A stretch of 40,213 nt of DNA from Thermoplasmata archaeon. Lineage in GTDB: Archaea > Thermoplasmatota > Thermoplasmata > Thermoplasmatales > ARK-15. The translations under genes and the position numbers were made by a program. Where the stretch lies: NCBI GenBank assembly GCA_023261755.1, contig JAGDXS010000037.1, forward strand, positions 1 to 40,213. Direction: 5' to 3'. The notes under the pieces were generated by a model. That model searched no databases. It was not told the origin of the DNA and worked only from the letters and a program-made list of their open reading frames with translations. This document shows positions 1-40,213 of the stretch, one piece after another (the first letter of the stretch is position 1; every line of letters starts with the position of its first letter).

Positions 1-545
1 TAGGAACACAGGTGAAATCGAAACAGATGGTCCCATTTATATTCAAGGTAAGGTCAGATGGACTTTATATCTTGGATATTTCTAAATCGGACCAGAGGCT
101 AAGGATGGCAGCAAGGTTCATGTCTAAATTTGATATGGACAAGGTACTATTAGTTGCACAGAGGCAATATGCACAGCAGCCCATTAAAATATTTGCCAAG
201 GCAACAGGTGCTAAGTACATAGCAGGAAGATTTGTTCCTGGGACTTTAACTAATCCTAGCCTACCCACATATATGGAAATAGATGTTCTTCTTGTGAATG
301 ATCCAATCACAGATGTACAGGCAATGAATGAAGCCGTAAAAATAGGCATACCAATAATTGCGCTCTGCGATGCAAACAACAGGACGTCATTTGTTGATCT
401 GGTGATACCAACAAATAATAAAGGAAGGAAAGCACTTGCACTTGTTTATTATCTAATGGCAAGAGAAGTTATGATGAACAAGGGTTTGATAAAATCTTAC
501 GAAGAATTTCCATACAAAGTAGAGGAATTTGAGGCACCATTATGA
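1..545 (+). CDS. rpsB: 30S ribosomal protein S2 (5' end outside window)
   Basis: Archaeal ribosomal protein S2 (uS2) of the small subunit. The visible protein carries the conserved 'FIFKVRSDGLYILDISKSDQRL' region (written here in part), the 'AGRFVPGTLTNPSL' segment and 'LLVNDPITDVQAMNEA...IPIIALCDANN'. A GTG at 12 could be called as start, but the frame stays open to base 3 and reads Gly-Thr-Gln before it, which matches the 'HIGTQ' box of archaeal S2. The gene therefore begins upstream and only its N-terminal 20-30 residues are missing. The last codons overlap the next gene as ATGA (542-545), so translation is probably coupled. Family identity is secure. Confidence 0.95.
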   Translation, partial: GTQVKSKQMVPFIFKVRSDGLYILDISKSDQRLRMAARFMSKFDMDKVLLVAQRQYAQQPIKIFAKATGAKYIAGRFVPGTLTNPSLPTYMEIDVLLVNDPITDVQAMNEAVKIGIPIIALCDANNRTSFVDLVIPTNNKGRKALALVYYLMAREVMMNKGLIKSYEEFPYKVEEFEAPL

Positions 546-1357
546 GGGAACCTGCTGTAGCAGGTCAATTCTACCCATTGAACCAATCTGATCTTGAAAT
601 TGCAATAAAGAGAAGTTTCCTAGATCCCATAGGTCCTGGAAAAATTCCATCCCTTTCTGAAATAAGAATGGGTAGAATTTTAGGTGGAATAGTCCCTCAT
701 GCTGGATACATATATTCAGGACCTGTTGCAGCACATTTTTATCATGAAATGGCTTTGGATGGTTTTCCTGAAACGTTCATAATTATAGGCCCAAATCATA
801 CAGGTTATGGATCGCTTGTTTCTGTTTCTCTAGAAGATTATAAAACACCATTTGGCATTGTAAAAGTAGATAAGGAAATTGCAAACAAAATACACAGAGA
901 CATAGTTGACATAGATCCACTTGCTCATAAATATGAACATTCCATTGAAGTTCAGTTACCATTTTTGCAATTCTTTAAGAAGGAAATTAAAATAGTTCCT
1001 ATAGTGATGATGGCACAGGACTATGAATTCGCAAAATTACTTTCTGAGATAATTAAGGATTCAATAAAAGGAAAGGATGTAGTAATAATAGCATCTTCAG
1101 ATTTTTCACATTATGTACCAAAGAGAATGGCGTACGAAAATGATGCCCATGCAATAAATGCAATTTTAAAAAATGATATTAAGGGTTTTTACAATGCCAT
1201 TTCAACATATGATTTAAGCATATGCGGTTATGGCCCTATTGCCACTATGCTTATGACAACAAATTCCCATCCTAAGCTTTTAAAATATTCTACAAGTGGG
1301 GATGTATTCCCAATGGATGAAGTTGTTGGATATGCATCATTCAAAGTAGAGAGGTGA
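542..1357 (+). CDS. MEMO1-family protein (AmmeMemoRadiSam system protein B)
   Basis: A 271-residue MEMO-family protein, a normal length for the family, whose fold resembles extradiol dioxygenases. It begins REPAVAGQFYP, the family's hallmark opening. It has 'GGIVPHAGYIYSG' (His53), 'IIGPNHTGYG', 'ASSDFSHYVP' and 'CGYGPIATM', which together hold the His/His/Cys site known in human MEMO1. In many genomes MEMO is paired with AMMECR1 and a radical SAM protein; neither is adjacent here. The biochemical role is unsettled, with copper/iron binding proposed for human MEMO1. Its ATG overlaps the rpsB stop, placing it in the ribosomal protein transcription unit. Confidence 0.93.
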   Translation: MREPAVAGQFYPLNQSDLEIAIKRSFLDPIGPGKIPSLSEIRMGRILGGIVPHAGYIYSGPVAAHFYHEMALDGFPETFIIIGPNHTGYGSLVSVSLEDYKTPFGIVKVDKEIANKIHRDIVDIDPLAHKYEHSIEVQLPFLQFFKKEIKIVPIVMMAQDYEFAKLLSEIIKDSIKGKDVVIIASSDFSHYVPKRMAYENDAHAINAILKNDIKGFYNAISTYDLSICGYGPIATMLMTTNSHPKLLKYSTSGDVFPMDEVVGYASFKVER

Positions 1358-1361
1358 AAAT

Positions 1362-2729
1362 ATGGAAAATAAGAGTGGATGGTTAAGAATAGATGAAAAA
1401 AAGAAAAAGGAAGTTATGAACTTTGCAGAGGAGTACAAAAAATTTCTAAAGGAAGTAAAAACAGAGAGGGAAGCAGTTAATTTTTTTGAAGAACTTGCAA
1501 AGAAAAATGGTTTTGAACCCTTAGAAAGAGCTAAAAAATTAGGAAAGGGAAAATATTATGTTATAAAAAATGGAAAAGCAATGGCTCTTTTAAGCATCAA
1601 TGAAGATTTGGAAAAGGGATTCAGAATAATAGCAGCCCACATAGATTCACCAAGACTTGATTTGAAACCGAACCCAATAATAGAGGATAAGGATTCTCAA
1701 ACAGTTCTCTTTAAAACACATTATTATGGTGGTATAAAAAAATATCAATGGGTAAGCAGGCCATTGGCTATTCATGGTATTGTTGTGAAAAAATCTGGAG
1801 AAAAAATAAGCATAAATATTGGTGAAGATCCAGAGGATCCAGTTTTTTCAATACCTGATCTCTTGCCGCACCTTTCAAGGAAAGTTCAAGGAGAGAAAAA
1901 GCTTTTGGAAGGATTTGAAGGTGAGGATCTTCAATTAATAGTTTCACATATTCCAGATGCAAAGGATGAGAAGAGTTCGTTAAAAAATAGCCTTCTAAAA
2001 TTACTAAATGAAAAATATGGAATAGAGGAAGAGGATCTATTTTCTGCTGATCTTGAAGTTGTACCTGCACATCAACCAAGGGATGTTGGATTTGATAAAT
2101 CCATGTTAGGAGCTTATGGCCAGGATGATAGAATATGTGCATTCACATCTGTTAAAGCAATGTTAGATTCACAGCAGAAGGGCAATACCATAGTTATACT
2201 CTTTGATAAGGAAGAAATAGGAAGCGACGGAAATGTTGGTGCGCAGAGCAATTTTATAGAATATGTAATTGCAAGGACTTTAGATATTGATAATCAAAAA
2301 TATAGCTATGGTACATTTCTGGAAATTATGAATAAATCAAAGGTGATAAGCGCTGATGTAAATGCAGTTGTTAATCCTCTCTTTAAACAGGTACATGATT
2401 TAAATAATGCTGCAAAGGCAGGTTTTGGTGTTGTTGTAACTAAATACACGGGTTCCGGAGGTAAATATAGTTCAAGTGAGGCTCAGGCGGAACTGGTCGC
2501 TGAAATTATGAATTTATTTGATAAAAAGAAAGTGATATACCAATTTGGATTGTTAGGTAAAGTAGACGAAGGTGGTGGAGGAACAGTAGCCAAGTACCTT
2601 GCAAAATATGGAATGCAAGTTATTGACATGGGACCTGGGCTCATAAGTATGCATTCACCCTTTGAACTTGTGAGTAAGTTTGATTTATGGAGTACATATC
2701 AGGCATATAAAGCATTTTTAGAAGGATGA
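1362..2729 (+). CDS. M18-family metallo-aminopeptidase
   Basis: A 455-residue aminopeptidase of family M18 (aspartyl aminopeptidase / aminopeptidase I type), a cytosolic dinuclear zinc enzyme that trims N-terminal residues from peptides. Visible signatures are 'AAHIDSPRLDLKP' (metal His93), 'GAYGQDDRICAFTS' (bridging Asp), 'DKEEIGSDGNVGAQS' (catalytic Glu and ligand Glu) and the C-terminal 'GMQVIDMGPGLISMHSPFEL' with a ligand His. The start lies 4 nt after the MEMO stop behind 'GAGAGGTGAAA', a good ribosome-binding site. It probably works downstream of the proteasome and tricorn-type peptidases. The stop overlaps the next start as ATGA (2726-2729). The exact residue preference cannot be read from sequence. 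Confidence 0.92.
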   Translation: MENKSGWLRIDEKKKKEVMNFAEEYKKFLKEVKTEREAVNFFEELAKKNGFEPLERAKKLGKGKYYVIKNGKAMALLSINEDLEKGFRIIAAHIDSPRLDLKPNPIIEDKDSQTVLFKTHYYGGIKKYQWVSRPLAIHGIVVKKSGEKISINIGEDPEDPVFSIPDLLPHLSRKVQGEKKLLEGFEGEDLQLIVSHIPDAKDEKSSLKNSLLKLLNEKYGIEEEDLFSADLEVVPAHQPRDVGFDKSMLGAYGQDDRICAFTSVKAMLDSQQKGNTIVILFDKEEIGSDGNVGAQSNFIEYVIARTLDIDNQKYSYGTFLEIMNKSKVISADVNAVVNPLFKQVHDLNNAAKAGFGVVVTKYTGSGGKYSSSEAQAELVAEIMNLFDKKKVIYQFGLLGKVDEGGGGTVAKYLAKYGMQVIDMGPGLISMHSPFELVSKFDLWSTYQAYKAFLEG

Positions 2730-3181
2730 TTATGGAGGAAAATATTGAGGAAATATTGAAAAATACTCGCACTGTGGCTATTATAGGAGCTTCAAAAGAC
2801 AGGACAAAGCCCAGTAGAAGCATTATGAGATATCTTATGCGCCATGGCTACAAATGTTACCCTGTGAATCCTACCGCAGAAACCATTGGTGGCTTGAAAT
2901 CTTACAAAAGTATTTTAGACATACCAGATGAAATAGACCTAGCAGATGTCTTCCTTCCAAGTGAAAAGGTGATAGAAGTAGTTGACGATATAATAAATAA
3001 AAAAGTAAAAGTCCTTTGGATGCAGGAAGGCATAATAAATAATGAGGCAGCAAAAAGGGCGAGGGAACACGGTATTGCAGTTGTAATGGACAAGTGCACT
3101 ATGGTTGAACACGTTAAGCTTAGAAAGAAAGGATTAATATCATCTAGACCTGTCTTGGAAAATATACCTGAGGAATTATAA
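2726..3181 (+). CDS. CoA-binding domain protein (YccU family)
   Basis: A 151-residue single-domain Rossmann protein of the CoA-binding type (PF13380-like), related to the N-terminal domain of succinyl-CoA synthetase alpha and acetate-CoA ligase. It shows the nucleotide loop 'VAIIGASKDRTKPS' near residue 20, 'YPVNPTAETIGG' and the family's closing 'VVMDKCTMVEHVKL'. There is no catalytic histidine domain, so it is presumed a CoA sensor or carrier; its function is not established. Two in-frame ATGs (2726 and 2732) are possible. The first overlaps the aminopeptidase stop, making this the last gene of the run that begins with rpsB. Confidence 0.88.
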   Translation: MIMEENIEEILKNTRTVAIIGASKDRTKPSRSIMRYLMRHGYKCYPVNPTAETIGGLKSYKSILDIPDEIDLADVFLPSEKVIEVVDDIINKKVKVLWMQEGIINNEAAKRAREHGIAVVMDKCTMVEHVKLRKKGLISSRPVLENIPEEL

Positions 3182-3200
3182 ATTTCTATTTTAATTTTTT

Positions 3201-3821
3201 ATGTCAATTACAGGTTATTTCATAACACTTCTTATAAGTTTTTTAATACATTATAATTATTATGCCATATTTATTTTAATGACTCTAGAAAGTACAATGT
3301 TACCAATTCCATCCGAAATAGTAATACCATTTTCTGCTTATTTAGCTTTTAAGGGTATTTTAAATATTTATCTCGTTATCATAATTTCCTCTTTAGGGGG
3401 TCTTGCTGGATCTTTAATTGCTTATTACATAGGATATTTTGGAGGCAGAGCATTTATATTAAAGTATGGAAAATATTTATTCATTTCTGAAAAAAATCTT
3501 ACTAATGCTGAAAAATGGTTTTATAAATATGGTAAAATTTCTGTATTTTTGACAAGACTAGTTCCAGTTATTAGAACTTTTATTTCTCTTCCAGCAGGAA
3601 TAGGTAAAATGCCAATTAAAGAATTTATTTTTTATACTTTTACGGGAACATTTATTTGGTCCATTATCCTTGCTTTAGGTGGATATATGCTTGGAAATAA
3701 TTGGATAATTATATTTAACATATTTTCTAATTTAGATCCATTAATAATTGCAATTGGAATAATAGTGTTAATATATATATTTATAGAATTATATAAAAAT
3801 TATAAAAATAATTATAAATAA
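3201..3821 (+). CDS. DedA-family integral membrane protein
   Basis: A 206-residue DedA (SNARE-associated, VTT domain) membrane protein with several hydrophobic segments. Family motifs are 'ESTMLPIPSEIVIPFSAYLA', the glycine-rich 'GGLAGSLIAYYIGYFGG' and the re-entrant 'FLTRLVPVIRTFISLPAGIG'. DedA proteins are needed for proton-motive-force and envelope homeostasis in bacteria, and several act as lipid scramblases or flippases; substrate and direction here are unknown. It begins 19 nt after the CoA-binding gene with a T-rich leader and no Shine-Dalgarno site. Its last 10 nt overlap convergently with the winged-helix gene on the other strand. Confidence 0.9.
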   Translation: MSITGYFITLLISFLIHYNYYAIFILMTLESTMLPIPSEIVIPFSAYLAFKGILNIYLVIIISSLGGLAGSLIAYYIGYFGGRAFILKYGKYLFISEKNLTNAEKWFYKYGKISVFLTRLVPVIRTFISLPAGIGKMPIKEFIFYTFTGTFIWSIILALGGYMLGNNWIIIFNIFSNLDPLIIAIGIIVLIYIFIELYKNYKNNYK

Positions 3822-4168
3822 TTTTTTAATCCATTTATGATGGAATTTATTTCATCTATTTTTTTATTAAGATCATTTTCAATCTCAGAAATTATTTCTG
3901 CAAAACTTTTTGCAAGCCTGTATTTGTATACAGGTCTACCCTTTCCCTCTTTTTTAATATCCCTTTTCATTACCCAACCTTTTTTTTCAAGCCATTGCAT
4001 TGCTATTGAAACCTCTGGTTGTCTTAGTCTAGCTGCCCTTTCTACTTCTACAGAAGTAACTTCATCAACTTTCCTTAAATATACAAGTGTCCTTGCAATA
4101 TTTTTTTGCAAGCCGGCAGCCATTAAATCCTTAACAAGTTTTTCGTCCTTTTCATCAAATTCTACCAT
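3812..4168 (-). CDS. Winged-helix transcriptional regulator
   Basis: A small archaeal winged-helix DNA-binding protein of about 118 residues. The helix-turn-helix region is 'SVEVERAARLRQPEVSIAMQWLEKKGW', in which a conserved RQPEVS recognition helix precedes the wing ('KEGKGRPVYKY'). A charged, coiled-coil-like tail ('EIISEIENDLNKKIDEINSI') probably mediates dimerisation. I prefer the ATG at 4168 because GGTGA sits five bases before it; an ATG at 4177 would add MNV. A TATA-like element is present near 4195-4205. It faces the NifX-like gene across about 120 bp, so it may regulate that gene or itself, which is an inference from position only. No effector-binding domain is visible. Confidence 0.82.
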   Translation of the reverse strand: MVEFDEKDEKLVKDLMAAGLQKNIARTLVYLRKVDEVTSVEVERAARLRQPEVSIAMQWLEKKGWVMKRDIKKEGKGRPVYKYRLAKSFAEIISEIENDLNKKIDEINSIINGLKNYL

Positions 4169-4290
4169 AACATTCACCGGAAATATATATTATTTTCAAA
4201 TATATAAGGTTTTCTAATATGATTAATTAATAATAGAAACTATTTTAAAAATTGGAAAGACTTATTAACTAATTCAAATTTATTTTGCAT

Positions 4291-4674
4291 ATGATTGTAG
4301 CAATACCTGTTAAAGGAAATTTTGGTTTGGAGAGTGAAATAGAACAACATTTTGGAAGGACAAGATATTTTGCATTCGTAAATATTGAAAATGGAGAAAT
4401 TAAAGATGTTAATATAAAAGAAAATCCATACGAGGAACATGGGATTGGAGATCTTCCAAATTTTGTTAAAAAAAATAATGCGGAAATTGTTATTGCTTTT
4501 GGTATGGGAGAGAGAGCAATTGAAATGTTTAATTCATTTGGTATAGATGTTATAACAGGTGCAAGTGGCAAAATTAAAGATGTTTTAGAAATGTTCATTA
4601 AAAATTCTTTGGTTATTGATCAATCATGGAAAGAAAAAGGAGATTTTGGGCACGAGCATCATGACAGAGATTGA
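4291..4674 (+). CDS. NifX/NifB-type iron-molybdenum cofactor-binding domain protein
   Basis: A 127-residue single-domain protein of the dinitrogenase iron-molybdenum cofactor family (PF02579). It opens with 'MIVAIPVKGNFGLESEIEQHFGRTRYF', the characteristic start with the 'HFGR' motif, and continues 'NPYEEHGIGDLPNFVKKNNAEIVIAFGMGERAIEMFNSFGI' (quoted in pieces). The C-terminus ends His-rich (GHEHH), which may bind metal. No nitrogenase genes are near, as is usual for archaeal members, whose role is thought to be metal-cofactor or Fe-S trafficking. A TTG six bases upstream is in frame, but ATG 4291 aligns with the family N-terminus. The 3' end overlaps the methyltransferase by 14 nt. Confidence 0.87.
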   Translation: MIVAIPVKGNFGLESEIEQHFGRTRYFAFVNIENGEIKDVNIKENPYEEHGIGDLPNFVKKNNAEIVIAFGMGERAIEMFNSFGIDVITGASGKIKDVLEMFIKNSLVIDQSWKEKGDFGHEHHDRD

Positions 4675-5662
4675 AAAAACGCTTCCTAAAAAGATTGAAG
4701 CGGATGAAGAGGGTTTTAGAATTTCCACACCTTTTGAAATTGCTGATTACAAATCAAGAAGATTAAAAAATTATTCAATAGCAGATTTAGGATGTGGAAT
4801 AGGAGTACAATCAATATACTTTTCAAAATATTTTGAAAAGGTAATATCAGTTGAGTTGGATGAAAATAGGTATAAAATCGCAAAAAAGAATTTTGAAAAA
4901 ATGCACTTAAAAAATATAGAAATTATTAGAGGTGATGCTCTGGATAATAAAATTATGGAAAAATTGAAAGATGTTGAAATAATATTTTCTGATCCATCCA
5001 GGCCTAAAAAAGGTGAAGAATGGTCATTTGATTTTCTTTCACCTTCACCTGAAAAAATAATTAAAATGTATAAAAACAAGGATGCTTTTTCCTTTGATGT
5101 ACCTGTTCAGATAAAAGTTGATAAAATAAATGATGATTGGGAAAAGGAATACATATCATTAGAGGGTGAAATAAAAAGGCTTTCTCTATATACAGGAAAA
5201 TTAAAAAAATTTGAAATAAGTGCGTTGATGCTACCATCTGAAATAAGGATGGTTAAAAATCCCAATATTGAAAGAATTGTTCCAGAAATAGACTTACCTG
5301 AGGATTATATATATGAGATAGACCCAGCTATATGGTATGCAGATCTATTGCCTGAATTGTTCCATGAATTTAAAAACATGAGTTTAATATACAGAGATAG
5401 AAAGAAAGTATTTTCAACTAGCAGTTTGAATTACATAGATGAAAGATTTAAAAATACCTATAGAAAAATTTTTTTAGCAAATGATATAAATAGTCTGAAG
5501 AATAAATTGAATGAGAATAACGCAGGGAAAGTATTCCTTAGGTATAGAATAGAAAATGATTACTATTCAATTAAGAATAGCATAGAAAAAAATTTGAAGG
5601 GAAAGGAAACATTTTTTATATTTCAATTTAAAGGAAAATATGTTGGTGCGGTTAAAGATTAA
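4661..5662 (+). CDS. Class I SAM-dependent methyltransferase
   Basis: A 333-residue protein with an N-terminal Rossmann methyltransferase domain. Motif I is 'IADLGCGIGVQSIYFSKYF', followed by the acidic 'VISVELDENR' that binds the ribose of SAM, and 'IIFSDPSRPKKGEEW', a D-P-x-R motif in the place of the usual DPP/NPPY. The C-terminal half (about 160-333) has features of the THUMP-like domain seen in archaeal and bacterial homologues; the substrate is probably RNA but this is not shown. I chose the ATG at 4661 rather than an upstream TTG, because that extension would lie wholly inside the NifX-like gene. Translational coupling with that gene is likely. Confidence 0.82.
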   Translation: MTEIEKTLPKKIEADEEGFRISTPFEIADYKSRRLKNYSIADLGCGIGVQSIYFSKYFEKVISVELDENRYKIAKKNFEKMHLKNIEIIRGDALDNKIMEKLKDVEIIFSDPSRPKKGEEWSFDFLSPSPEKIIKMYKNKDAFSFDVPVQIKVDKINDDWEKEYISLEGEIKRLSLYTGKLKKFEISALMLPSEIRMVKNPNIERIVPEIDLPEDYIYEIDPAIWYADLLPELFHEFKNMSLIYRDRKKVFSTSSLNYIDERFKNTYRKIFLANDINSLKNKLNENNAGKVFLRYRIENDYYSIKNSIEKNLKGKETFFIFQFKGKYVGAVKD

Positions 5663-5663
5663 T

Positions 5664-5840
5664 TTAAGCCAATGCCTCTTCTGCGGTTAAATCTTCAAGA
5701 TCTTGCTCCTCATTCATTTCAGATAATAATTCAAGAATCTCCTCCGCCCTATCTGCTGTTTCTTCGTTTAAAAGATATTCCTCCAGATCATACGTGCTGT
5801 GCTCTTTCATCCAGTTTTTTATTTCAATTGGAATTTTCAT
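5664..5840 (-). CDS. Small acidic protein of unknown function, 58 aa
   Basis: A short ORF that I consider real. It starts with ATG at 5840 behind a good GGAGTGG ribosome-binding site (5847-5853) with 6-nt spacing. A TATA box lies about 50 nt upstream, and between the two is a perfect 7-bp dyad. The product begins MKIPIEIKNWMKEHSTYDLE and is strongly acidic and helical in its second half (RAEEILELLSEMNEEQDLED). It looks in size and charge like a small antitoxin or regulator, but I recognise no family and there is no partner toxin gene beside it. The stop lies 2 nt from the stop of the convergent methyltransferase gene. Confidence 0.72.
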   Translation of the reverse strand: MKIPIEIKNWMKEHSTYDLEEYLLNEETADRAEEILELLSEMNEEQDLEDLTAEEALA

Positions 5841-5859
5841 ACTTATCCACTCCTATGGT

Positions 5860-5900
5860 ATGACAAATGTCATTATGATATATGACATATATAAATATTT
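5860..5900 (-). promoter_or_regulatory. Promoter and dyad operator of the 58-aa gene
   Basis: On the - strand a TATA element (TATTTATATA, 5888-5897) would place transcription start near 5867. Exactly between the two lies a perfect inverted repeat, ATGTCAT-N8-ATGACAT (5867-5888). A third copy of the half-site, ATGACA at 5860-5865, forms a second overlapping dyad, TGACA-AA-TGTCA (5861-5872). A repressor bound here would block both TBP access and initiation. Autoregulation by the 58-aa product is possible but not shown. Confidence 0.65.
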
Positions 5901-5904
5901 CTCT

Positions 5905-6168
5905 CTATTTTACCAAGGATGATATTATTGCATCATAAAGTGTATCTGGGTCTATGCCTGCATATTCAACTTTTTTAAAAAAATTATTTAGTATTTCTTT
6001 AATTTCATTTTTATCCTTATTTATTAATTCTTTTTCAAGATCAAAAATAGATTCCTCAGGGTGTAAAAAGAAATCACCATAGATGTTAATTCTATTAATT
6101 TTATCATTTTTCCATTCTATTTCTAACCTTATTAACTTTGACCCTTTTCCCTTGTATTCAAATTTCAT
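5905..6168 (-). CDS. lplB: Lipoate-protein ligase accessory subunit LplB
   Basis: An 87-residue protein corresponding to the C-terminal domain of lipoate-protein ligase (PF10437-type), which in Thermoplasma acidophilum is a separate subunit required by LplA for lipoate adenylation and transfer. Signature residues are 'GKGSKLIRLEIEW' and 'GDFFLHPEESIFDLEKEL'. No lplA is in the window, so the catalytic subunit must be encoded elsewhere. The gene overlaps the mobA-like gene by 11 nt and is the third gene of the mtnA-mobA-lplB unit. Lipoylated targets would be 2-oxoacid dehydrogenase E2 or glycine cleavage H protein. Confidence 0.85.
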   Translation of the reverse strand: MKFEYKGKGSKLIRLEIEWKNDKINRINIYGDFFLHPEESIFDLEKELINKDKNEIKEILNNFFKKVEYAGIDPDTLYDAIISSLVK

Positions 6169-6721
6169 AATTATTAGTTAAATTTTCATAATATATTTTT
6201 TTTGCTATTTCAAGATCATCAACTGTGTTTATATTAAAAAATTGATACCTTGGAAAATTTTCAGCTTTCAAAAATATTTTTGGTATATATTTAATAAATT
6301 CATGAAATGATTCTTTCTCATTATAATTTAAACAGGATTTTGAATACAAGGCGTGCATAGGTTCTAAATATCCATTTTCCCATCTAGGAATGACTGAGAG
6401 TTGTTCAGGGTAAATTAACATTTTTTCAATATATTCAGCACTTATAAAGGGCATATCCCCAGCTAAAAGAAATACATTTTTTTCATAAATTTTTAGAACC
6501 TTTAAAAGAACATTTAATGGGCCCTTCTTTTCTTGATCTATAATAAGATTCGTATTTTTTATTTTTACTGGAACAGTTGAATATATAACTATATCTTCAA
6601 AAAAAGATATGTTAGAAATTTTATCAACTATTATTTCAATTATTTTTTTCCCCCCAATATTGAGAAAATGTTTATTTTTTAGTCTTTTTGAATCACCTAT
6701 GGGTATAAGGGCTATTACCAT
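6158..6721 (-). CDS. mobA: MobA-like nucleotidyltransferase
   Basis: A 187-residue protein of the MobA / NTP_transf_3 family. MobA transfers GMP from GTP to molybdopterin to give the guanine dinucleotide cofactor. Motifs include an N-terminal 'IALIPIGDSKRLKNKHFLNIGGKKIIE', a degenerate version of the usual LxGGxSxRMGxxK loop, then 'VFLLAGDMPFIS' (Mg-binding Asp), 'YLEPMHALYS' and 'FFNINTVDDLEIA'. The glycine-rich loop is reduced (PIGDSKRLKN), so substrate may differ; CobY-type cobinamide guanylyltransferases are an alternative. It overlaps mtnA by 7 nt upstream and lplB by 11 nt downstream. moaB at 13093 and an AOR-family enzyme at 20280 make a pterin role plausible. Confidence 0.75.
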   Translation of the reverse strand: MVIALIPIGDSKRLKNKHFLNIGGKKIIEIIVDKISNISFFEDIVIYSTVPVKIKNTNLIIDQEKKGPLNVLLKVLKIYEKNVFLLAGDMPFISAEYIEKMLIYPEQLSVIPRWENGYLEPMHALYSKSCLNYNEKESFHEFIKYIPKIFLKAENFPRYQFFNINTVDDLEIAKKIYYENLTNNYEI

Positions 6722-7716
6722 AATAAATCCTTAATTTTATTTGGTTTGATAATGCCATATTCAGTGATAAAACCTTCAACATATTTACTTGGAGTAACAT
6801 CAAAGGCTGGATTATATGCTTTCACTCCTTCAGGAGCAATCCTGCAGCTACCTGCGTATAATACCTCATCCTGGGACCTTTCCTCTATTGGGATCTTTTT
6901 ACCACTTTCTATGGATTTATCTATCGTAGACATAGGAGCAGCAACATAAAAAGGAATACCATTTTCTTTTGCTAATACGGCCTTTTCATAAGTACCAATT
7001 TTATTTGCGAAATCGCCGTTTAAAGCTATACGGTCTGCTCCTACTATGATTAAATCAACCTTACCCTGTTGCATTATGAACCCTGAAGCGTTATCAGCTA
7101 TAATTTTATGATCTATTCCCTCCTGTTTTAATTCCCATGATGTTAGCCTAGCACCCTGTAGCCTAGGTCGAGTTTCATCCACCCAAACAAATATGTTTTT
7201 TCCCTCTCTTTTTGCATATCTCATAGGCGCAAGAGCTGTACCCCAGTCTAGGACTGCCAAAGCTCCTGCATTACAGTGTGTCATTATTCTTGAATTATCT
7301 TTAATTAATGAATTTCCATATTCGCCTATTTTTCTTGCCCTTTCTACTATGTCTTCAGCATAGTTCTCTGATGCCTTTATTGGATCCTCACCCTCATCTA
7401 TTTTTTTAAGCATGTAATCCACAGCAAAGAAAAGATCATGAGCTGTTGGTCTAGTTAATTTTAAAACTTCAGATACTTTTTTTATATCCTTCCCCTGCAA
7501 AACTGCCTGAGCAATACCATAAGCCGCTGAAACACCAATTGCTGGTGCACCCCTTACAACCATATCCTTAATTGCAAAAGCTACATCATTGTAATCTTTG
7601 GCATTAAATATTTCAACCTTTTCAGGTATCTTCCTTTGATCAAGGAATTTTATTATACCATCTTCAAACCATAGTGCTCTTAGATCCTTTATGTGACCAT
7701 CTATTTCAACTTTCAT
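6715..7716 (-). CDS. mtnA: S-methyl-5-thioribose-1-phosphate isomerase
   Basis: A 333-residue aldose-ketose isomerase of the MtnA/eIF2B family, converting 5-methylthioribose-1-phosphate to 5-methylthioribulose-1-phosphate. It has 'VVRGAPAIGVSAAYG', 'IMTHCNAGALA' with catalytic Cys148, 'VGADRIALNGDFANKIGTYEKA' with catalytic Asp228, and 'AAPMSTID'. Length and both catalytic residues fit the family. The partner enzyme, methylthioadenosine phosphorylase (mtnP, 37344), is also in this window, supporting the MTA role over ribose-1,5-bisphosphate isomerase, a paralogous function in other archaea. A GGTGAT site precedes the ATG. First gene of the mtnA-mobA-lplB unit. Confidence 0.93.
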   Translation of the reverse strand: MKVEIDGHIKDLRALWFEDGIIKFLDQRKIPEKVEIFNAKDYNDVAFAIKDMVVRGAPAIGVSAAYGIAQAVLQGKDIKKVSEVLKLTRPTAHDLFFAVDYMLKKIDEGEDPIKASENYAEDIVERARKIGEYGNSLIKDNSRIMTHCNAGALAVLDWGTALAPMRYAKREGKNIFVWVDETRPRLQGARLTSWELKQEGIDHKIIADNASGFIMQQGKVDLIIVGADRIALNGDFANKIGTYEKAVLAKENGIPFYVAAPMSTIDKSIESGKKIPIEERSQDEVLYAGSCRIAPEGVKAYNPAFDVTPSKYVEGFITEYGIIKPNKIKDLLW

Positions 7717-7800
7717 TTAATCACCAAAAACATTTATTGTTTTACAATATTTAATTCTGTCTCAGAAAAGTATTTTTAATATGAGAATTTTATTATCATT

Positions 7801-8961
7801 ATGAATACATTAGAGATAATAGTCCTTGTATCTTTCATCATAATAGTTGGTTATTTAGGGGAATACGCATTTTTAAAATTTAGGTTTCCAGATATTCTTG
7901 TCCTAATTTTTATTGGATTTTTAATTTCTTTCTTTTTAAAACTGAATGTTCAAAGTATAATATACAATTATATGCCTGTGGCAGCAACAATTTCATTAAT
8001 AATTATTTTATTTGAAGGAGGTGTTAGTTTAGATATTTTGACCTTAAAAAATGTAATAAAAGAATCTGTTTTAATGTCAATAATTAATTATTTCACCCTA
8101 TTTATTCTTATTACCTTATCATTAACATATTTATTGAATATCAATACATCTATTTCCATGTTATACGGTTCAATATTGGCTGCACCTAGTGTAGCTATAG
8201 TAATTCCAATGATTAATAGATCAAGTTTGGATGAAAGAATTAGGCATTTATATATATTGGATGCAACAATTATGGATCTTTTATCCATAGTTGTTACTGT
8301 TTCAATTATTGAGTATTATCCTGTTTCATTATTAACTGTAATTCCAATTACTGAATCTCTTTTGACAAATATTTTTGCTCAAATATTTTTAGGATTAATA
8401 GCAGGAATTTTTTGGGTGGAGCTTCTTAGAAAAATAGGTAGAGTAGAACTGAGTTATATGCTCACCTTAGGTTACCTATTTTTAATTTATGCCTTATCCT
8501 ATTTCCTTTGGAAGAATGGAATGATTACAGCAATAGTTTTTGGAATTGTTTTGGGAAATAATTTAATTTTCAGAAAATTATTAAATCTTAAAAATTATGC
8601 TATTGATGAAAATATTTTTAAATTCAATAAAGAGGTAGTTTTTTTCATGAGAACGGTGATATTTGTTGCAATAGGATCCATATTCATAATACATAAATTC
8701 AATTGGGAAATTTTATATTATTTAATTTTAAATATTGCACTTATTTACATAGTCCAAATATTTGTCAATTTATTAATCTTTAAAAAAGTACCCGATAGAT
8801 TTACAAATTATCTGATCCCAAGAGGCTTAACTCAGGTAGTACTCGGTATTTTCGTATTGGTTTCAATAAGTACAATATCTATTACATTTATTCAGAATAT
8901 TTCTCTGATAGTTATTATAACTAATATAATTACTTCAGCAATATTATATATCAAAAAATAA
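7801..8961 (+). CDS. Cation:proton antiporter (CPA1/NhaP-like)
   Basis: A 386-residue polytopic membrane protein with about twelve hydrophobic segments, of the monovalent cation:proton antiporter superfamily. It shows 'VLIFIGFLISFFL' and 'IILFEGGVSLDILTLK' (TM3-4 signature), 'YGSILAAPSVAIVIPMI' and 'LDATIMDLLSIVVTVS', which aligns with the 'ESLxND' ion-binding helix of NhaP proteins. The Asn of the usual Asn-Asp pair is Met here, so coupling stoichiometry may differ. The start is leaderless: a TATA-like 'GTATTTTTAATATG' lies about 26 nt upstream. In an acidophile it would serve cytoplasmic pH or Na+/K+ homeostasis. The cation cannot be deduced. Confidence 0.85.
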   Translation: MNTLEIIVLVSFIIIVGYLGEYAFLKFRFPDILVLIFIGFLISFFLKLNVQSIIYNYMPVAATISLIIILFEGGVSLDILTLKNVIKESVLMSIINYFTLFILITLSLTYLLNINTSISMLYGSILAAPSVAIVIPMINRSSLDERIRHLYILDATIMDLLSIVVTVSIIEYYPVSLLTVIPITESLLTNIFAQIFLGLIAGIFWVELLRKIGRVELSYMLTLGYLFLIYALSYFLWKNGMITAIVFGIVLGNNLIFRKLLNLKNYAIDENIFKFNKEVVFFMRTVIFVAIGSIFIIHKFNWEILYYLILNIALIYIVQIFVNLLIFKKVPDRFTNYLIPRGLTQVVLGIFVLVSISTISITFIQNISLIVIITNIITSAILYIKK

Positions 8962-8967
8962 TAAAAT

Positions 8968-9930
8968 TTATTTTAACCTAAGGTCCTCGTAGGCACTTAA
9001 TGCTGCGACAGCCCCCTGCCCTGCTGAAATTATTATTTGACCTGAATCTCCTGTAACGTCACCTGCTCCATAAAAATTTTTCACGTTTGTCCTGCATTTT
9101 TTATCTGTTATTATGTATCCTCTGCTATCCAAGTTAATGCCCAATGATTTTATGCTTTGAGTTTGTGGAATCAAGCCAACGTAGATGAATACGCCATCAA
9201 CCTTAAGATCATATTCCTTATTGGATGATCTATCTCTGTATTTTAAACCAATTACTTTTTCTCCATTGCCATAGATTTCCATTACTTGAGCATTCATAAT
9301 GTAATTTATTTTATTATTTTTCAACTGATCTTGATAAGCCTTTTCACACATGTATTTTGGCATGAATTCAAGTACTGTCGGCTCAACATTTACGCTTTTT
9401 AAATATAATGCAGCTATTGCTCCTGAATTTCCCCCTCCAATAACAGCCACTTTTTTATTTTTGAAGAAGTATGCATCACATGTAACGCAATAAGAAACAC
9501 CTTTACCAAGATATTCTTCTTCTCCCTTAATTCCAAGTTTTTTGTGAGTTGTTCCCGTGGCCATAATTACAGCTTTAGATTTAACTGTTTGTCCAGTGGA
9601 TAAAGATATGAAAAATCTATCATCAATTTTTTTTATATCAAGGACTTCTACATTACTTATAATGTTTATGTATTTCAAAGCATGATTTCTAAAATTCTTT
9701 GAAAGCTTTTCCCCTTCTATGCTTTCAAAACCAAGATAATTTTCTATGAGTGGATCTTCTGACACAAGGCCTCCAGCTAAAGTTTTTTCAACTATAACAG
9801 CATCTAGACCTGCCCTAATTGCGTATATACCAGCAGAAAGGCCAGCTGGACCTCCACCTACTATGAAAAGCTCATATTCTTCGTTAAGCCTTTTCTCTTC
9901 AGCCTTTCCAAGAGAAAAAGTGGGTATCAT
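8968..9930 (-). CDS. trxB: Thioredoxin reductase-like flavoprotein
   Basis: A 320-residue thioredoxin reductase-family enzyme. It has the FAD loop '[21 protein letters not shown]', the redox-active Cys148-Val-Thr-Cys151 followed by Asp, the pyridine nucleotide loop 'VAVIGGGNSGA' and a C-terminal FAD motif 'NFYGAGDVTGDSGQIIISAGQGAVAA' (quoted in parts). The HRRxxxR motif that binds the 2'-phosphate of NADPH is replaced by LEFMPKYMCEKAY. T. acidophilum TrxR is known not to use NADPH efficiently, so the electron donor may be unusual here too. The open frame extends to 10062, but that part lies inside the thermosome gene; ATG 9930 starts 16 nt after the thermosome stop. Cotranscription with the chaperonin is possible. 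Confidence 0.88.
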   Translation of the reverse strand: MIPTFSLGKAEEKRLNEEYELFIVGGGPAGLSAGIYAIRAGLDAVIVEKTLAGGLVSEDPLIENYLGFESIEGEKLSKNFRNHALKYINIISNVEVLDIKKIDDRFFISLSTGQTVKSKAVIMATGTTHKKLGIKGEEEYLGKGVSYCVTCDAYFFKNKKVAVIGGGNSGAIAALYLKSVNVEPTVLEFMPKYMCEKAYQDQLKNNKINYIMNAQVMEIYGNGEKVIGLKYRDRSSNKEYDLKVDGVFIYVGLIPQTQSIKSLGINLDSRGYIITDKKCRTNVKNFYGAGDVTGDSGQIIISAGQGAVAALSAYEDLRLK

Positions 9931-9946
9931 AAAAATCAAAAAAAGT

Positions 9947-11611
9947 TTACATTTCGGGCATTCCGCCCATTCCACCCATGCCACCCATTCCGGGAGGCAT
10001 GCCCTGTTGTCCACCTTGTCCAGGTTGTCCTTCCTTCTTCTTAGAAGCAATGACATCATCAATTCTTAGGATCATAGTTGCTACTTCCATAGCACTCTCT
10101 ATTGCCTGTGATTTTACCTTCACAGGTTCTACAACGCCAAGTTTGTACATGTCCTCTATGCCATTTCCAAGAACATCAACACCATGGGATTTTCTACCTT
10201 GTTCATGCATGCTCTTAAGTTTCATAAGAATATTTATTGCATCCATTCCTGCATTCTCAGCAAGAGATCTTGGAATTATTTCAAGAGCATTTGCAAATGC
10301 CTCTACTGCAAGCTGCTCCCTACCGCCTACAGTATGGGCAAAATCCCTTATTCTGAGTGCTAGTTCTGTTTCAGTGGATCCTCCTCCAGAAACTATTAAG
10401 CCTTCTTCAACTGTTACACCAACAACCTTTATAGCATCATGGAGTGCTCTTTCCACCTCTGCAATTACATGCTCCGTTCCGCCTCTTATTAAAATTGAAA
10501 CTGCATGTGGATCTTTGCATCCTCTTACAAATGTCATATAGTCATTTCCAATTTTTATTTCTTCGACTGTATCTGCATAACCTAGATCCTGTTCCTTAAG
10601 ATCATCTAAGTTTGTTACTATTTTACCACCTGTGGCTTTAGCAAGGCTTTCCATGTCACTTTTCTTTATCCTTCTTGCCCCATATATGTTGTATTTTGCA
10701 AGATAATGCTGTGCAAGATCATCAATGCCCTTCTGTGCAAATACAACATTTGCGCCAGATGCTTTAATTTTTTCAACCATTTCCTTGAGCTGATTTTCCT
10801 CTTCCTCAAGGAATTCATGAATCTTTGTGGGATCCTCTATCTGTATCTTTGCGCTTATTTCTGTTTTTTTGACTTCAAGTCCTTCATTCAAAAGAGCTAT
10901 TTTGGCTCCCTTCACCATCTTTGGCATTCTTGGGTGTACTTTTTCCTTGTCCAGGACAATACCATCTATGAGCTGTGTATCCTTAACTCCTCCACCGGCT
11001 TTTTTCTCTATTTTAATGTTATCAACATCCACTTTCAATTTACCATTTACTTCTGATGCAACGCTTAATACTGCCTTTACCACAAGATCAGCGAAGTAAT
11101 CTCTATCAGGACCTATATTTTTGCCAGTCATTGCTGTCATGGCAATTTTCTTCAATGTTTCTGTGTCATTTTTTGTTACCTTTTTAGCAATTTCTGGTAA
11201 AATCTCAAGAGCCTTTTGGCTAGCCATTCTATACCCATTTGTAATTACTGTTGGATGTATATTTTGATCAAGAAGAGCTTCAGCTTGTTTTAGTAATTCT
11301 CCTGCAAGGACGACAGATGTTGTTGTTCCATCACCTACAGCCATATCCTGGGATTTGGCTACTTCAACAATCATCTTTGCAGCAGGATGTTGCACATCTA
11401 TTTCTTTCAATATAGTAGCACCATCATTCGTAATAACAATATCACCAAGCGAATCAACAAGCATCTTATCCATGCCCTTTGGACCTAGTGTTGTCCTTAC
11501 GGCATCAGCAATTGCTTTTGCTGCTTGAATATTATTTTTTTGTGCATTCTTCCCTGTTTCCCTTTCAGTTCCTTCTTTTAAAACCAAAATTGGTACCTGA
11601 CCTGCCATCAT
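9947..11611 (-). CDS. ths: Thermosome subunit (group II chaperonin)
   Basis: A 554-residue subunit of the archaeal group II chaperonin, an ATP-driven double-ring folding machine in the cytosol. Diagnostic motifs are '[20 protein letters not shown]', '[21 protein letters not shown]' (in part), the nucleotide motif '[15 protein letters not shown]', and '[20 protein letters not shown]'. The tail is a Gly-Met-rich repeat (MGGMGGMGG), as in other thermosomes. The start has a strong GAGGTGAT site (11618-11625); ATG 11611 or the next ATG at 11608 could be used. It shares a promoter region with htpX on the opposite strand. Thermoplasma has alpha and beta subunits; which one this is cannot be decided here. 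Confidence 0.97.
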
Positions 11612-11655
11612 TTTAATATCACCTCATTAACGTTATTATGCGTAAATTTGTGCTT

Positions 11656-11665
11656 CTATTTAAAG
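11656..11665. promoter_or_regulatory. Shared bidirectional TATA box, thermosome/htpX
   Basis: The 79-bp gap between the divergent thermosome and htpX starts contains a single good TATA element, CTATTTAAAG, whose TTTAAA core reads the same on both strands. It lies about 28 nt from the htpX ATG, which suits a leaderless transcript. It lies about 50 nt from the thermosome ATG, which allows a leader of about 24 nt that includes the GAGGTGAT site. The thermosome side has a purine-rich BRE-like flank (GAAACC), while the htpX side does not, suggesting unequal strengths. Confidence 0.6.
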
Positions 11666-11689
11666 GTTTCTAATAGTAAAAATAAAATA

Positions 11690-12589
11690 ATGGATGAAAT
11701 TTTAGGTGGTTTGATGAATCCAACATTAAGAACAATTGGGTTGTTTGCTCTGCTTACATTGCTTTTTATATTTGTAGGATATATTATAGGATATCTTTAT
11801 GGTGATACAGTTTCATCCATATTGTTCTTTTTAATAATTGCATTTATAATTAATTTATTCAGCTATTTCTTCAGTGCTAAGATAGTTTTATGGTCATACC
11901 ATGCGAAAATAATTTCAGAGAATGATAATCCTAGAATTTTTAGAATAGTAAGTACAGTAGCACAGAAAGCAAAAATACCCGTGCCGAAAATTGCTATAAT
12001 TGATACGCAAGTACCGAATGCATTTGCTACAGGAAGAAATAAGAAAAATGCTGTTGTAGCAGTTACCACAGGTATTTTAAATATACTTAATGATGATGAA
12101 CTTGAAGCTGTCATTGGCCATGAAATGGGGCACATAAAGGATAGGGACATACTTGTAATGACCGTAGCAGCAACAATCGCAGGTGCATTGTCATTTGCAG
12201 CAAGGATGTCAGTATTTCAGGCAATGTTTTCAGGTAGAGATAGAAATAACAATAGCATAATTACGATTATAGTTCTAGCACTAGCCGCTTTTGCTGCATT
12301 TTTAATTCAACTTGCTATTTCTAGGCAGAGAGAATTCAAAGCGGATATGCAAAGTGCAAAGATAACAGGAAAACCATTAGCACTTGCTAATGCATTAAGA
12401 AAATTGGAAGAGAACATATCTAGAAGGCCATTAAAAAACGGAAATCCATCCACAGCCAGCCTTTTCATAGTGAATCCATTCAGAGGATTATCATTTTTAA
12501 ACCTGTTTTCTACGCACCCACCAACGCATGAGAGAATAAAAAGGCTTGAAGAGATAGCTAGAAAAGATACACTTGAATCCTTTTCCTAA
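11690..12589 (+). CDS. htpX: Membrane metalloprotease HtpX (M48)
   Basis: A 299-residue membrane-bound zinc endopeptidase of family M48B that degrades misfolded membrane proteins under stress. Two transmembrane helices lie at about 13-38 and 43-65; a soluble part follows with the zinc motif 'VIGHEMGHIKDRD' (His144, Glu145, His148), and the third ligand Glu is in 'RQREFKADMQS'. Two further hydrophobic stretches flank that region. The frame is open from a TTG at 11648, but ATG 11690 lies 28 nt after a TATA box and gives the family-length N-terminus. Sharing a promoter with the thermosome suggests joint control in proteostasis. Confidence 0.92.
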   Translation: MDEILGGLMNPTLRTIGLFALLTLLFIFVGYIIGYLYGDTVSSILFFLIIAFIINLFSYFFSAKIVLWSYHAKIISENDNPRIFRIVSTVAQKAKIPVPKIAIIDTQVPNAFATGRNKKNAVVAVTTGILNILNDDELEAVIGHEMGHIKDRDILVMTVAATIAGALSFAARMSVFQAMFSGRDRNNNSIITIIVLALAAFAAFLIQLAISRQREFKADMQSAKITGKPLALANALRKLEENISRRPLKNGNPSTASLFIVNPFRGLSFLNLFSTHPPTHERIKRLEEIARKDTLESFS

Positions 12590-12620
12590 AATTTATTAAT
12601 AATCTGGCATTATTCTTTTT

Positions 12621-13091
12621 ATGGAAAATCTTTGGGCACCTTGGAGAATTAAATATATTGAAACTCCTAAAAAGAGTGAAAGTTGCATATTTTGCAGTGC
12701 TTTGGATGAACCAGAAAAAAGATATGTTCTTGACAAGGACAAATATGCAATGGTAATTATGAATATATATCCATATAATCCAGGCCATCTTATGGTAGCA
12801 CCCGTTAGGCATGTAGGTGATTTTAAAAAACTTACTAAAGAAGAATATATTTCGATAGGTGAATTTATTAAAAAAAGTATGGATGTTCTTGAAAAAACTA
12901 TGAAACCAGAGGGTTTTAACATAGGGATCAATCTAGGTATGGTAGCAGGTGCAGGTGTAAAGGATCATATTCATGTTCATATAGTTCCAAGATGGTGTGG
13001 TGACACAAATTTTATGCCAGTTACAGCGGATGTAAAAGTATTAGGTGAATCTTTAGAAGATACATATAAAAAATTAAAGGAGAATTGGTAA
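12621..13091 (+). CDS. HIT-family hydrolase
   Basis: A 156-residue histidine-triad nucleotide hydrolase/transferase. The N-terminus 'MENLWAPWRIKYIE' and the zinc-binding pair in 'CIFCSALDEPEKRYVL' resemble the Fhit/AppppA-phosphorylase-like branch. The triad 'DHIHVHIVPRW' supplies the catalytic His. Substrate is probably a dinucleoside polyphosphate or AMP adduct; this is family knowledge. A TATA-like 'TTTATTAATAA' about 25 nt upstream fits a leaderless start. moaB starts just 1 nt after its stop. Confidence 0.9.
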   Translation: MENLWAPWRIKYIETPKKSESCIFCSALDEPEKRYVLDKDKYAMVIMNIYPYNPGHLMVAPVRHVGDFKKLTKEEYISIGEFIKKSMDVLEKTMKPEGFNIGINLGMVAGAGVKDHIHVHIVPRWCGDTNFMPVTADVKVLGESLEDTYKKLKENW

Positions 13092-13092
13092 A

Positions 13093-13587
13093 ATGGAAGA
13101 TCATAAATTACATAAATATAATTTAACGTTTTCAGTAATAACAGTGAGTACAACAAGAACAAAAGAAAATGACGAATCAGGTAAAGTTATAATTCAGTTA
13201 ATTCAGGATGCTAAATATAAAGTGACACATTATGAAATTGTTAAGGATGATATAGTTCAAATAAGGAGGGCTTTTTTTTATTCTTGTAATAAATCTGATG
13301 TTATAATATTTAATGGTGGAACAGGAATCAGTAAATTGGACCAAACACCTGAAGCTATAATACCCTACTTAAAAATTCTACCTGGTTTTGGTGAAATTTT
13401 CAGATTTTTAAGTTACCAGAAAATAGGTACAAGTGCTATAATGTCAAGGGCTACGGCAGGTATTTATAACGATAAAATTATTTTCCTACTTCCTGGTTCA
13501 CCTAATGCTTGTAAATTAGCAGTGGAAAAAATAATCCTAAATGAAGCTAATCACATATATTATGAAATAAACAAAGAAAAAATTTGA
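13093..13587 (+). CDS. moaB: Molybdenum cofactor biosynthesis protein MoaB/MogA family
   Basis: A 164-residue protein of the MoaB/Mog family, which adenylates molybdopterin before metal insertion. It has 'FSVITVSTTRTKENDESG' at the N-terminus, the pterin-binding 'IIFNGGTGISKLDQTPEAI', and 'GTSAIMSRATAGIYNDKIIFLLPGSPNACKLAVEKII' (in pieces), all standard for the family. In archaea, MoaB adenylates the pterin for both molybdenum and tungsten enzymes. It is adjacent to the HIT gene in one transcript. A likely consumer of a tungsto- or molybdopterin, the AOR-family enzyme, is at 20280-22025. Confidence 0.9.
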   Translation: MEDHKLHKYNLTFSVITVSTTRTKENDESGKVIIQLIQDAKYKVTHYEIVKDDIVQIRRAFFYSCNKSDVIIFNGGTGISKLDQTPEAIIPYLKILPGFGEIFRFLSYQKIGTSAIMSRATAGIYNDKIIFLLPGSPNACKLAVEKIILNEANHIYYEINKEKI

Positions 13588-13593
13588 TTGGAA

Positions 13594-13872
13594 TTATCCC
13601 CATCTGAAATTTACGCCAAAAGTTCCTCTAGGATAATTCCAGTCAATGTTTTGCTTATCGCACGATATTAGACAAGAACCGCATTCCACGCAATCTTCAT
13701 AATGAAAGACAATTTTGTTATTTTCTATTTTATAGCAAGATGCCGGACAAACATGAACGCAGTATTTTCCCTGGCAGCTATCACATACTCTATCATCTTT
13801 AAGTATTATATGCGGTTTGCTGTCTACCTTGTATTTTAATAAGGCAAGTCTATCATCTATGCTCAATTTCAT
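13594..13872 (-). CDS. fixX: Ferredoxin-like protein FixX
   Basis: A 92-residue ferredoxin partner of FixC/ETF:quinone oxidoreductase. Two cysteine clusters are visible, '[19 protein letters not shown]' and '[13 protein letters not shown]', enough for one or two [4Fe-4S] clusters, and the ending '[14 protein letters not shown]' is typical of FixX. The open frame reaches 13914, but a GGGGGTGA site precedes ATG 13872, which overlaps the fixC stop as ATGA. Electrons are thought to pass from the flavoprotein through FixX to quinone. FixA/FixB (the ETF itself) are not in the window. Confidence 0.9.
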
Positions 13873-15143
13873 AATGATTTCACCCCCTTTACAGCATCCT
13901 TTATTAGGTCCCATTGGTTAATTTCATACTTCAATAAATTAAGCAATTTTTGTTTTGGCTCACCATCAGAAATAATTATTTTTTCCATTAGATCTGTAAC
14001 TATTTTTGGATATTCGCTATACATCCTTGGATTTTCTAGGAAATATGGTGCATCTCTAAAGTTCCTAAATTCACTTAGCACCTTTTCTTCCATTTTCTTT
14101 TCGTATAAAGAAAGCGTTTTCGCTGAGTAATCTTTTACCTTTTTAGCTTCAATTGCTGTTTCAGCAGCAAGAATTCCTGATTTAACAGCAATATCCACGC
14201 CATTTAAATAAATGCCGGATGAACTAACAAGGCCCGCCGCATCTCCAACTACCATTACTCCATCTTTGTAGAGTTTTGAAATCATTCTATATCCGCCCTC
14301 AGGTATTGCATGGGCTGAATATTCTTTTAATTGGGCACCCTCAATTAAATCTTGAATCATAGGATGTTCCTTAAGATCTTCCATGAAATCAATGGCATAA
14401 TATTCACTTTTTCTCAATGCTTCTAGAGATACAATTACACCAATGGATATTGAGTCCTTGAATGTGTATATGAATCCACCACCTCTGAGATATTTTGTTG
14501 GATAACCTAATATAAGTTCTTCCACGCCATCTTTGCTGGTTATTCCAAATCTTTTGTTTACCTCTTCCTCTGAAAGTGTGAATACCTCTTTCATACCTAA
14601 ACCAAAATTATTCGGGTCGGGTCTTTCCTTGAGCCCTTCGGCCTGGGCTAAAAGAGAAACTGCGCCATCAGCAAGTATTACCATATCTGCTTCAAGTTCA
14701 TCATTTCCTGACTTTACACCAGATACTTTTCCATCTTGATGGAGGAGAGAATCCACCTTTACCCCTGGGGCGATCATACCTCCAGCTTCTTCTACCTTCT
14801 TGGAGAACCATTCATCAAACTTCGATCTAAACACAGAAAAACCGTTGTAAAAATCTCCTCTGAAATTATAGTTTTTATAATCAAAAGATAAAAATGATTT
14901 ATCCGTCATGAATGTTATTCTTCTTCTTGTAATTGGTCTTTCTACAGGAGCTTCTTTCCAGAAATCTGGTATTAGTTTTTTTAGAGAATCAGTATAAATT
15001 ACTCCACCGAAAACATTTTTTGAACCACTGTAATCGCCTCTTTCCAGAACTAGAGTGGATAACCCAGCTCTAGCAGTTACTAAGGCTGATGCCAAACCGG
15101 CTGGACCGCCACCGACTACAATTACATCAAATTTATCGCTCAT
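13869..15143 (-). CDS. fixC: FixC, electron-transfer-flavoprotein:quinone oxidoreductase
   Basis: A 424-residue FAD protein of the ETF-QO/FixC (geranylgeranyl reductase-like) family. It shows the FAD loop '[22 protein letters not shown]', '[19 protein letters not shown]' (typical FixC), '[16 protein letters not shown]' and the second FAD motif '[18 protein letters not shown]'. With FixX it would move electrons between ETF and the membrane quinone pool, in fatty-acid oxidation or flavin bifurcation. An in-frame ATG at 15158 lies before the GAGG ribosome-binding site, so ATG 15143 is preferred. Divergent from dsrE-tusA. Confidence 0.9.
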
Positions 15144-15365
15144 CCTATCAAACCTCATTCATAAATACAATCTTACGTATTTATTTTTTCATTATTTTAG
15201 TTTAAAATTCAAAAATTATTTTTTCTTTCATAAATGTTAAGTATATTTACATTTTATTTAAATATATATACATTTTTCGTAATTTTAATTCATTATTTTA
15301 TCATTATATGAAATAATTCGGAAAAATTATTATACTTAAATTAAATATCATGATTGGTGATAAAA

Positions 15366-15785
15366 ATGGAAAATGGAGGATTAAACATAATAATGTTTTC
15401 TGGAACAGCTGATAAGCTAATTCCACTTGGTGTTTTGACACAAACAGCTGCAAATATGGGTGTACCTGTGAGAATTTTTATAACAGGTTGGGCAATGACA
15501 GTATTTAAGAAAGACGGACCTAAAAATGCAAATAGGGTATCTAAAGAATTTGAAGATATGGCACCAGTTCTAATGAAAGGTCTTCAAGATATGAAGGCAC
15601 CATCCTGGTATGAAATGATCCAGAGCGCAAAAGAAATAGGTGATGTAAAGGTATATGCTTGCTCTTTAATGTCTGAAGCATTAAAAATTAAATCAAAGGC
15701 TGAAATGGATCCAATTGTTGATGATATTATTGGTGCAGCATCTTTCATGCAGATGTCAGCAGGAGGACAGGTAATATTCATTTAA
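15366..15785 (+). CDS. DsrE-family sulfur-relay protein
   Basis: A 139-residue protein of the DsrE/DsrF-like (DsrE2-type peroxiredoxin-like) family. It opens 'LNIIMFSGTADKLIPLGVLTQTAANMG' (in part), followed by 'FITGWAMTVFKK', and has the conserved Cys in 'VKVYACSLMSEALKIKS' that carries a persulfide in related proteins. The C-terminus 'GAASFMQMSAGGQVIFI' is typical. A TTG at 15354 is in frame, but ATG 15366 sits behind a GGTGAT site. It is followed after 11 nt by tusA, a pairing widespread in sulfur-metabolising bacteria and archaea, where the two pass sulfane sulfur. Confidence 0.85.
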   Translation: MENGGLNIIMFSGTADKLIPLGVLTQTAANMGVPVRIFITGWAMTVFKKDGPKNANRVSKEFEDMAPVLMKGLQDMKAPSWYEMIQSAKEIGDVKVYACSLMSEALKIKSKAEMDPIVDDIIGAASFMQMSAGGQVIFI

Positions 15786-15796
15786 AGGTGGTAAAA

Positions 15797-16030
15797 ATGG
15801 CAGTAATCAATGTTGACAGCAGGGGATCAGCATGCCCTGGTCCTATTACAGACCTTGTAAGAGCTTATAAAAAGGCAAATAATGGTGATATAATAGAACT
15901 TTTAGCCACAGATCCAGGAATTAAAGGAGATTCTAAAGCATGGTGTGAAAGGACTGGAAATGAACTTCTTGGGATTGAAGAAAATAGTGGTGAATATAAA
16001 GTAAAAATTTTGATAAAATCTAAAAAATAA
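15797..16030 (+). CDS. tusA: TusA-family sulfur carrier
   Basis: A 77-residue TusA/SirA-type sulfurtransferase. The essential CPxP motif is present as 'GSACPGPITDL' with the active Cys near residue 13, and 'ELLATDPGIKGDSKAWCERTGNELLGIEE' (in pieces) matches the family. It accepts persulfide sulfur from a partner such as DsrE and passes it on, for thiolation of tRNA or molybdopterin, or for dissimilatory sulfur oxidation. I start at ATG 15797 because of the AAAGGTGG site just upstream; GTG 15788 is in frame but overlaps that site. A T-run follows the stop. Confidence 0.9.
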   Translation: MAVINVDSRGSACPGPITDLVRAYKKANNGDIIELLATDPGIKGDSKAWCERTGNELLGIEENSGEYKVKILIKSKK

Positions 16031-16044
16031 TTTTTTTATTTTTT
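16029..16044 (+). terminator. Oligo-T terminator after tusA
   Basis: Immediately after the tusA stop the + strand has two runs of seven T separated by one A. Archaeal RNA polymerase stops at such runs. On the other strand this lies in the last codons of the nitrilase-family gene, so the signal is asymmetric. Confidence 0.45.
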
Positions 16045-16797
16045 TGTATCCCTTAAAACAGGTCTTATAAATCTTGCTACCCTTATTTCATTTTCATCAA
16101 GTTCTTCATGAATTTTTTCTTCCTTTATATACTGTGCCTTTTTCATAATTAATCCTCTGGGTGAAACAATTGTCGACCCACCCCAGAATACTATGTTCTT
16201 TTGTGTTCCTGCCCAATTATTATAAATGAAAAATACAGTATTTTCTACAGCTCTAGCAGGAATAAGCATTTCGAACATCGCCCTCGATGTGACTGGGCTC
16301 GCAGAAATGTTAATTATGTATTTACTCCCCTTCAAAGCAAGATCTTCAGTTATGAAAGGGAAAAATATATCATAACAAATTTCAACACCAATTGTACCAT
16401 GGGAAGTGGGAACAGTTAATGTTTCCTCACCCGGTTTGAAATAAATCATTTCCTCAAAAGGGCCGAAATTTGGAAGTTGCATTTTCCTATAAACATGCAT
16501 TTCTCCATTTTCGTCTATGAACATTGCTGAATTATAAAGAAATCCATTTTCTTTTTCAGGAAAACCAAAAATAATGTTTGATTTTTTCTCCTTCATTTTA
16601 TTTTTGAGAATATTGAACATTTCATGATCTCTTTCTATGCCTATGTTATAAAGATCATCTCTTAATAAATATCCTGTAAGGTAAAGCTCTGGAAAAACGT
16701 ACAGGTGGGAATTATTCTCCTCAATAAATGATAGCATCCTTTTTAGGTTCCCTTCTAAACCAAGATTTTCTCCAGGTTGGTAAATGGAAATTTTCAT
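16036..16797 (-). CDS. Carbon-nitrogen hydrolase (nitrilase superfamily)
   Basis: A 253-residue amidase of the nitrilase superfamily. The catalytic triad is visible: Glu in 'YVFPELYLTGY', Lys in 'YRKMQLPNFGPFEE' and Cys in 'GVEICYDIFFPF'. The third motif is followed by 'INISASPVTSRAMFEMLIPARAVEN' (in part), with the Arg-Ala-x-Glu-Asn typical of the family. It hydrolyses a C-N bond in an amide or N-carbamoyl compound; the substrate is not identifiable and omega-amidase or N-carbamoylputrescine amidase types are possible. A TTG precedes the ATG; I use the ATG at 16797. The upstream radical SAM gene on the same strand ends 21 nt before it. Confidence 0.88.
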   Translation of the reverse strand: MKISIYQPGENLGLEGNLKRMLSFIEENNSHLYVFPELYLTGYLLRDDLYNIGIERDHEMFNILKNKMKEKKSNIIFGFPEKENGFLYNSAMFIDENGEMHVYRKMQLPNFGPFEEMIYFKPGEETLTVPTSHGTIGVEICYDIFFPFITEDLALKGSKYIINISASPVTSRAMFEMLIPARAVENTVFFIYNNWAGTQKNIVFWGGSTIVSPRGLIMKKAQYIKEEKIHEELDENEIRVARFIRPVLRDTKK

Positions 16798-16818
16798 CAA
16801 AATGAATATGGATAACAG

Positions 16819-17751
16819 TTATTTTATTTTTACCTCATTCTTTATTTTTTTCAATTCTTCCCTATTAGGTAAATAAGGATAGTTATATATTTTTCTTGGT
16901 TCTTCATTATAAAAAGGTCTGTTGCATCCTGGACAACCTGAAGTCATAAAACATTTGGCATCATCCATAACATTTTTTAGATATTCAGATTTTATTTTTG
17001 TCAATTCATGCTTTTCATTGAAAATGAAATCTTCAAATTCAGCTTTATAATCATATATAAGGCACCTTGAAATTTGAATTTTTCTATACCTTTCAATAGG
17101 TGGATAAGATCCTTTACCTAAGGCAGGCGTATATGAAAAAAGAGCGGTTGAAATGCCAAAATTTTTTAAATTAATCATTGTTTTAATGATATCCTCATCA
17201 CTTTCCCCAAGACCAACTATTAAATGAGTGTTCACGTTTTTAAAATAATTTTTTGCTTCAAGTAAATTTTTCCAATGACCTTCCCAAGTAAATCTATTAC
17301 CCCTTTCCTTTCCTTTTACTTTATCAAAAAGATCAGCGTTCGAGGCATCCAATGCTATACTTATTGTATCCACATATTCTGAAATTGATTTTAAATTACC
17401 ATTCAATGGTGGTGCGATTGAAACTGAAATCGGTATATTCAATTTATAAAATTCTGGGAGAATCTTTAAGAGATCTTCCATAACTTCAGGATAATCTAAT
17501 GTCTGAAAACATATCCTAGAATATTTTTTTCCATCTATTGCATCAATTATTTCATTTTCATTATATTCATACCAGGTAACTCTTGATAATTTTTCCCTCA
17601 TTCTTGCATCTTTAGATTGAGTACAGAAAGAACAATTTGATATGCATTCATTTCCTACCATTAAATAAAGAGTAGTGAATGGTATATTTAGTTTACCTTT
17701 TATTAAATTTAAAGACATTGCGGAACCAAGTGAAAGTTTTATTTTTACCAT
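16819..17751 (-). CDS. Radical SAM protein, archaeal lipoyl-synthase (LipS)-like
   Basis: A 310-residue radical SAM enzyme. The SAM-binding cluster motif is Cys36-x3-Cys40-x2-Cys43 ('ECISNCSFCTQ'), within a biotin-synthase-like scaffold that includes 'SIALDASNADLFDKVKG' and 'THLIVGLGESDEDI'. A second set near the C-terminus, Cys267-x5-Cys273-x2-Cys276 in 'CFMTSGCPGCNRPFYNE', could hold an auxiliary Fe-S cluster. That arrangement resembles the split lipoyl synthases LipS1/LipS2 described in Thermococcus; the presence of lplB in this window fits. This assignment is an inference from memory of the family, and a biotin-synthase-like enzyme with another substrate is the alternative. Radical SAM membership is certain. 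Confidence 0.62.
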   Translation of the reverse strand: MVKIKLSLGSAMSLNLIKGKLNIPFTTLYLMVGNECISNCSFCTQSKDARMREKLSRVTWYEYNENEIIDAIDGKKYSRICFQTLDYPEVMEDLLKILPEFYKLNIPISVSIAPPLNGNLKSISEYVDTISIALDASNADLFDKVKGKERGNRFTWEGHWKNLLEAKNYFKNVNTHLIVGLGESDEDIIKTMINLKNFGISTALFSYTPALGKGSYPPIERYRKIQISRCLIYDYKAEFEDFIFNEKHELTKIKSEYLKNVMDDAKCFMTSGCPGCNRPFYNEEPRKIYNYPYLPNREELKKIKNEVKIK

Positions 17752-17815
17752 ATCCTACATTTAAAATATACTTGTTTTAAAACTTTTTTATGCCAATTTT
17801 GGGATTTGGATTTTA

Positions 17816-19297
17816 TCACGTAACCGGTATCAATTTTATATTTGGATATCCTTTTTCGTCATCTATTTCAATGGAATAGTATTTTGTAAATGGCTTAATT
17901 CCATAAATGAAAATTACATTATCCTTCGTTGTTAATTTAAATTTGTAATCCGATATATGTGTTATTTCAGTGGAAATTTTTTGACCTGGCTTTGTTAATG
18001 CTATTGTATTTGCATTTATATCCCTTTTCATGGAGAGCATATCAAAGAGTATTTTTAAAACTCTGTCAGGACCGTAAAAATATTCTAAAATATCATAATG
18101 AACCCAGGATATAGTGATTGTATTTTTTCTAGAAAATTCTTCGGTTGCTTCTTTATCTATTTCATAGGCCTTTTCAGTGTCCATATTCCCGAGTGCAATA
18201 TGATTTTTATCCAGTGATTTAGATGTTGTATAATCTATATTAATATAATATTTATGAAATGATTCTTCATCAGTATATTTTTTAAGCATGTTTTTTATAT
18301 CTAAAAAAGACAATCCTGGAGCAGGGGTATGGTTAATTCCCTTACCCTGCATTATTGCATTTATAAATAATGGATTTCTTATTATTCTCAATTTGTCAAT
18401 AGGAACTTCCTTATCAACTTCTATATTTACCAAAGAACCTATACTAAAACCTCCTCCTAAAAGATCATCAAGTTGTTTGATCCCTGAACTGAAATAGCCT
18501 TCCTTAAATGGAATTATTTTAAAATCGTGAAAGTCATTCAAAAGTTCAATGTTTGAAAAAATGTGTAGGTGGCCATTGGAAAGCGTAAAAGGATATACGG
18601 GAAAGGATATGTTCTTTCCCCTTAATTTATTCAAAATAATTTTTCTAAAAATCCTTTCTTCATCTGTAGATGAATCCATTGAGATTACAGCATCCACTAT
18701 GAAATCTTCCTGAGAAGGATCAATTTTTTCTGAAACGTATATTATATCAGAATCTGAAGTTTCAACAATATCCTTTTGAATCATGTAAACTAAAGTATTT
18801 TCTGGTACTTTTAAATAATTTGATAGGCCTTCAAGTGAATCAATTACCACGAGTGATTTATTAGGTAAATTTGATTCAATTTCAGTATAAATTTTCAACA
18901 ACTCTGGAGAATTTTTTTCTTTAAATATATTTTTATAAAAAAATCTTGAAACGTACCTTTTTTTAATAAATTCTGAAATAATTAATTTAGCTGCTGATTT
19001 CTTTAAATCCTCGTCAATTTTATAAATTTCAGCTAAAAACAGTTCTGATGAAATCAATATTTTAATCTTTTCTTCATATTTTTTTAACCATGGGAATTGT
19101 CCATATAAACTTTCATCACCAATTCTAGTACTTAATAACACAAGATTCCTTTTCCCCATAAAATTTTCCAATATTTGGAGGGCAAATGTTGTTTTTCCTG
19201 CTCCAGGTTTACCTTTTATTATCATTGATTTTCCATATTCTTCACTAAGCATCGTTAATAAATAATTTGGGATTGAATTTTTTTGAGAATAATCCAA
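17816..19297 (-). CDS. KaiC/RecA-like ATPase, GvpD-related
   Basis: A 493-residue P-loop protein of the KaiC/GvpD type. The first domain has a good Walker A ('GKPGAGKTT', Lys35) and Walker B ('SLVVIDSLEG', Asp153). A second KaiC-like domain begins near 265 ('SSGIKQLDDLLGGGFSIGSLVNIE'), but the place of its Walker A lacks the GKT, so it is probably non-catalytic. GvpD in haloarchaea controls the activator of gas-vesicle genes; no gas-vesicle gene is here, so a general sensing or regulatory role is likelier. The start is a TTG at 19297, supported by a GGAGGG site (19306-19311) 8 nt upstream and a TATA element at 19333-19340. Confidence 0.72.
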   Translation of the reverse strand: MDYSQKNSIPNYLLTMLSEEYGKSMIIKGKPGAGKTTFALQILENFMGKRNLVLLSTRIGDESLYGQFPWLKKYEEKIKILISSELFLAEIYKIDEDLKKSAAKLIISEFIKKRYVSRFFYKNIFKEKNSPELLKIYTEIESNLPNKSLVVIDSLEGLSNYLKVPENTLVYMIQKDIVETSDSDIIYVSEKIDPSQEDFIVDAVISMDSSTDEERIFRKIILNKLRGKNISFPVYPFTLSNGHLHIFSNIELLNDFHDFKIIPFKEGYFSSGIKQLDDLLGGGFSIGSLVNIEVDKEVPIDKLRIIRNPLFINAIMQGKGINHTPAPGLSFLDIKNMLKKYTDEESFHKYYINIDYTTSKSLDKNHIALGNMDTEKAYEIDKEATEEFSRKNTITISWVHYDILEYFYGPDRVLKILFDMLSMKRDINANTIALTKPGQKISTEITHISDYKFKLTTKDNVIFIYGIKPFTKYYSIEIDDEKGYPNIKLIPVT

Positions 19298-19305
19298 TTA
19301 AACAT

Positions 19306-19342
19306 CCCTCCTAATTTAAATATTACATGGAGTTATATAAGC
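19306..19342 (-). promoter_or_regulatory. Promoter and strong RBS deciding the TTG start
   Basis: On the - strand, GCTTATATAACTCC (19330-19342) is a TATA box whose expected start site, near 19310, gives a leader of about 13 nt. The leader carries GGAGGG (19306-19311), 8 nt before TTG 19297. The nearby ATG (19303-19305) touches the Shine-Dalgarno site and is out of frame, so the unusual TTG is the credible initiator. Confidence 0.6.
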
Positions 19343-19375
19343 TTTGATATTTGTAAAATTTAAAAACGAATAATT

Positions 19376-19405
19376 TTTATATAAATTTTTGATAAGTATA
19401 TAACT
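19376..19405 (+). promoter_or_regulatory. TATA box for leaderless lipid-kinase gene
   Basis: TTTATATAA at 19376-19384 is centred 26 nt before the ATG at 19406, and there is no Shine-Dalgarno sequence in the interval. This is the spacing expected for a leaderless archaeal transcript and supports the chosen start. Confidence 0.6.
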
Positions 19406-20278
19406 ATGAAACTTTTTTTTATAATAAATCCAGTAGCTGGTAGAGGCAGAGCATTAAAAAGCTGGGAAATTAAAAAGAAATATATTTTCGATAAAGTAGG
19501 TGAACAGCCATTTGAGTTTACCAAGTACAAAGGCCATGCAAAGGAAATAGCTAGGAAAGCATCGGTTGAAGATTTTGATCTAATTGTATCATGCGGTGGC
19601 GATGGCACTTTAAATGAAGTTTTGAATGGCGTTATTGGATCAGATAAAACTATTTCAATTATCCCCCTCGGAACAGGATCAGACTTCGGAAAAACAATAG
19701 GTATAAGATCCGTTGAAGATTTTCTTAGGGCAATTAAAAATAAGAGGATCATGGAATCTGATACAGTAAAAGTTACTTTTTCAACAAATGAAATTAGATA
19801 TTTTATTAATATATTGGAAATAGGTTTTGGTGCAGAAGTGATGGAATATGTTAATAAACATAAATCTCTAGGCAGGTATTCTTTTATTTTTGGTGTATTT
19901 GCAACATTATCAAAAATGAATAAATTTAATTTAACGATAAAAATGAACGACGAAATATTTGAATTTACCACAATTGAAGCAATTTTTGCCAATGGTAAAT
20001 ACTTCGGGGGTGGTATGCTAGCATCGCCAAATTCAAATATATACGATGGAATCTTAGATTTACATATTCTTAAGCCATTTTCAAAGATAAAATCTGCACT
20101 TAATTTAAAATCCTTGATGAATGGCACTTACATAGAAAAGAATTATGCACACAATTTTGAAGGAAAATATTTTGAAATACTTAACGGGAATCAATTGGTA
20201 GAAATGGAAGGAGAAGTGGTTGGAAAAACACCATTAAAAATAGAGATGGATAAAAAAATTAATATTATGGTACCATGA
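19406..20278 (+). CDS. Diacylglycerol kinase-family lipid kinase
   Basis: A 290-residue protein of the DAGK catalytic / YegS / sphingosine-kinase fold. Hallmarks are 'FIINPVAGRGRA' at the N-terminus, the nucleotide motif 'VSCGGDGTLNEVLNGV' (Gly-Gly-Asp-Gly-Thr at 64-68), 'IIPLGTGSDFGKTIG', and 'FANGKYFGGGMLASPNSNIYDGILDL' (in part). It phosphorylates a lipid alcohol with ATP; in archaea the likely substrate is an isoprenoid ether lipid or a polyprenol, which is an inference. It stands alone between two - strand operons. Confidence 0.9.
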   Translation: MKLFFIINPVAGRGRALKSWEIKKKYIFDKVGEQPFEFTKYKGHAKEIARKASVEDFDLIVSCGGDGTLNEVLNGVIGSDKTISIIPLGTGSDFGKTIGIRSVEDFLRAIKNKRIMESDTVKVTFSTNEIRYFINILEIGFGAEVMEYVNKHKSLGRYSFIFGVFATLSKMNKFNLTIKMNDEIFEFTTIEAIFANGKYFGGGMLASPNSNIYDGILDLHILKPFSKIKSALNLKSLMNGTYIEKNYAHNFEGKYFEILNGNQLVEMEGEVVGKTPLKIEMDKKINIMVP

Positions 20279-20279
20279 A

Positions 20280-22025
20280 TCACCATCCCCTTAGCTTGTA
20301 ATATCTGGCCAGAAGGGATTTTAATTCATTATCTGTCATCTGTGATTCCTCAGGTTCATTCTCTATTTTTGATCTTACAATTTTTGGAAGATAATCATCA
20401 TCTTTGCTTAAACCTAAAGATTCATTTATTTTTCTTTTTTTGTTTATAATTTTAGATCCTATTTCCATCAATTCTTCTAGGGTTACATTAAAACCTGTTG
20501 CAAGATTGTATGCATTTTTTATATCTTCTGGAGATGGTTGTGCATAATAGCAAATGATTAGAGAATTATATATCTGCCTGAAATCCTGTGTTTTTATTAC
20601 TGACATTACCCTTTCGTCAGAATCGACAATCCATCTATCACCCATAGTGATACCCAATTCCTCATGGGATCCACCGATATCCACTTGGTACATATCACCC
20701 TGCATATGGTCTGCACCCCTTGAAGATGTTGCATATACCAATCCTTGAAGTTTAAATGCCCTTGGATCATGCATTGGAACTTCAAGATTCTTGACTGTGG
20801 CTATTAAATCCCTTTCAATTCCCTTAGATAGAGCAAACCTTTCAAGTCCAAAGGAAAGGTCATTTCCTATGCCTTTTTTATAGGCAATATCCTTTATGAG
20901 ATCAGTAACATGATCAAAATTGTTTGAAAGGTAATTCTTCAAATTTTCATCATTCAACAAATTATTCTTTATATAATAATTAAGAGCTGAAATAAGAACA
21001 CCTGTACTTATTGAATCCAAGCCGAGAGAATTTACCAAATGGTTCCATAGTATAATTTTTTCCATGTCCTGATTCCCCAAAAGAGAACCAAAGGCTGCTA
21101 CAGTTTCATATTCAGGGCCATCAATTTTAAATGATTTATAAGAAACAGTTCTACCACAACCTATTACGCATGAAGAACAATGATAACTTGTAACATTAAA
21201 AGTTTCATGGAATTTAATACTACTTAAAGAATCGTATGGAAAATCATGATCATGGTAATAATTAGCAGGTACATCGCCAAAACCTTGACCACCATCAATC
21301 CATATCATACTTCCATAATTTTTAAAACCTGAAACTACAGGAGATTCAATAATCTGCTTTGCAATAGAAACAGCTAGCTTGTTAAATTCATTTTTATTGT
21401 AAAGTGGAATAATATTTTTTCCTCTTACTGCTATAGCTTTTAATTTTTTTGACCCAAAAACAGCTCCAAGACCTGTTCGACCTGCTGCACGGCCTTCATC
21501 GTTCATCACAGAAGAGAAATAAACAAGATTCTCACCAGCTGGCCCAATAGTCATTACAGAAAATTTTTTCCTTTCATTTATTTTTTTCTGAGTTGAATAA
21601 ATATCTAGGCCCCAAAGATTTGAAGCATCTTCTATGTTTATATTACCATCATCTATGTATATTATTCTCGGGATATCAGATTTACCAACTATCACTATAC
21701 CGTCATACCCTGACCTCTTAAGCTCATATCCAAAATGTCCGCCAGAATTTGCTTCTCCTAAGAAATTTGTCTGTGGTGATCTGCTAACAATTTCATGCCT
21801 TCCAGAATTGGGGAACGCAGTTCCAACAAATGGACCAGTCATTATTATTATAGGGTTTTTTCCATCGAACGGATCATTTATTCCGTATTTTTCAAATAAA
21901 AAGGAAGCTATCCCTATACCACCTATATAATTTTCCCAAGCGTCATCAATGCCTTCTGTCCAAATTTCATTACTTGATAAATTAATAAAAAGGATTTTAT
22001 CCCAAAATCCTGGCAAGCTAATCAC
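20280..22025 (-). CDS. Aldehyde:ferredoxin oxidoreductase (AOR family)
   Basis: A 581-residue tungsten-pterin enzyme of the AOR family that oxidises aldehydes to acids with ferredoxin. The N-terminal 'GFWDKILFINLSSNEIW' and 'GPAGENLVYFSSVMNDEGRAAGRTGLGAVFGSKKLKAI' (in pieces) are family signatures. The [4Fe-4S] ligands Cys283, Cys286, Cys290 and Cys492 line up with Cys288/291/295/494 of Pyrococcus AOR. The pterin-site motif is 'TSSRGADHM'. The start is GTG at 22025, overlapping the upstream dehydrogenase by 8 nt. Substrate is unknown; glyceraldehyde, as in sugar-degrading archaea, or an aldehyde made by the adjacent alcohol dehydrogenase are both possible. Confidence 0.92.
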   Translation of the reverse strand: MISLPGFWDKILFINLSSNEIWTEGIDDAWENYIGGIGIASFLFEKYGINDPFDGKNPIIIMTGPFVGTAFPNSGRHEIVSRSPQTNFLGEANSGGHFGYELKRSGYDGIVIVGKSDIPRIIYIDDGNINIEDASNLWGLDIYSTQKKINERKKFSVMTIGPAGENLVYFSSVMNDEGRAAGRTGLGAVFGSKKLKAIAVRGKNIIPLYNKNEFNKLAVSIAKQIIESPVVSGFKNYGSMIWIDGGQGFGDVPANYYHDHDFPYDSLSSIKFHETFNVTSYHCSSCVIGCGRTVSYKSFKIDGPEYETVAAFGSLLGNQDMEKIILWNHLVNSLGLDSISTGVLISALNYYIKNNLLNDENLKNYLSNNFDHVTDLIKDIAYKKGIGNDLSFGLERFALSKGIERDLIATVKNLEVPMHDPRAFKLQGLVYATSSRGADHMQGDMYQVDIGGSHEELGITMGDRWIVDSDERVMSVIKTQDFRQIYNSLIICYYAQPSPEDIKNAYNLATGFNVTLEELMEIGSKIINKKRKINESLGLSKDDDYLPKIVRSKIENEPEESQMTDNELKSLLARYYKLRGW

Positions 22026-23124
22026 CGTAAGCTTTTAGATATATATTTTTTAGGTCGTCTTCACCTGCGATCACAGGATTAAAGGCAAGTTCACTGTCCA
22101 TTAATGCTTTGCTTACCAATTCATCAATCTTTGAAATATATTCTTTTTTGCTAATGTTTAAATCTTTTACATAACATGGTTGTCCCACATCTCTATAAAA
22201 ATTTTTAATTCCATCTATAAGATTTTCGAGGCCCAATATCCTTTCAACTTTTTTGTATTTTTCATTAGTGGTCATATCCTGAGAATTAAAATCAATTACG
22301 TATGGTAAGAATAATCCCACCGATGTTCCATGTGTAATATGAAAAGTAGCGCCAAAACTATGTCCTAATGCATGTGCAAGTGCAGTTCCACTGTTTGAGA
22401 ATGCCATACCAGCCATGGTCGCTGATAGATGTAGAAGATCCTTTGCATTTTCTTCATTTTCCATTCCTTTTTTTAAATTTTTGAATATTATTTCTATTGA
22501 TTTTTCTGCCAGTGCATCCGTAAGTATTGTACTCGTATTTGCAGATAAAGCCTCAAAAGAATGAACAAAAGCATCTATACCAGTGGACCTTACTATTTCC
22601 TTAGAATAAGGTGTTAAAGAAGAATCTAATATTGTAAGCATGGGAACAAGGGCATAATTTCCTAAAGCCAATTTTCTAGGTCCATCAGTTAAAACTATGC
22701 CAAATGAAACATCACTGCCAGTTCCAGATGTTGTTGGTACAGATATTAATTTTAAATTTATTAATAATCTATTGAAAGGATTAATATCCCTTAAATCCAT
22801 ATCAGGATAAGAAAATTTTATTGCCATGGATTTTGCGAAATCCATTACACTGCCTCCACCAATTGCAACAATTGTATCCGGTTCCATTATTTTTAATTCA
22901 TTAAATGCGTTCTCAATGCTCAATATGGAGGGCTCCGGTTCTACATTATCATAAACTCTATAATTTTTAGAACCTAGTGATTTCCTAATTCTTTCACCAT
23001 GGATATTTAGAATATTTTTATCAGTAATTATTAAAATGTTCAAAGAATCTGAAAGAATTTCTCCCAGGGAATCAACAATATCTCTTTGAAAATATATCTG
23101 CCTAGGAAAAGTAAATAGGGACAT
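22018..23124 (-). CDS. Iron-containing alcohol dehydrogenase
   Basis: A 368-residue group III (iron-dependent) alcohol dehydrogenase. The NAD(P) loop is 'VAIGGGSVMDFAKSMA'. The metal ligands are Asp184 and His188 ('TGIDAFVHSFEA') with His251 and His265 ('HALGHSFGATFHITHG'); their spacing (4, 63, 14) equals that of E. coli FucO. It interconverts an alcohol and an aldehyde or ketone. Three nt separate it from the SCP2 gene and it overlaps the AOR gene by 8 nt, so the alcohol it oxidises probably feeds AOR as aldehyde, or the pair reduces an acid to an alcohol. Confidence 0.93.
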   Translation of the reverse strand: MSLFTFPRQIYFQRDIVDSLGEILSDSLNILIITDKNILNIHGERIRKSLGSKNYRVYDNVEPEPSILSIENAFNELKIMEPDTIVAIGGGSVMDFAKSMAIKFSYPDMDLRDINPFNRLLINLKLISVPTTSGTGSDVSFGIVLTDGPRKLALGNYALVPMLTILDSSLTPYSKEIVRSTGIDAFVHSFEALSANTSTILTDALAEKSIEIIFKNLKKGMENEENAKDLLHLSATMAGMAFSNSGTALAHALGHSFGATFHITHGTSVGLFLPYVIDFNSQDMTTNEKYKKVERILGLENLIDGIKNFYRDVGQPCYVKDLNISKKEYISKIDELVSKALMDSELAFNPVIAGEDDLKNIYLKAYGD

Positions 23125-23127
23125 AAT

Positions 23128-23550
23128 TTACTCCAAAAATCTTGTTGGTATGCTCTGAGCTACCTTAACCATAGCTATTGCAGCTGAAGCGTATCTTAAC
23201 AATAGTGCCATGTTACCCTCTACCTTCATCTGTCCTGTAAGCATTGCCTGTGTAGGATTAATTTTTCCATCAATGATTTTTTTCCAGTTAGCATACGTTG
23301 CAGTCAATTTAAATGGTGCAGTTTTGTCATTATTTTTTACTACTTCACAATTTTCACAGATCCCATCCTTTAAATAGAGAATGAAGGAATCAAACTCAGG
23401 CTTTTCTTTGAGTTTTTCTATATCTGTCATTTTAAAAAGTATTGGATCTTTCCAACCCTTTCCAGCCTTGTTATAATCAGGTGATTCTTTGAGTCTCTTG
23501 CAATATTCCACTACCCATCCCTCTGAAGGGAACAAAAATTTTTCTTCCAT
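23128..23550 (-). CDS. SCP2 sterol-binding domain protein
   Basis: A 140-residue SCP2-like lipid-binding protein. The family pattern is seen in 'LKLTATYANWKKIIDGKINPTQAMLTGQMKVEGNMALLLR' (from about 95, quoted in part with FKL at its start), preceded by 'WVVEYCKRLKESPDYNKAG'. Proteins of this fold bind hydrophobic ligands such as acyl-CoA. A TTG at 23571 is in frame, but ATG 23550 lies 25 nt from a TATA box (ACTATATATT, 23571-23580), so the transcript is leaderless. As first gene of the SCP2-ADH-AOR operon it suggests that the alcohol or aldehyde substrate is hydrophobic. Confidence 0.85.
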   Translation of the reverse strand: MEEKFLFPSEGWVVEYCKRLKESPDYNKAGKGWKDPILFKMTDIEKLKEKPEFDSFILYLKDGICENCEVVKNNDKTAPFKLTATYANWKKIIDGKINPTQAMLTGQMKVEGNMALLLRYASAAIAMVKVAQSIPTRFLE

Positions 23551-23570
23551 ATTTTTTACATTAAAATACA

Positions 23571-23580
23571 AATATATAGT
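23571..23580 (-). promoter_or_regulatory. TATA box of the SCP2-ADH-AOR operon
   Basis: ACTATATATT on the - strand lies in the short gap after the coiled-coil gene, about 25 nt before ATG 23550. It supports an independent promoter for the three-gene operon rather than read-through from the upstream gene. Confidence 0.55.
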
Positions 23581-23582
23581 TT

Positions 23583-24584
23583 TTATTGCATTTTAGGTTT
23601 TATTTTTTTAAAATATTCCTTAATTTCAGATCTCATAGCTCTTATCTGATTTTCAAGACTTTTATGTTCTTTTTTTAATTCTTCAATTTCCTTCTTATAT
23701 GAAATTTTATCTTTAATGTAATCATTGACTTCTTCAATGAATTCTTTAAAATCTATTGATTCATTCTCAAGCTCTTGCTTGAGATTTTTTAAAAGACCTG
23801 TGTCTAGACCAAAATCAAGTAGAGAAATTAAATAATTGCTTAGTTTTAAAAAATTTTCCACATCCAAATTTTTTTGTTTTAATAACTCTGTGGTTTTGTA
23901 AATCTCTTCCCATCTATTTATAGCATAGTTAGTTTCTGAGATGAATTTTAAAAAATCATTTAATTTCTTTTCTTCTATATTAAATTTTTTTAAATAATCT
24001 CTTAAATTTTCAGCGAATTGAATTTTATCATTAAGTTCCCTCTCCTTTTGCTTGTATTCTTGAATTTTTTCTTCTAGATTTTTTATCTCTTGCTCCATAT
24101 TCTTGATTAAATTTTCTTTTTCTTTTATATCTTTGTTTAATTCTTTTCCTTTATTTACCATTGATTCTAATGCATCAGGTATATCCACATAGTTTATATT
24201 CTTATATTTTGAGAATTTTAACATTTTCTCAGAGGTCTCAAGAAATTCTTTCCTTTTATTTTCATCCATTGATTCAATTTCTTTAGAAATTTTTATGATT
24301 TTATCCCTATTGGAATTTTTAAAGACTTGACTTAAAATATATCCCGTAATTAAATCTTCAACAGTTAATTCTTTTGATTTCATTAATCTAGCCAATTCTC
24401 TTAATTCCTCAGATATTTCTGAATCACCCATAAATATAGATATATATCCATTTTTCCATTCATCCAAAACATTTTTAATGTCATCGAGTGATATTTTTAA
24501 ATCCATGGCTATTTTTTCAAGGGGAACATCATTTAAATAATCAACGATAATTTTTTTCTTTGCTTTTAATGTTAATTCAGTCAT
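23583..24584 (-). CDS. HTH plus coiled-coil protein of unknown function
   Basis: A 333-residue protein I do not recognise. The first 45 residues ('LTLKAKKKIIVDYLNDVPLEKIAMDLKI' in part) look like a homeodomain-like helix-turn-helix of the sigma-70/Trf type ('PLEKIAMDLKISLDDIKNVL'). Most of the rest is highly charged and helical, with long heptad stretches at about 145-200 and 290-330 ('KEKENLIKNMEQEIKNLEEK'), as in a coiled coil. No ATPase motif is present, so it is not an SMC. A DNA-binding architectural or regulatory protein is the most reasonable guess. ATG 24584 is used rather than TTG 24593. It ends 33 bp upstream of the SCP2 start. Confidence 0.72.
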   Translation of the reverse strand: MTELTLKAKKKIIVDYLNDVPLEKIAMDLKISLDDIKNVLDEWKNGYISIFMGDSEISEELRELARLMKSKELTVEDLITGYILSQVFKNSNRDKIIKISKEIESMDENKRKEFLETSEKMLKFSKYKNINYVDIPDALESMVNKGKELNKDIKEKENLIKNMEQEIKNLEEKIQEYKQKERELNDKIQFAENLRDYLKKFNIEEKKLNDFLKFISETNYAINRWEEIYKTTELLKQKNLDVENFLKLSNYLISLLDFGLDTGLLKNLKQELENESIDFKEFIEEVNDYIKDKISYKKEIEELKKEHKSLENQIRAMRSEIKEYFKKIKPKMQ

Positions 24585-24663
24585 TATTCTCAAACAATGA
24601 TAGTTTTTTTTACATATAATTTTATCTTCATTTTAAATGTTATAAAAATTACATAGAAGAAAC

Positions 24664-26490
<1,827 letters not shown>

Positions 26491-26865
26491 TAATTAATAA
26501 AAATGAAAAAGATTATTTAAATATATGTTTCCCATAAATTTTATAATTTACTATTGATATATTAATCATTTATTACATAATAAATATTTCCATAAATTTC
26601 TAAATTCATTAAGATTTCAACAGATTTTAAATTGAACTTTTATTAAATGCATTTATTTTCTTAAAATAAAATTATTATATAAGATATTTTTAAAATTATA
26701 ATACCCATAGTAAAAAATTAATGCATTTTATTAATTTTTAACAACCTAATTAAATTAAATTTCAAAGGTCTTGAAAAATTATTTTCTTATTTATAACAAT
26801 AAATTTTATAATTAAAATTTTTTATGAACAACTTACTTAAATATTTAGAATCTATTATCCAATAA
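26491..26865. other. Gene-free, extremely AT-rich divergent intergenic region
   Basis: The 375 bp between the divergent ACT-regulator and FAD-dehydrogenase genes holds no credible ORF or RNA gene and has only about 13% G+C by my count (48 of 375). It contains the promoters of both flanking genes (TATTTAAATA near 26515 on the - strand; TTAAATATTTAG at 26837-26848 on the + strand), a perfect hairpin (26713-26739) and a 15-nt direct repeat, ATAAATTTTATAATT, at 26534-26548 and 26799-26813. It is the longest non-coding stretch in the window. Confidence 0.7.
26713..26739. repeat. Perfect inverted repeat, 10-bp arms
   Basis: AAAAATTAAT and ATTAATTTTT are perfect inverted copies separated by a 7-nt loop (GCATTTT). 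The dyad sits in the middle of the AT-rich spacer, about 125 bp from the + strand start and 220 bp from the - strand start, too far for a promoter-proximal operator. In such an AT-rich stretch chance cannot be excluded. Confidence 0.5.
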
Positions 26866-27981
26866 ATGGAAAGGGCAAATATTGTTATAATAGGTGCAGG
26901 GATCGTTGGTCTATCCATTGCCGCAGAGATTTCTAAAAATAATGAATCGGTATATATTCTTGAAAAAAATTGGAATTTTGGTTTGGAAACCAGTAGTCAT
27001 AATAGTGGGGTTATACATTCTGGTATATATTATCCTAAAAATTCTTTAAAATCCACTTTATCTATTAAGGGTAATCAACTAATTTATGATATATGTAAAA
27101 ACTACAAAATACCTGTAAGGAAATTAGGAAAACTTATTGTAGCAAAAGGGGAAGACGAAATAAAAAATCTTGATAAATTAATGTTAAATGGCATAGATAA
27201 TAATATTGAAGGTCTAAAATTTTTAGATCAGGAGGATGTAAGGAGATTAGAACCAAATGTAGTTGTAGATAAGGCAATATATGTACCATCCACAGGAATA
27301 ATAGAACCAACAGATTTAATGGAATATTTTTATTCAAAAGCAACAAAAAACCAGGTGCAGATAGCATATAAAACTGAAGTGACCGGAATTAAAAGATTAG
27401 ACGATGGCTATGAATTGAAAGGCATAAGCGTGGGTGAAAAATTCAATATTCAAGCTAATACTGTAATTAATTCCGCTGGTCTTTTTGCAGACAAAATAGC
27501 GGCAATGGTAGGCCTAGATATAGATAATCTCGGATATAGATTGCAATATTATAAAGGAGATTATTTTAGAATTTCTGGACCACCACCTGTTAAAATGTTA
27601 ATATATCCTGTTCCTAACTCCATAGGTTTAGGAATACACTTAACACCTGATTTATCTGGATCTGTTAGAATAGGACCAAATGCATACCCCGTTGAAAAAA
27701 TAGATTACAAAGTAGAATCTAATAAAAAAGAATTTATTGATTCAGTTAAAAGATTCATTCCTTCCATAGAAAAATATCAAATAGATGAAGATTCTGCTGG
27801 CATAAGACCAAAAATTAAAGGTTCCAGCGAAATTTTTAAGGACTTTGTTATAACGCACGAAAAAAATAATGGTCTATTTGGATATATAAATCTTGTGGGC
27901 ATAGAATCACCAGGATTAACCGCTGCACCAGCTATAGCAGAATATGTATCAGAAATATATGAAAATGAAATAAAAAATTAG
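26866..27981 (+). CDS. FAD-dependent dehydrogenase, L-2-hydroxyglutarate oxidase-like
   Basis: A 371-residue FAD enzyme of the DAO / glycerol-3-phosphate dehydrogenase superfamily, closest by motif to LhgO. It shows the FAD loop 'IVIIGAGIVGLSIAAE', the family's 'ETSSHNSGVIHSGIYY', 'INSAGLFADKIAAMVG', 'YYKGDYFRIS', and the ending 'GLFGYINLVGIESPGLTAAPAIAEYV' (in pieces). LhgO oxidises L-2-hydroxyglutarate to 2-oxoglutarate and feeds electrons to quinone. The substrate here could equally be another 2-hydroxyacid or glycerol-3-phosphate. ATG is 24 nt from a TATA-like TTAAATATTTAG, so leaderless. Confidence 0.85.
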   Translation: MERANIVIIGAGIVGLSIAAEISKNNESVYILEKNWNFGLETSSHNSGVIHSGIYYPKNSLKSTLSIKGNQLIYDICKNYKIPVRKLGKLIVAKGEDEIKNLDKLMLNGIDNNIEGLKFLDQEDVRRLEPNVVVDKAIYVPSTGIIEPTDLMEYFYSKATKNQVQIAYKTEVTGIKRLDDGYELKGISVGEKFNIQANTVINSAGLFADKIAAMVGLDIDNLGYRLQYYKGDYFRISGPPPVKMLIYPVPNSIGLGIHLTPDLSGSVRIGPNAYPVEKIDYKVESNKKEFIDSVKRFIPSIEKYQIDEDSAGIRPKIKGSSEIFKDFVITHEKNNGLFGYINLVGIESPGLTAAPAIAEYVSEIYENEIKN

Positions 27982-27982
27982 A

Positions 27983-28303
27983 TCATTTATTCTTTAATTT
28001 TTCTGAAAGTGCTTCAAGATATTTTTTTCCTTTTTCACTTAATTGATAATATGTGTGGTGAGGTTCTGTAGTTACTCTTTTCTTTAATTTTGCCTCTTTT
28101 CTTTTTAACATGCCTGAAGGTCTTTTTTCTAAATATCCCTCTTTGTAAAGTTTTTTTAATATTTCGCAAACAATCCTTTTATTCATCTCAATATCTCTGC
28201 CAACAGATTTAGCATAATCTGTTTTGAATCTTCTAAAATGGTCTAAAATTCTGAAAATTAAATCATCTGTTAATTCAATATTTTCAGAAAGTTTCAAAAC
28301 CAT
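27983..28303 (-). CDS. Winged-helix protein, DUF2250-like
   Basis: A 106-residue wHTH protein. 'TDDLIFRILDHFRRFKTDYAKSVGRDIEMNKRIVCEILKKLYKEGYLEKR' (residues about 12-61, in part) forms the helices, and the wing region 'EPHHTYYQLSEKGKKYLEAL' is of the type seen in DUF2250 and PadR-like archaeal regulators. It converges on the FAD dehydrogenase gene with a 1-nt gap, and diverges from the exported protein at 28378. The promoter (GAAATATATCC near 28325-28335) is about 26 nt from the ATG. The regulated genes are unknown; the divergent neighbour is the first candidate. Confidence 0.75.
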   Translation of the reverse strand: MVLKLSENIELTDDLIFRILDHFRRFKTDYAKSVGRDIEMNKRIVCEILKKLYKEGYLEKRPSGMLKRKEAKLKKRVTTEPHHTYYQLSEKGKKYLEALSEKLKNK

Positions 28304-28377
28304 GATTAAAGATAAAATTTCATTGGATATATTTCTTATCCCTTATGGTTAAATATAAGCAATTATTTTAATCCTTG

Positions 28378-29067
28378 ATGAAATTATTTGCTATCATTTC
28401 AGTAATAATCCTAATTTCATTTGTTCCTTTATCATCATCAGAGAATGTATATCCAGCTTGGTATTTTACAGGTGCAACCTTAAACTTTACAGCCTTTAAT
28501 TATCATGGTTTAGAAAATACCACACCCTCATACATTTGGAATTTTTCCTACAGGGTCACTTTTACTGAAAATGGTTATTTCAATTATACATATATTAACA
28601 AAATAGGAAATAAGGTAACTTTTTACTACGGAAATGGAACAGTAAATGATACTAATGGTTTTCCAGCTTTAAATATAACAGATCTAAATTTTCTTTCTAA
28701 GGGAAATATATCCTTTATAAACAAGGTATTTTTACCCGGATACAAAAAAATAGAATTAAAAGTCGTTAATGTCTCAACATTTTTAGGACAAGTAAGGTCA
28801 TACGAACTAATATATGAAGAAAGTTCTGCATTAACTGGTCAAAGAACAATCTATTTGAATTATTCTTCCTATTCAGGGATATTGCTAAATGAAAATATAA
28901 TTAATTATCAATCAAACAACAGAACATATTTTATAATTACGTATACAAATATACCTATTTCTAAGACTACGATATGGCAGGTTTTGATAGAATTCATAGT
29001 AGCAATGGCATTTGTAATCCTTCTTTTGTATTTCATTAGAAGATACAGAAAAATTGATTATTTTTAA
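28378..29067 (+). CDS. Exported, C-terminally membrane-anchored protein of unknown function
   Basis: A 229-residue protein I cannot assign to a family. Residues 1-20 form a signal-peptide-like hydrophobic segment ('LFAIISVIILISFVPL'), the middle is rich in Asn, Thr, Tyr and Ser with several N-x-S/T sequons (for example NTT, NFS, NYT, NGT, NIT, NVS, NYS), and residues about 195-218 form a transmembrane helix ('VLIEFIVAMAFVILLLYFI') followed by a basic RRYRK tail. It should lie outside the cell with a short cytoplasmic end and may be N-glycosylated. The start ATG is 25 nt after TTAAATATAA (28349-28358); an adjacent TTG is ignored. Confidence 0.78.
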   Translation: MKLFAIISVIILISFVPLSSSENVYPAWYFTGATLNFTAFNYHGLENTTPSYIWNFSYRVTFTENGYFNYTYINKIGNKVTFYYGNGTVNDTNGFPALNITDLNFLSKGNISFINKVFLPGYKKIELKVVNVSTFLGQVRSYELIYEESSALTGQRTIYLNYSSYSGILLNENIINYQSNNRTYFIITYTNIPISKTTIWQVLIEFIVAMAFVILLLYFIRRYRKIDYF

Positions 29068-29130
29068 AATATATTCAAAAGAGTTAATTCCCTTAAATCT
29101 AATTTTTATGTAAAAAATCCAAAATATTAT

Positions 29131-29158
29131 TTATATAGGAAAGTATTTTACAATTTCG
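29131..29158 (+). promoter_or_regulatory. TATA box for DUF1805-ilvA
   Basis: TTATATAG at 29131-29138 is centred about 25 nt before ATG 29159 and no ribosome-binding site lies between, so the two-gene transcript appears leaderless at its first gene. ilvA, by contrast, has its own GGTGAT site. Confidence 0.55.
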
Positions 29159-29458
29159 ATGATAATCGAGCAAATTCCCTTAAAAAATGAGGTTGCATTG
29201 GGCATTAAAATACAGCTGGACAAGGCACCATTAATCCTGATCAGGGCAAAAAATGGATACATAATGTGCGGATATTTAAACATGGATTCTGCAAACAAAT
29301 TAGGGGATATAGCAGGAAAAATAACTGGAGTAAATGATTTTCAGGAGATGCTTGAAAAGAAAGTTATAGAAATTTCTGAAAAGGCTAAGGAGCTCGGTAT
29401 TGAACCTGGAATAACAGGAAGGGAATTTCTTGATAAAATAGGTGATATTTATGAGTGA
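29159..29458 (+). CDS. DUF1805-family protein (YunC-like)
   Basis: A 99-residue protein of the DUF1805 family. The recognisable core is 'APLILIRAKNGYIMCGYLNMDSANKLGDIAGKITGVNDFQEML' (in pieces), with the conserved Gly-x-x-x-Cys-Gly-Tyr-Leu. No function is known for the family. It overlaps threonine ammonia-lyase by 8 nt, so the two are probably translated together, and its C-terminal 35 residues are helical and charged. Whether it modulates amino acid metabolism is only an inference from position. Confidence 0.85.
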   Translation: MIIEQIPLKNEVALGIKIQLDKAPLILIRAKNGYIMCGYLNMDSANKLGDIAGKITGVNDFQEMLEKKVIEISEKAKELGIEPGITGREFLDKIGDIYE

Positions 29459-30674
29459 ACAGTTTATGATTGGAATGACTGAAGTCATGGAAGCTGAAAA
29501 AATATTAAGGAATATTGTTAAAAGGACACCTGTTGAGCATTCAAGAATGTTTTCAGAAATGTCAGGCAATGATGTTTACCTTAAGTTAGAGAACCTTCAA
29601 ACAACTGGGTCATTCAAAATAAGAGGAGCATACAATAAGATTTACCATCTCTCTGAAGAGGAAAGGTCTAGGGGAGTAGTAGCATCAAGTGCTGGAAATC
29701 ATTCTCAAGGAGTAGCATATGCAGCTAAACTACTTGGTGTTAAAGCAACAATTTTTATGCCAGTGTTTACGCCTCCATCAAAGATTATAGCTACTAAATC
29801 CTATGGTGCAGAGGTACAGCTTTATGGTGAAACATATGATGATGCATATAAAAAGGCCATTGAATTTACTGAAAAGAACAATATGGTCTTTATTCATCCA
29901 TTCAATGATCCTTATGTTATTGCAGGCCAAGCAACGATTGGTCTTGAAATCTTTGAGCAAATTAAGGATATAGATGCAGTGGTAGTTCCAATCGGTGGAG
30001 GAGGATTGATTTCAGGTATTGCATTTGCGCTTAAATCATTGAACCATAATATCAAGATAATAGGTGTAGAGGCTGAAGGAGCCCAATCTATGAAAATATC
30101 TGTGGAGAAGGGTGAAATTGTTCCATTGGTAAATTTAGATACAATTGCAGATGGTATTGCTGTTAAAATACCAGGACCATTAACATTTGATATGGTGAAA
30201 GTTTACGTAGATGATCTTATAACAGTTACAGATGATGAAATAGCAAAGGCCATGTACCTTCTCTTGACAAGGAATAAAATTGTTGCAGAGCCTGCAGGTG
30301 CAGTATCCCTGGCTGCTATCCTTTCAGGAAAAATAAAAATGAAAAATAAGAGAATTTGCGCGGTAATAAGCGGTGGTAACGTTGATTATAACCTTTTGAA
30401 TCAGATTACTCAGAAAGGTCTCGTGGATGAAAAGCTTATGGTAAAGGTATCTGTAGTAATTCCAGATAAACCAGGTTCATTGAAGAAGATTCTTAATTAT
30501 CTATCAGAAAGGCAAATAAATGTACAGGACATAGATGTGGAAAGAATAGAAAAAGATATTCCAGCAGGCATGGCAAAGATTATCATTACAGTTCAAACTA
30601 TAGGCATAGAGAATATTAAAGCCATAGAAGAATTCTTGAAGAAAGAGAAAATTGAATACAAACTTATGACATAA
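29451..30674 (+). CDS. ilvA: Threonine ammonia-lyase with ACT domain
   Basis: A 407-residue PLP enzyme that deaminates threonine (and serine) to 2-oxobutanoate and ammonia. The PLP lysine is Lys56 in 'TTGSFKIRGAYNK', followed by 'SSAGNHSQGVAYAA', the PLP phosphate loop 'PIGGGGLISGIA' and a C-terminal ACT domain from about residue 330 ('VSVVIPDKPGSLKKILNYL'). This short, single-ACT form resembles catabolic/archaeal enzymes rather than the long biosynthetic IlvA with two ACT-like domains. A GGTGAT site sets the ATG at 29451; a GTG nine bases upstream is part of it. 2-Oxobutanoate can feed isoleucine synthesis. Confidence 0.92.
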   Translation: MSEQFMIGMTEVMEAEKILRNIVKRTPVEHSRMFSEMSGNDVYLKLENLQTTGSFKIRGAYNKIYHLSEEERSRGVVASSAGNHSQGVAYAAKLLGVKATIFMPVFTPPSKIIATKSYGAEVQLYGETYDDAYKKAIEFTEKNNMVFIHPFNDPYVIAGQATIGLEIFEQIKDIDAVVVPIGGGGLISGIAFALKSLNHNIKIIGVEAEGAQSMKISVEKGEIVPLVNLDTIADGIAVKIPGPLTFDMVKVYVDDLITVTDDEIAKAMYLLLTRNKIVAEPAGAVSLAAILSGKIKMKNKRICAVISGGNVDYNLLNQITQKGLVDEKLMVKVSVVIPDKPGSLKKILNYLSERQINVQDIDVERIEKDIPAGMAKIIITVQTIGIENIKAIEEFLKKEKIEYKLMT

Positions 30675-30729
30675 AATTTTTAATTTTTTTTAATTTTAAA
30701 TTAAAATATTGCAAAATTTGATAGTAAAC

Positions 30730-31833
30730 ATGATAAAAAAATCGCTTTTAATAGCTCATGTAGCTCTTTTCTCATTCGGTTATAGTTTCGCAGTATTTGC
30801 ACTACCTCCATTTTTTACATCACTAGGATCTGATCAACTATTTCTTGGAGAGTATGGATTTTTATTAATGCTTCCTAATGTTGTACTTCCATTGATATTT
30901 TCAAAATTAAAAAATTTAAACTTAACTTCTAAATTGATCATACTTTCTACAATAATAGTTGACATTTCAATAATATTTTTTACATTTGAAAGATCATTCT
31001 CCATTTATTTATTTTTAGTACTTGTTTTAGGCATTGGCCAATTTATGTGGTGGATAACAACAGAAATATTTTTTACAGGTATATCCAGGGGAACAAATTT
31101 AATAAATGTTTACAGCATTGTATGGGGCGCATCCTATCTAATTTCACCAATATTTGCAGGTTATTTCATCCCTCTTTTTGGTTATCCCATAATTTTTGTA
31201 TTATCTTTCATTTTTATTTTTATTTCTATCATATTGTTTGTTGGTTCCATTAAAAATGAAAAATTTAATTCTGTTGTAAATCAAATACAAAAACACGGTA
31301 ACAAAATTTTAATTGAATCTTTTTTTCCTAGTTTTGTTACAGGTTTATCCATAGGATTACTATCTTCCATTTTTCCTGGATACGTTCTTAAAAGCGGAAT
31401 AAATGTTTTAGGTCTTGGTGTTTTAACTGCGATGATGTCTTTAGCTAGATTAATTGGTTTTTTATATTTAATTAATAAATTGCAATTGCAAAAATTAAAG
31501 TTTCTCATGGATATTTCATTTATTCTTCTTTTAATTATAATAATACCAGCGTTTACAATGAACTATTATGCTTTATTAGTCATGATGCTGGTCATAGGAT
31601 TCAGTTCATCATTAGGTATTTCAGCACCTTTAATATATATTTCAAATAATGAGGATGCGAACATTTCCAGAAATATAGCAGTTTATGAATTTTCATTTGG
31701 AATAAGCGTTTCAGCGTTTGCATTAATTTTTGGATATGTATCACAGGATATTGGCATTAGAATTCCATACATTATTGATTTCATCATAACATTTGCATTA
31801 TCTATATTTTTTATTTTGAAAAAATATAAATAG
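30730..31833 (+). CDS. MFS-type transporter
   Basis: A 367-residue membrane protein of about eleven to twelve hydrophobic helices, organised as two halves around a basic loop ('NQIQKHGNKI'), typical of the major facilitator superfamily. Substrate unknown. An upstream TTG at 30709 would extend into the T-rich leader; ATG 30730 is preferred. It ends 20 nt before the ChrB-domain gene, whose own TATA box lies inside this gene's 3' end. It is in the right place to import substrates for the amino-acid-racemising cassette that follows, but that is only positional evidence. Confidence 0.8.
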   Translation: MIKKSLLIAHVALFSFGYSFAVFALPPFFTSLGSDQLFLGEYGFLLMLPNVVLPLIFSKLKNLNLTSKLIILSTIIVDISIIFFTFERSFSIYLFLVLVLGIGQFMWWITTEIFFTGISRGTNLINVYSIVWGASYLISPIFAGYFIPLFGYPIIFVLSFIFIFISIILFVGSIKNEKFNSVVNQIQKHGNKILIESFFPSFVTGLSIGLLSSIFPGYVLKSGINVLGLGVLTAMMSLARLIGFLYLINKLQLQKLKFLMDISFILLLIIIIPAFTMNYYALLVMMLVIGFSSSLGISAPLIYISNNEDANISRNIAVYEFSFGISVSAFALIFGYVSQDIGIRIPYIIDFIITFALSIFFILKKYK

Positions 31834-31853
31834 ATATAGTTCTATATCAAATT
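31818..31853 (+). promoter_or_regulatory. Promoter of the ChrB-racemase-deacylase-GNAT operon
   Basis: AAAATATAAATAG (31821-31833), at the end of the transporter gene, is centred about 27 nt before ATG 31854 with no ribosome-binding site between. It indicates that the four following genes can be transcribed separately from the transporter as a leaderless message. Confidence 0.55.
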
Positions 31854-32309
31854 ATGAGATGGATTACCAGAGAAAGGGCAATGGTGGATAGAATTGCCTG
31901 CCCATGGTTGATTAAAAATTTCATAGACCCAAATGCTGAATTTATTTTTGTTCCAGCGCAAGATGTTCTTAAAAAGGCAAAGGAATTGAATGCAATACCA
32001 TTTGATGTTGATAATGCTGAACTTACACATTATTTCGAAGGTAACGAAGAGTATGTAAGCTTCGATGCTTTAATAAAAAAATACAACTTAAAGGACCCTG
32101 CCCTCTTAGAATTAGCCAAAATTGTAAGAGGTGCAGATGCAAAAATTGATAATGCACCATTTGAGAGTTACGGTTTGAAAGCGATAGCTCAGGGATTTAG
32201 AATAATATCAAGAGATGATTATGAGAACATGAAATTACAATTTCCTGTATATGATGCACTTTATGCATTCTGTAGGGTAAAAATAAATGAAAGAAATAAA
32301 AGTTTATAA
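31854..32309 (+). CDS. ChrB C-terminal-domain protein
   Basis: A 151-residue protein made only of the domain found at the C-terminus of chromate-resistance protein ChrB. The family signature is clear: 'WITRERAMVDRIACPWLIKNFIDPNAEFIFVP' (in part), 'AIPFDVDNAELTHYFEGN' and 'CRVKIN' near the end. In full-length ChrB this region follows a regulatory part; stand-alone versions have no established function, and no chrA chromate transporter is here. Its last 23 nt overlap the racemase start, so it belongs to the amino-acid operon. A link to amino acid metabolism rather than chromate is suggested by context. Confidence 0.85.
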   Translation: MRWITRERAMVDRIACPWLIKNFIDPNAEFIFVPAQDVLKKAKELNAIPFDVDNAELTHYFEGNEEYVSFDALIKKYNLKDPALLELAKIVRGADAKIDNAPFESYGLKAIAQGFRIISRDDYENMKLQFPVYDALYAFCRVKINERNKSL

Positions 32310-33372
32310 TGTTAATTTACCCCTTAAAGTACCATTTGAAACGAGTTTTGGCATACAATATTCAAGAAATGCATTAATTATAGAATATTCTGATGTATAT
32401 AATGCTTATGGGGAAAGCGTCACAGATGATGTTCCTGGTTATAGTTATGAAGATAACATAACAGCTTTACATGTGATTAAGGATTATCTTATTGAAATAT
32501 TAAAGGAAACATTAGATCCTAGTGAATTTGTTGAAAAGGCAAAGAAGATTAAGGGCCATAATATGGCAAAATCTGCTATTGAAACCATGTTATGGGATCT
32601 TGAATCAAAGAAAAAAGGAATATCTTTAAAGGATCTAATAGGAGGTGAAAAAGAAAAAATAGAGAGTGGTATTAGTATTGGCATTCTTCCAATGGAAAAA
32701 TTAATTGATACTGTAAAAAAATCTATCGATTTGGGTTATAAAAGAATCAAATTAAAAATAAAGCCTGGATGGGATATTGAAGTTCTTAGAGAAATAAGAA
32801 TGAATTTTGGTGATATTCCTCTAACAGTAGATGCAAATCAAGCATATGAGGGAAAAGAAAACAAAGTATTGGAATTGGACAAATTTGAATTATTGATGAT
32901 AGAACAGCCTCTTGCAGAAAATAATATGGTAGGTTTATCAAGGATTCAGAAAAAATTATCAACACCAATATGTCTTGATGAATCTATCCATAGCGTTAAA
33001 GATGCAAAAACAATGTTAGAACTTGATGCTGGGAGAATAATAAACTTGAAAATTGGTCGTGTGGGCGGTTTGAAAGAATCATTGGAAATTGTAAATTTCT
33101 GTGGAAATAACAAAATACCATTATGGTGCGGAGGTATGCTGGAAACTGGTATTGGGAGAGCATTTAATGTAATTTTGCAATCTAGGATGGAATTTAACAT
33201 GCCTGGAGATACAAGTCCTAGCGACAGGTATTTTGAGAAAGATATAATTAAGAAGCCATTCACAATGGATAAAGGTTATATTGAAGTGCCAAATGGAAAT
33301 GGAATAGGTGTCGAGCCAGATTTGGAATTTATCAAAAAGGTTGGTAAAATAATATTTCAGCAAAGGTTATAG
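32287..33372 (+). CDS. Enolase-superfamily N-acylamino-acid racemase / o-succinylbenzoate synthase
   Basis: A 361-residue member of the NSAR/OSBS branch of the enolase superfamily. The catalytic Lys pair is in 'RIKLKIKPGWDIE' (Lys155, Lys157) and 'NLKIGRVGGL' (Lys255), and the Mg ligands are Asp182 ('VDANQ'), Glu206 ('IEQPL') and Asp231 ('LDES'). These match Lys163/263 and Asp189/Glu214/Asp239 of the Amycolatopsis racemase. Arg258, three residues after the second Lys, is the position reported as needed for racemase activity. Flanking M20 deacylase and GNAT genes favour N-succinylamino acid racemisation over menaquinone synthesis; no men gene is nearby. Dipeptide epimerase is the less likely alternative. 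Confidence 0.88.
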   Translation: MKEIKVYNVNLPLKVPFETSFGIQYSRNALIIEYSDVYNAYGESVTDDVPGYSYEDNITALHVIKDYLIEILKETLDPSEFVEKAKKIKGHNMAKSAIETMLWDLESKKKGISLKDLIGGEKEKIESGISIGILPMEKLIDTVKKSIDLGYKRIKLKIKPGWDIEVLREIRMNFGDIPLTVDANQAYEGKENKVLELDKFELLMIEQPLAENNMVGLSRIQKKLSTPICLDESIHSVKDAKTMLELDAGRIINLKIGRVGGLKESLEIVNFCGNNKIPLWCGGMLETGIGRAFNVILQSRMEFNMPGDTSPSDRYFEKDIIKKPFTMDKGYIEVPNGNGIGVEPDLEFIKKVGKIIFQQRL

Positions 33373-33380
33373 GACCAAAA

Positions 33381-34508
33381 ATGAATGAAAGTCTTTTGGA
33401 ACTTACATTGGAAATAATAAAAGCGAAGAGCGAGAATCCACCCGGTAACGAGAGTGAAGTCGCAGATATAATTAAGAGTCGGTTAAAAAATTATCTAAAT
33501 TTTAAAGAAATTATAACTGGCAAGGATAGAATAAATTTAATTTTTGGTGAAGGTTTAGATTTAGTTTTCAATGGTCATATGGACACAGTTCCAATTGGAA
33601 ATGGGTGGAATCATAATCCATATGGTGAATATACTGAGGGTAAAATTTATGGTAGAGGCGCTTCAGACATGAAGGGTGCATTGTCATCCTTAATAATTTC
33701 AATTGAAGATATTGTTGACAATGGCCAGAAGGATTTATTGAAAAAATGCAAATTTGCATTTGTTGCGGATGAAGAAGCAGGTAGTAAATATGGAACAAAA
33801 GCAATTTTAAATGAAATTAAAGGTAAATATGGTATTGTAATGGAAGGATCAGTATTAAATGAAAAAATATACATACGGCCTGGTGTGAGGGGTTCATTGT
33901 GGCTTAAAATAGTTTCATATGGTAAAAGTGCACATTCAAGCAATCCTGAATCTGGAATAAATGCAGTTATGAATCTTGCTGAAATATTGATTGGATTAAA
34001 AAATATGAAATTAAATTACAAAAAGCATCCATATCTACCAGATCCAACAATGTCATTGGGAACAACAATAAGGGGTGGTGAAAAAATAAATGTTATTCCT
34101 GATTATGCCGAGGCAACTATTGACATAAGAACGATTACAGGGATGGATAATAATGAAATTTTAAGTGAAATAGAAAATAGAATAAAAAGATTGAAAAACA
34201 TTAATGATTCCATAGATTTTGAAATACTAAAAATTGAAGAAAATCCAGCGGCAGAAATTTCACTAACATCTGAGATTATAAAAAAGGCCAAGAAGGTTAT
34301 TAATGAAGTAGCAGGATATTCACCAGGCATAATGGGTGGTACAGGATCGAATGATGCATCACATATGATTTTGAATGGTACTGAAACTTTGGTTTTGGGA
34401 CCTGGAGATTTTGTTAATGATCACGCCCATGGAAAAGATGAATTTATAACTCTAGAAAGACTTGAAAAATTTGTTAAAATATATGGAGGCTTGATAAAAT
34501 ATGCCTGA
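33381..34508 (+). CDS. M20-family deacylase (ArgE/DapE-like)
   Basis: A 375-residue zinc-dependent amidohydrolase of the ArgE/DapE/CPG2 family. Ligands and catalytic residues visible are His66 and catalytic Asp68 ('FNGHMDTVP'), bridging Asp96 ('GRGASDMKGA'), catalytic Glu131 and ligand Glu132 ('VADEEAGSKYG'), and the C-terminal His in 'DHAHGKDEF'. The family removes acyl groups such as succinyl or acetyl from amino acids. Placed between an N-acylamino-acid racemase and a GNAT acyltransferase, it most likely hydrolyses an N-succinyl-L-amino acid. It starts 8 nt after the racemase stop, and overlaps the GNAT gene by 8 nt. Confidence 0.9.
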   Translation: MNESLLELTLEIIKAKSENPPGNESEVADIIKSRLKNYLNFKEIITGKDRINLIFGEGLDLVFNGHMDTVPIGNGWNHNPYGEYTEGKIYGRGASDMKGALSSLIISIEDIVDNGQKDLLKKCKFAFVADEEAGSKYGTKAILNEIKGKYGIVMEGSVLNEKIYIRPGVRGSLWLKIVSYGKSAHSSNPESGINAVMNLAEILIGLKNMKLNYKKHPYLPDPTMSLGTTIRGGEKINVIPDYAEATIDIRTITGMDNNEILSEIENRIKRLKNINDSIDFEILKIEENPAAEISLTSEIIKKAKKVINEVAGYSPGIMGGTGSNDASHMILNGTETLVLGPGDFVNDHAHGKDEFITLERLEKFVKIYGGLIKYA

Positions 34509-35337
34509 AATATTACCTGCAAAAAGTCCAGATGATATAAAAAAAGGAGTGGAAGTTATAAAAGATGCATGGGGCGCAAATGATCTTACAACAATTATGA
34601 AGGACTTTTTAACAGGTCTAAGATCAAATGGTGGTTTAGTTCTTCTTGCATATGAGGGGGATGATATAATTGGCATATCATTTGCCTTCATAGGATACAA
34701 AAAAAATCAAATATATCTATATTCACATATGACGGGTGTGAAAAAGAAATATAAGTATACAGGTTTAGGTTTAGAATTGAAAAAGGCACAAAGATTATGG
34801 GCAATAGATCATAATTTCAATTTAATTTCCTGGACTTTTGATCCCCTACAGGGATTAAATTCTAATTTCAATCTTAGAAAGTTAGGCGCAATAGCAAGAA
34901 CATATGATAGGAACCATTATGGAACAATGGTAGATTCTATTAATTTTGGTCTTAGGTCAGATAGAGTAGTCGCAGAGTGGTGCATTAAATCTGATCATGT
35001 AATTAAAAGATTGAATGGAATATATAATAACTATAAAGAGCTTGAAGATGCCATAATTACAGAAAAGAAGGATGAGTATTACATTGTAAAAGAAATTAGA
35101 AAAAATATTGATTCAGATACATTTAGAATTGAAATACCCACGGATGTTACAAGAATAAAAAGTAAAAATCTTGAAGATGCCATTTTATGGAGAAATTATA
35201 CAGCTGAAATTTACGAACATTATTTTAGCAGAGGTTATGCTCTCGTTGATTTTTATAGATCAGATTCAAAGAATTATCAGATAATTTCAAAAAAATTGCC
35301 TGAAGGATGCATGAAAGAAAACATATTTCAAGAATAG
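34501..35337 (+). CDS. GNAT acyltransferase (COG3375-like), probable amino acid N-succinyltransferase
   Basis: A 278-residue GNAT-fold protein, longer than simple acetyltransferases. The acyl-CoA region is in 'SHMTGVKKKYKYTGLGLELKKAQR' (in part), where the usual RxxGxG/A loop is KYTGLGLEL. It is followed by 'SWTFDPLQGLNSNFNLRKLGAIARTY' and 'YGTMVDSINFGLRSDRVVAEW' (in parts), which are features of the predicted acetyltransferases of COG3375. In Geobacillus a GNAT protein next to an NSAR and an M20 enzyme succinylates D-amino acids. The same trio occurs here, so a D-amino acid N-succinyltransferase is the leading prediction. It ends overlapping the convergent exonuclease gene by 10 nt. Confidence 0.83.
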   Translation: MPEILPAKSPDDIKKGVEVIKDAWGANDLTTIMKDFLTGLRSNGGLVLLAYEGDDIIGISFAFIGYKKNQIYLYSHMTGVKKKYKYTGLGLELKKAQRLWAIDHNFNLISWTFDPLQGLNSNFNLRKLGAIARTYDRNHYGTMVDSINFGLRSDRVVAEWCIKSDHVIKRLNGIYNNYKELEDAIITEKKDEYYIVKEIRKNIDSDTFRIEIPTDVTRIKSKNLEDAILWRNYTAEIYEHYFSRGYALVDFYRSDSKNYQIISKKLPEGCMKENIFQE

Positions 35338-36089
35338 AAATCATTCATCATTTTTATTTCTATCTCTATTAGCTTTATAAGGTTTAATACATCACTTCTA
35401 TTATACCTTACAAGAGTAATTAAAGAATTAATATCACCATATTTATATCTATTCCATAGTTTAACTGCATCATAACCTGTTAGTCCAGCTATTTGATTTT
35501 CCCTCTCTATTCCAACCTGTTTCTCTATGAATTTAAGTCCACCCTTAAATCCTACCCTATGCCCAAGAAAGCATAGATCAATATGTACCATTTTATCAAA
35601 TATCTTTTCAAGATGTGGAAATTTCTTTTTAATAAATGGCAGATCAAATCTAGATCCATAAAAAGTAACAACTATACTAAAATTTTTTAAAAATTTAATC
35701 AAATTCTTTTCATTTAAATTTATACCATTGACATATACTCTGTATCTTCCTAAAAAATCTGCAATTCCTACTATTGTTATTTCATTCATGTCTCCTAGTC
35801 CAGTTGTTTCAATGTCTAAAAAACAGGTCTTATCCTTAAAATCTTGATAAAGAATGTAGTAATCTTTAGGGTCCAATTTCTTTTTAAAAAATTCTAAATT
35901 TTTTTTATTTAAATGCTTTTTTGCATGCTTTATTTCTCTTTTTAATTTTTTTAGTTCATCTTTATTAAAAAAATTTTCTCCACTTTTTAAAATATCATCC
36001 CAATTTTTTACATTATTTTTTTTAAGCCATTTTTCTTTTTTTTCTGAAATCACGCTCAATATTTTTAAAGATTCTTCAAGCACAAACAT
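35328..36089 (-). CDS. RNase H-like exonuclease domain protein (YprB-like)
   Basis: A 253-residue protein whose C-terminal two thirds (from about 88) form an RNase H-like DEDD 3'-5' exonuclease domain. Exo I is 'CFLDIETTGLGDMNEI', Exo II 'VTFYGSRFDLPFI', and Exo III 'YNRSDVLNLIKLIEIE' with the final catalytic Asp. The N-terminal 85 residues are Lys-rich and helical ('LKKLKREIKHAKKHLNKKN'), probably a nucleic-acid-binding part. The family (PF13482, YprB) is widespread in archaea and its substrate is unknown. The gene diverges from the MFS transporter at 36128 across a 38-bp gap. Confidence 0.85.
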   Translation of the reverse strand: MFVLEESLKILSVISEKKEKWLKKNNVKNWDDILKSGENFFNKDELKKLKREIKHAKKHLNKKNLEFFKKKLDPKDYYILYQDFKDKTCFLDIETTGLGDMNEITIVGIADFLGRYRVYVNGINLNEKNLIKFLKNFSIVVTFYGSRFDLPFIKKKFPHLEKIFDKMVHIDLCFLGHRVGFKGGLKFIEKQVGIERENQIAGLTGYDAVKLWNRYKYGDINSLITLVRYNRSDVLNLIKLIEIEIKMMNDFYS

Positions 36090-36127
36090 TTATTAATTCA
36101 AATCATTTTAACCTTTTGCCTGAAATA

Positions 36128-37297
36128 ATGAAATCATTAAAGATAGACAGGGTACTTATAGATACAACAATAGCACATTTCGTTAATGATGGTTTATCCT
36201 ATTTACCATATTATTTAATTGTTTTAATTAAAGAGGGTTACAAATTAACCTTTTTTCAAAATTCATTGATATTGATGGTCTATTATTTGGGGGGAGCTGT
36301 CATATCACCCATAATGGGTAGATATATTGATAATGTAAAGAAAAAAGGTTTTATGATGGGAATTGGATTATTCCTATTCAGCATATCCTTTATTCTTTTG
36401 GCAATCCCATATCCTAAGGGTCTGTCAATTTATTGCTTTATGGCAGGAATGTTTGTAATAAGTATTTTTTCCACAATATACCATCCTATAGGTTCAATGA
36501 TACTCAATAGAAAATACAGGGAAAATGCTGGTACGGCTCTAGGCATAAATGGCATAGGTGGAGGAATAGGAAGAGCAGTATTTCCAGGAATTTTTCTATT
36601 ATTTAATGGAATTTTTAAGGATTTTTCTATTTCACTAATTTTCTTAACAATAATTATGGCAATTCTAGGTTTATATGTTGCATTAGATTTAAGAAAGGAA
36701 GAATTCTTTGTTGAACAGAAAAAGAAAAATTCACTTTTTAAATTTTCATTACCAATTACAATATTGTTGATTGCCACAATTTTAAGAACAATGGCAATAT
36801 CAGGTGGAAGTGCAATGCTTCCTAGTTACATGAACATTACTTTAGGTTTTAATTCAACTATTGTTGGAATAATTGTAGTTTTGGCTTATACATCAGCCAT
36901 TTTCGGACAACCATTTTTAGGTTATCTTTCTGATAAATTTAGCAGAACCCTAATACTAATTTTAACATCAGCTCTATACGGTATATTAATAATAATTTTA
37001 ATGTTCCTTCAAAATATTTTAACGGTTTCTATAGTCTATATCCTTTCATATTTTGTTGGTCTTTCAAATTTTCCTCTTCTGATGGCTTTGGTGGGTAGGA
37101 TTTCTAAAGATTCTGATCTTGCCGAAAATTCTGCAATTATTTTTGGCCTGGGTGGTGGGATAGGAGGCGCTTTAGGAACATTTTTAATAGGTTTTATGGG
37201 CCAGGTTATCAATACACATATTTCTTTCATCATTATGGGCATAGTTTCAATTGTGTCTGCAATTATCATTCTGTTCATTCCATTAAATAAAAAATAA
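36128..37297 (+). CDS. MFS transporter (fosmidomycin-resistance-protein-like)
   Basis: A 389-residue major facilitator with about twelve helices. The N-terminus 'IDTTIAHFVNDGLSYLPYYLIVLIK' (in part) contains the His-Phe-x-Asn/x-Asp-Gly signature of the Fsr branch, and 'NAGTALGINGIGGGIGRAVFPGIFL' (in part) is the glycine-rich TM5. Members export drugs or small metabolites or import sugars; the substrate is unknown. The TTG at 36116 is in frame, but ATG 36128 aligns better. Not obviously cotranscribed with mtnP, which has its own promoter. Confidence 0.85.
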   Translation: MKSLKIDRVLIDTTIAHFVNDGLSYLPYYLIVLIKEGYKLTFFQNSLILMVYYLGGAVISPIMGRYIDNVKKKGFMMGIGLFLFSISFILLAIPYPKGLSIYCFMAGMFVISIFSTIYHPIGSMILNRKYRENAGTALGINGIGGGIGRAVFPGIFLLFNGIFKDFSISLIFLTIIMAILGLYVALDLRKEEFFVEQKKKNSLFKFSLPITILLIATILRTMAISGGSAMLPSYMNITLGFNSTIVGIIVVLAYTSAIFGQPFLGYLSDKFSRTLILILTSALYGILIIILMFLQNILTVSIVYILSYFVGLSNFPLLMALVGRISKDSDLAENSAIIFGLGGGIGGALGTFLIGFMGQVINTHISFIIMGIVSIVSAIIILFIPLNKK

Positions 37298-37302
37298 TTT
37301 TT

Positions 37303-37337
37303 AAATGTAAAAAAATAATATATATTAATTTACATTT
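37303..37337 (+). promoter_or_regulatory. Inverted repeat flanking the mtnP TATA box
   Basis: AAATGTAAA (37303-37311) and TTTACATTT (37329-37337) are perfect 9-bp inverted copies with a 17-nt spacer. The spacer contains the TATA element (AATATATATTA, about 37317-37327) that lies 20-27 nt before the mtnP ATG at 37344. A dimeric regulator bound to both arms would enclose the TBP site. Confidence 0.5.
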
Positions 37338-37343
37338 ACATAT

Positions 37344-38120
37344 ATGGAAACTGAAATAGCCGTAATAGGTGGTTCTGGAATAGTATCAATTTTCAATGAG
37401 AAGGAAAAAATAGATTTGCACACACCCTATGGAAGCCCGTCCGATTCAATTTCACTGGGTGAAATATCTGGTGTTAAAATAGCATTTCTCCAAAGGCATG
37501 GAAAAGGGCATAAGATACCTCCGCATAAAGTTAACTACAGAGCGAACATATATGCTCTTCATGAAATAGGAGTTAAAAAAATTATTAGTGTAAGTGCTGT
37601 TGGATCACTTCAGGAAAAAATAAAACCTGGTGATCTTGCTTTAGTAAATCAATTTATTGACTTTACAAAAACTAGGCAATACACATTTTATGATGGGCCA
37701 AAAGTGGTTCACATTTCAATGGCAGACCCATTTTCAGAAGATATGAATAATATATTGTACAAAAAGGCTACTGAATTAAAGTACCATATCCATAAAAATG
37801 TTACATATGTTTGTATTGAGGGGCCAAGGTTTTCAACAAGGGCTGAATCAAGAATGTTCAGAAATTTTGCAGATATTATAGGAATGACCTTAGTTCCAGA
37901 AATAAATCTTGCAAGGGAATTGGGTATGTGTTATAGTACAATTGCCACAATTACAGATTATGATGTTTGGGCAGAAAAGCCTGTTACTGCAGATGAGGTA
38001 GTTAGAGTAATGTCAGAGAATGAATTCAAGGTAAAAGAATTATTAAAAGTATCAATGAAAGATATTGAAAATATGAACGCTGAAAAATGCAAAAAGGTTT
38101 TAGAGGAAGCTGGATTATAA
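37344..38120 (+). CDS. mtnP: S-methyl-5'-thioadenosine phosphorylase
   Basis: A 258-residue MTA/purine nucleoside phosphorylase (PNP/MTAP family) that cleaves 5'-methylthioadenosine with phosphate to adenine and methylthioribose-1-phosphate. Family motifs are '[13 protein letters not shown]', the phosphate/substrate loop '[20 protein letters not shown]' (written as 20 residues), '[15 protein letters not shown]' and '[18 protein letters not shown]'. Its product is the substrate of MtnA (6715-7716), so both steps are in the window although 30 kb apart. Polyamine synthesis is a likely source of MTA. The start is leaderless by TATA position. Confidence 0.93.
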
Positions 38121-38148
38121 AAAACGAAATTCGAAAAATTTTTTCAAT

Positions 38149-38189
38149 ATTTTTAATATTCAGAGACAGAAAATGAAAATATTAAAAAT
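38149..38189. repeat. AT-only inverted repeat downstream of mtnP
   Basis: ATTTTTAATATT (38149-38160) and AATATTAAAAAT (38178-38189) are perfect 12-bp inverted copies around a 17-nt loop with more G (CAGAGACAG...). It starts 28 nt after the mtnP stop and 80 nt before the next start, so it could end the mtnP transcript or bind a regulator of the flavoprotein gene. Pairs are only A:T. Confidence 0.5.
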
Positions 38190-38227
38190 TTATTTGTAAT
38201 TATATGAACAAATTAAAACAAAAAATA

Positions 38228-38268
38228 TTTTTATAAATGAAATCATTATACCTAATGGAGTGATATCC
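38228..38268 (+). promoter_or_regulatory. TATA box and RBS of the SQR-like gene
   Basis: TTTTTATAAAT (38228-38238) is a TATA box; transcription would start near 38258. GGAGTGAT (38257-38264), directly before ATG 38269, is a good ribosome-binding site, so this message has a very short leader. The in-frame GTG at 38260 lies inside that site and is rejected as start. Confidence 0.55.
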
Positions 38269-39453
38269 ATGAAAAAGGTGTTGATTATTGGAGCAGGTGG
38301 CGGAGGCTTAATATTGGCCAATTCATTGGACACAGATAAATATGATGTTACTTTGATAGACAGGGATATTTATCATTATTATCAGCCTTGGTTTCTATAT
38401 ATGGCCTTTAATGGATCAAAAAGGAAGATTTGGAGAAAAATAGATAGTTTGATTAAACCTGGTATAACCTTTAAGAATGAGGAAGTAACTGAAATAGATC
38501 TGGATAATAGAGCTGTTAAAACAAATAAGGATAATCATACATATGATTATCTAATAATAGGTACAGGTACGAATCCTGACCCATCTGTCATTCCAGGTCT
38601 TGAAGAAATAAATAATGAATATGGTAACTATCATAGTTCTGTGGAAAATGCAAATAAACTCTGGAATAAAATAAAAGATTTTAAGAGCGGAACTGCAGTT
38701 TTAGTTCAGGCATCACCAACCTGTAAATGCCCACCCTCCCCAGTGGAAGGCATGCTCCTTCTAGAGGAATATTTGAATAAAAACGGTCTTAAGGAAAAAA
38801 CTAAACTTGTATTTGCAACTCCCTACCCTAGACCATATCCTGCTGAGCCTATGAATAGGATCGTGGAACCAATAATGAAGGAGAGGGGAATAGATTTAAT
38901 TACATTCTTTAACATGGAGAGCGTAGATCCTAAAAATAAGGTTATAAATTCCATGGAAGGGGATTCAATTAATTATGATTTACCAATTATAATACCTCCA
39001 TGCCGTGGTGCAAAAATCAATTATAAGCAGGAAAATGTAATAGATGATGATAGATTCATTAAAGCTGATAAGTACACAATGAAAATATTAGGATACGACG
39101 ATGCTTTTGCAATAGGAGATTGCAACAATCTTCCAACTTCTAAGAGCGGTGTTACGGCTCATCTCCAGGCAAAAGTTGTAGCAGATATTATAGATGGCAA
39201 GGATTCAAAATTCGATGGAAGAATAAATTGCCCTTTTGATATGGCCTACGGAAAAGGAACATTTGTAATTGCAGATTATAACCATCCAGTTGTTCCTTAC
39301 CCACCTACCGAGTTCAAACATTTCATGAAAATATCTATGGCGGATATATATTGGTGGACTTTGAGAGGTTATGTGGATTTTGTCTTTGATATTTTCTTTG
39401 AATACACAAAACCTGAAAAATTAATTAAAATGTATCAGGCCTCAGAGGCCTGA
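38269..39453 (+). CDS. sqr: Sulfide:quinone oxidoreductase-like flavoprotein
   Basis: A 394-residue FAD protein of the SQR / type II NADH dehydrogenase family. It has the FAD loop 'VLIIGAGGGGLILAN', 'PWFLYMAFNG' (SQR-like), 'YDYLIIGTGTNPDPSVIPGLEE' (in part), 'VLVQASPTCKCPPSPVEGML' and 'DDAFAIGDCNNLPTSKSG'. Cys152 or Cys154 and Cys321 are candidates for the redox pair that bridges sulfide sulfur in known SQRs; Cys245 and Cys285 are also present. The C-terminus (about 355-380) is rich in Trp, Tyr and Phe and probably anchors the enzyme to the membrane. It would oxidise sulfide and reduce quinone; a different donor is possible. Convergent with the DUF1641-like gene. Confidence 0.85.
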   Translation: MKKVLIIGAGGGGLILANSLDTDKYDVTLIDRDIYHYYQPWFLYMAFNGSKRKIWRKIDSLIKPGITFKNEEVTEIDLDNRAVKTNKDNHTYDYLIIGTGTNPDPSVIPGLEEINNEYGNYHSSVENANKLWNKIKDFKSGTAVLVQASPTCKCPPSPVEGMLLLEEYLNKNGLKEKTKLVFATPYPRPYPAEPMNRIVEPIMKERGIDLITFFNMESVDPKNKVINSMEGDSINYDLPIIIPPCRGAKINYKQENVIDDDRFIKADKYTMKILGYDDAFAIGDCNNLPTSKSGVTAHLQAKVVADIIDGKDSKFDGRINCPFDMAYGKGTFVIADYNHPVVPYPPTEFKHFMKISMADIYWWTLRGYVDFVFDIFFEYTKPEKLIKMYQASEA

Positions 39454-39459
39454 AATTTT

Positions 39460-40213
39460 TTATAATTTACTTGGTTCAATAAGCTCTAAAACTTTTCCAA
39501 GTTTTTCTGCAACGCTTTTTATCATTTCATCATTCAATGCATCAAGCAATGCTGATAATAGTACAAGTACTTCTAAGAGCTTGTCCACCGTTCCATCGTT
39601 TATTAATTGGAATAGCTTCTCCATTAGATTACCAAGTTTTTCAAAATTAAGCATGCTTTTCTCATTCATTTCAGCTAATTTTTGAACTAGTTCAAGTAAC
39701 TTTGGAAGATTTGAAGTCAAAAGTTTTCTAACAGGTTCAGAATTTAAAGCGCCTAGAGCCACAGGTACTATATCTATCATGTCCATTAATGTATCCAGTG
39801 TGCCGCTAGAAATCAAATCCGCTATCTTGTCAATAAGTTTGTTAATATCTTCCCATTTGATTACTCCCTTCTTTTCAAGATCTATAATTTTCTCGAGAAG
39901 GATCATCAATTTCGGAACGTAGTTCATCAATTCATCAATAAGACCTTTTTTCTGAATATCCATAAGCAAATCAAGCATTTTCATTAAGGAACCATCCTGA
40001 AGCATTTTAATTATGGCATCTAACTGCTTATCTAGAGTATTGCCTTCTAGTAATTTTGTAAGTGTTCCCTTCTTCGAAATGTCATTTACCTTGTAATATA
40101 ATTTATCAACAGTTTTATCCTTTGATAATGTTTCTATTATGGCCAGAAGTTTATCTAGTGAACCATTCTGCTGTAGATCTATTACTTTCTTTATTAACCT
40201 AACAAGCTCATCC
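39460..40213 (-). CDS. DUF1641-like helical-repeat protein (5' end outside window)
   Basis: An all-helical protein of at least 250 residues. An ATG lies at 40005, but the frame stays open for another 69 codons to the window edge with the same sequence character, so the start is outside. The protein is built from short units with the pattern G-[ST]-[LVI]-D-K-L-[LM]: NGSLDKLLA, KGTLTKLLE, DGSLMKMLD, KGLIDELMN, SGTLDTLMD and DGTVDKLLE among others, separated by hydrophobic helices. DUF1641 proteins often neighbour SQR or formate-dehydrogenase-like genes, which matches the convergent SQR-like gene 7 bp away. Function is unknown; a membrane-surface scaffold is a guess. Confidence 0.75.
   Translation of the reverse strand, partial: DELVRLIKKVIDLQQNGSLDKLLAIIETLSKDKTVDKLYYKVNDISKKGTLTKLLEGNTLDKQLDAIIKMLQDGSLMKMLDLLMDIQKKGLIDELMNYVPKLMILLEKIIDLEKKGVIKWEDINKLIDKIADLISSGTLDTLMDMIDIVPVALGALNSEPVRKLLTSNLPKLLELVQKLAEMNEKSMLNFEKLGNLMEKLFQLINDGTVDKLLEVLVLLSALLDALNDEMIKSVAEKLGKVLELIEPSKL

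Follow-up and report, generated by a model that had tools for sequence, protein, structure and literature searches.

Based on a survey of gene neighbourhoods in 117 genomes of the order Thermoplasmatales, we found that the genes for an SCP2-domain protein, an iron-type alcohol dehydrogenase (ADH) and a tungsten-type aldehyde:ferredoxin oxidoreductase (AOR) form a real operon and not a chance arrangement, since the order SCP2-ADH-AOR is kept in eight genomes from two families (G000, G001, G002, G004, G015, G027, G051 and G101) and SCP2 adjoins ADH at 52 of the 59 ADH loci (51 genomes). A route from alcohol through aldehyde to acid is strongly implied for this operon, because an aldehyde dehydrogenase (ALDH) replaces AOR in relatives. 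From the genes that accompany it we propose, with belief and doubt almost evenly balanced, that the operon is the alcohol-to-acid arm of a lipid-scavenging or ether-lipid breakdown pathway in which an AGPS-like flavoprotein would cleave the ether.

The window, the whole 40,213-nucleotide stretch of DNA that was analysed, is contig C15 of a 93% complete, 1.22-Mb MAG from an acid-loving archaeon of the Thermoplasmatales. The operon lies on the minus strand and is transcribed in the order SCP2, ADH, AOR, with the following features:

23128..23550, minus strand, SCP2-domain protein, first operon gene, 140 aa (Pfam SCP2)
22018..23124, minus strand, iron-type (group III) ADH, 368 aa (PF00465/PF25137)
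20280..22025, minus strand, tungsten-type AOR, 581 aa, GTG start (PF02730/PF01314)
19406..20278, plus strand, YegS/DAGK-type lipid kinase, convergent with AOR, 290 aa (PF00781, TIGR00147)
23573..23579, minus strand, TATA-like CTATATA ahead of the SCP2 gene (distance to its ATG about 23 nt), a weak feature by consensus only

A first-pass annotation had described three genes separated by 3 nt or overlapping by 8 nt, with SCP2 first. These coordinates and this order were reproduced: the SCP2-ADH gap covers 23125-23127 and the ADH-AOR overlap 22018-22025, given the GTG start of AOR, although the true start, judged from orthologues, may be the TTG at 22016. The SCP2 gene (Pfam 3.7e-13) heads the operon with its ATG at 23550; the mechanical open reading frame opens upstream, at TTG 23571. 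The CTATATA element would suit a leaderless operon transcript, but the match is weak.

The adjacency of SCP2 and ADH includes pairs with 35-40% identity to the window proteins; like most of our adjacency and co-occurrence counts, its frequency ignores the relatedness of the genomes. In most f6 genomes the third slot is occupied by an ALDH (PF00171, E=4e-157). No genome carried both enzymes: 46 had ALDH and 13 had an AOR of the operon's clade. The 58 genomes with ADH divided into 13 with AOR, 41 with ALDH and 4 that lacked both (Fisher p=7.5e-10, uncorrected for phylogeny). The switch between AOR and ALDH was also seen inside genera, namely in Thermoplasma and in the f3 genus g5. As an unrelated ALDH takes the AOR slot, the third enzyme would therefore convert the aldehyde made by ADH to the acid, and this exchange is the strongest functional evidence that AOR oxidises that aldehyde. 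The alcohol-aldehyde-acid redox path of the first-pass annotation is thus backed by the relatives. Its three-gene unit stood as a conserved operon, but AOR proved to be the variable member (13 genomes) and the core is SCP2-ADH, usually with ALDH.

The window genome encodes five AORs. The AOR of the operon matched both Pfam domains of the family (AFOR_N 8.3e-72, AFOR_C 9.1e-85), and its nearest solved structure was 1aor, the AOR of Pyrococcus furiosus (E=1.2e-102). Four cysteines aligned with the Fe-S ligands C288, C291, C295 and C494 of the P. furiosus enzyme, in agreement with the earlier description of a tungsten-type AOR with all four Fe-S cysteines; by family, the enzyme would use tungsten, with ferredoxin as acceptor. 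The 12 aligned members formed one clade with 100/100 support and a long stem, and the references (P. furiosus AOR and FOR, Aromatoleum AOR and two other solved AORs) all fell outside it. Orthologues with 57-71% identity occurred only in families f1 and f3 and in Thermoplasma (13 genomes including G101), and relatives with 39-41% identity were found in two genomes elsewhere in the phylum. On this tree, the operon AOR belongs to its own uncharacterised clade of the tungsten AOR family.

The four cysteines, E313 and H448 were kept throughout the 12 members, which also had the signature N338/N489/I492 in common. In the pterin-binding DxxGL(C/D) motifs, D338 is replaced by N in the clade and likewise in the solved proteins 9mqx, 9g7j and 8c0z, whereas D489N and G492I were present in 12/12 members and set them apart from the five solved proteins compared. 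E332L and D338N were at first considered as defects, but E332 is variable among clade members and D338N is present in solved AORs, so this reading was given up.

Glyceraldehyde oxidation in a non-phosphorylative Entner-Doudoroff pathway could be considered for the operon, given that GAPOR lies within the same broad AOR family and that the NCBIfam GAPOR model gave a weak partial match. However, the score was 45 bits where the model demands 1300, and the clade stands apart from all characterised rows, so an identity of the AOR as a glyceraldehyde or GAPOR enzyme was rejected. The glyceraldehyde step of T. acidophilum is carried out by an NADP-linked aldehyde dehydrogenase, and we give this pathway practically no credence. 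Both outcomes that had been named beforehand as speaking against the first-pass reading, a glyceraldehyde-type clustering of the AOR and an unconserved ADH/SCP2 linkage, were absent from our results.

The similarity to P. furiosus AOR also bears on the direction of the route. AOR-ADH acid reduction is established elsewhere and has been proposed for Pyrococcus and acetogens, and the operon might similarly dispose of electrons by reducing acid to aldehyde and alcohol, in which case SCP2 would bind the fatty substrate. This direction agrees poorly with the exchange of AOR for an NAD(P)-type ALDH, an enzyme that is effectively irreversible towards acid, and we consider it very improbable.

The best PDB match of the SCP2 protein was Thermus TTHA1886 (about 1e-15), and its AlphaFold2 model (pLDDT 88) matched lipid-binding SCP2 folds in Foldseek, again with TTHA1886 as the best (2cx7, E=1.5e-11, TM 0.75-0.81), which makes a carrier of hydrophobic substrates its probable role. 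The ADH has the features of iron-containing (group III) enzymes, namely the Fe-ADH domains (Pfam 2.1e-32 and 4.3e-41), the DHHH metal site and the GGGSxxD motif, and the metal ligands D184, H188, H251 and H265 as well as D35 were kept in 24/24 homologues. Its best PDB match was 9knp, which we take to be a Pyrococcus-type ADH, and the enzyme is probably NAD-linked.

The hydrophobic substrate proposed in the first-pass annotation fits the lipid enzymes encoded nearby. Most of the content of our substrate hypothesis comes from this wider gene set, which was absent from that annotation and comprises the kinase, AGPS-like, GlpD-like and PLC-like proteins and a 2-oxoacid decarboxylase. The lipid kinase matched PF00781, and TIGR00147 above the model's own cut-off; its convergent layout with ADH-SCP2, with or without AOR, recurred in loci L042, L048, L050 and L060-L063 of f1 and f3 genomes. 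In f6 genomes the kinase sits inside an AGPS-GlpD-kinase operon, an order that was also found in another family of the same class (L114, L115, L120). At 36/57 AGPS-like loci SCP2 lay no more than 16 kb away, where about 1 would be expected by chance, and at 34/57 a GlpD-like gene lay no more than 2.5 kb away. The AGPS-like gene was present in 49 of the 58 ADH genomes (p=2e-15, uncorrected for phylogeny).

A PLC-like phosphoesterase gene precedes the AGPS-like gene in G002 and in the window genome, where PLC-c11-AGPS is found on contig C17 and the decarboxylase on contig C4. Read by eye, the PLC-like protein has a signal-like segment at the N terminus and a hydrophobic segment at the C terminus, and this phospholipase-C-like enzyme is predicted to be secreted. 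A search of the window's genome for a GlpD-like orthologue gave no match at E<=1e-50. In genome G086 (L075), ALDH-ADH-SCP2, hydroxyacid dehydrogenase-decarboxylase, PLC and kinase-GlpD-AGPS all lie within 13 kb.

The decarboxylase, a ThDP enzyme of the benzoylformate-decarboxylase type, was encoded within 12 kb of SCP2 in 22/56 cases, usually accompanied by a 2-hydroxyacid dehydrogenase, and in four f3 genomes the pair is located directly beside AOR. This pairing would also be expected in an Ehrlich-type amino-acid catabolism, where decarboxylated 2-oxoacids give aldehydes that AOR or ALDH would take to the acid or ADH to the alcohol, SCP2 being incidental. Such a lifestyle would suit Cuniculiplasma, for which scavenging of proteinaceous compounds has been described (PMC5155288). 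However, the tightest pair in the neighbourhood is SCP2-ADH, and the SCP2, lipid kinase, PLC-like, GlpD-like and AGPS-like neighbours would be left unexplained, so that we regard amino-acid catabolism as improbable.

The AGPS-like protein matched alkyl-DHAP synthase at 5e-67, with the next, non-AGPS family at 1.6e-18. The catalytic residues Y578, R419, H616 and H617 were present in 47/47 and H615 in 42/47 of the archaeal proteins, whereas R515, the counterpart of Dictyostelium R447 that is essential for ADPS catalysis, was lost in 44/47 and kept in 3/47. We therefore call the protein AGPS-like and not AGPS. In other classes it clusters with GlpA/B/C-like, DUF1667 and glycerol kinase genes, where it could possibly act as a redox subunit.

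The operon module is separable from this gene, because SCP2-ADH-AOR was found without it in G001, G015 and G027 and SCP2-ADH-ALDH in G024. The persistence of the operon in G001 and in some Thermoplasma genomes that lack the AGPS-like gene would be expected if it were a general module for the oxidation or detoxification of long-chain alcohols and aldehydes, with SCP2 as carrier and coupled to ether cleavage only sometimes. The alcohols would then come from phytol, wax or isoprenoid alcohols, or the aldehydes from an S1P-lyase-like enzyme, and a homologue of S1P lyase (E=2e-138 to 3mad) is indeed encoded near SCP2 in several loci. The frequency at which the AGPS-like gene lies near SCP2 and co-occurs with ADH speaks against such a general role, and we consider it rather unlikely.

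In the ether-lipid breakdown that we favour, whose gene set is spread over several loci, we infer substrates, directions and cofactors as follows. The PLC-like enzyme, predicted to be secreted, would remove head groups, the YegS-type kinase would phosphorylate (mono)alkylglycerol, and the GlpD-like flavoprotein would form alkyl-DHAP by oxidising the free hydroxyl. From this product the AGPS-like flavoprotein, working in the cleaving direction, would release DHAP and an alcohol. SCP2 would carry this long-chain or isoprenoid alcohol, the iron-type ADH would use NAD+ to turn it into the aldehyde, and AOR would oxidise the aldehyde to the acid and reduce ferredoxin. The whole scheme would amount to plasmalogen-type ether synthesis run in reverse. 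Additionally, the 2-hydroxyacid dehydrogenase and the 2-oxoacid decarboxylase may perform an alpha-oxidation of the 3-methyl-branched acid, yielding a second aldehyde that may be used by the same AOR or ALDH. In animals, alpha-oxidation bypasses the 3-methyl branch of phytanyl chains, and decarboxylation of the 2-oxo acid would do the same here. Several points weigh against the scheme: it offers no route for removal of the sn-2 ether of archaeol, R515 is lost in most of the AGPS-like proteins, the operon can occur without the AGPS-like gene, the window's genome yielded no GlpD-like orthologue at the threshold used, AGPS in the cleaving direction is absent from the papers that we found, and in other classes the AGPS-like protein may have a redox role. 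The more specific version, in which the operon is the terminal arm of a first gene-level archaeal ether-lipid catabolism that joins O2-independent AGPS-like cleavage in reverse with ADH, a new AOR clade and alpha-oxidation, is to us a doubtful though serious candidate.

To our knowledge, no archaeal genes have been assigned to ether-lipid breakdown. The gene-level breakdown of these lipids is largely obscure, yet their fate underlies geochemical biomarkers. If the scheme is true, archaeal AGPS homologues would be breakers and not makers of ether lipids, and the named genes would make the question testable in culturable relatives of Thermoplasma, Ferroplasma and Cuniculiplasma. Substrates of the uncharacterised AOR clade could also be predicted from the exchange of AOR and ALDH.

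Archaeal lipid turnover has been called poorly studied (PMC12718374), and prokaryotic AGPS homologues have been treated as biosynthetic enzymes that make ether lipids (PMC11868695, PMC11383801). In the open-licence PMC literature we came across no account of archaeal ether-lipid breakdown by this gene set, no documentation of AGPS in the cleaving direction and nothing directly relevant that links SCP2 with AOR, and the first-pass view that no pathway with this set had been described holds in that literature.

The window enzyme has the AFOR_N/C domains of P. furiosus AOR (1aor) as well as its four Fe-S cysteines, E313 and H448. It differs by N338 for D338, N489 for D489 and I492 for G492, and it lacks the dimer-bridging pair E332/H383 (L332, T383). 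As in the AOR-ADH pathway of Pyrococcus and acetogens, AOR and ADH would share one aldehyde; here, in contrast, AOR is interchangeable with ALDH, and we know of no SCP2 or lipid genes in that pathway. The eukaryotic and bacterial AGPS/ADPS pathway of ether-lipid synthesis has in common with our scheme a flavoprotein with the catalytic Tyr, Arg419 and HH(H) motif and the logic of fatty alcohol plus DHAP. It differs in that the reverse direction is proposed here, that R515 is lost in Thermoplasmatales, and that a kinase and an FAD dehydrogenase would replace the acyltransferase and reductase. A catabolic parallel in outline is the animal AGMO-FALDH breakdown, which also leads from ether lipid to aldehyde and fatty acid; AGMO has been called the sole enzyme known to break alkylglycerols (PMC7911779). 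However, AGMO is an oxygen- and tetrahydrobiopterin-dependent monooxygenase, whereas the archaeal route would yield the alcohol first and may end in an oxygen-independent AOR.

The window also encodes the following proteins outside the operon:
16819-17751, a LipS2-type archaeal lipoyl synthase (NCBIfam score above the cut-off)
13594-15158, an ETF-QO/FixC-like flavoprotein and its ferredoxin-like partner
A nitrilase-family gene lies downstream of the lipoyl synthase gene, and the flavoprotein pair is a possible point of electron entry from acyl-CoA oxidation.

In genome G027, where the SCP2-ADH-AOR order is kept, the operon ADH (L044:7955-9072) consists of two ORFs instead of one, and these are connected by an ATGA overlap at approximately residue 216. 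The split may mark a pseudogene or reflect a frameshift, or the enzyme may genuinely be built from two pieces. Another genome with this order, G000, carries on a single contig, C21:
6152-6568, a second SCP2, with a TAA inside the tool-matched stretch
21032-22831, another AOR paralogue

In other Thermoplasmatota classes the AGPS-like gene comes first in a cluster with GlpC/GlpA/GlpB-like, DUF1667 and glycerol kinase genes (loci L113, L116-L119, L121-L124, L126 and L127). Close to the lipid gene set, a sphingosine-1-phosphate lyase homologue recurs together with an FGGY kinase and an MFS transporter (loci L065, L072 and L055), often accompanied by a second SCP2. The homologue (L065:11476-12864; also in L072 and L055) strongly matched 3mad (E=2e-138).

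Follow-up and report, generated by a model that had tools for sequence, protein, structure and literature searches.

A three-gene locus in a Thermoplasmatales archaeon encodes a probable N-acylamino acid racemase pathway for D- to L-amino acid inversion

Do an enolase-superfamily racemase, a metallo-deacylase and an acyltransferase that are encoded side by side in a Thermoplasmatales archaeon, also a relative of Aciduliprofundum, form a single pathway, and if so, which one? The genes lie in a contig stretch of 40,213 nucleotides (the window), on the + strand and at the positions that a first-pass annotation had given them. The racemase gene (32287..33372, + strand) is followed after a spacing of 8 nt by an M20 gene (33381..34508, + strand), which in turn shares an 8-nt overlap with a GNAT gene (34501..35337, + strand). 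A further gene upstream (31854..32309, + strand) encodes a stand-alone ChrB C-terminal domain protein (PF09828, 151 bits), and its end overlaps the start of the racemase gene by 23 nt. The sister genome G001 carries no such gene upstream of its racemase, and the ChrB_C protein is probably merely co-transcribed with the trio; we assign it no role in the pathway.

The first protein is a racemase of the NSAR/OSBS subfamily, for which the automatic gene name menC is to be expected. It scores 339.2 bits against the NCBIfam model TIGR01928 (cut-off 200.65), a model that carries the NCBIfam name o-succinylbenzoate synthase, and 117 bits against the second-best NCBIfam model. Its closest relatives in the PDB are the NSAR/OSBS enzymes of Amycolatopsis and Deinococcus, with E-values of about 1e-82. 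Alignment places K155, K157, D182, E206, D231 and K255 at positions 161, 163, 189, 214, 239 and 263 of the Amycolatopsis NSAR; these are exactly the catalytic residues that had been named from the sequence alone, and the KxK, D, E, D, K catalytic and metal-binding set is invariant in 93 of 93 aligned family members. Arg258 occupies the position of Amycolatopsis Arg266, where all 93 members have arginine and the epimerase outgroup has lysine, and the protein bears a PGDTS loop (PGDTSPSD) with no DxD motif at that place. A phylogeny against the NSAR, OSBS and dipeptide-epimerase clades had been proposed as a check, and in the resulting tree the racemase groups on the NSAR/OSBS side, apart from the dipeptide epimerases. 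Within that side it diverges early and stands apart from the main clade of archaeal sequences. A single clade of the window racemase with that of G004, a genome of the same family, was rejected (AU p 0.007), which speaks against their joint inheritance. Since the window racemase branches deeply and apart from its G004 counterpart, its substrate may have diverged.

An alternative hypothesis is that the protein is a dipeptide epimerase and the M20 protein a dipeptidase, acting for example on peptidoglycan peptides. Some M20 enzymes are dipeptidases, and a two-lysine site is common to enolase-superfamily epimerases. However, the dipeptide-epimerase models return 101 and 81 bits against cut-offs of 500 and 343, far from the TIGR01928 score, and the arginine in place of lysine at position 258, the PGDTS loop and the lack of the DxD motif all argue against this assignment. 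Moreover, a separate epimerase-like paralogue that does have lysine at the Arg258 position and a DxD motif is encoded on contig C3 of the same genome, and a dipeptide epimerase would leave the GNAT partner unexplained. On the model scores and diagnostic residues we reject this function as extremely improbable. Is the racemase then a true o-succinylbenzoate synthase (MenC) serving menaquinone synthesis? The name of its top-scoring model favors this, as does the promiscuity of the NSAR/OSBS subfamily, in which the Amycolatopsis N-acylamino acid racemase has been re-assigned as an OSBS (PMC4215206). Against it, neither menD nor menB was found over cut-off in any of the 117 genomes of the order, including the window's own genome and Ferroplasma acidarmanus, in surveys whose controls gave the expected matches; the best menD match in the own genome reached a sub-cut-off 17.9 bits. 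The order has the futalosine-route genes mqnA/D in 85 of 117 genomes, and the own genome, which was searched by single families, gave no mqnA/D match. The neighbors of the racemase gene are moreover acyl-amino acid enzymes rather than men genes. On the menD, menB and mqn surveys taken together we reject MenC, a very improbable reading that stands close to refuted. The first-pass annotation had discounted both of these functions, and the scores, residues and gene surveys agree with it.

The second protein is an M20 metallo-deacylase of the ArgE/DapE-like type and a putative L-selective N-succinyl(acyl)amino acid deacylase. The metal site that had been described as complete is indeed so: both Pfam domains are over cut-off (PF01546, 118.6 bits; PF07687, 78 bits) and the motifs GHMD, SDMKG, DEE, MEGS and AHG are all present. 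The score against TIGR01910 (212 bits) falls just under the cut-off of 217.6. Its close orthologues are confined to two genomes of the family, G001 and G004, and there too they sit beside the GNAT gene. Most other racemase-adjacent M20 proteins in the order are M20D or CPG2-like; because the window protein comes from the ArgE/DapE branch instead, its acyl specificity could differ.

Assignment of the third protein relied on fold and neighborhood, as it matched no Pfam or NCBIfam model. A profile search against PDB sequences gave weak matches, and for this reason fold comparison was used. The AlphaFold2 model (pLDDT 94.7) retrieves GNAT enzymes with Foldseek (best E 8e-6), the match spanning about half of the protein length. 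Homologues of the protein are bacterial proteins annotated as GNAT that adjoin menC/NSAR and M20 genes in Priestia, Lysinibacillus and Deinococcus, and the WTxDP, YG and SDR/TDR blocks are common to the window protein and these NSAR-adjacent bacterial GNATs. The earlier identification as a GNAT acyltransferase is upheld by both lines of evidence, and the protein, possibly of the COG3375 type as first suggested, is a putative succinyl(acyl)-CoA:D-amino acid N-acyltransferase.

Are these genes coupled beyond this one locus? Of the order's 117 genomes, 63 encode both racemase and GNAT and 48 encode neither, while 4 have the racemase only and 2 the GNAT only (Fisher p 1.6e-25, a value that ignores shared ancestry). 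The genome collection was scanned for the GNAT with a closer sequence set, an alignment of 19 sequences being too diverse, and the racemase is encoded in 28 of 31 GNAT-bearing genomes in a set reached through named loci. Within the window's own family, G000, G001 and G004 encode all three genes, and G002 and G003 none of the three specific orthologues. At 39 of the 68 racemase loci in the order an M20 gene lies directly downstream on the same strand, and these racemase-adjacent M20 proteins belong to three M20 subfamilies. The GNAT gene lies within three genes of the racemase at 21 loci; one or both partners are near it at 48 loci and neither at 20. Racemase genes with GNAT and M20 neighbors are also found in other archaea and in bacteria, such that the recurrence suggested for a neighborhood survey extends past the order, and the 68-locus and 117-genome surveys lead us to reject chance adjacency of the trio. 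Treating the cassette as an isolated find was too narrow, since many members of the order carry the racemase/GNAT pair and more than one archaeal phylum outside it does too.

The reading that we favor, with a probability of roughly three in four, is that the trio constitutes an N-acylamino acid racemase pathway for D- to L-amino acid inversion. The first-pass annotation had proposed the same conversion, and the subfamily score, the men-gene survey, the neighborhoods and the near-perfect co-occurrence of NSAR and GNAT support it. Substrates, acyl group, stereoselectivity and direction are predicted by analogy with a bacterial pathway whose name appears in the title of a paper by Sakai et al. 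from 2006 (doi 10.1021/bi060230b, as cited in PMC8762209). The GNAT enzyme would use an acyl-CoA, most probably succinyl-CoA, to acylate the amino group of a D-amino acid. The racemase would then interconvert the N-succinyl-D- and N-succinyl-L-amino acid by a two-lysine 1,1-proton transfer, with Lys157 and Lys255 as the predicted catalytic pair and the metal on Asp182, Glu206 and Asp231. Hydrolysis of the L-isomer by the M20 enzyme would release L-amino acid and succinate and would draw the sequence forward.

How specific is this prediction with respect to the acyl group and the role? The same architecture could process an N-acyl group other than succinyl, for instance N-acetyl, and draw on a different source of substrate; the N-acetylamino acids could be made by the GNAT or come from N-terminally acetylated proteins. 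Acetyl-CoA is commonly used by GNAT enzymes, the ArgE/DapE-like branch includes both acetyl- and succinyl-removing enzymes, and three M20 subfamilies serve beside the racemase in the order. However, the enzymes characterised so far from the NSAR/OSBS type, to which the racemase belongs, act on N-succinyl substrates (PMC8142540), and the own genome encodes the alpha subunit of succinyl-CoA synthetase, which makes a non-succinyl group unlikely. It is more doubtful still that enzymes of N-acyl-amino acids serve a role other than inversion, such as D-amino acid production, detoxification via N-acylation or the making of a biosynthetic intermediate. The 20 of 68 NSAR loci with no adjacent M20 or GNAT would fit such a role, and the direction, the in vivo substrate and the D-amino acid source are predictions; yet a conserved set for acylating, racemising and deacylating agrees with the named pathway running one way, and the neighborhood survey found no further gene kept around the trio across families.

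If the trio does invert D-amino acids, what follows for the archaea that carry it? We tentatively hypothesize, as a possibility rather than an expectation, that a module for N-acylamino acid racemisation is ancient and general in archaea, with interchangeable M20 enzymes recruited several times, and that the divergent racemase and ArgE/DapE-type deacylase of this genus possibly serve another amino acid or acyl group. Archaea adapted to acid would host such a module, as would others (Thermoplasmatota, Thermoproteota, Marsarchaeota and Nitrososphaerota), and it would pair a conserved racemase with a GNAT that lies outside Pfam and NCBIfam coverage. Were this so, the menC annotations of these archaea would be wrong as a class. 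High transcription of menC in Ferroplasma has been taken as support for menaquinone electron shuttles (PMC6289977); because the cut-offs for menD and menB are passed nowhere in the order, however, 'menC' in these archaea should not be taken to mean menaquinone synthesis, and the Ferroplasma transcripts probably report a D- to L-amino acid pathway. The chemistry is already known, and it is the archaeal spread of the pathway genes that appears under-described: a search of titles and abstracts, which left subscription papers mostly outside and is weak evidence of absence, returned no archaeal N-succinylamino or N-acylamino acid racemase pathway. More than half of the order's genomes carry a gene pair, also found in other archaeal phyla, that thereby gains a testable function, and the question arises of why hot-acid archaea maintain a route for D-amino acid inversion. 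In hot acid, D-amino acids may stem from protein that has racemised and from the debris of bacterial walls.

Comparison with known systems places the locus among several relatives. The L-Ala-D/L-Glu (dipeptide) epimerase shares the enolase superfamily and the two-lysine 1,1-proton transfer, but its diagnostic residues are missing from the window racemase. The Amycolatopsis NSAR/OSBS (PDB 1sja and relatives) has the same catalytic lysines, metal ligands, arginine and PGDTS loop, whereas its biological role has been re-assigned to that of an OSBS, and in the archaea neither menD nor menB reaches its cut-off. Plasmid-borne trios of Lysinibacillus fusiformis, Priestia megaterium and Deinococcus ficus likewise hold M20, GNAT and menC/NSAR genes close together, although in another gene order and with an M20 protein that is amidohydrolase- or dipeptidase-like. 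Ferroplasma acidarmanus, Thermoplasma and others of the order have the same racemase and GNAT families in racemase-M20 and racemase-GNAT pairs, but their M20 proteins are CPG2-like or M20D and their GNAT is often divergent or distant in the genome. The bacterial N-succinylamino acid pathway reportedly converts D- to L-amino acids irreversibly with NSAR, GNAT and M20 enzymes. The window trio differs from it in its archaeal host, its ArgE/DapE-branch M20 and its deep-branching racemase, and resembles it in encoding an NSAR/OSBS racemase, a GNAT and an M20 enzyme together, with a GNAT homologous to those that adjoin menC/NSAR in Bacilli.

The window forms contig 15 of a genome of 1.22 Mb (93% complete), and the three genes lie on its forward strand where the first-pass annotation had placed them: a racemase at 32287-33372 (361 aa), an M20 deacylase at 33381-34508 (375 aa) and a GNAT acyltransferase at 34501-35337 (278 aa), with 8 nt separating racemase from M20 and an 8-nt overlap between M20 and GNAT. 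Upstream, a stand-alone ChrB C-terminal domain ORF (31854-32309; chromate-resistance regulator family) runs 23 nt into the start of the racemase gene, and the sister genome G001 has no such domain at that place. The region directly upstream, at 29442-31833, encodes a threonine ammonia-lyase with an ACT domain and then an MFS transporter, both in the direction of the trio; these could possibly share one transcript with it and be tied to amino acid breakdown, and their arrangement is not conserved in G001. The genes after the trio (36116-39453), namely an MFS transporter and, as judged by eye, an MTA/nucleoside phosphorylase-like and an FAD oxidoreductase-like gene, keep their order in G001 (locus L036).

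The racemase scores 339 bits against NCBIfam model TIGR01928 (cut-off 200.65), and its closest solved structures are N-succinylamino acid racemase/o-succinylbenzoate synthase (NSAR/OSBS) enzymes from Amycolatopsis and Deinococcus. The catalytic residues proposed from the sequence alone were exact: Lys155, Lys157, Asp182, Glu206, Asp231 and Lys255 align with positions 161, 163, 189, 214, 239 and 263 of Amycolatopsis NSAR. Could the protein instead be a dipeptide epimerase? Its scores against the NCBIfam models for such enzymes (101 and 81 bits) fall far below that for TIGR01928, and its PGDTS loop and Arg258, which matches Arg266 of the Amycolatopsis enzyme, likewise rule this out; an arginine at this position is invariant among 93 aligned relatives, and the epimerase outgroup carries a lysine and a DxD motif. 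A tree rooted on epimerase-like proteins groups the racemase with the NSAR/OSBS enzymes (100% support), on a deep branch with that of G001. The same genome holds an epimerase-like paralogue with a DxD motif on contig C3 (38926-39987; L101:5418-6482) that scores 268 bits against the L-Ala-D/L-Glu epimerase model, short of the cut-off of 500, and is followed by a gene resembling, by eye, a UbiX-type flavin prenyltransferase. Racemase-family genes of weak similarity also occur in family f2.

A second alternative is menaquinone synthesis, since such racemases are automatically named o-succinylbenzoate synthase (menC). In a Ferroplasma-like population, abundant transcripts of menC (5450 and 3110 TPM), menE and menG were interpreted as menaquinone synthesis for electron shuttling in extracellular electron transfer (PMC6289977). 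Against this reading, neither MenD nor MenB was found above its curated cut-off in any of the 117 genomes of the order, with controls such as E. coli and B. subtilis positive, and the futalosine-pathway family MqnA/MqnD is present in 85. The window's own genome, at 93% completeness, yields no mqnA/D match and only a sub-cut-off menD match of 17.9 bits, so that on present evidence its "menC" cannot serve the classical Men pathway. MqnA/MqnD is present in the other four genomes of the family (G001 to G004). Loss of menaquinone synthesis in this species would account for the difference, as would a position of its mqn genes within the missing 7%. Ferroplasma acidarmanus encodes mqnA/D in addition to both the racemase and its GNAT partner. 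For these reasons, the menC of the Ferroplasma-like population is, judged from gene content, more likely a racemase of the window type, and its menaquinone interpretation is likely an effect of misannotation.

The M20 protein contains both Pfam M20 domains, retains the metal-site motifs and, at 212 bits against a cut-off of 217.6, comes nearest to the ArgE/DapE deacylases. No Pfam or NCBIfam model recognises the GNAT protein; its assignment is upheld by a confident AlphaFold2 model (pLDDT 94.7) that resembles GNAT enzymes over about half its length and by relatives annotated as GNAT in plasmid records. In plasmid records of Priestia, Lysinibacillus and Deinococcus ficus, such relatives adjoin menC together with a gene for an M20 enzyme or an amidohydrolase, and in Sulfitobacter and Arthrobacter they adjoin menC; menC, transporter genes and GNAT are consecutive in D. 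radiodurans.

Across the order, the racemase occurs in 67 genomes and the GNAT in 65 (both, 63; racemase only, 4; GNAT only, 2; neither, 48; Fisher p 1.6e-25, shared ancestry ignored), and all four racemase-only genomes are at most 76% complete. Within five genera (g1, g16, g17, g22 and g32), some of whose genomes are incomplete, the two genes are present jointly in some species and missing jointly from others, and therefore seem to be gained and lost together. In the window's own family, all three genes, the M20 being the specific orthologue, are carried by three genomes (the window's own, G001 and G004), and none of them by G002 and G003. The neighbourhood survey proposed earlier covered 68 racemase loci of the order: in 39 of them the next gene downstream, on the same strand, is an M20 gene, and in 21 a GNAT lies within three genes; G004 pairs M20 with GNAT and has its racemase elsewhere, so that all three pairings recur. 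Three M20 subfamilies supply the adjacent genes, namely ArgE/DapE (in the window's own genus), the CPG2-like enzymes and the M20D amidohydrolases. Named GNAT loci include those of Aciduliprofundum sp. ARK-15, Ferroplasma acidarmanus Fer1, Thermoplasma, Acidiplasma, Candidatus Sysuiplasma, Marsarchaeota, Thaumarchaeota, Caldisphaera and other Thermoproteota, and of the bacterial Chloroflexi and Bacillaceae; 28 of the 31 genomes reached through them, mostly from other orders, encode a racemase of this protein family. At six Chloroflexota loci (L217, L221, L222, L227, L238 and L240), GNAT relatives lie near a CPG2-like M20 gene with no adjoining racemase, which is encoded elsewhere in most of these genomes and unmatched in two (G137 and G138). 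With an SH-aLRT of 99%, the window GNAT forms a group with two Thermoproteota sequences and its counterparts in G001 and G004. A clade of the window and G004 racemases is rejected (AU p 0.007), and the racemase of the window genus was thus probably replaced or inherited separately.

In the most likely scheme, the GNAT would N-acylate a D-amino acid with succinyl-CoA as the probable donor (the genome encodes succinyl-CoA synthetase alpha), the racemase would racemise the N-acyl amino acid by a two-lysine mechanism, and M20 hydrolysis of the L-form would drive the sequence. The analysis establishes what the genes are, their active sites and their coupling; acyl donor, stereoselectivity, direction and the physiological D-amino acid source are inferred from the bacterial pathway to which Sakai et al. 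2006 gave its name (doi 10.1021/bi060230b, a reference of PMC8762209). The first-pass annotation's observation and its interpretation as an irreversible D- to L-amino acid route hold, given the NSAR/OSBS-side racemase, the lack of any MenD or MenB above cut-off in the 117 genomes of the order and the recurrent GNAT/M20 coupling. The trio is an archaeal addition to the known bacterial pathway and not a novel type of system; what it adds is a wide archaeal distribution, exchange among M20 subfamilies and a correction of the menC reading.
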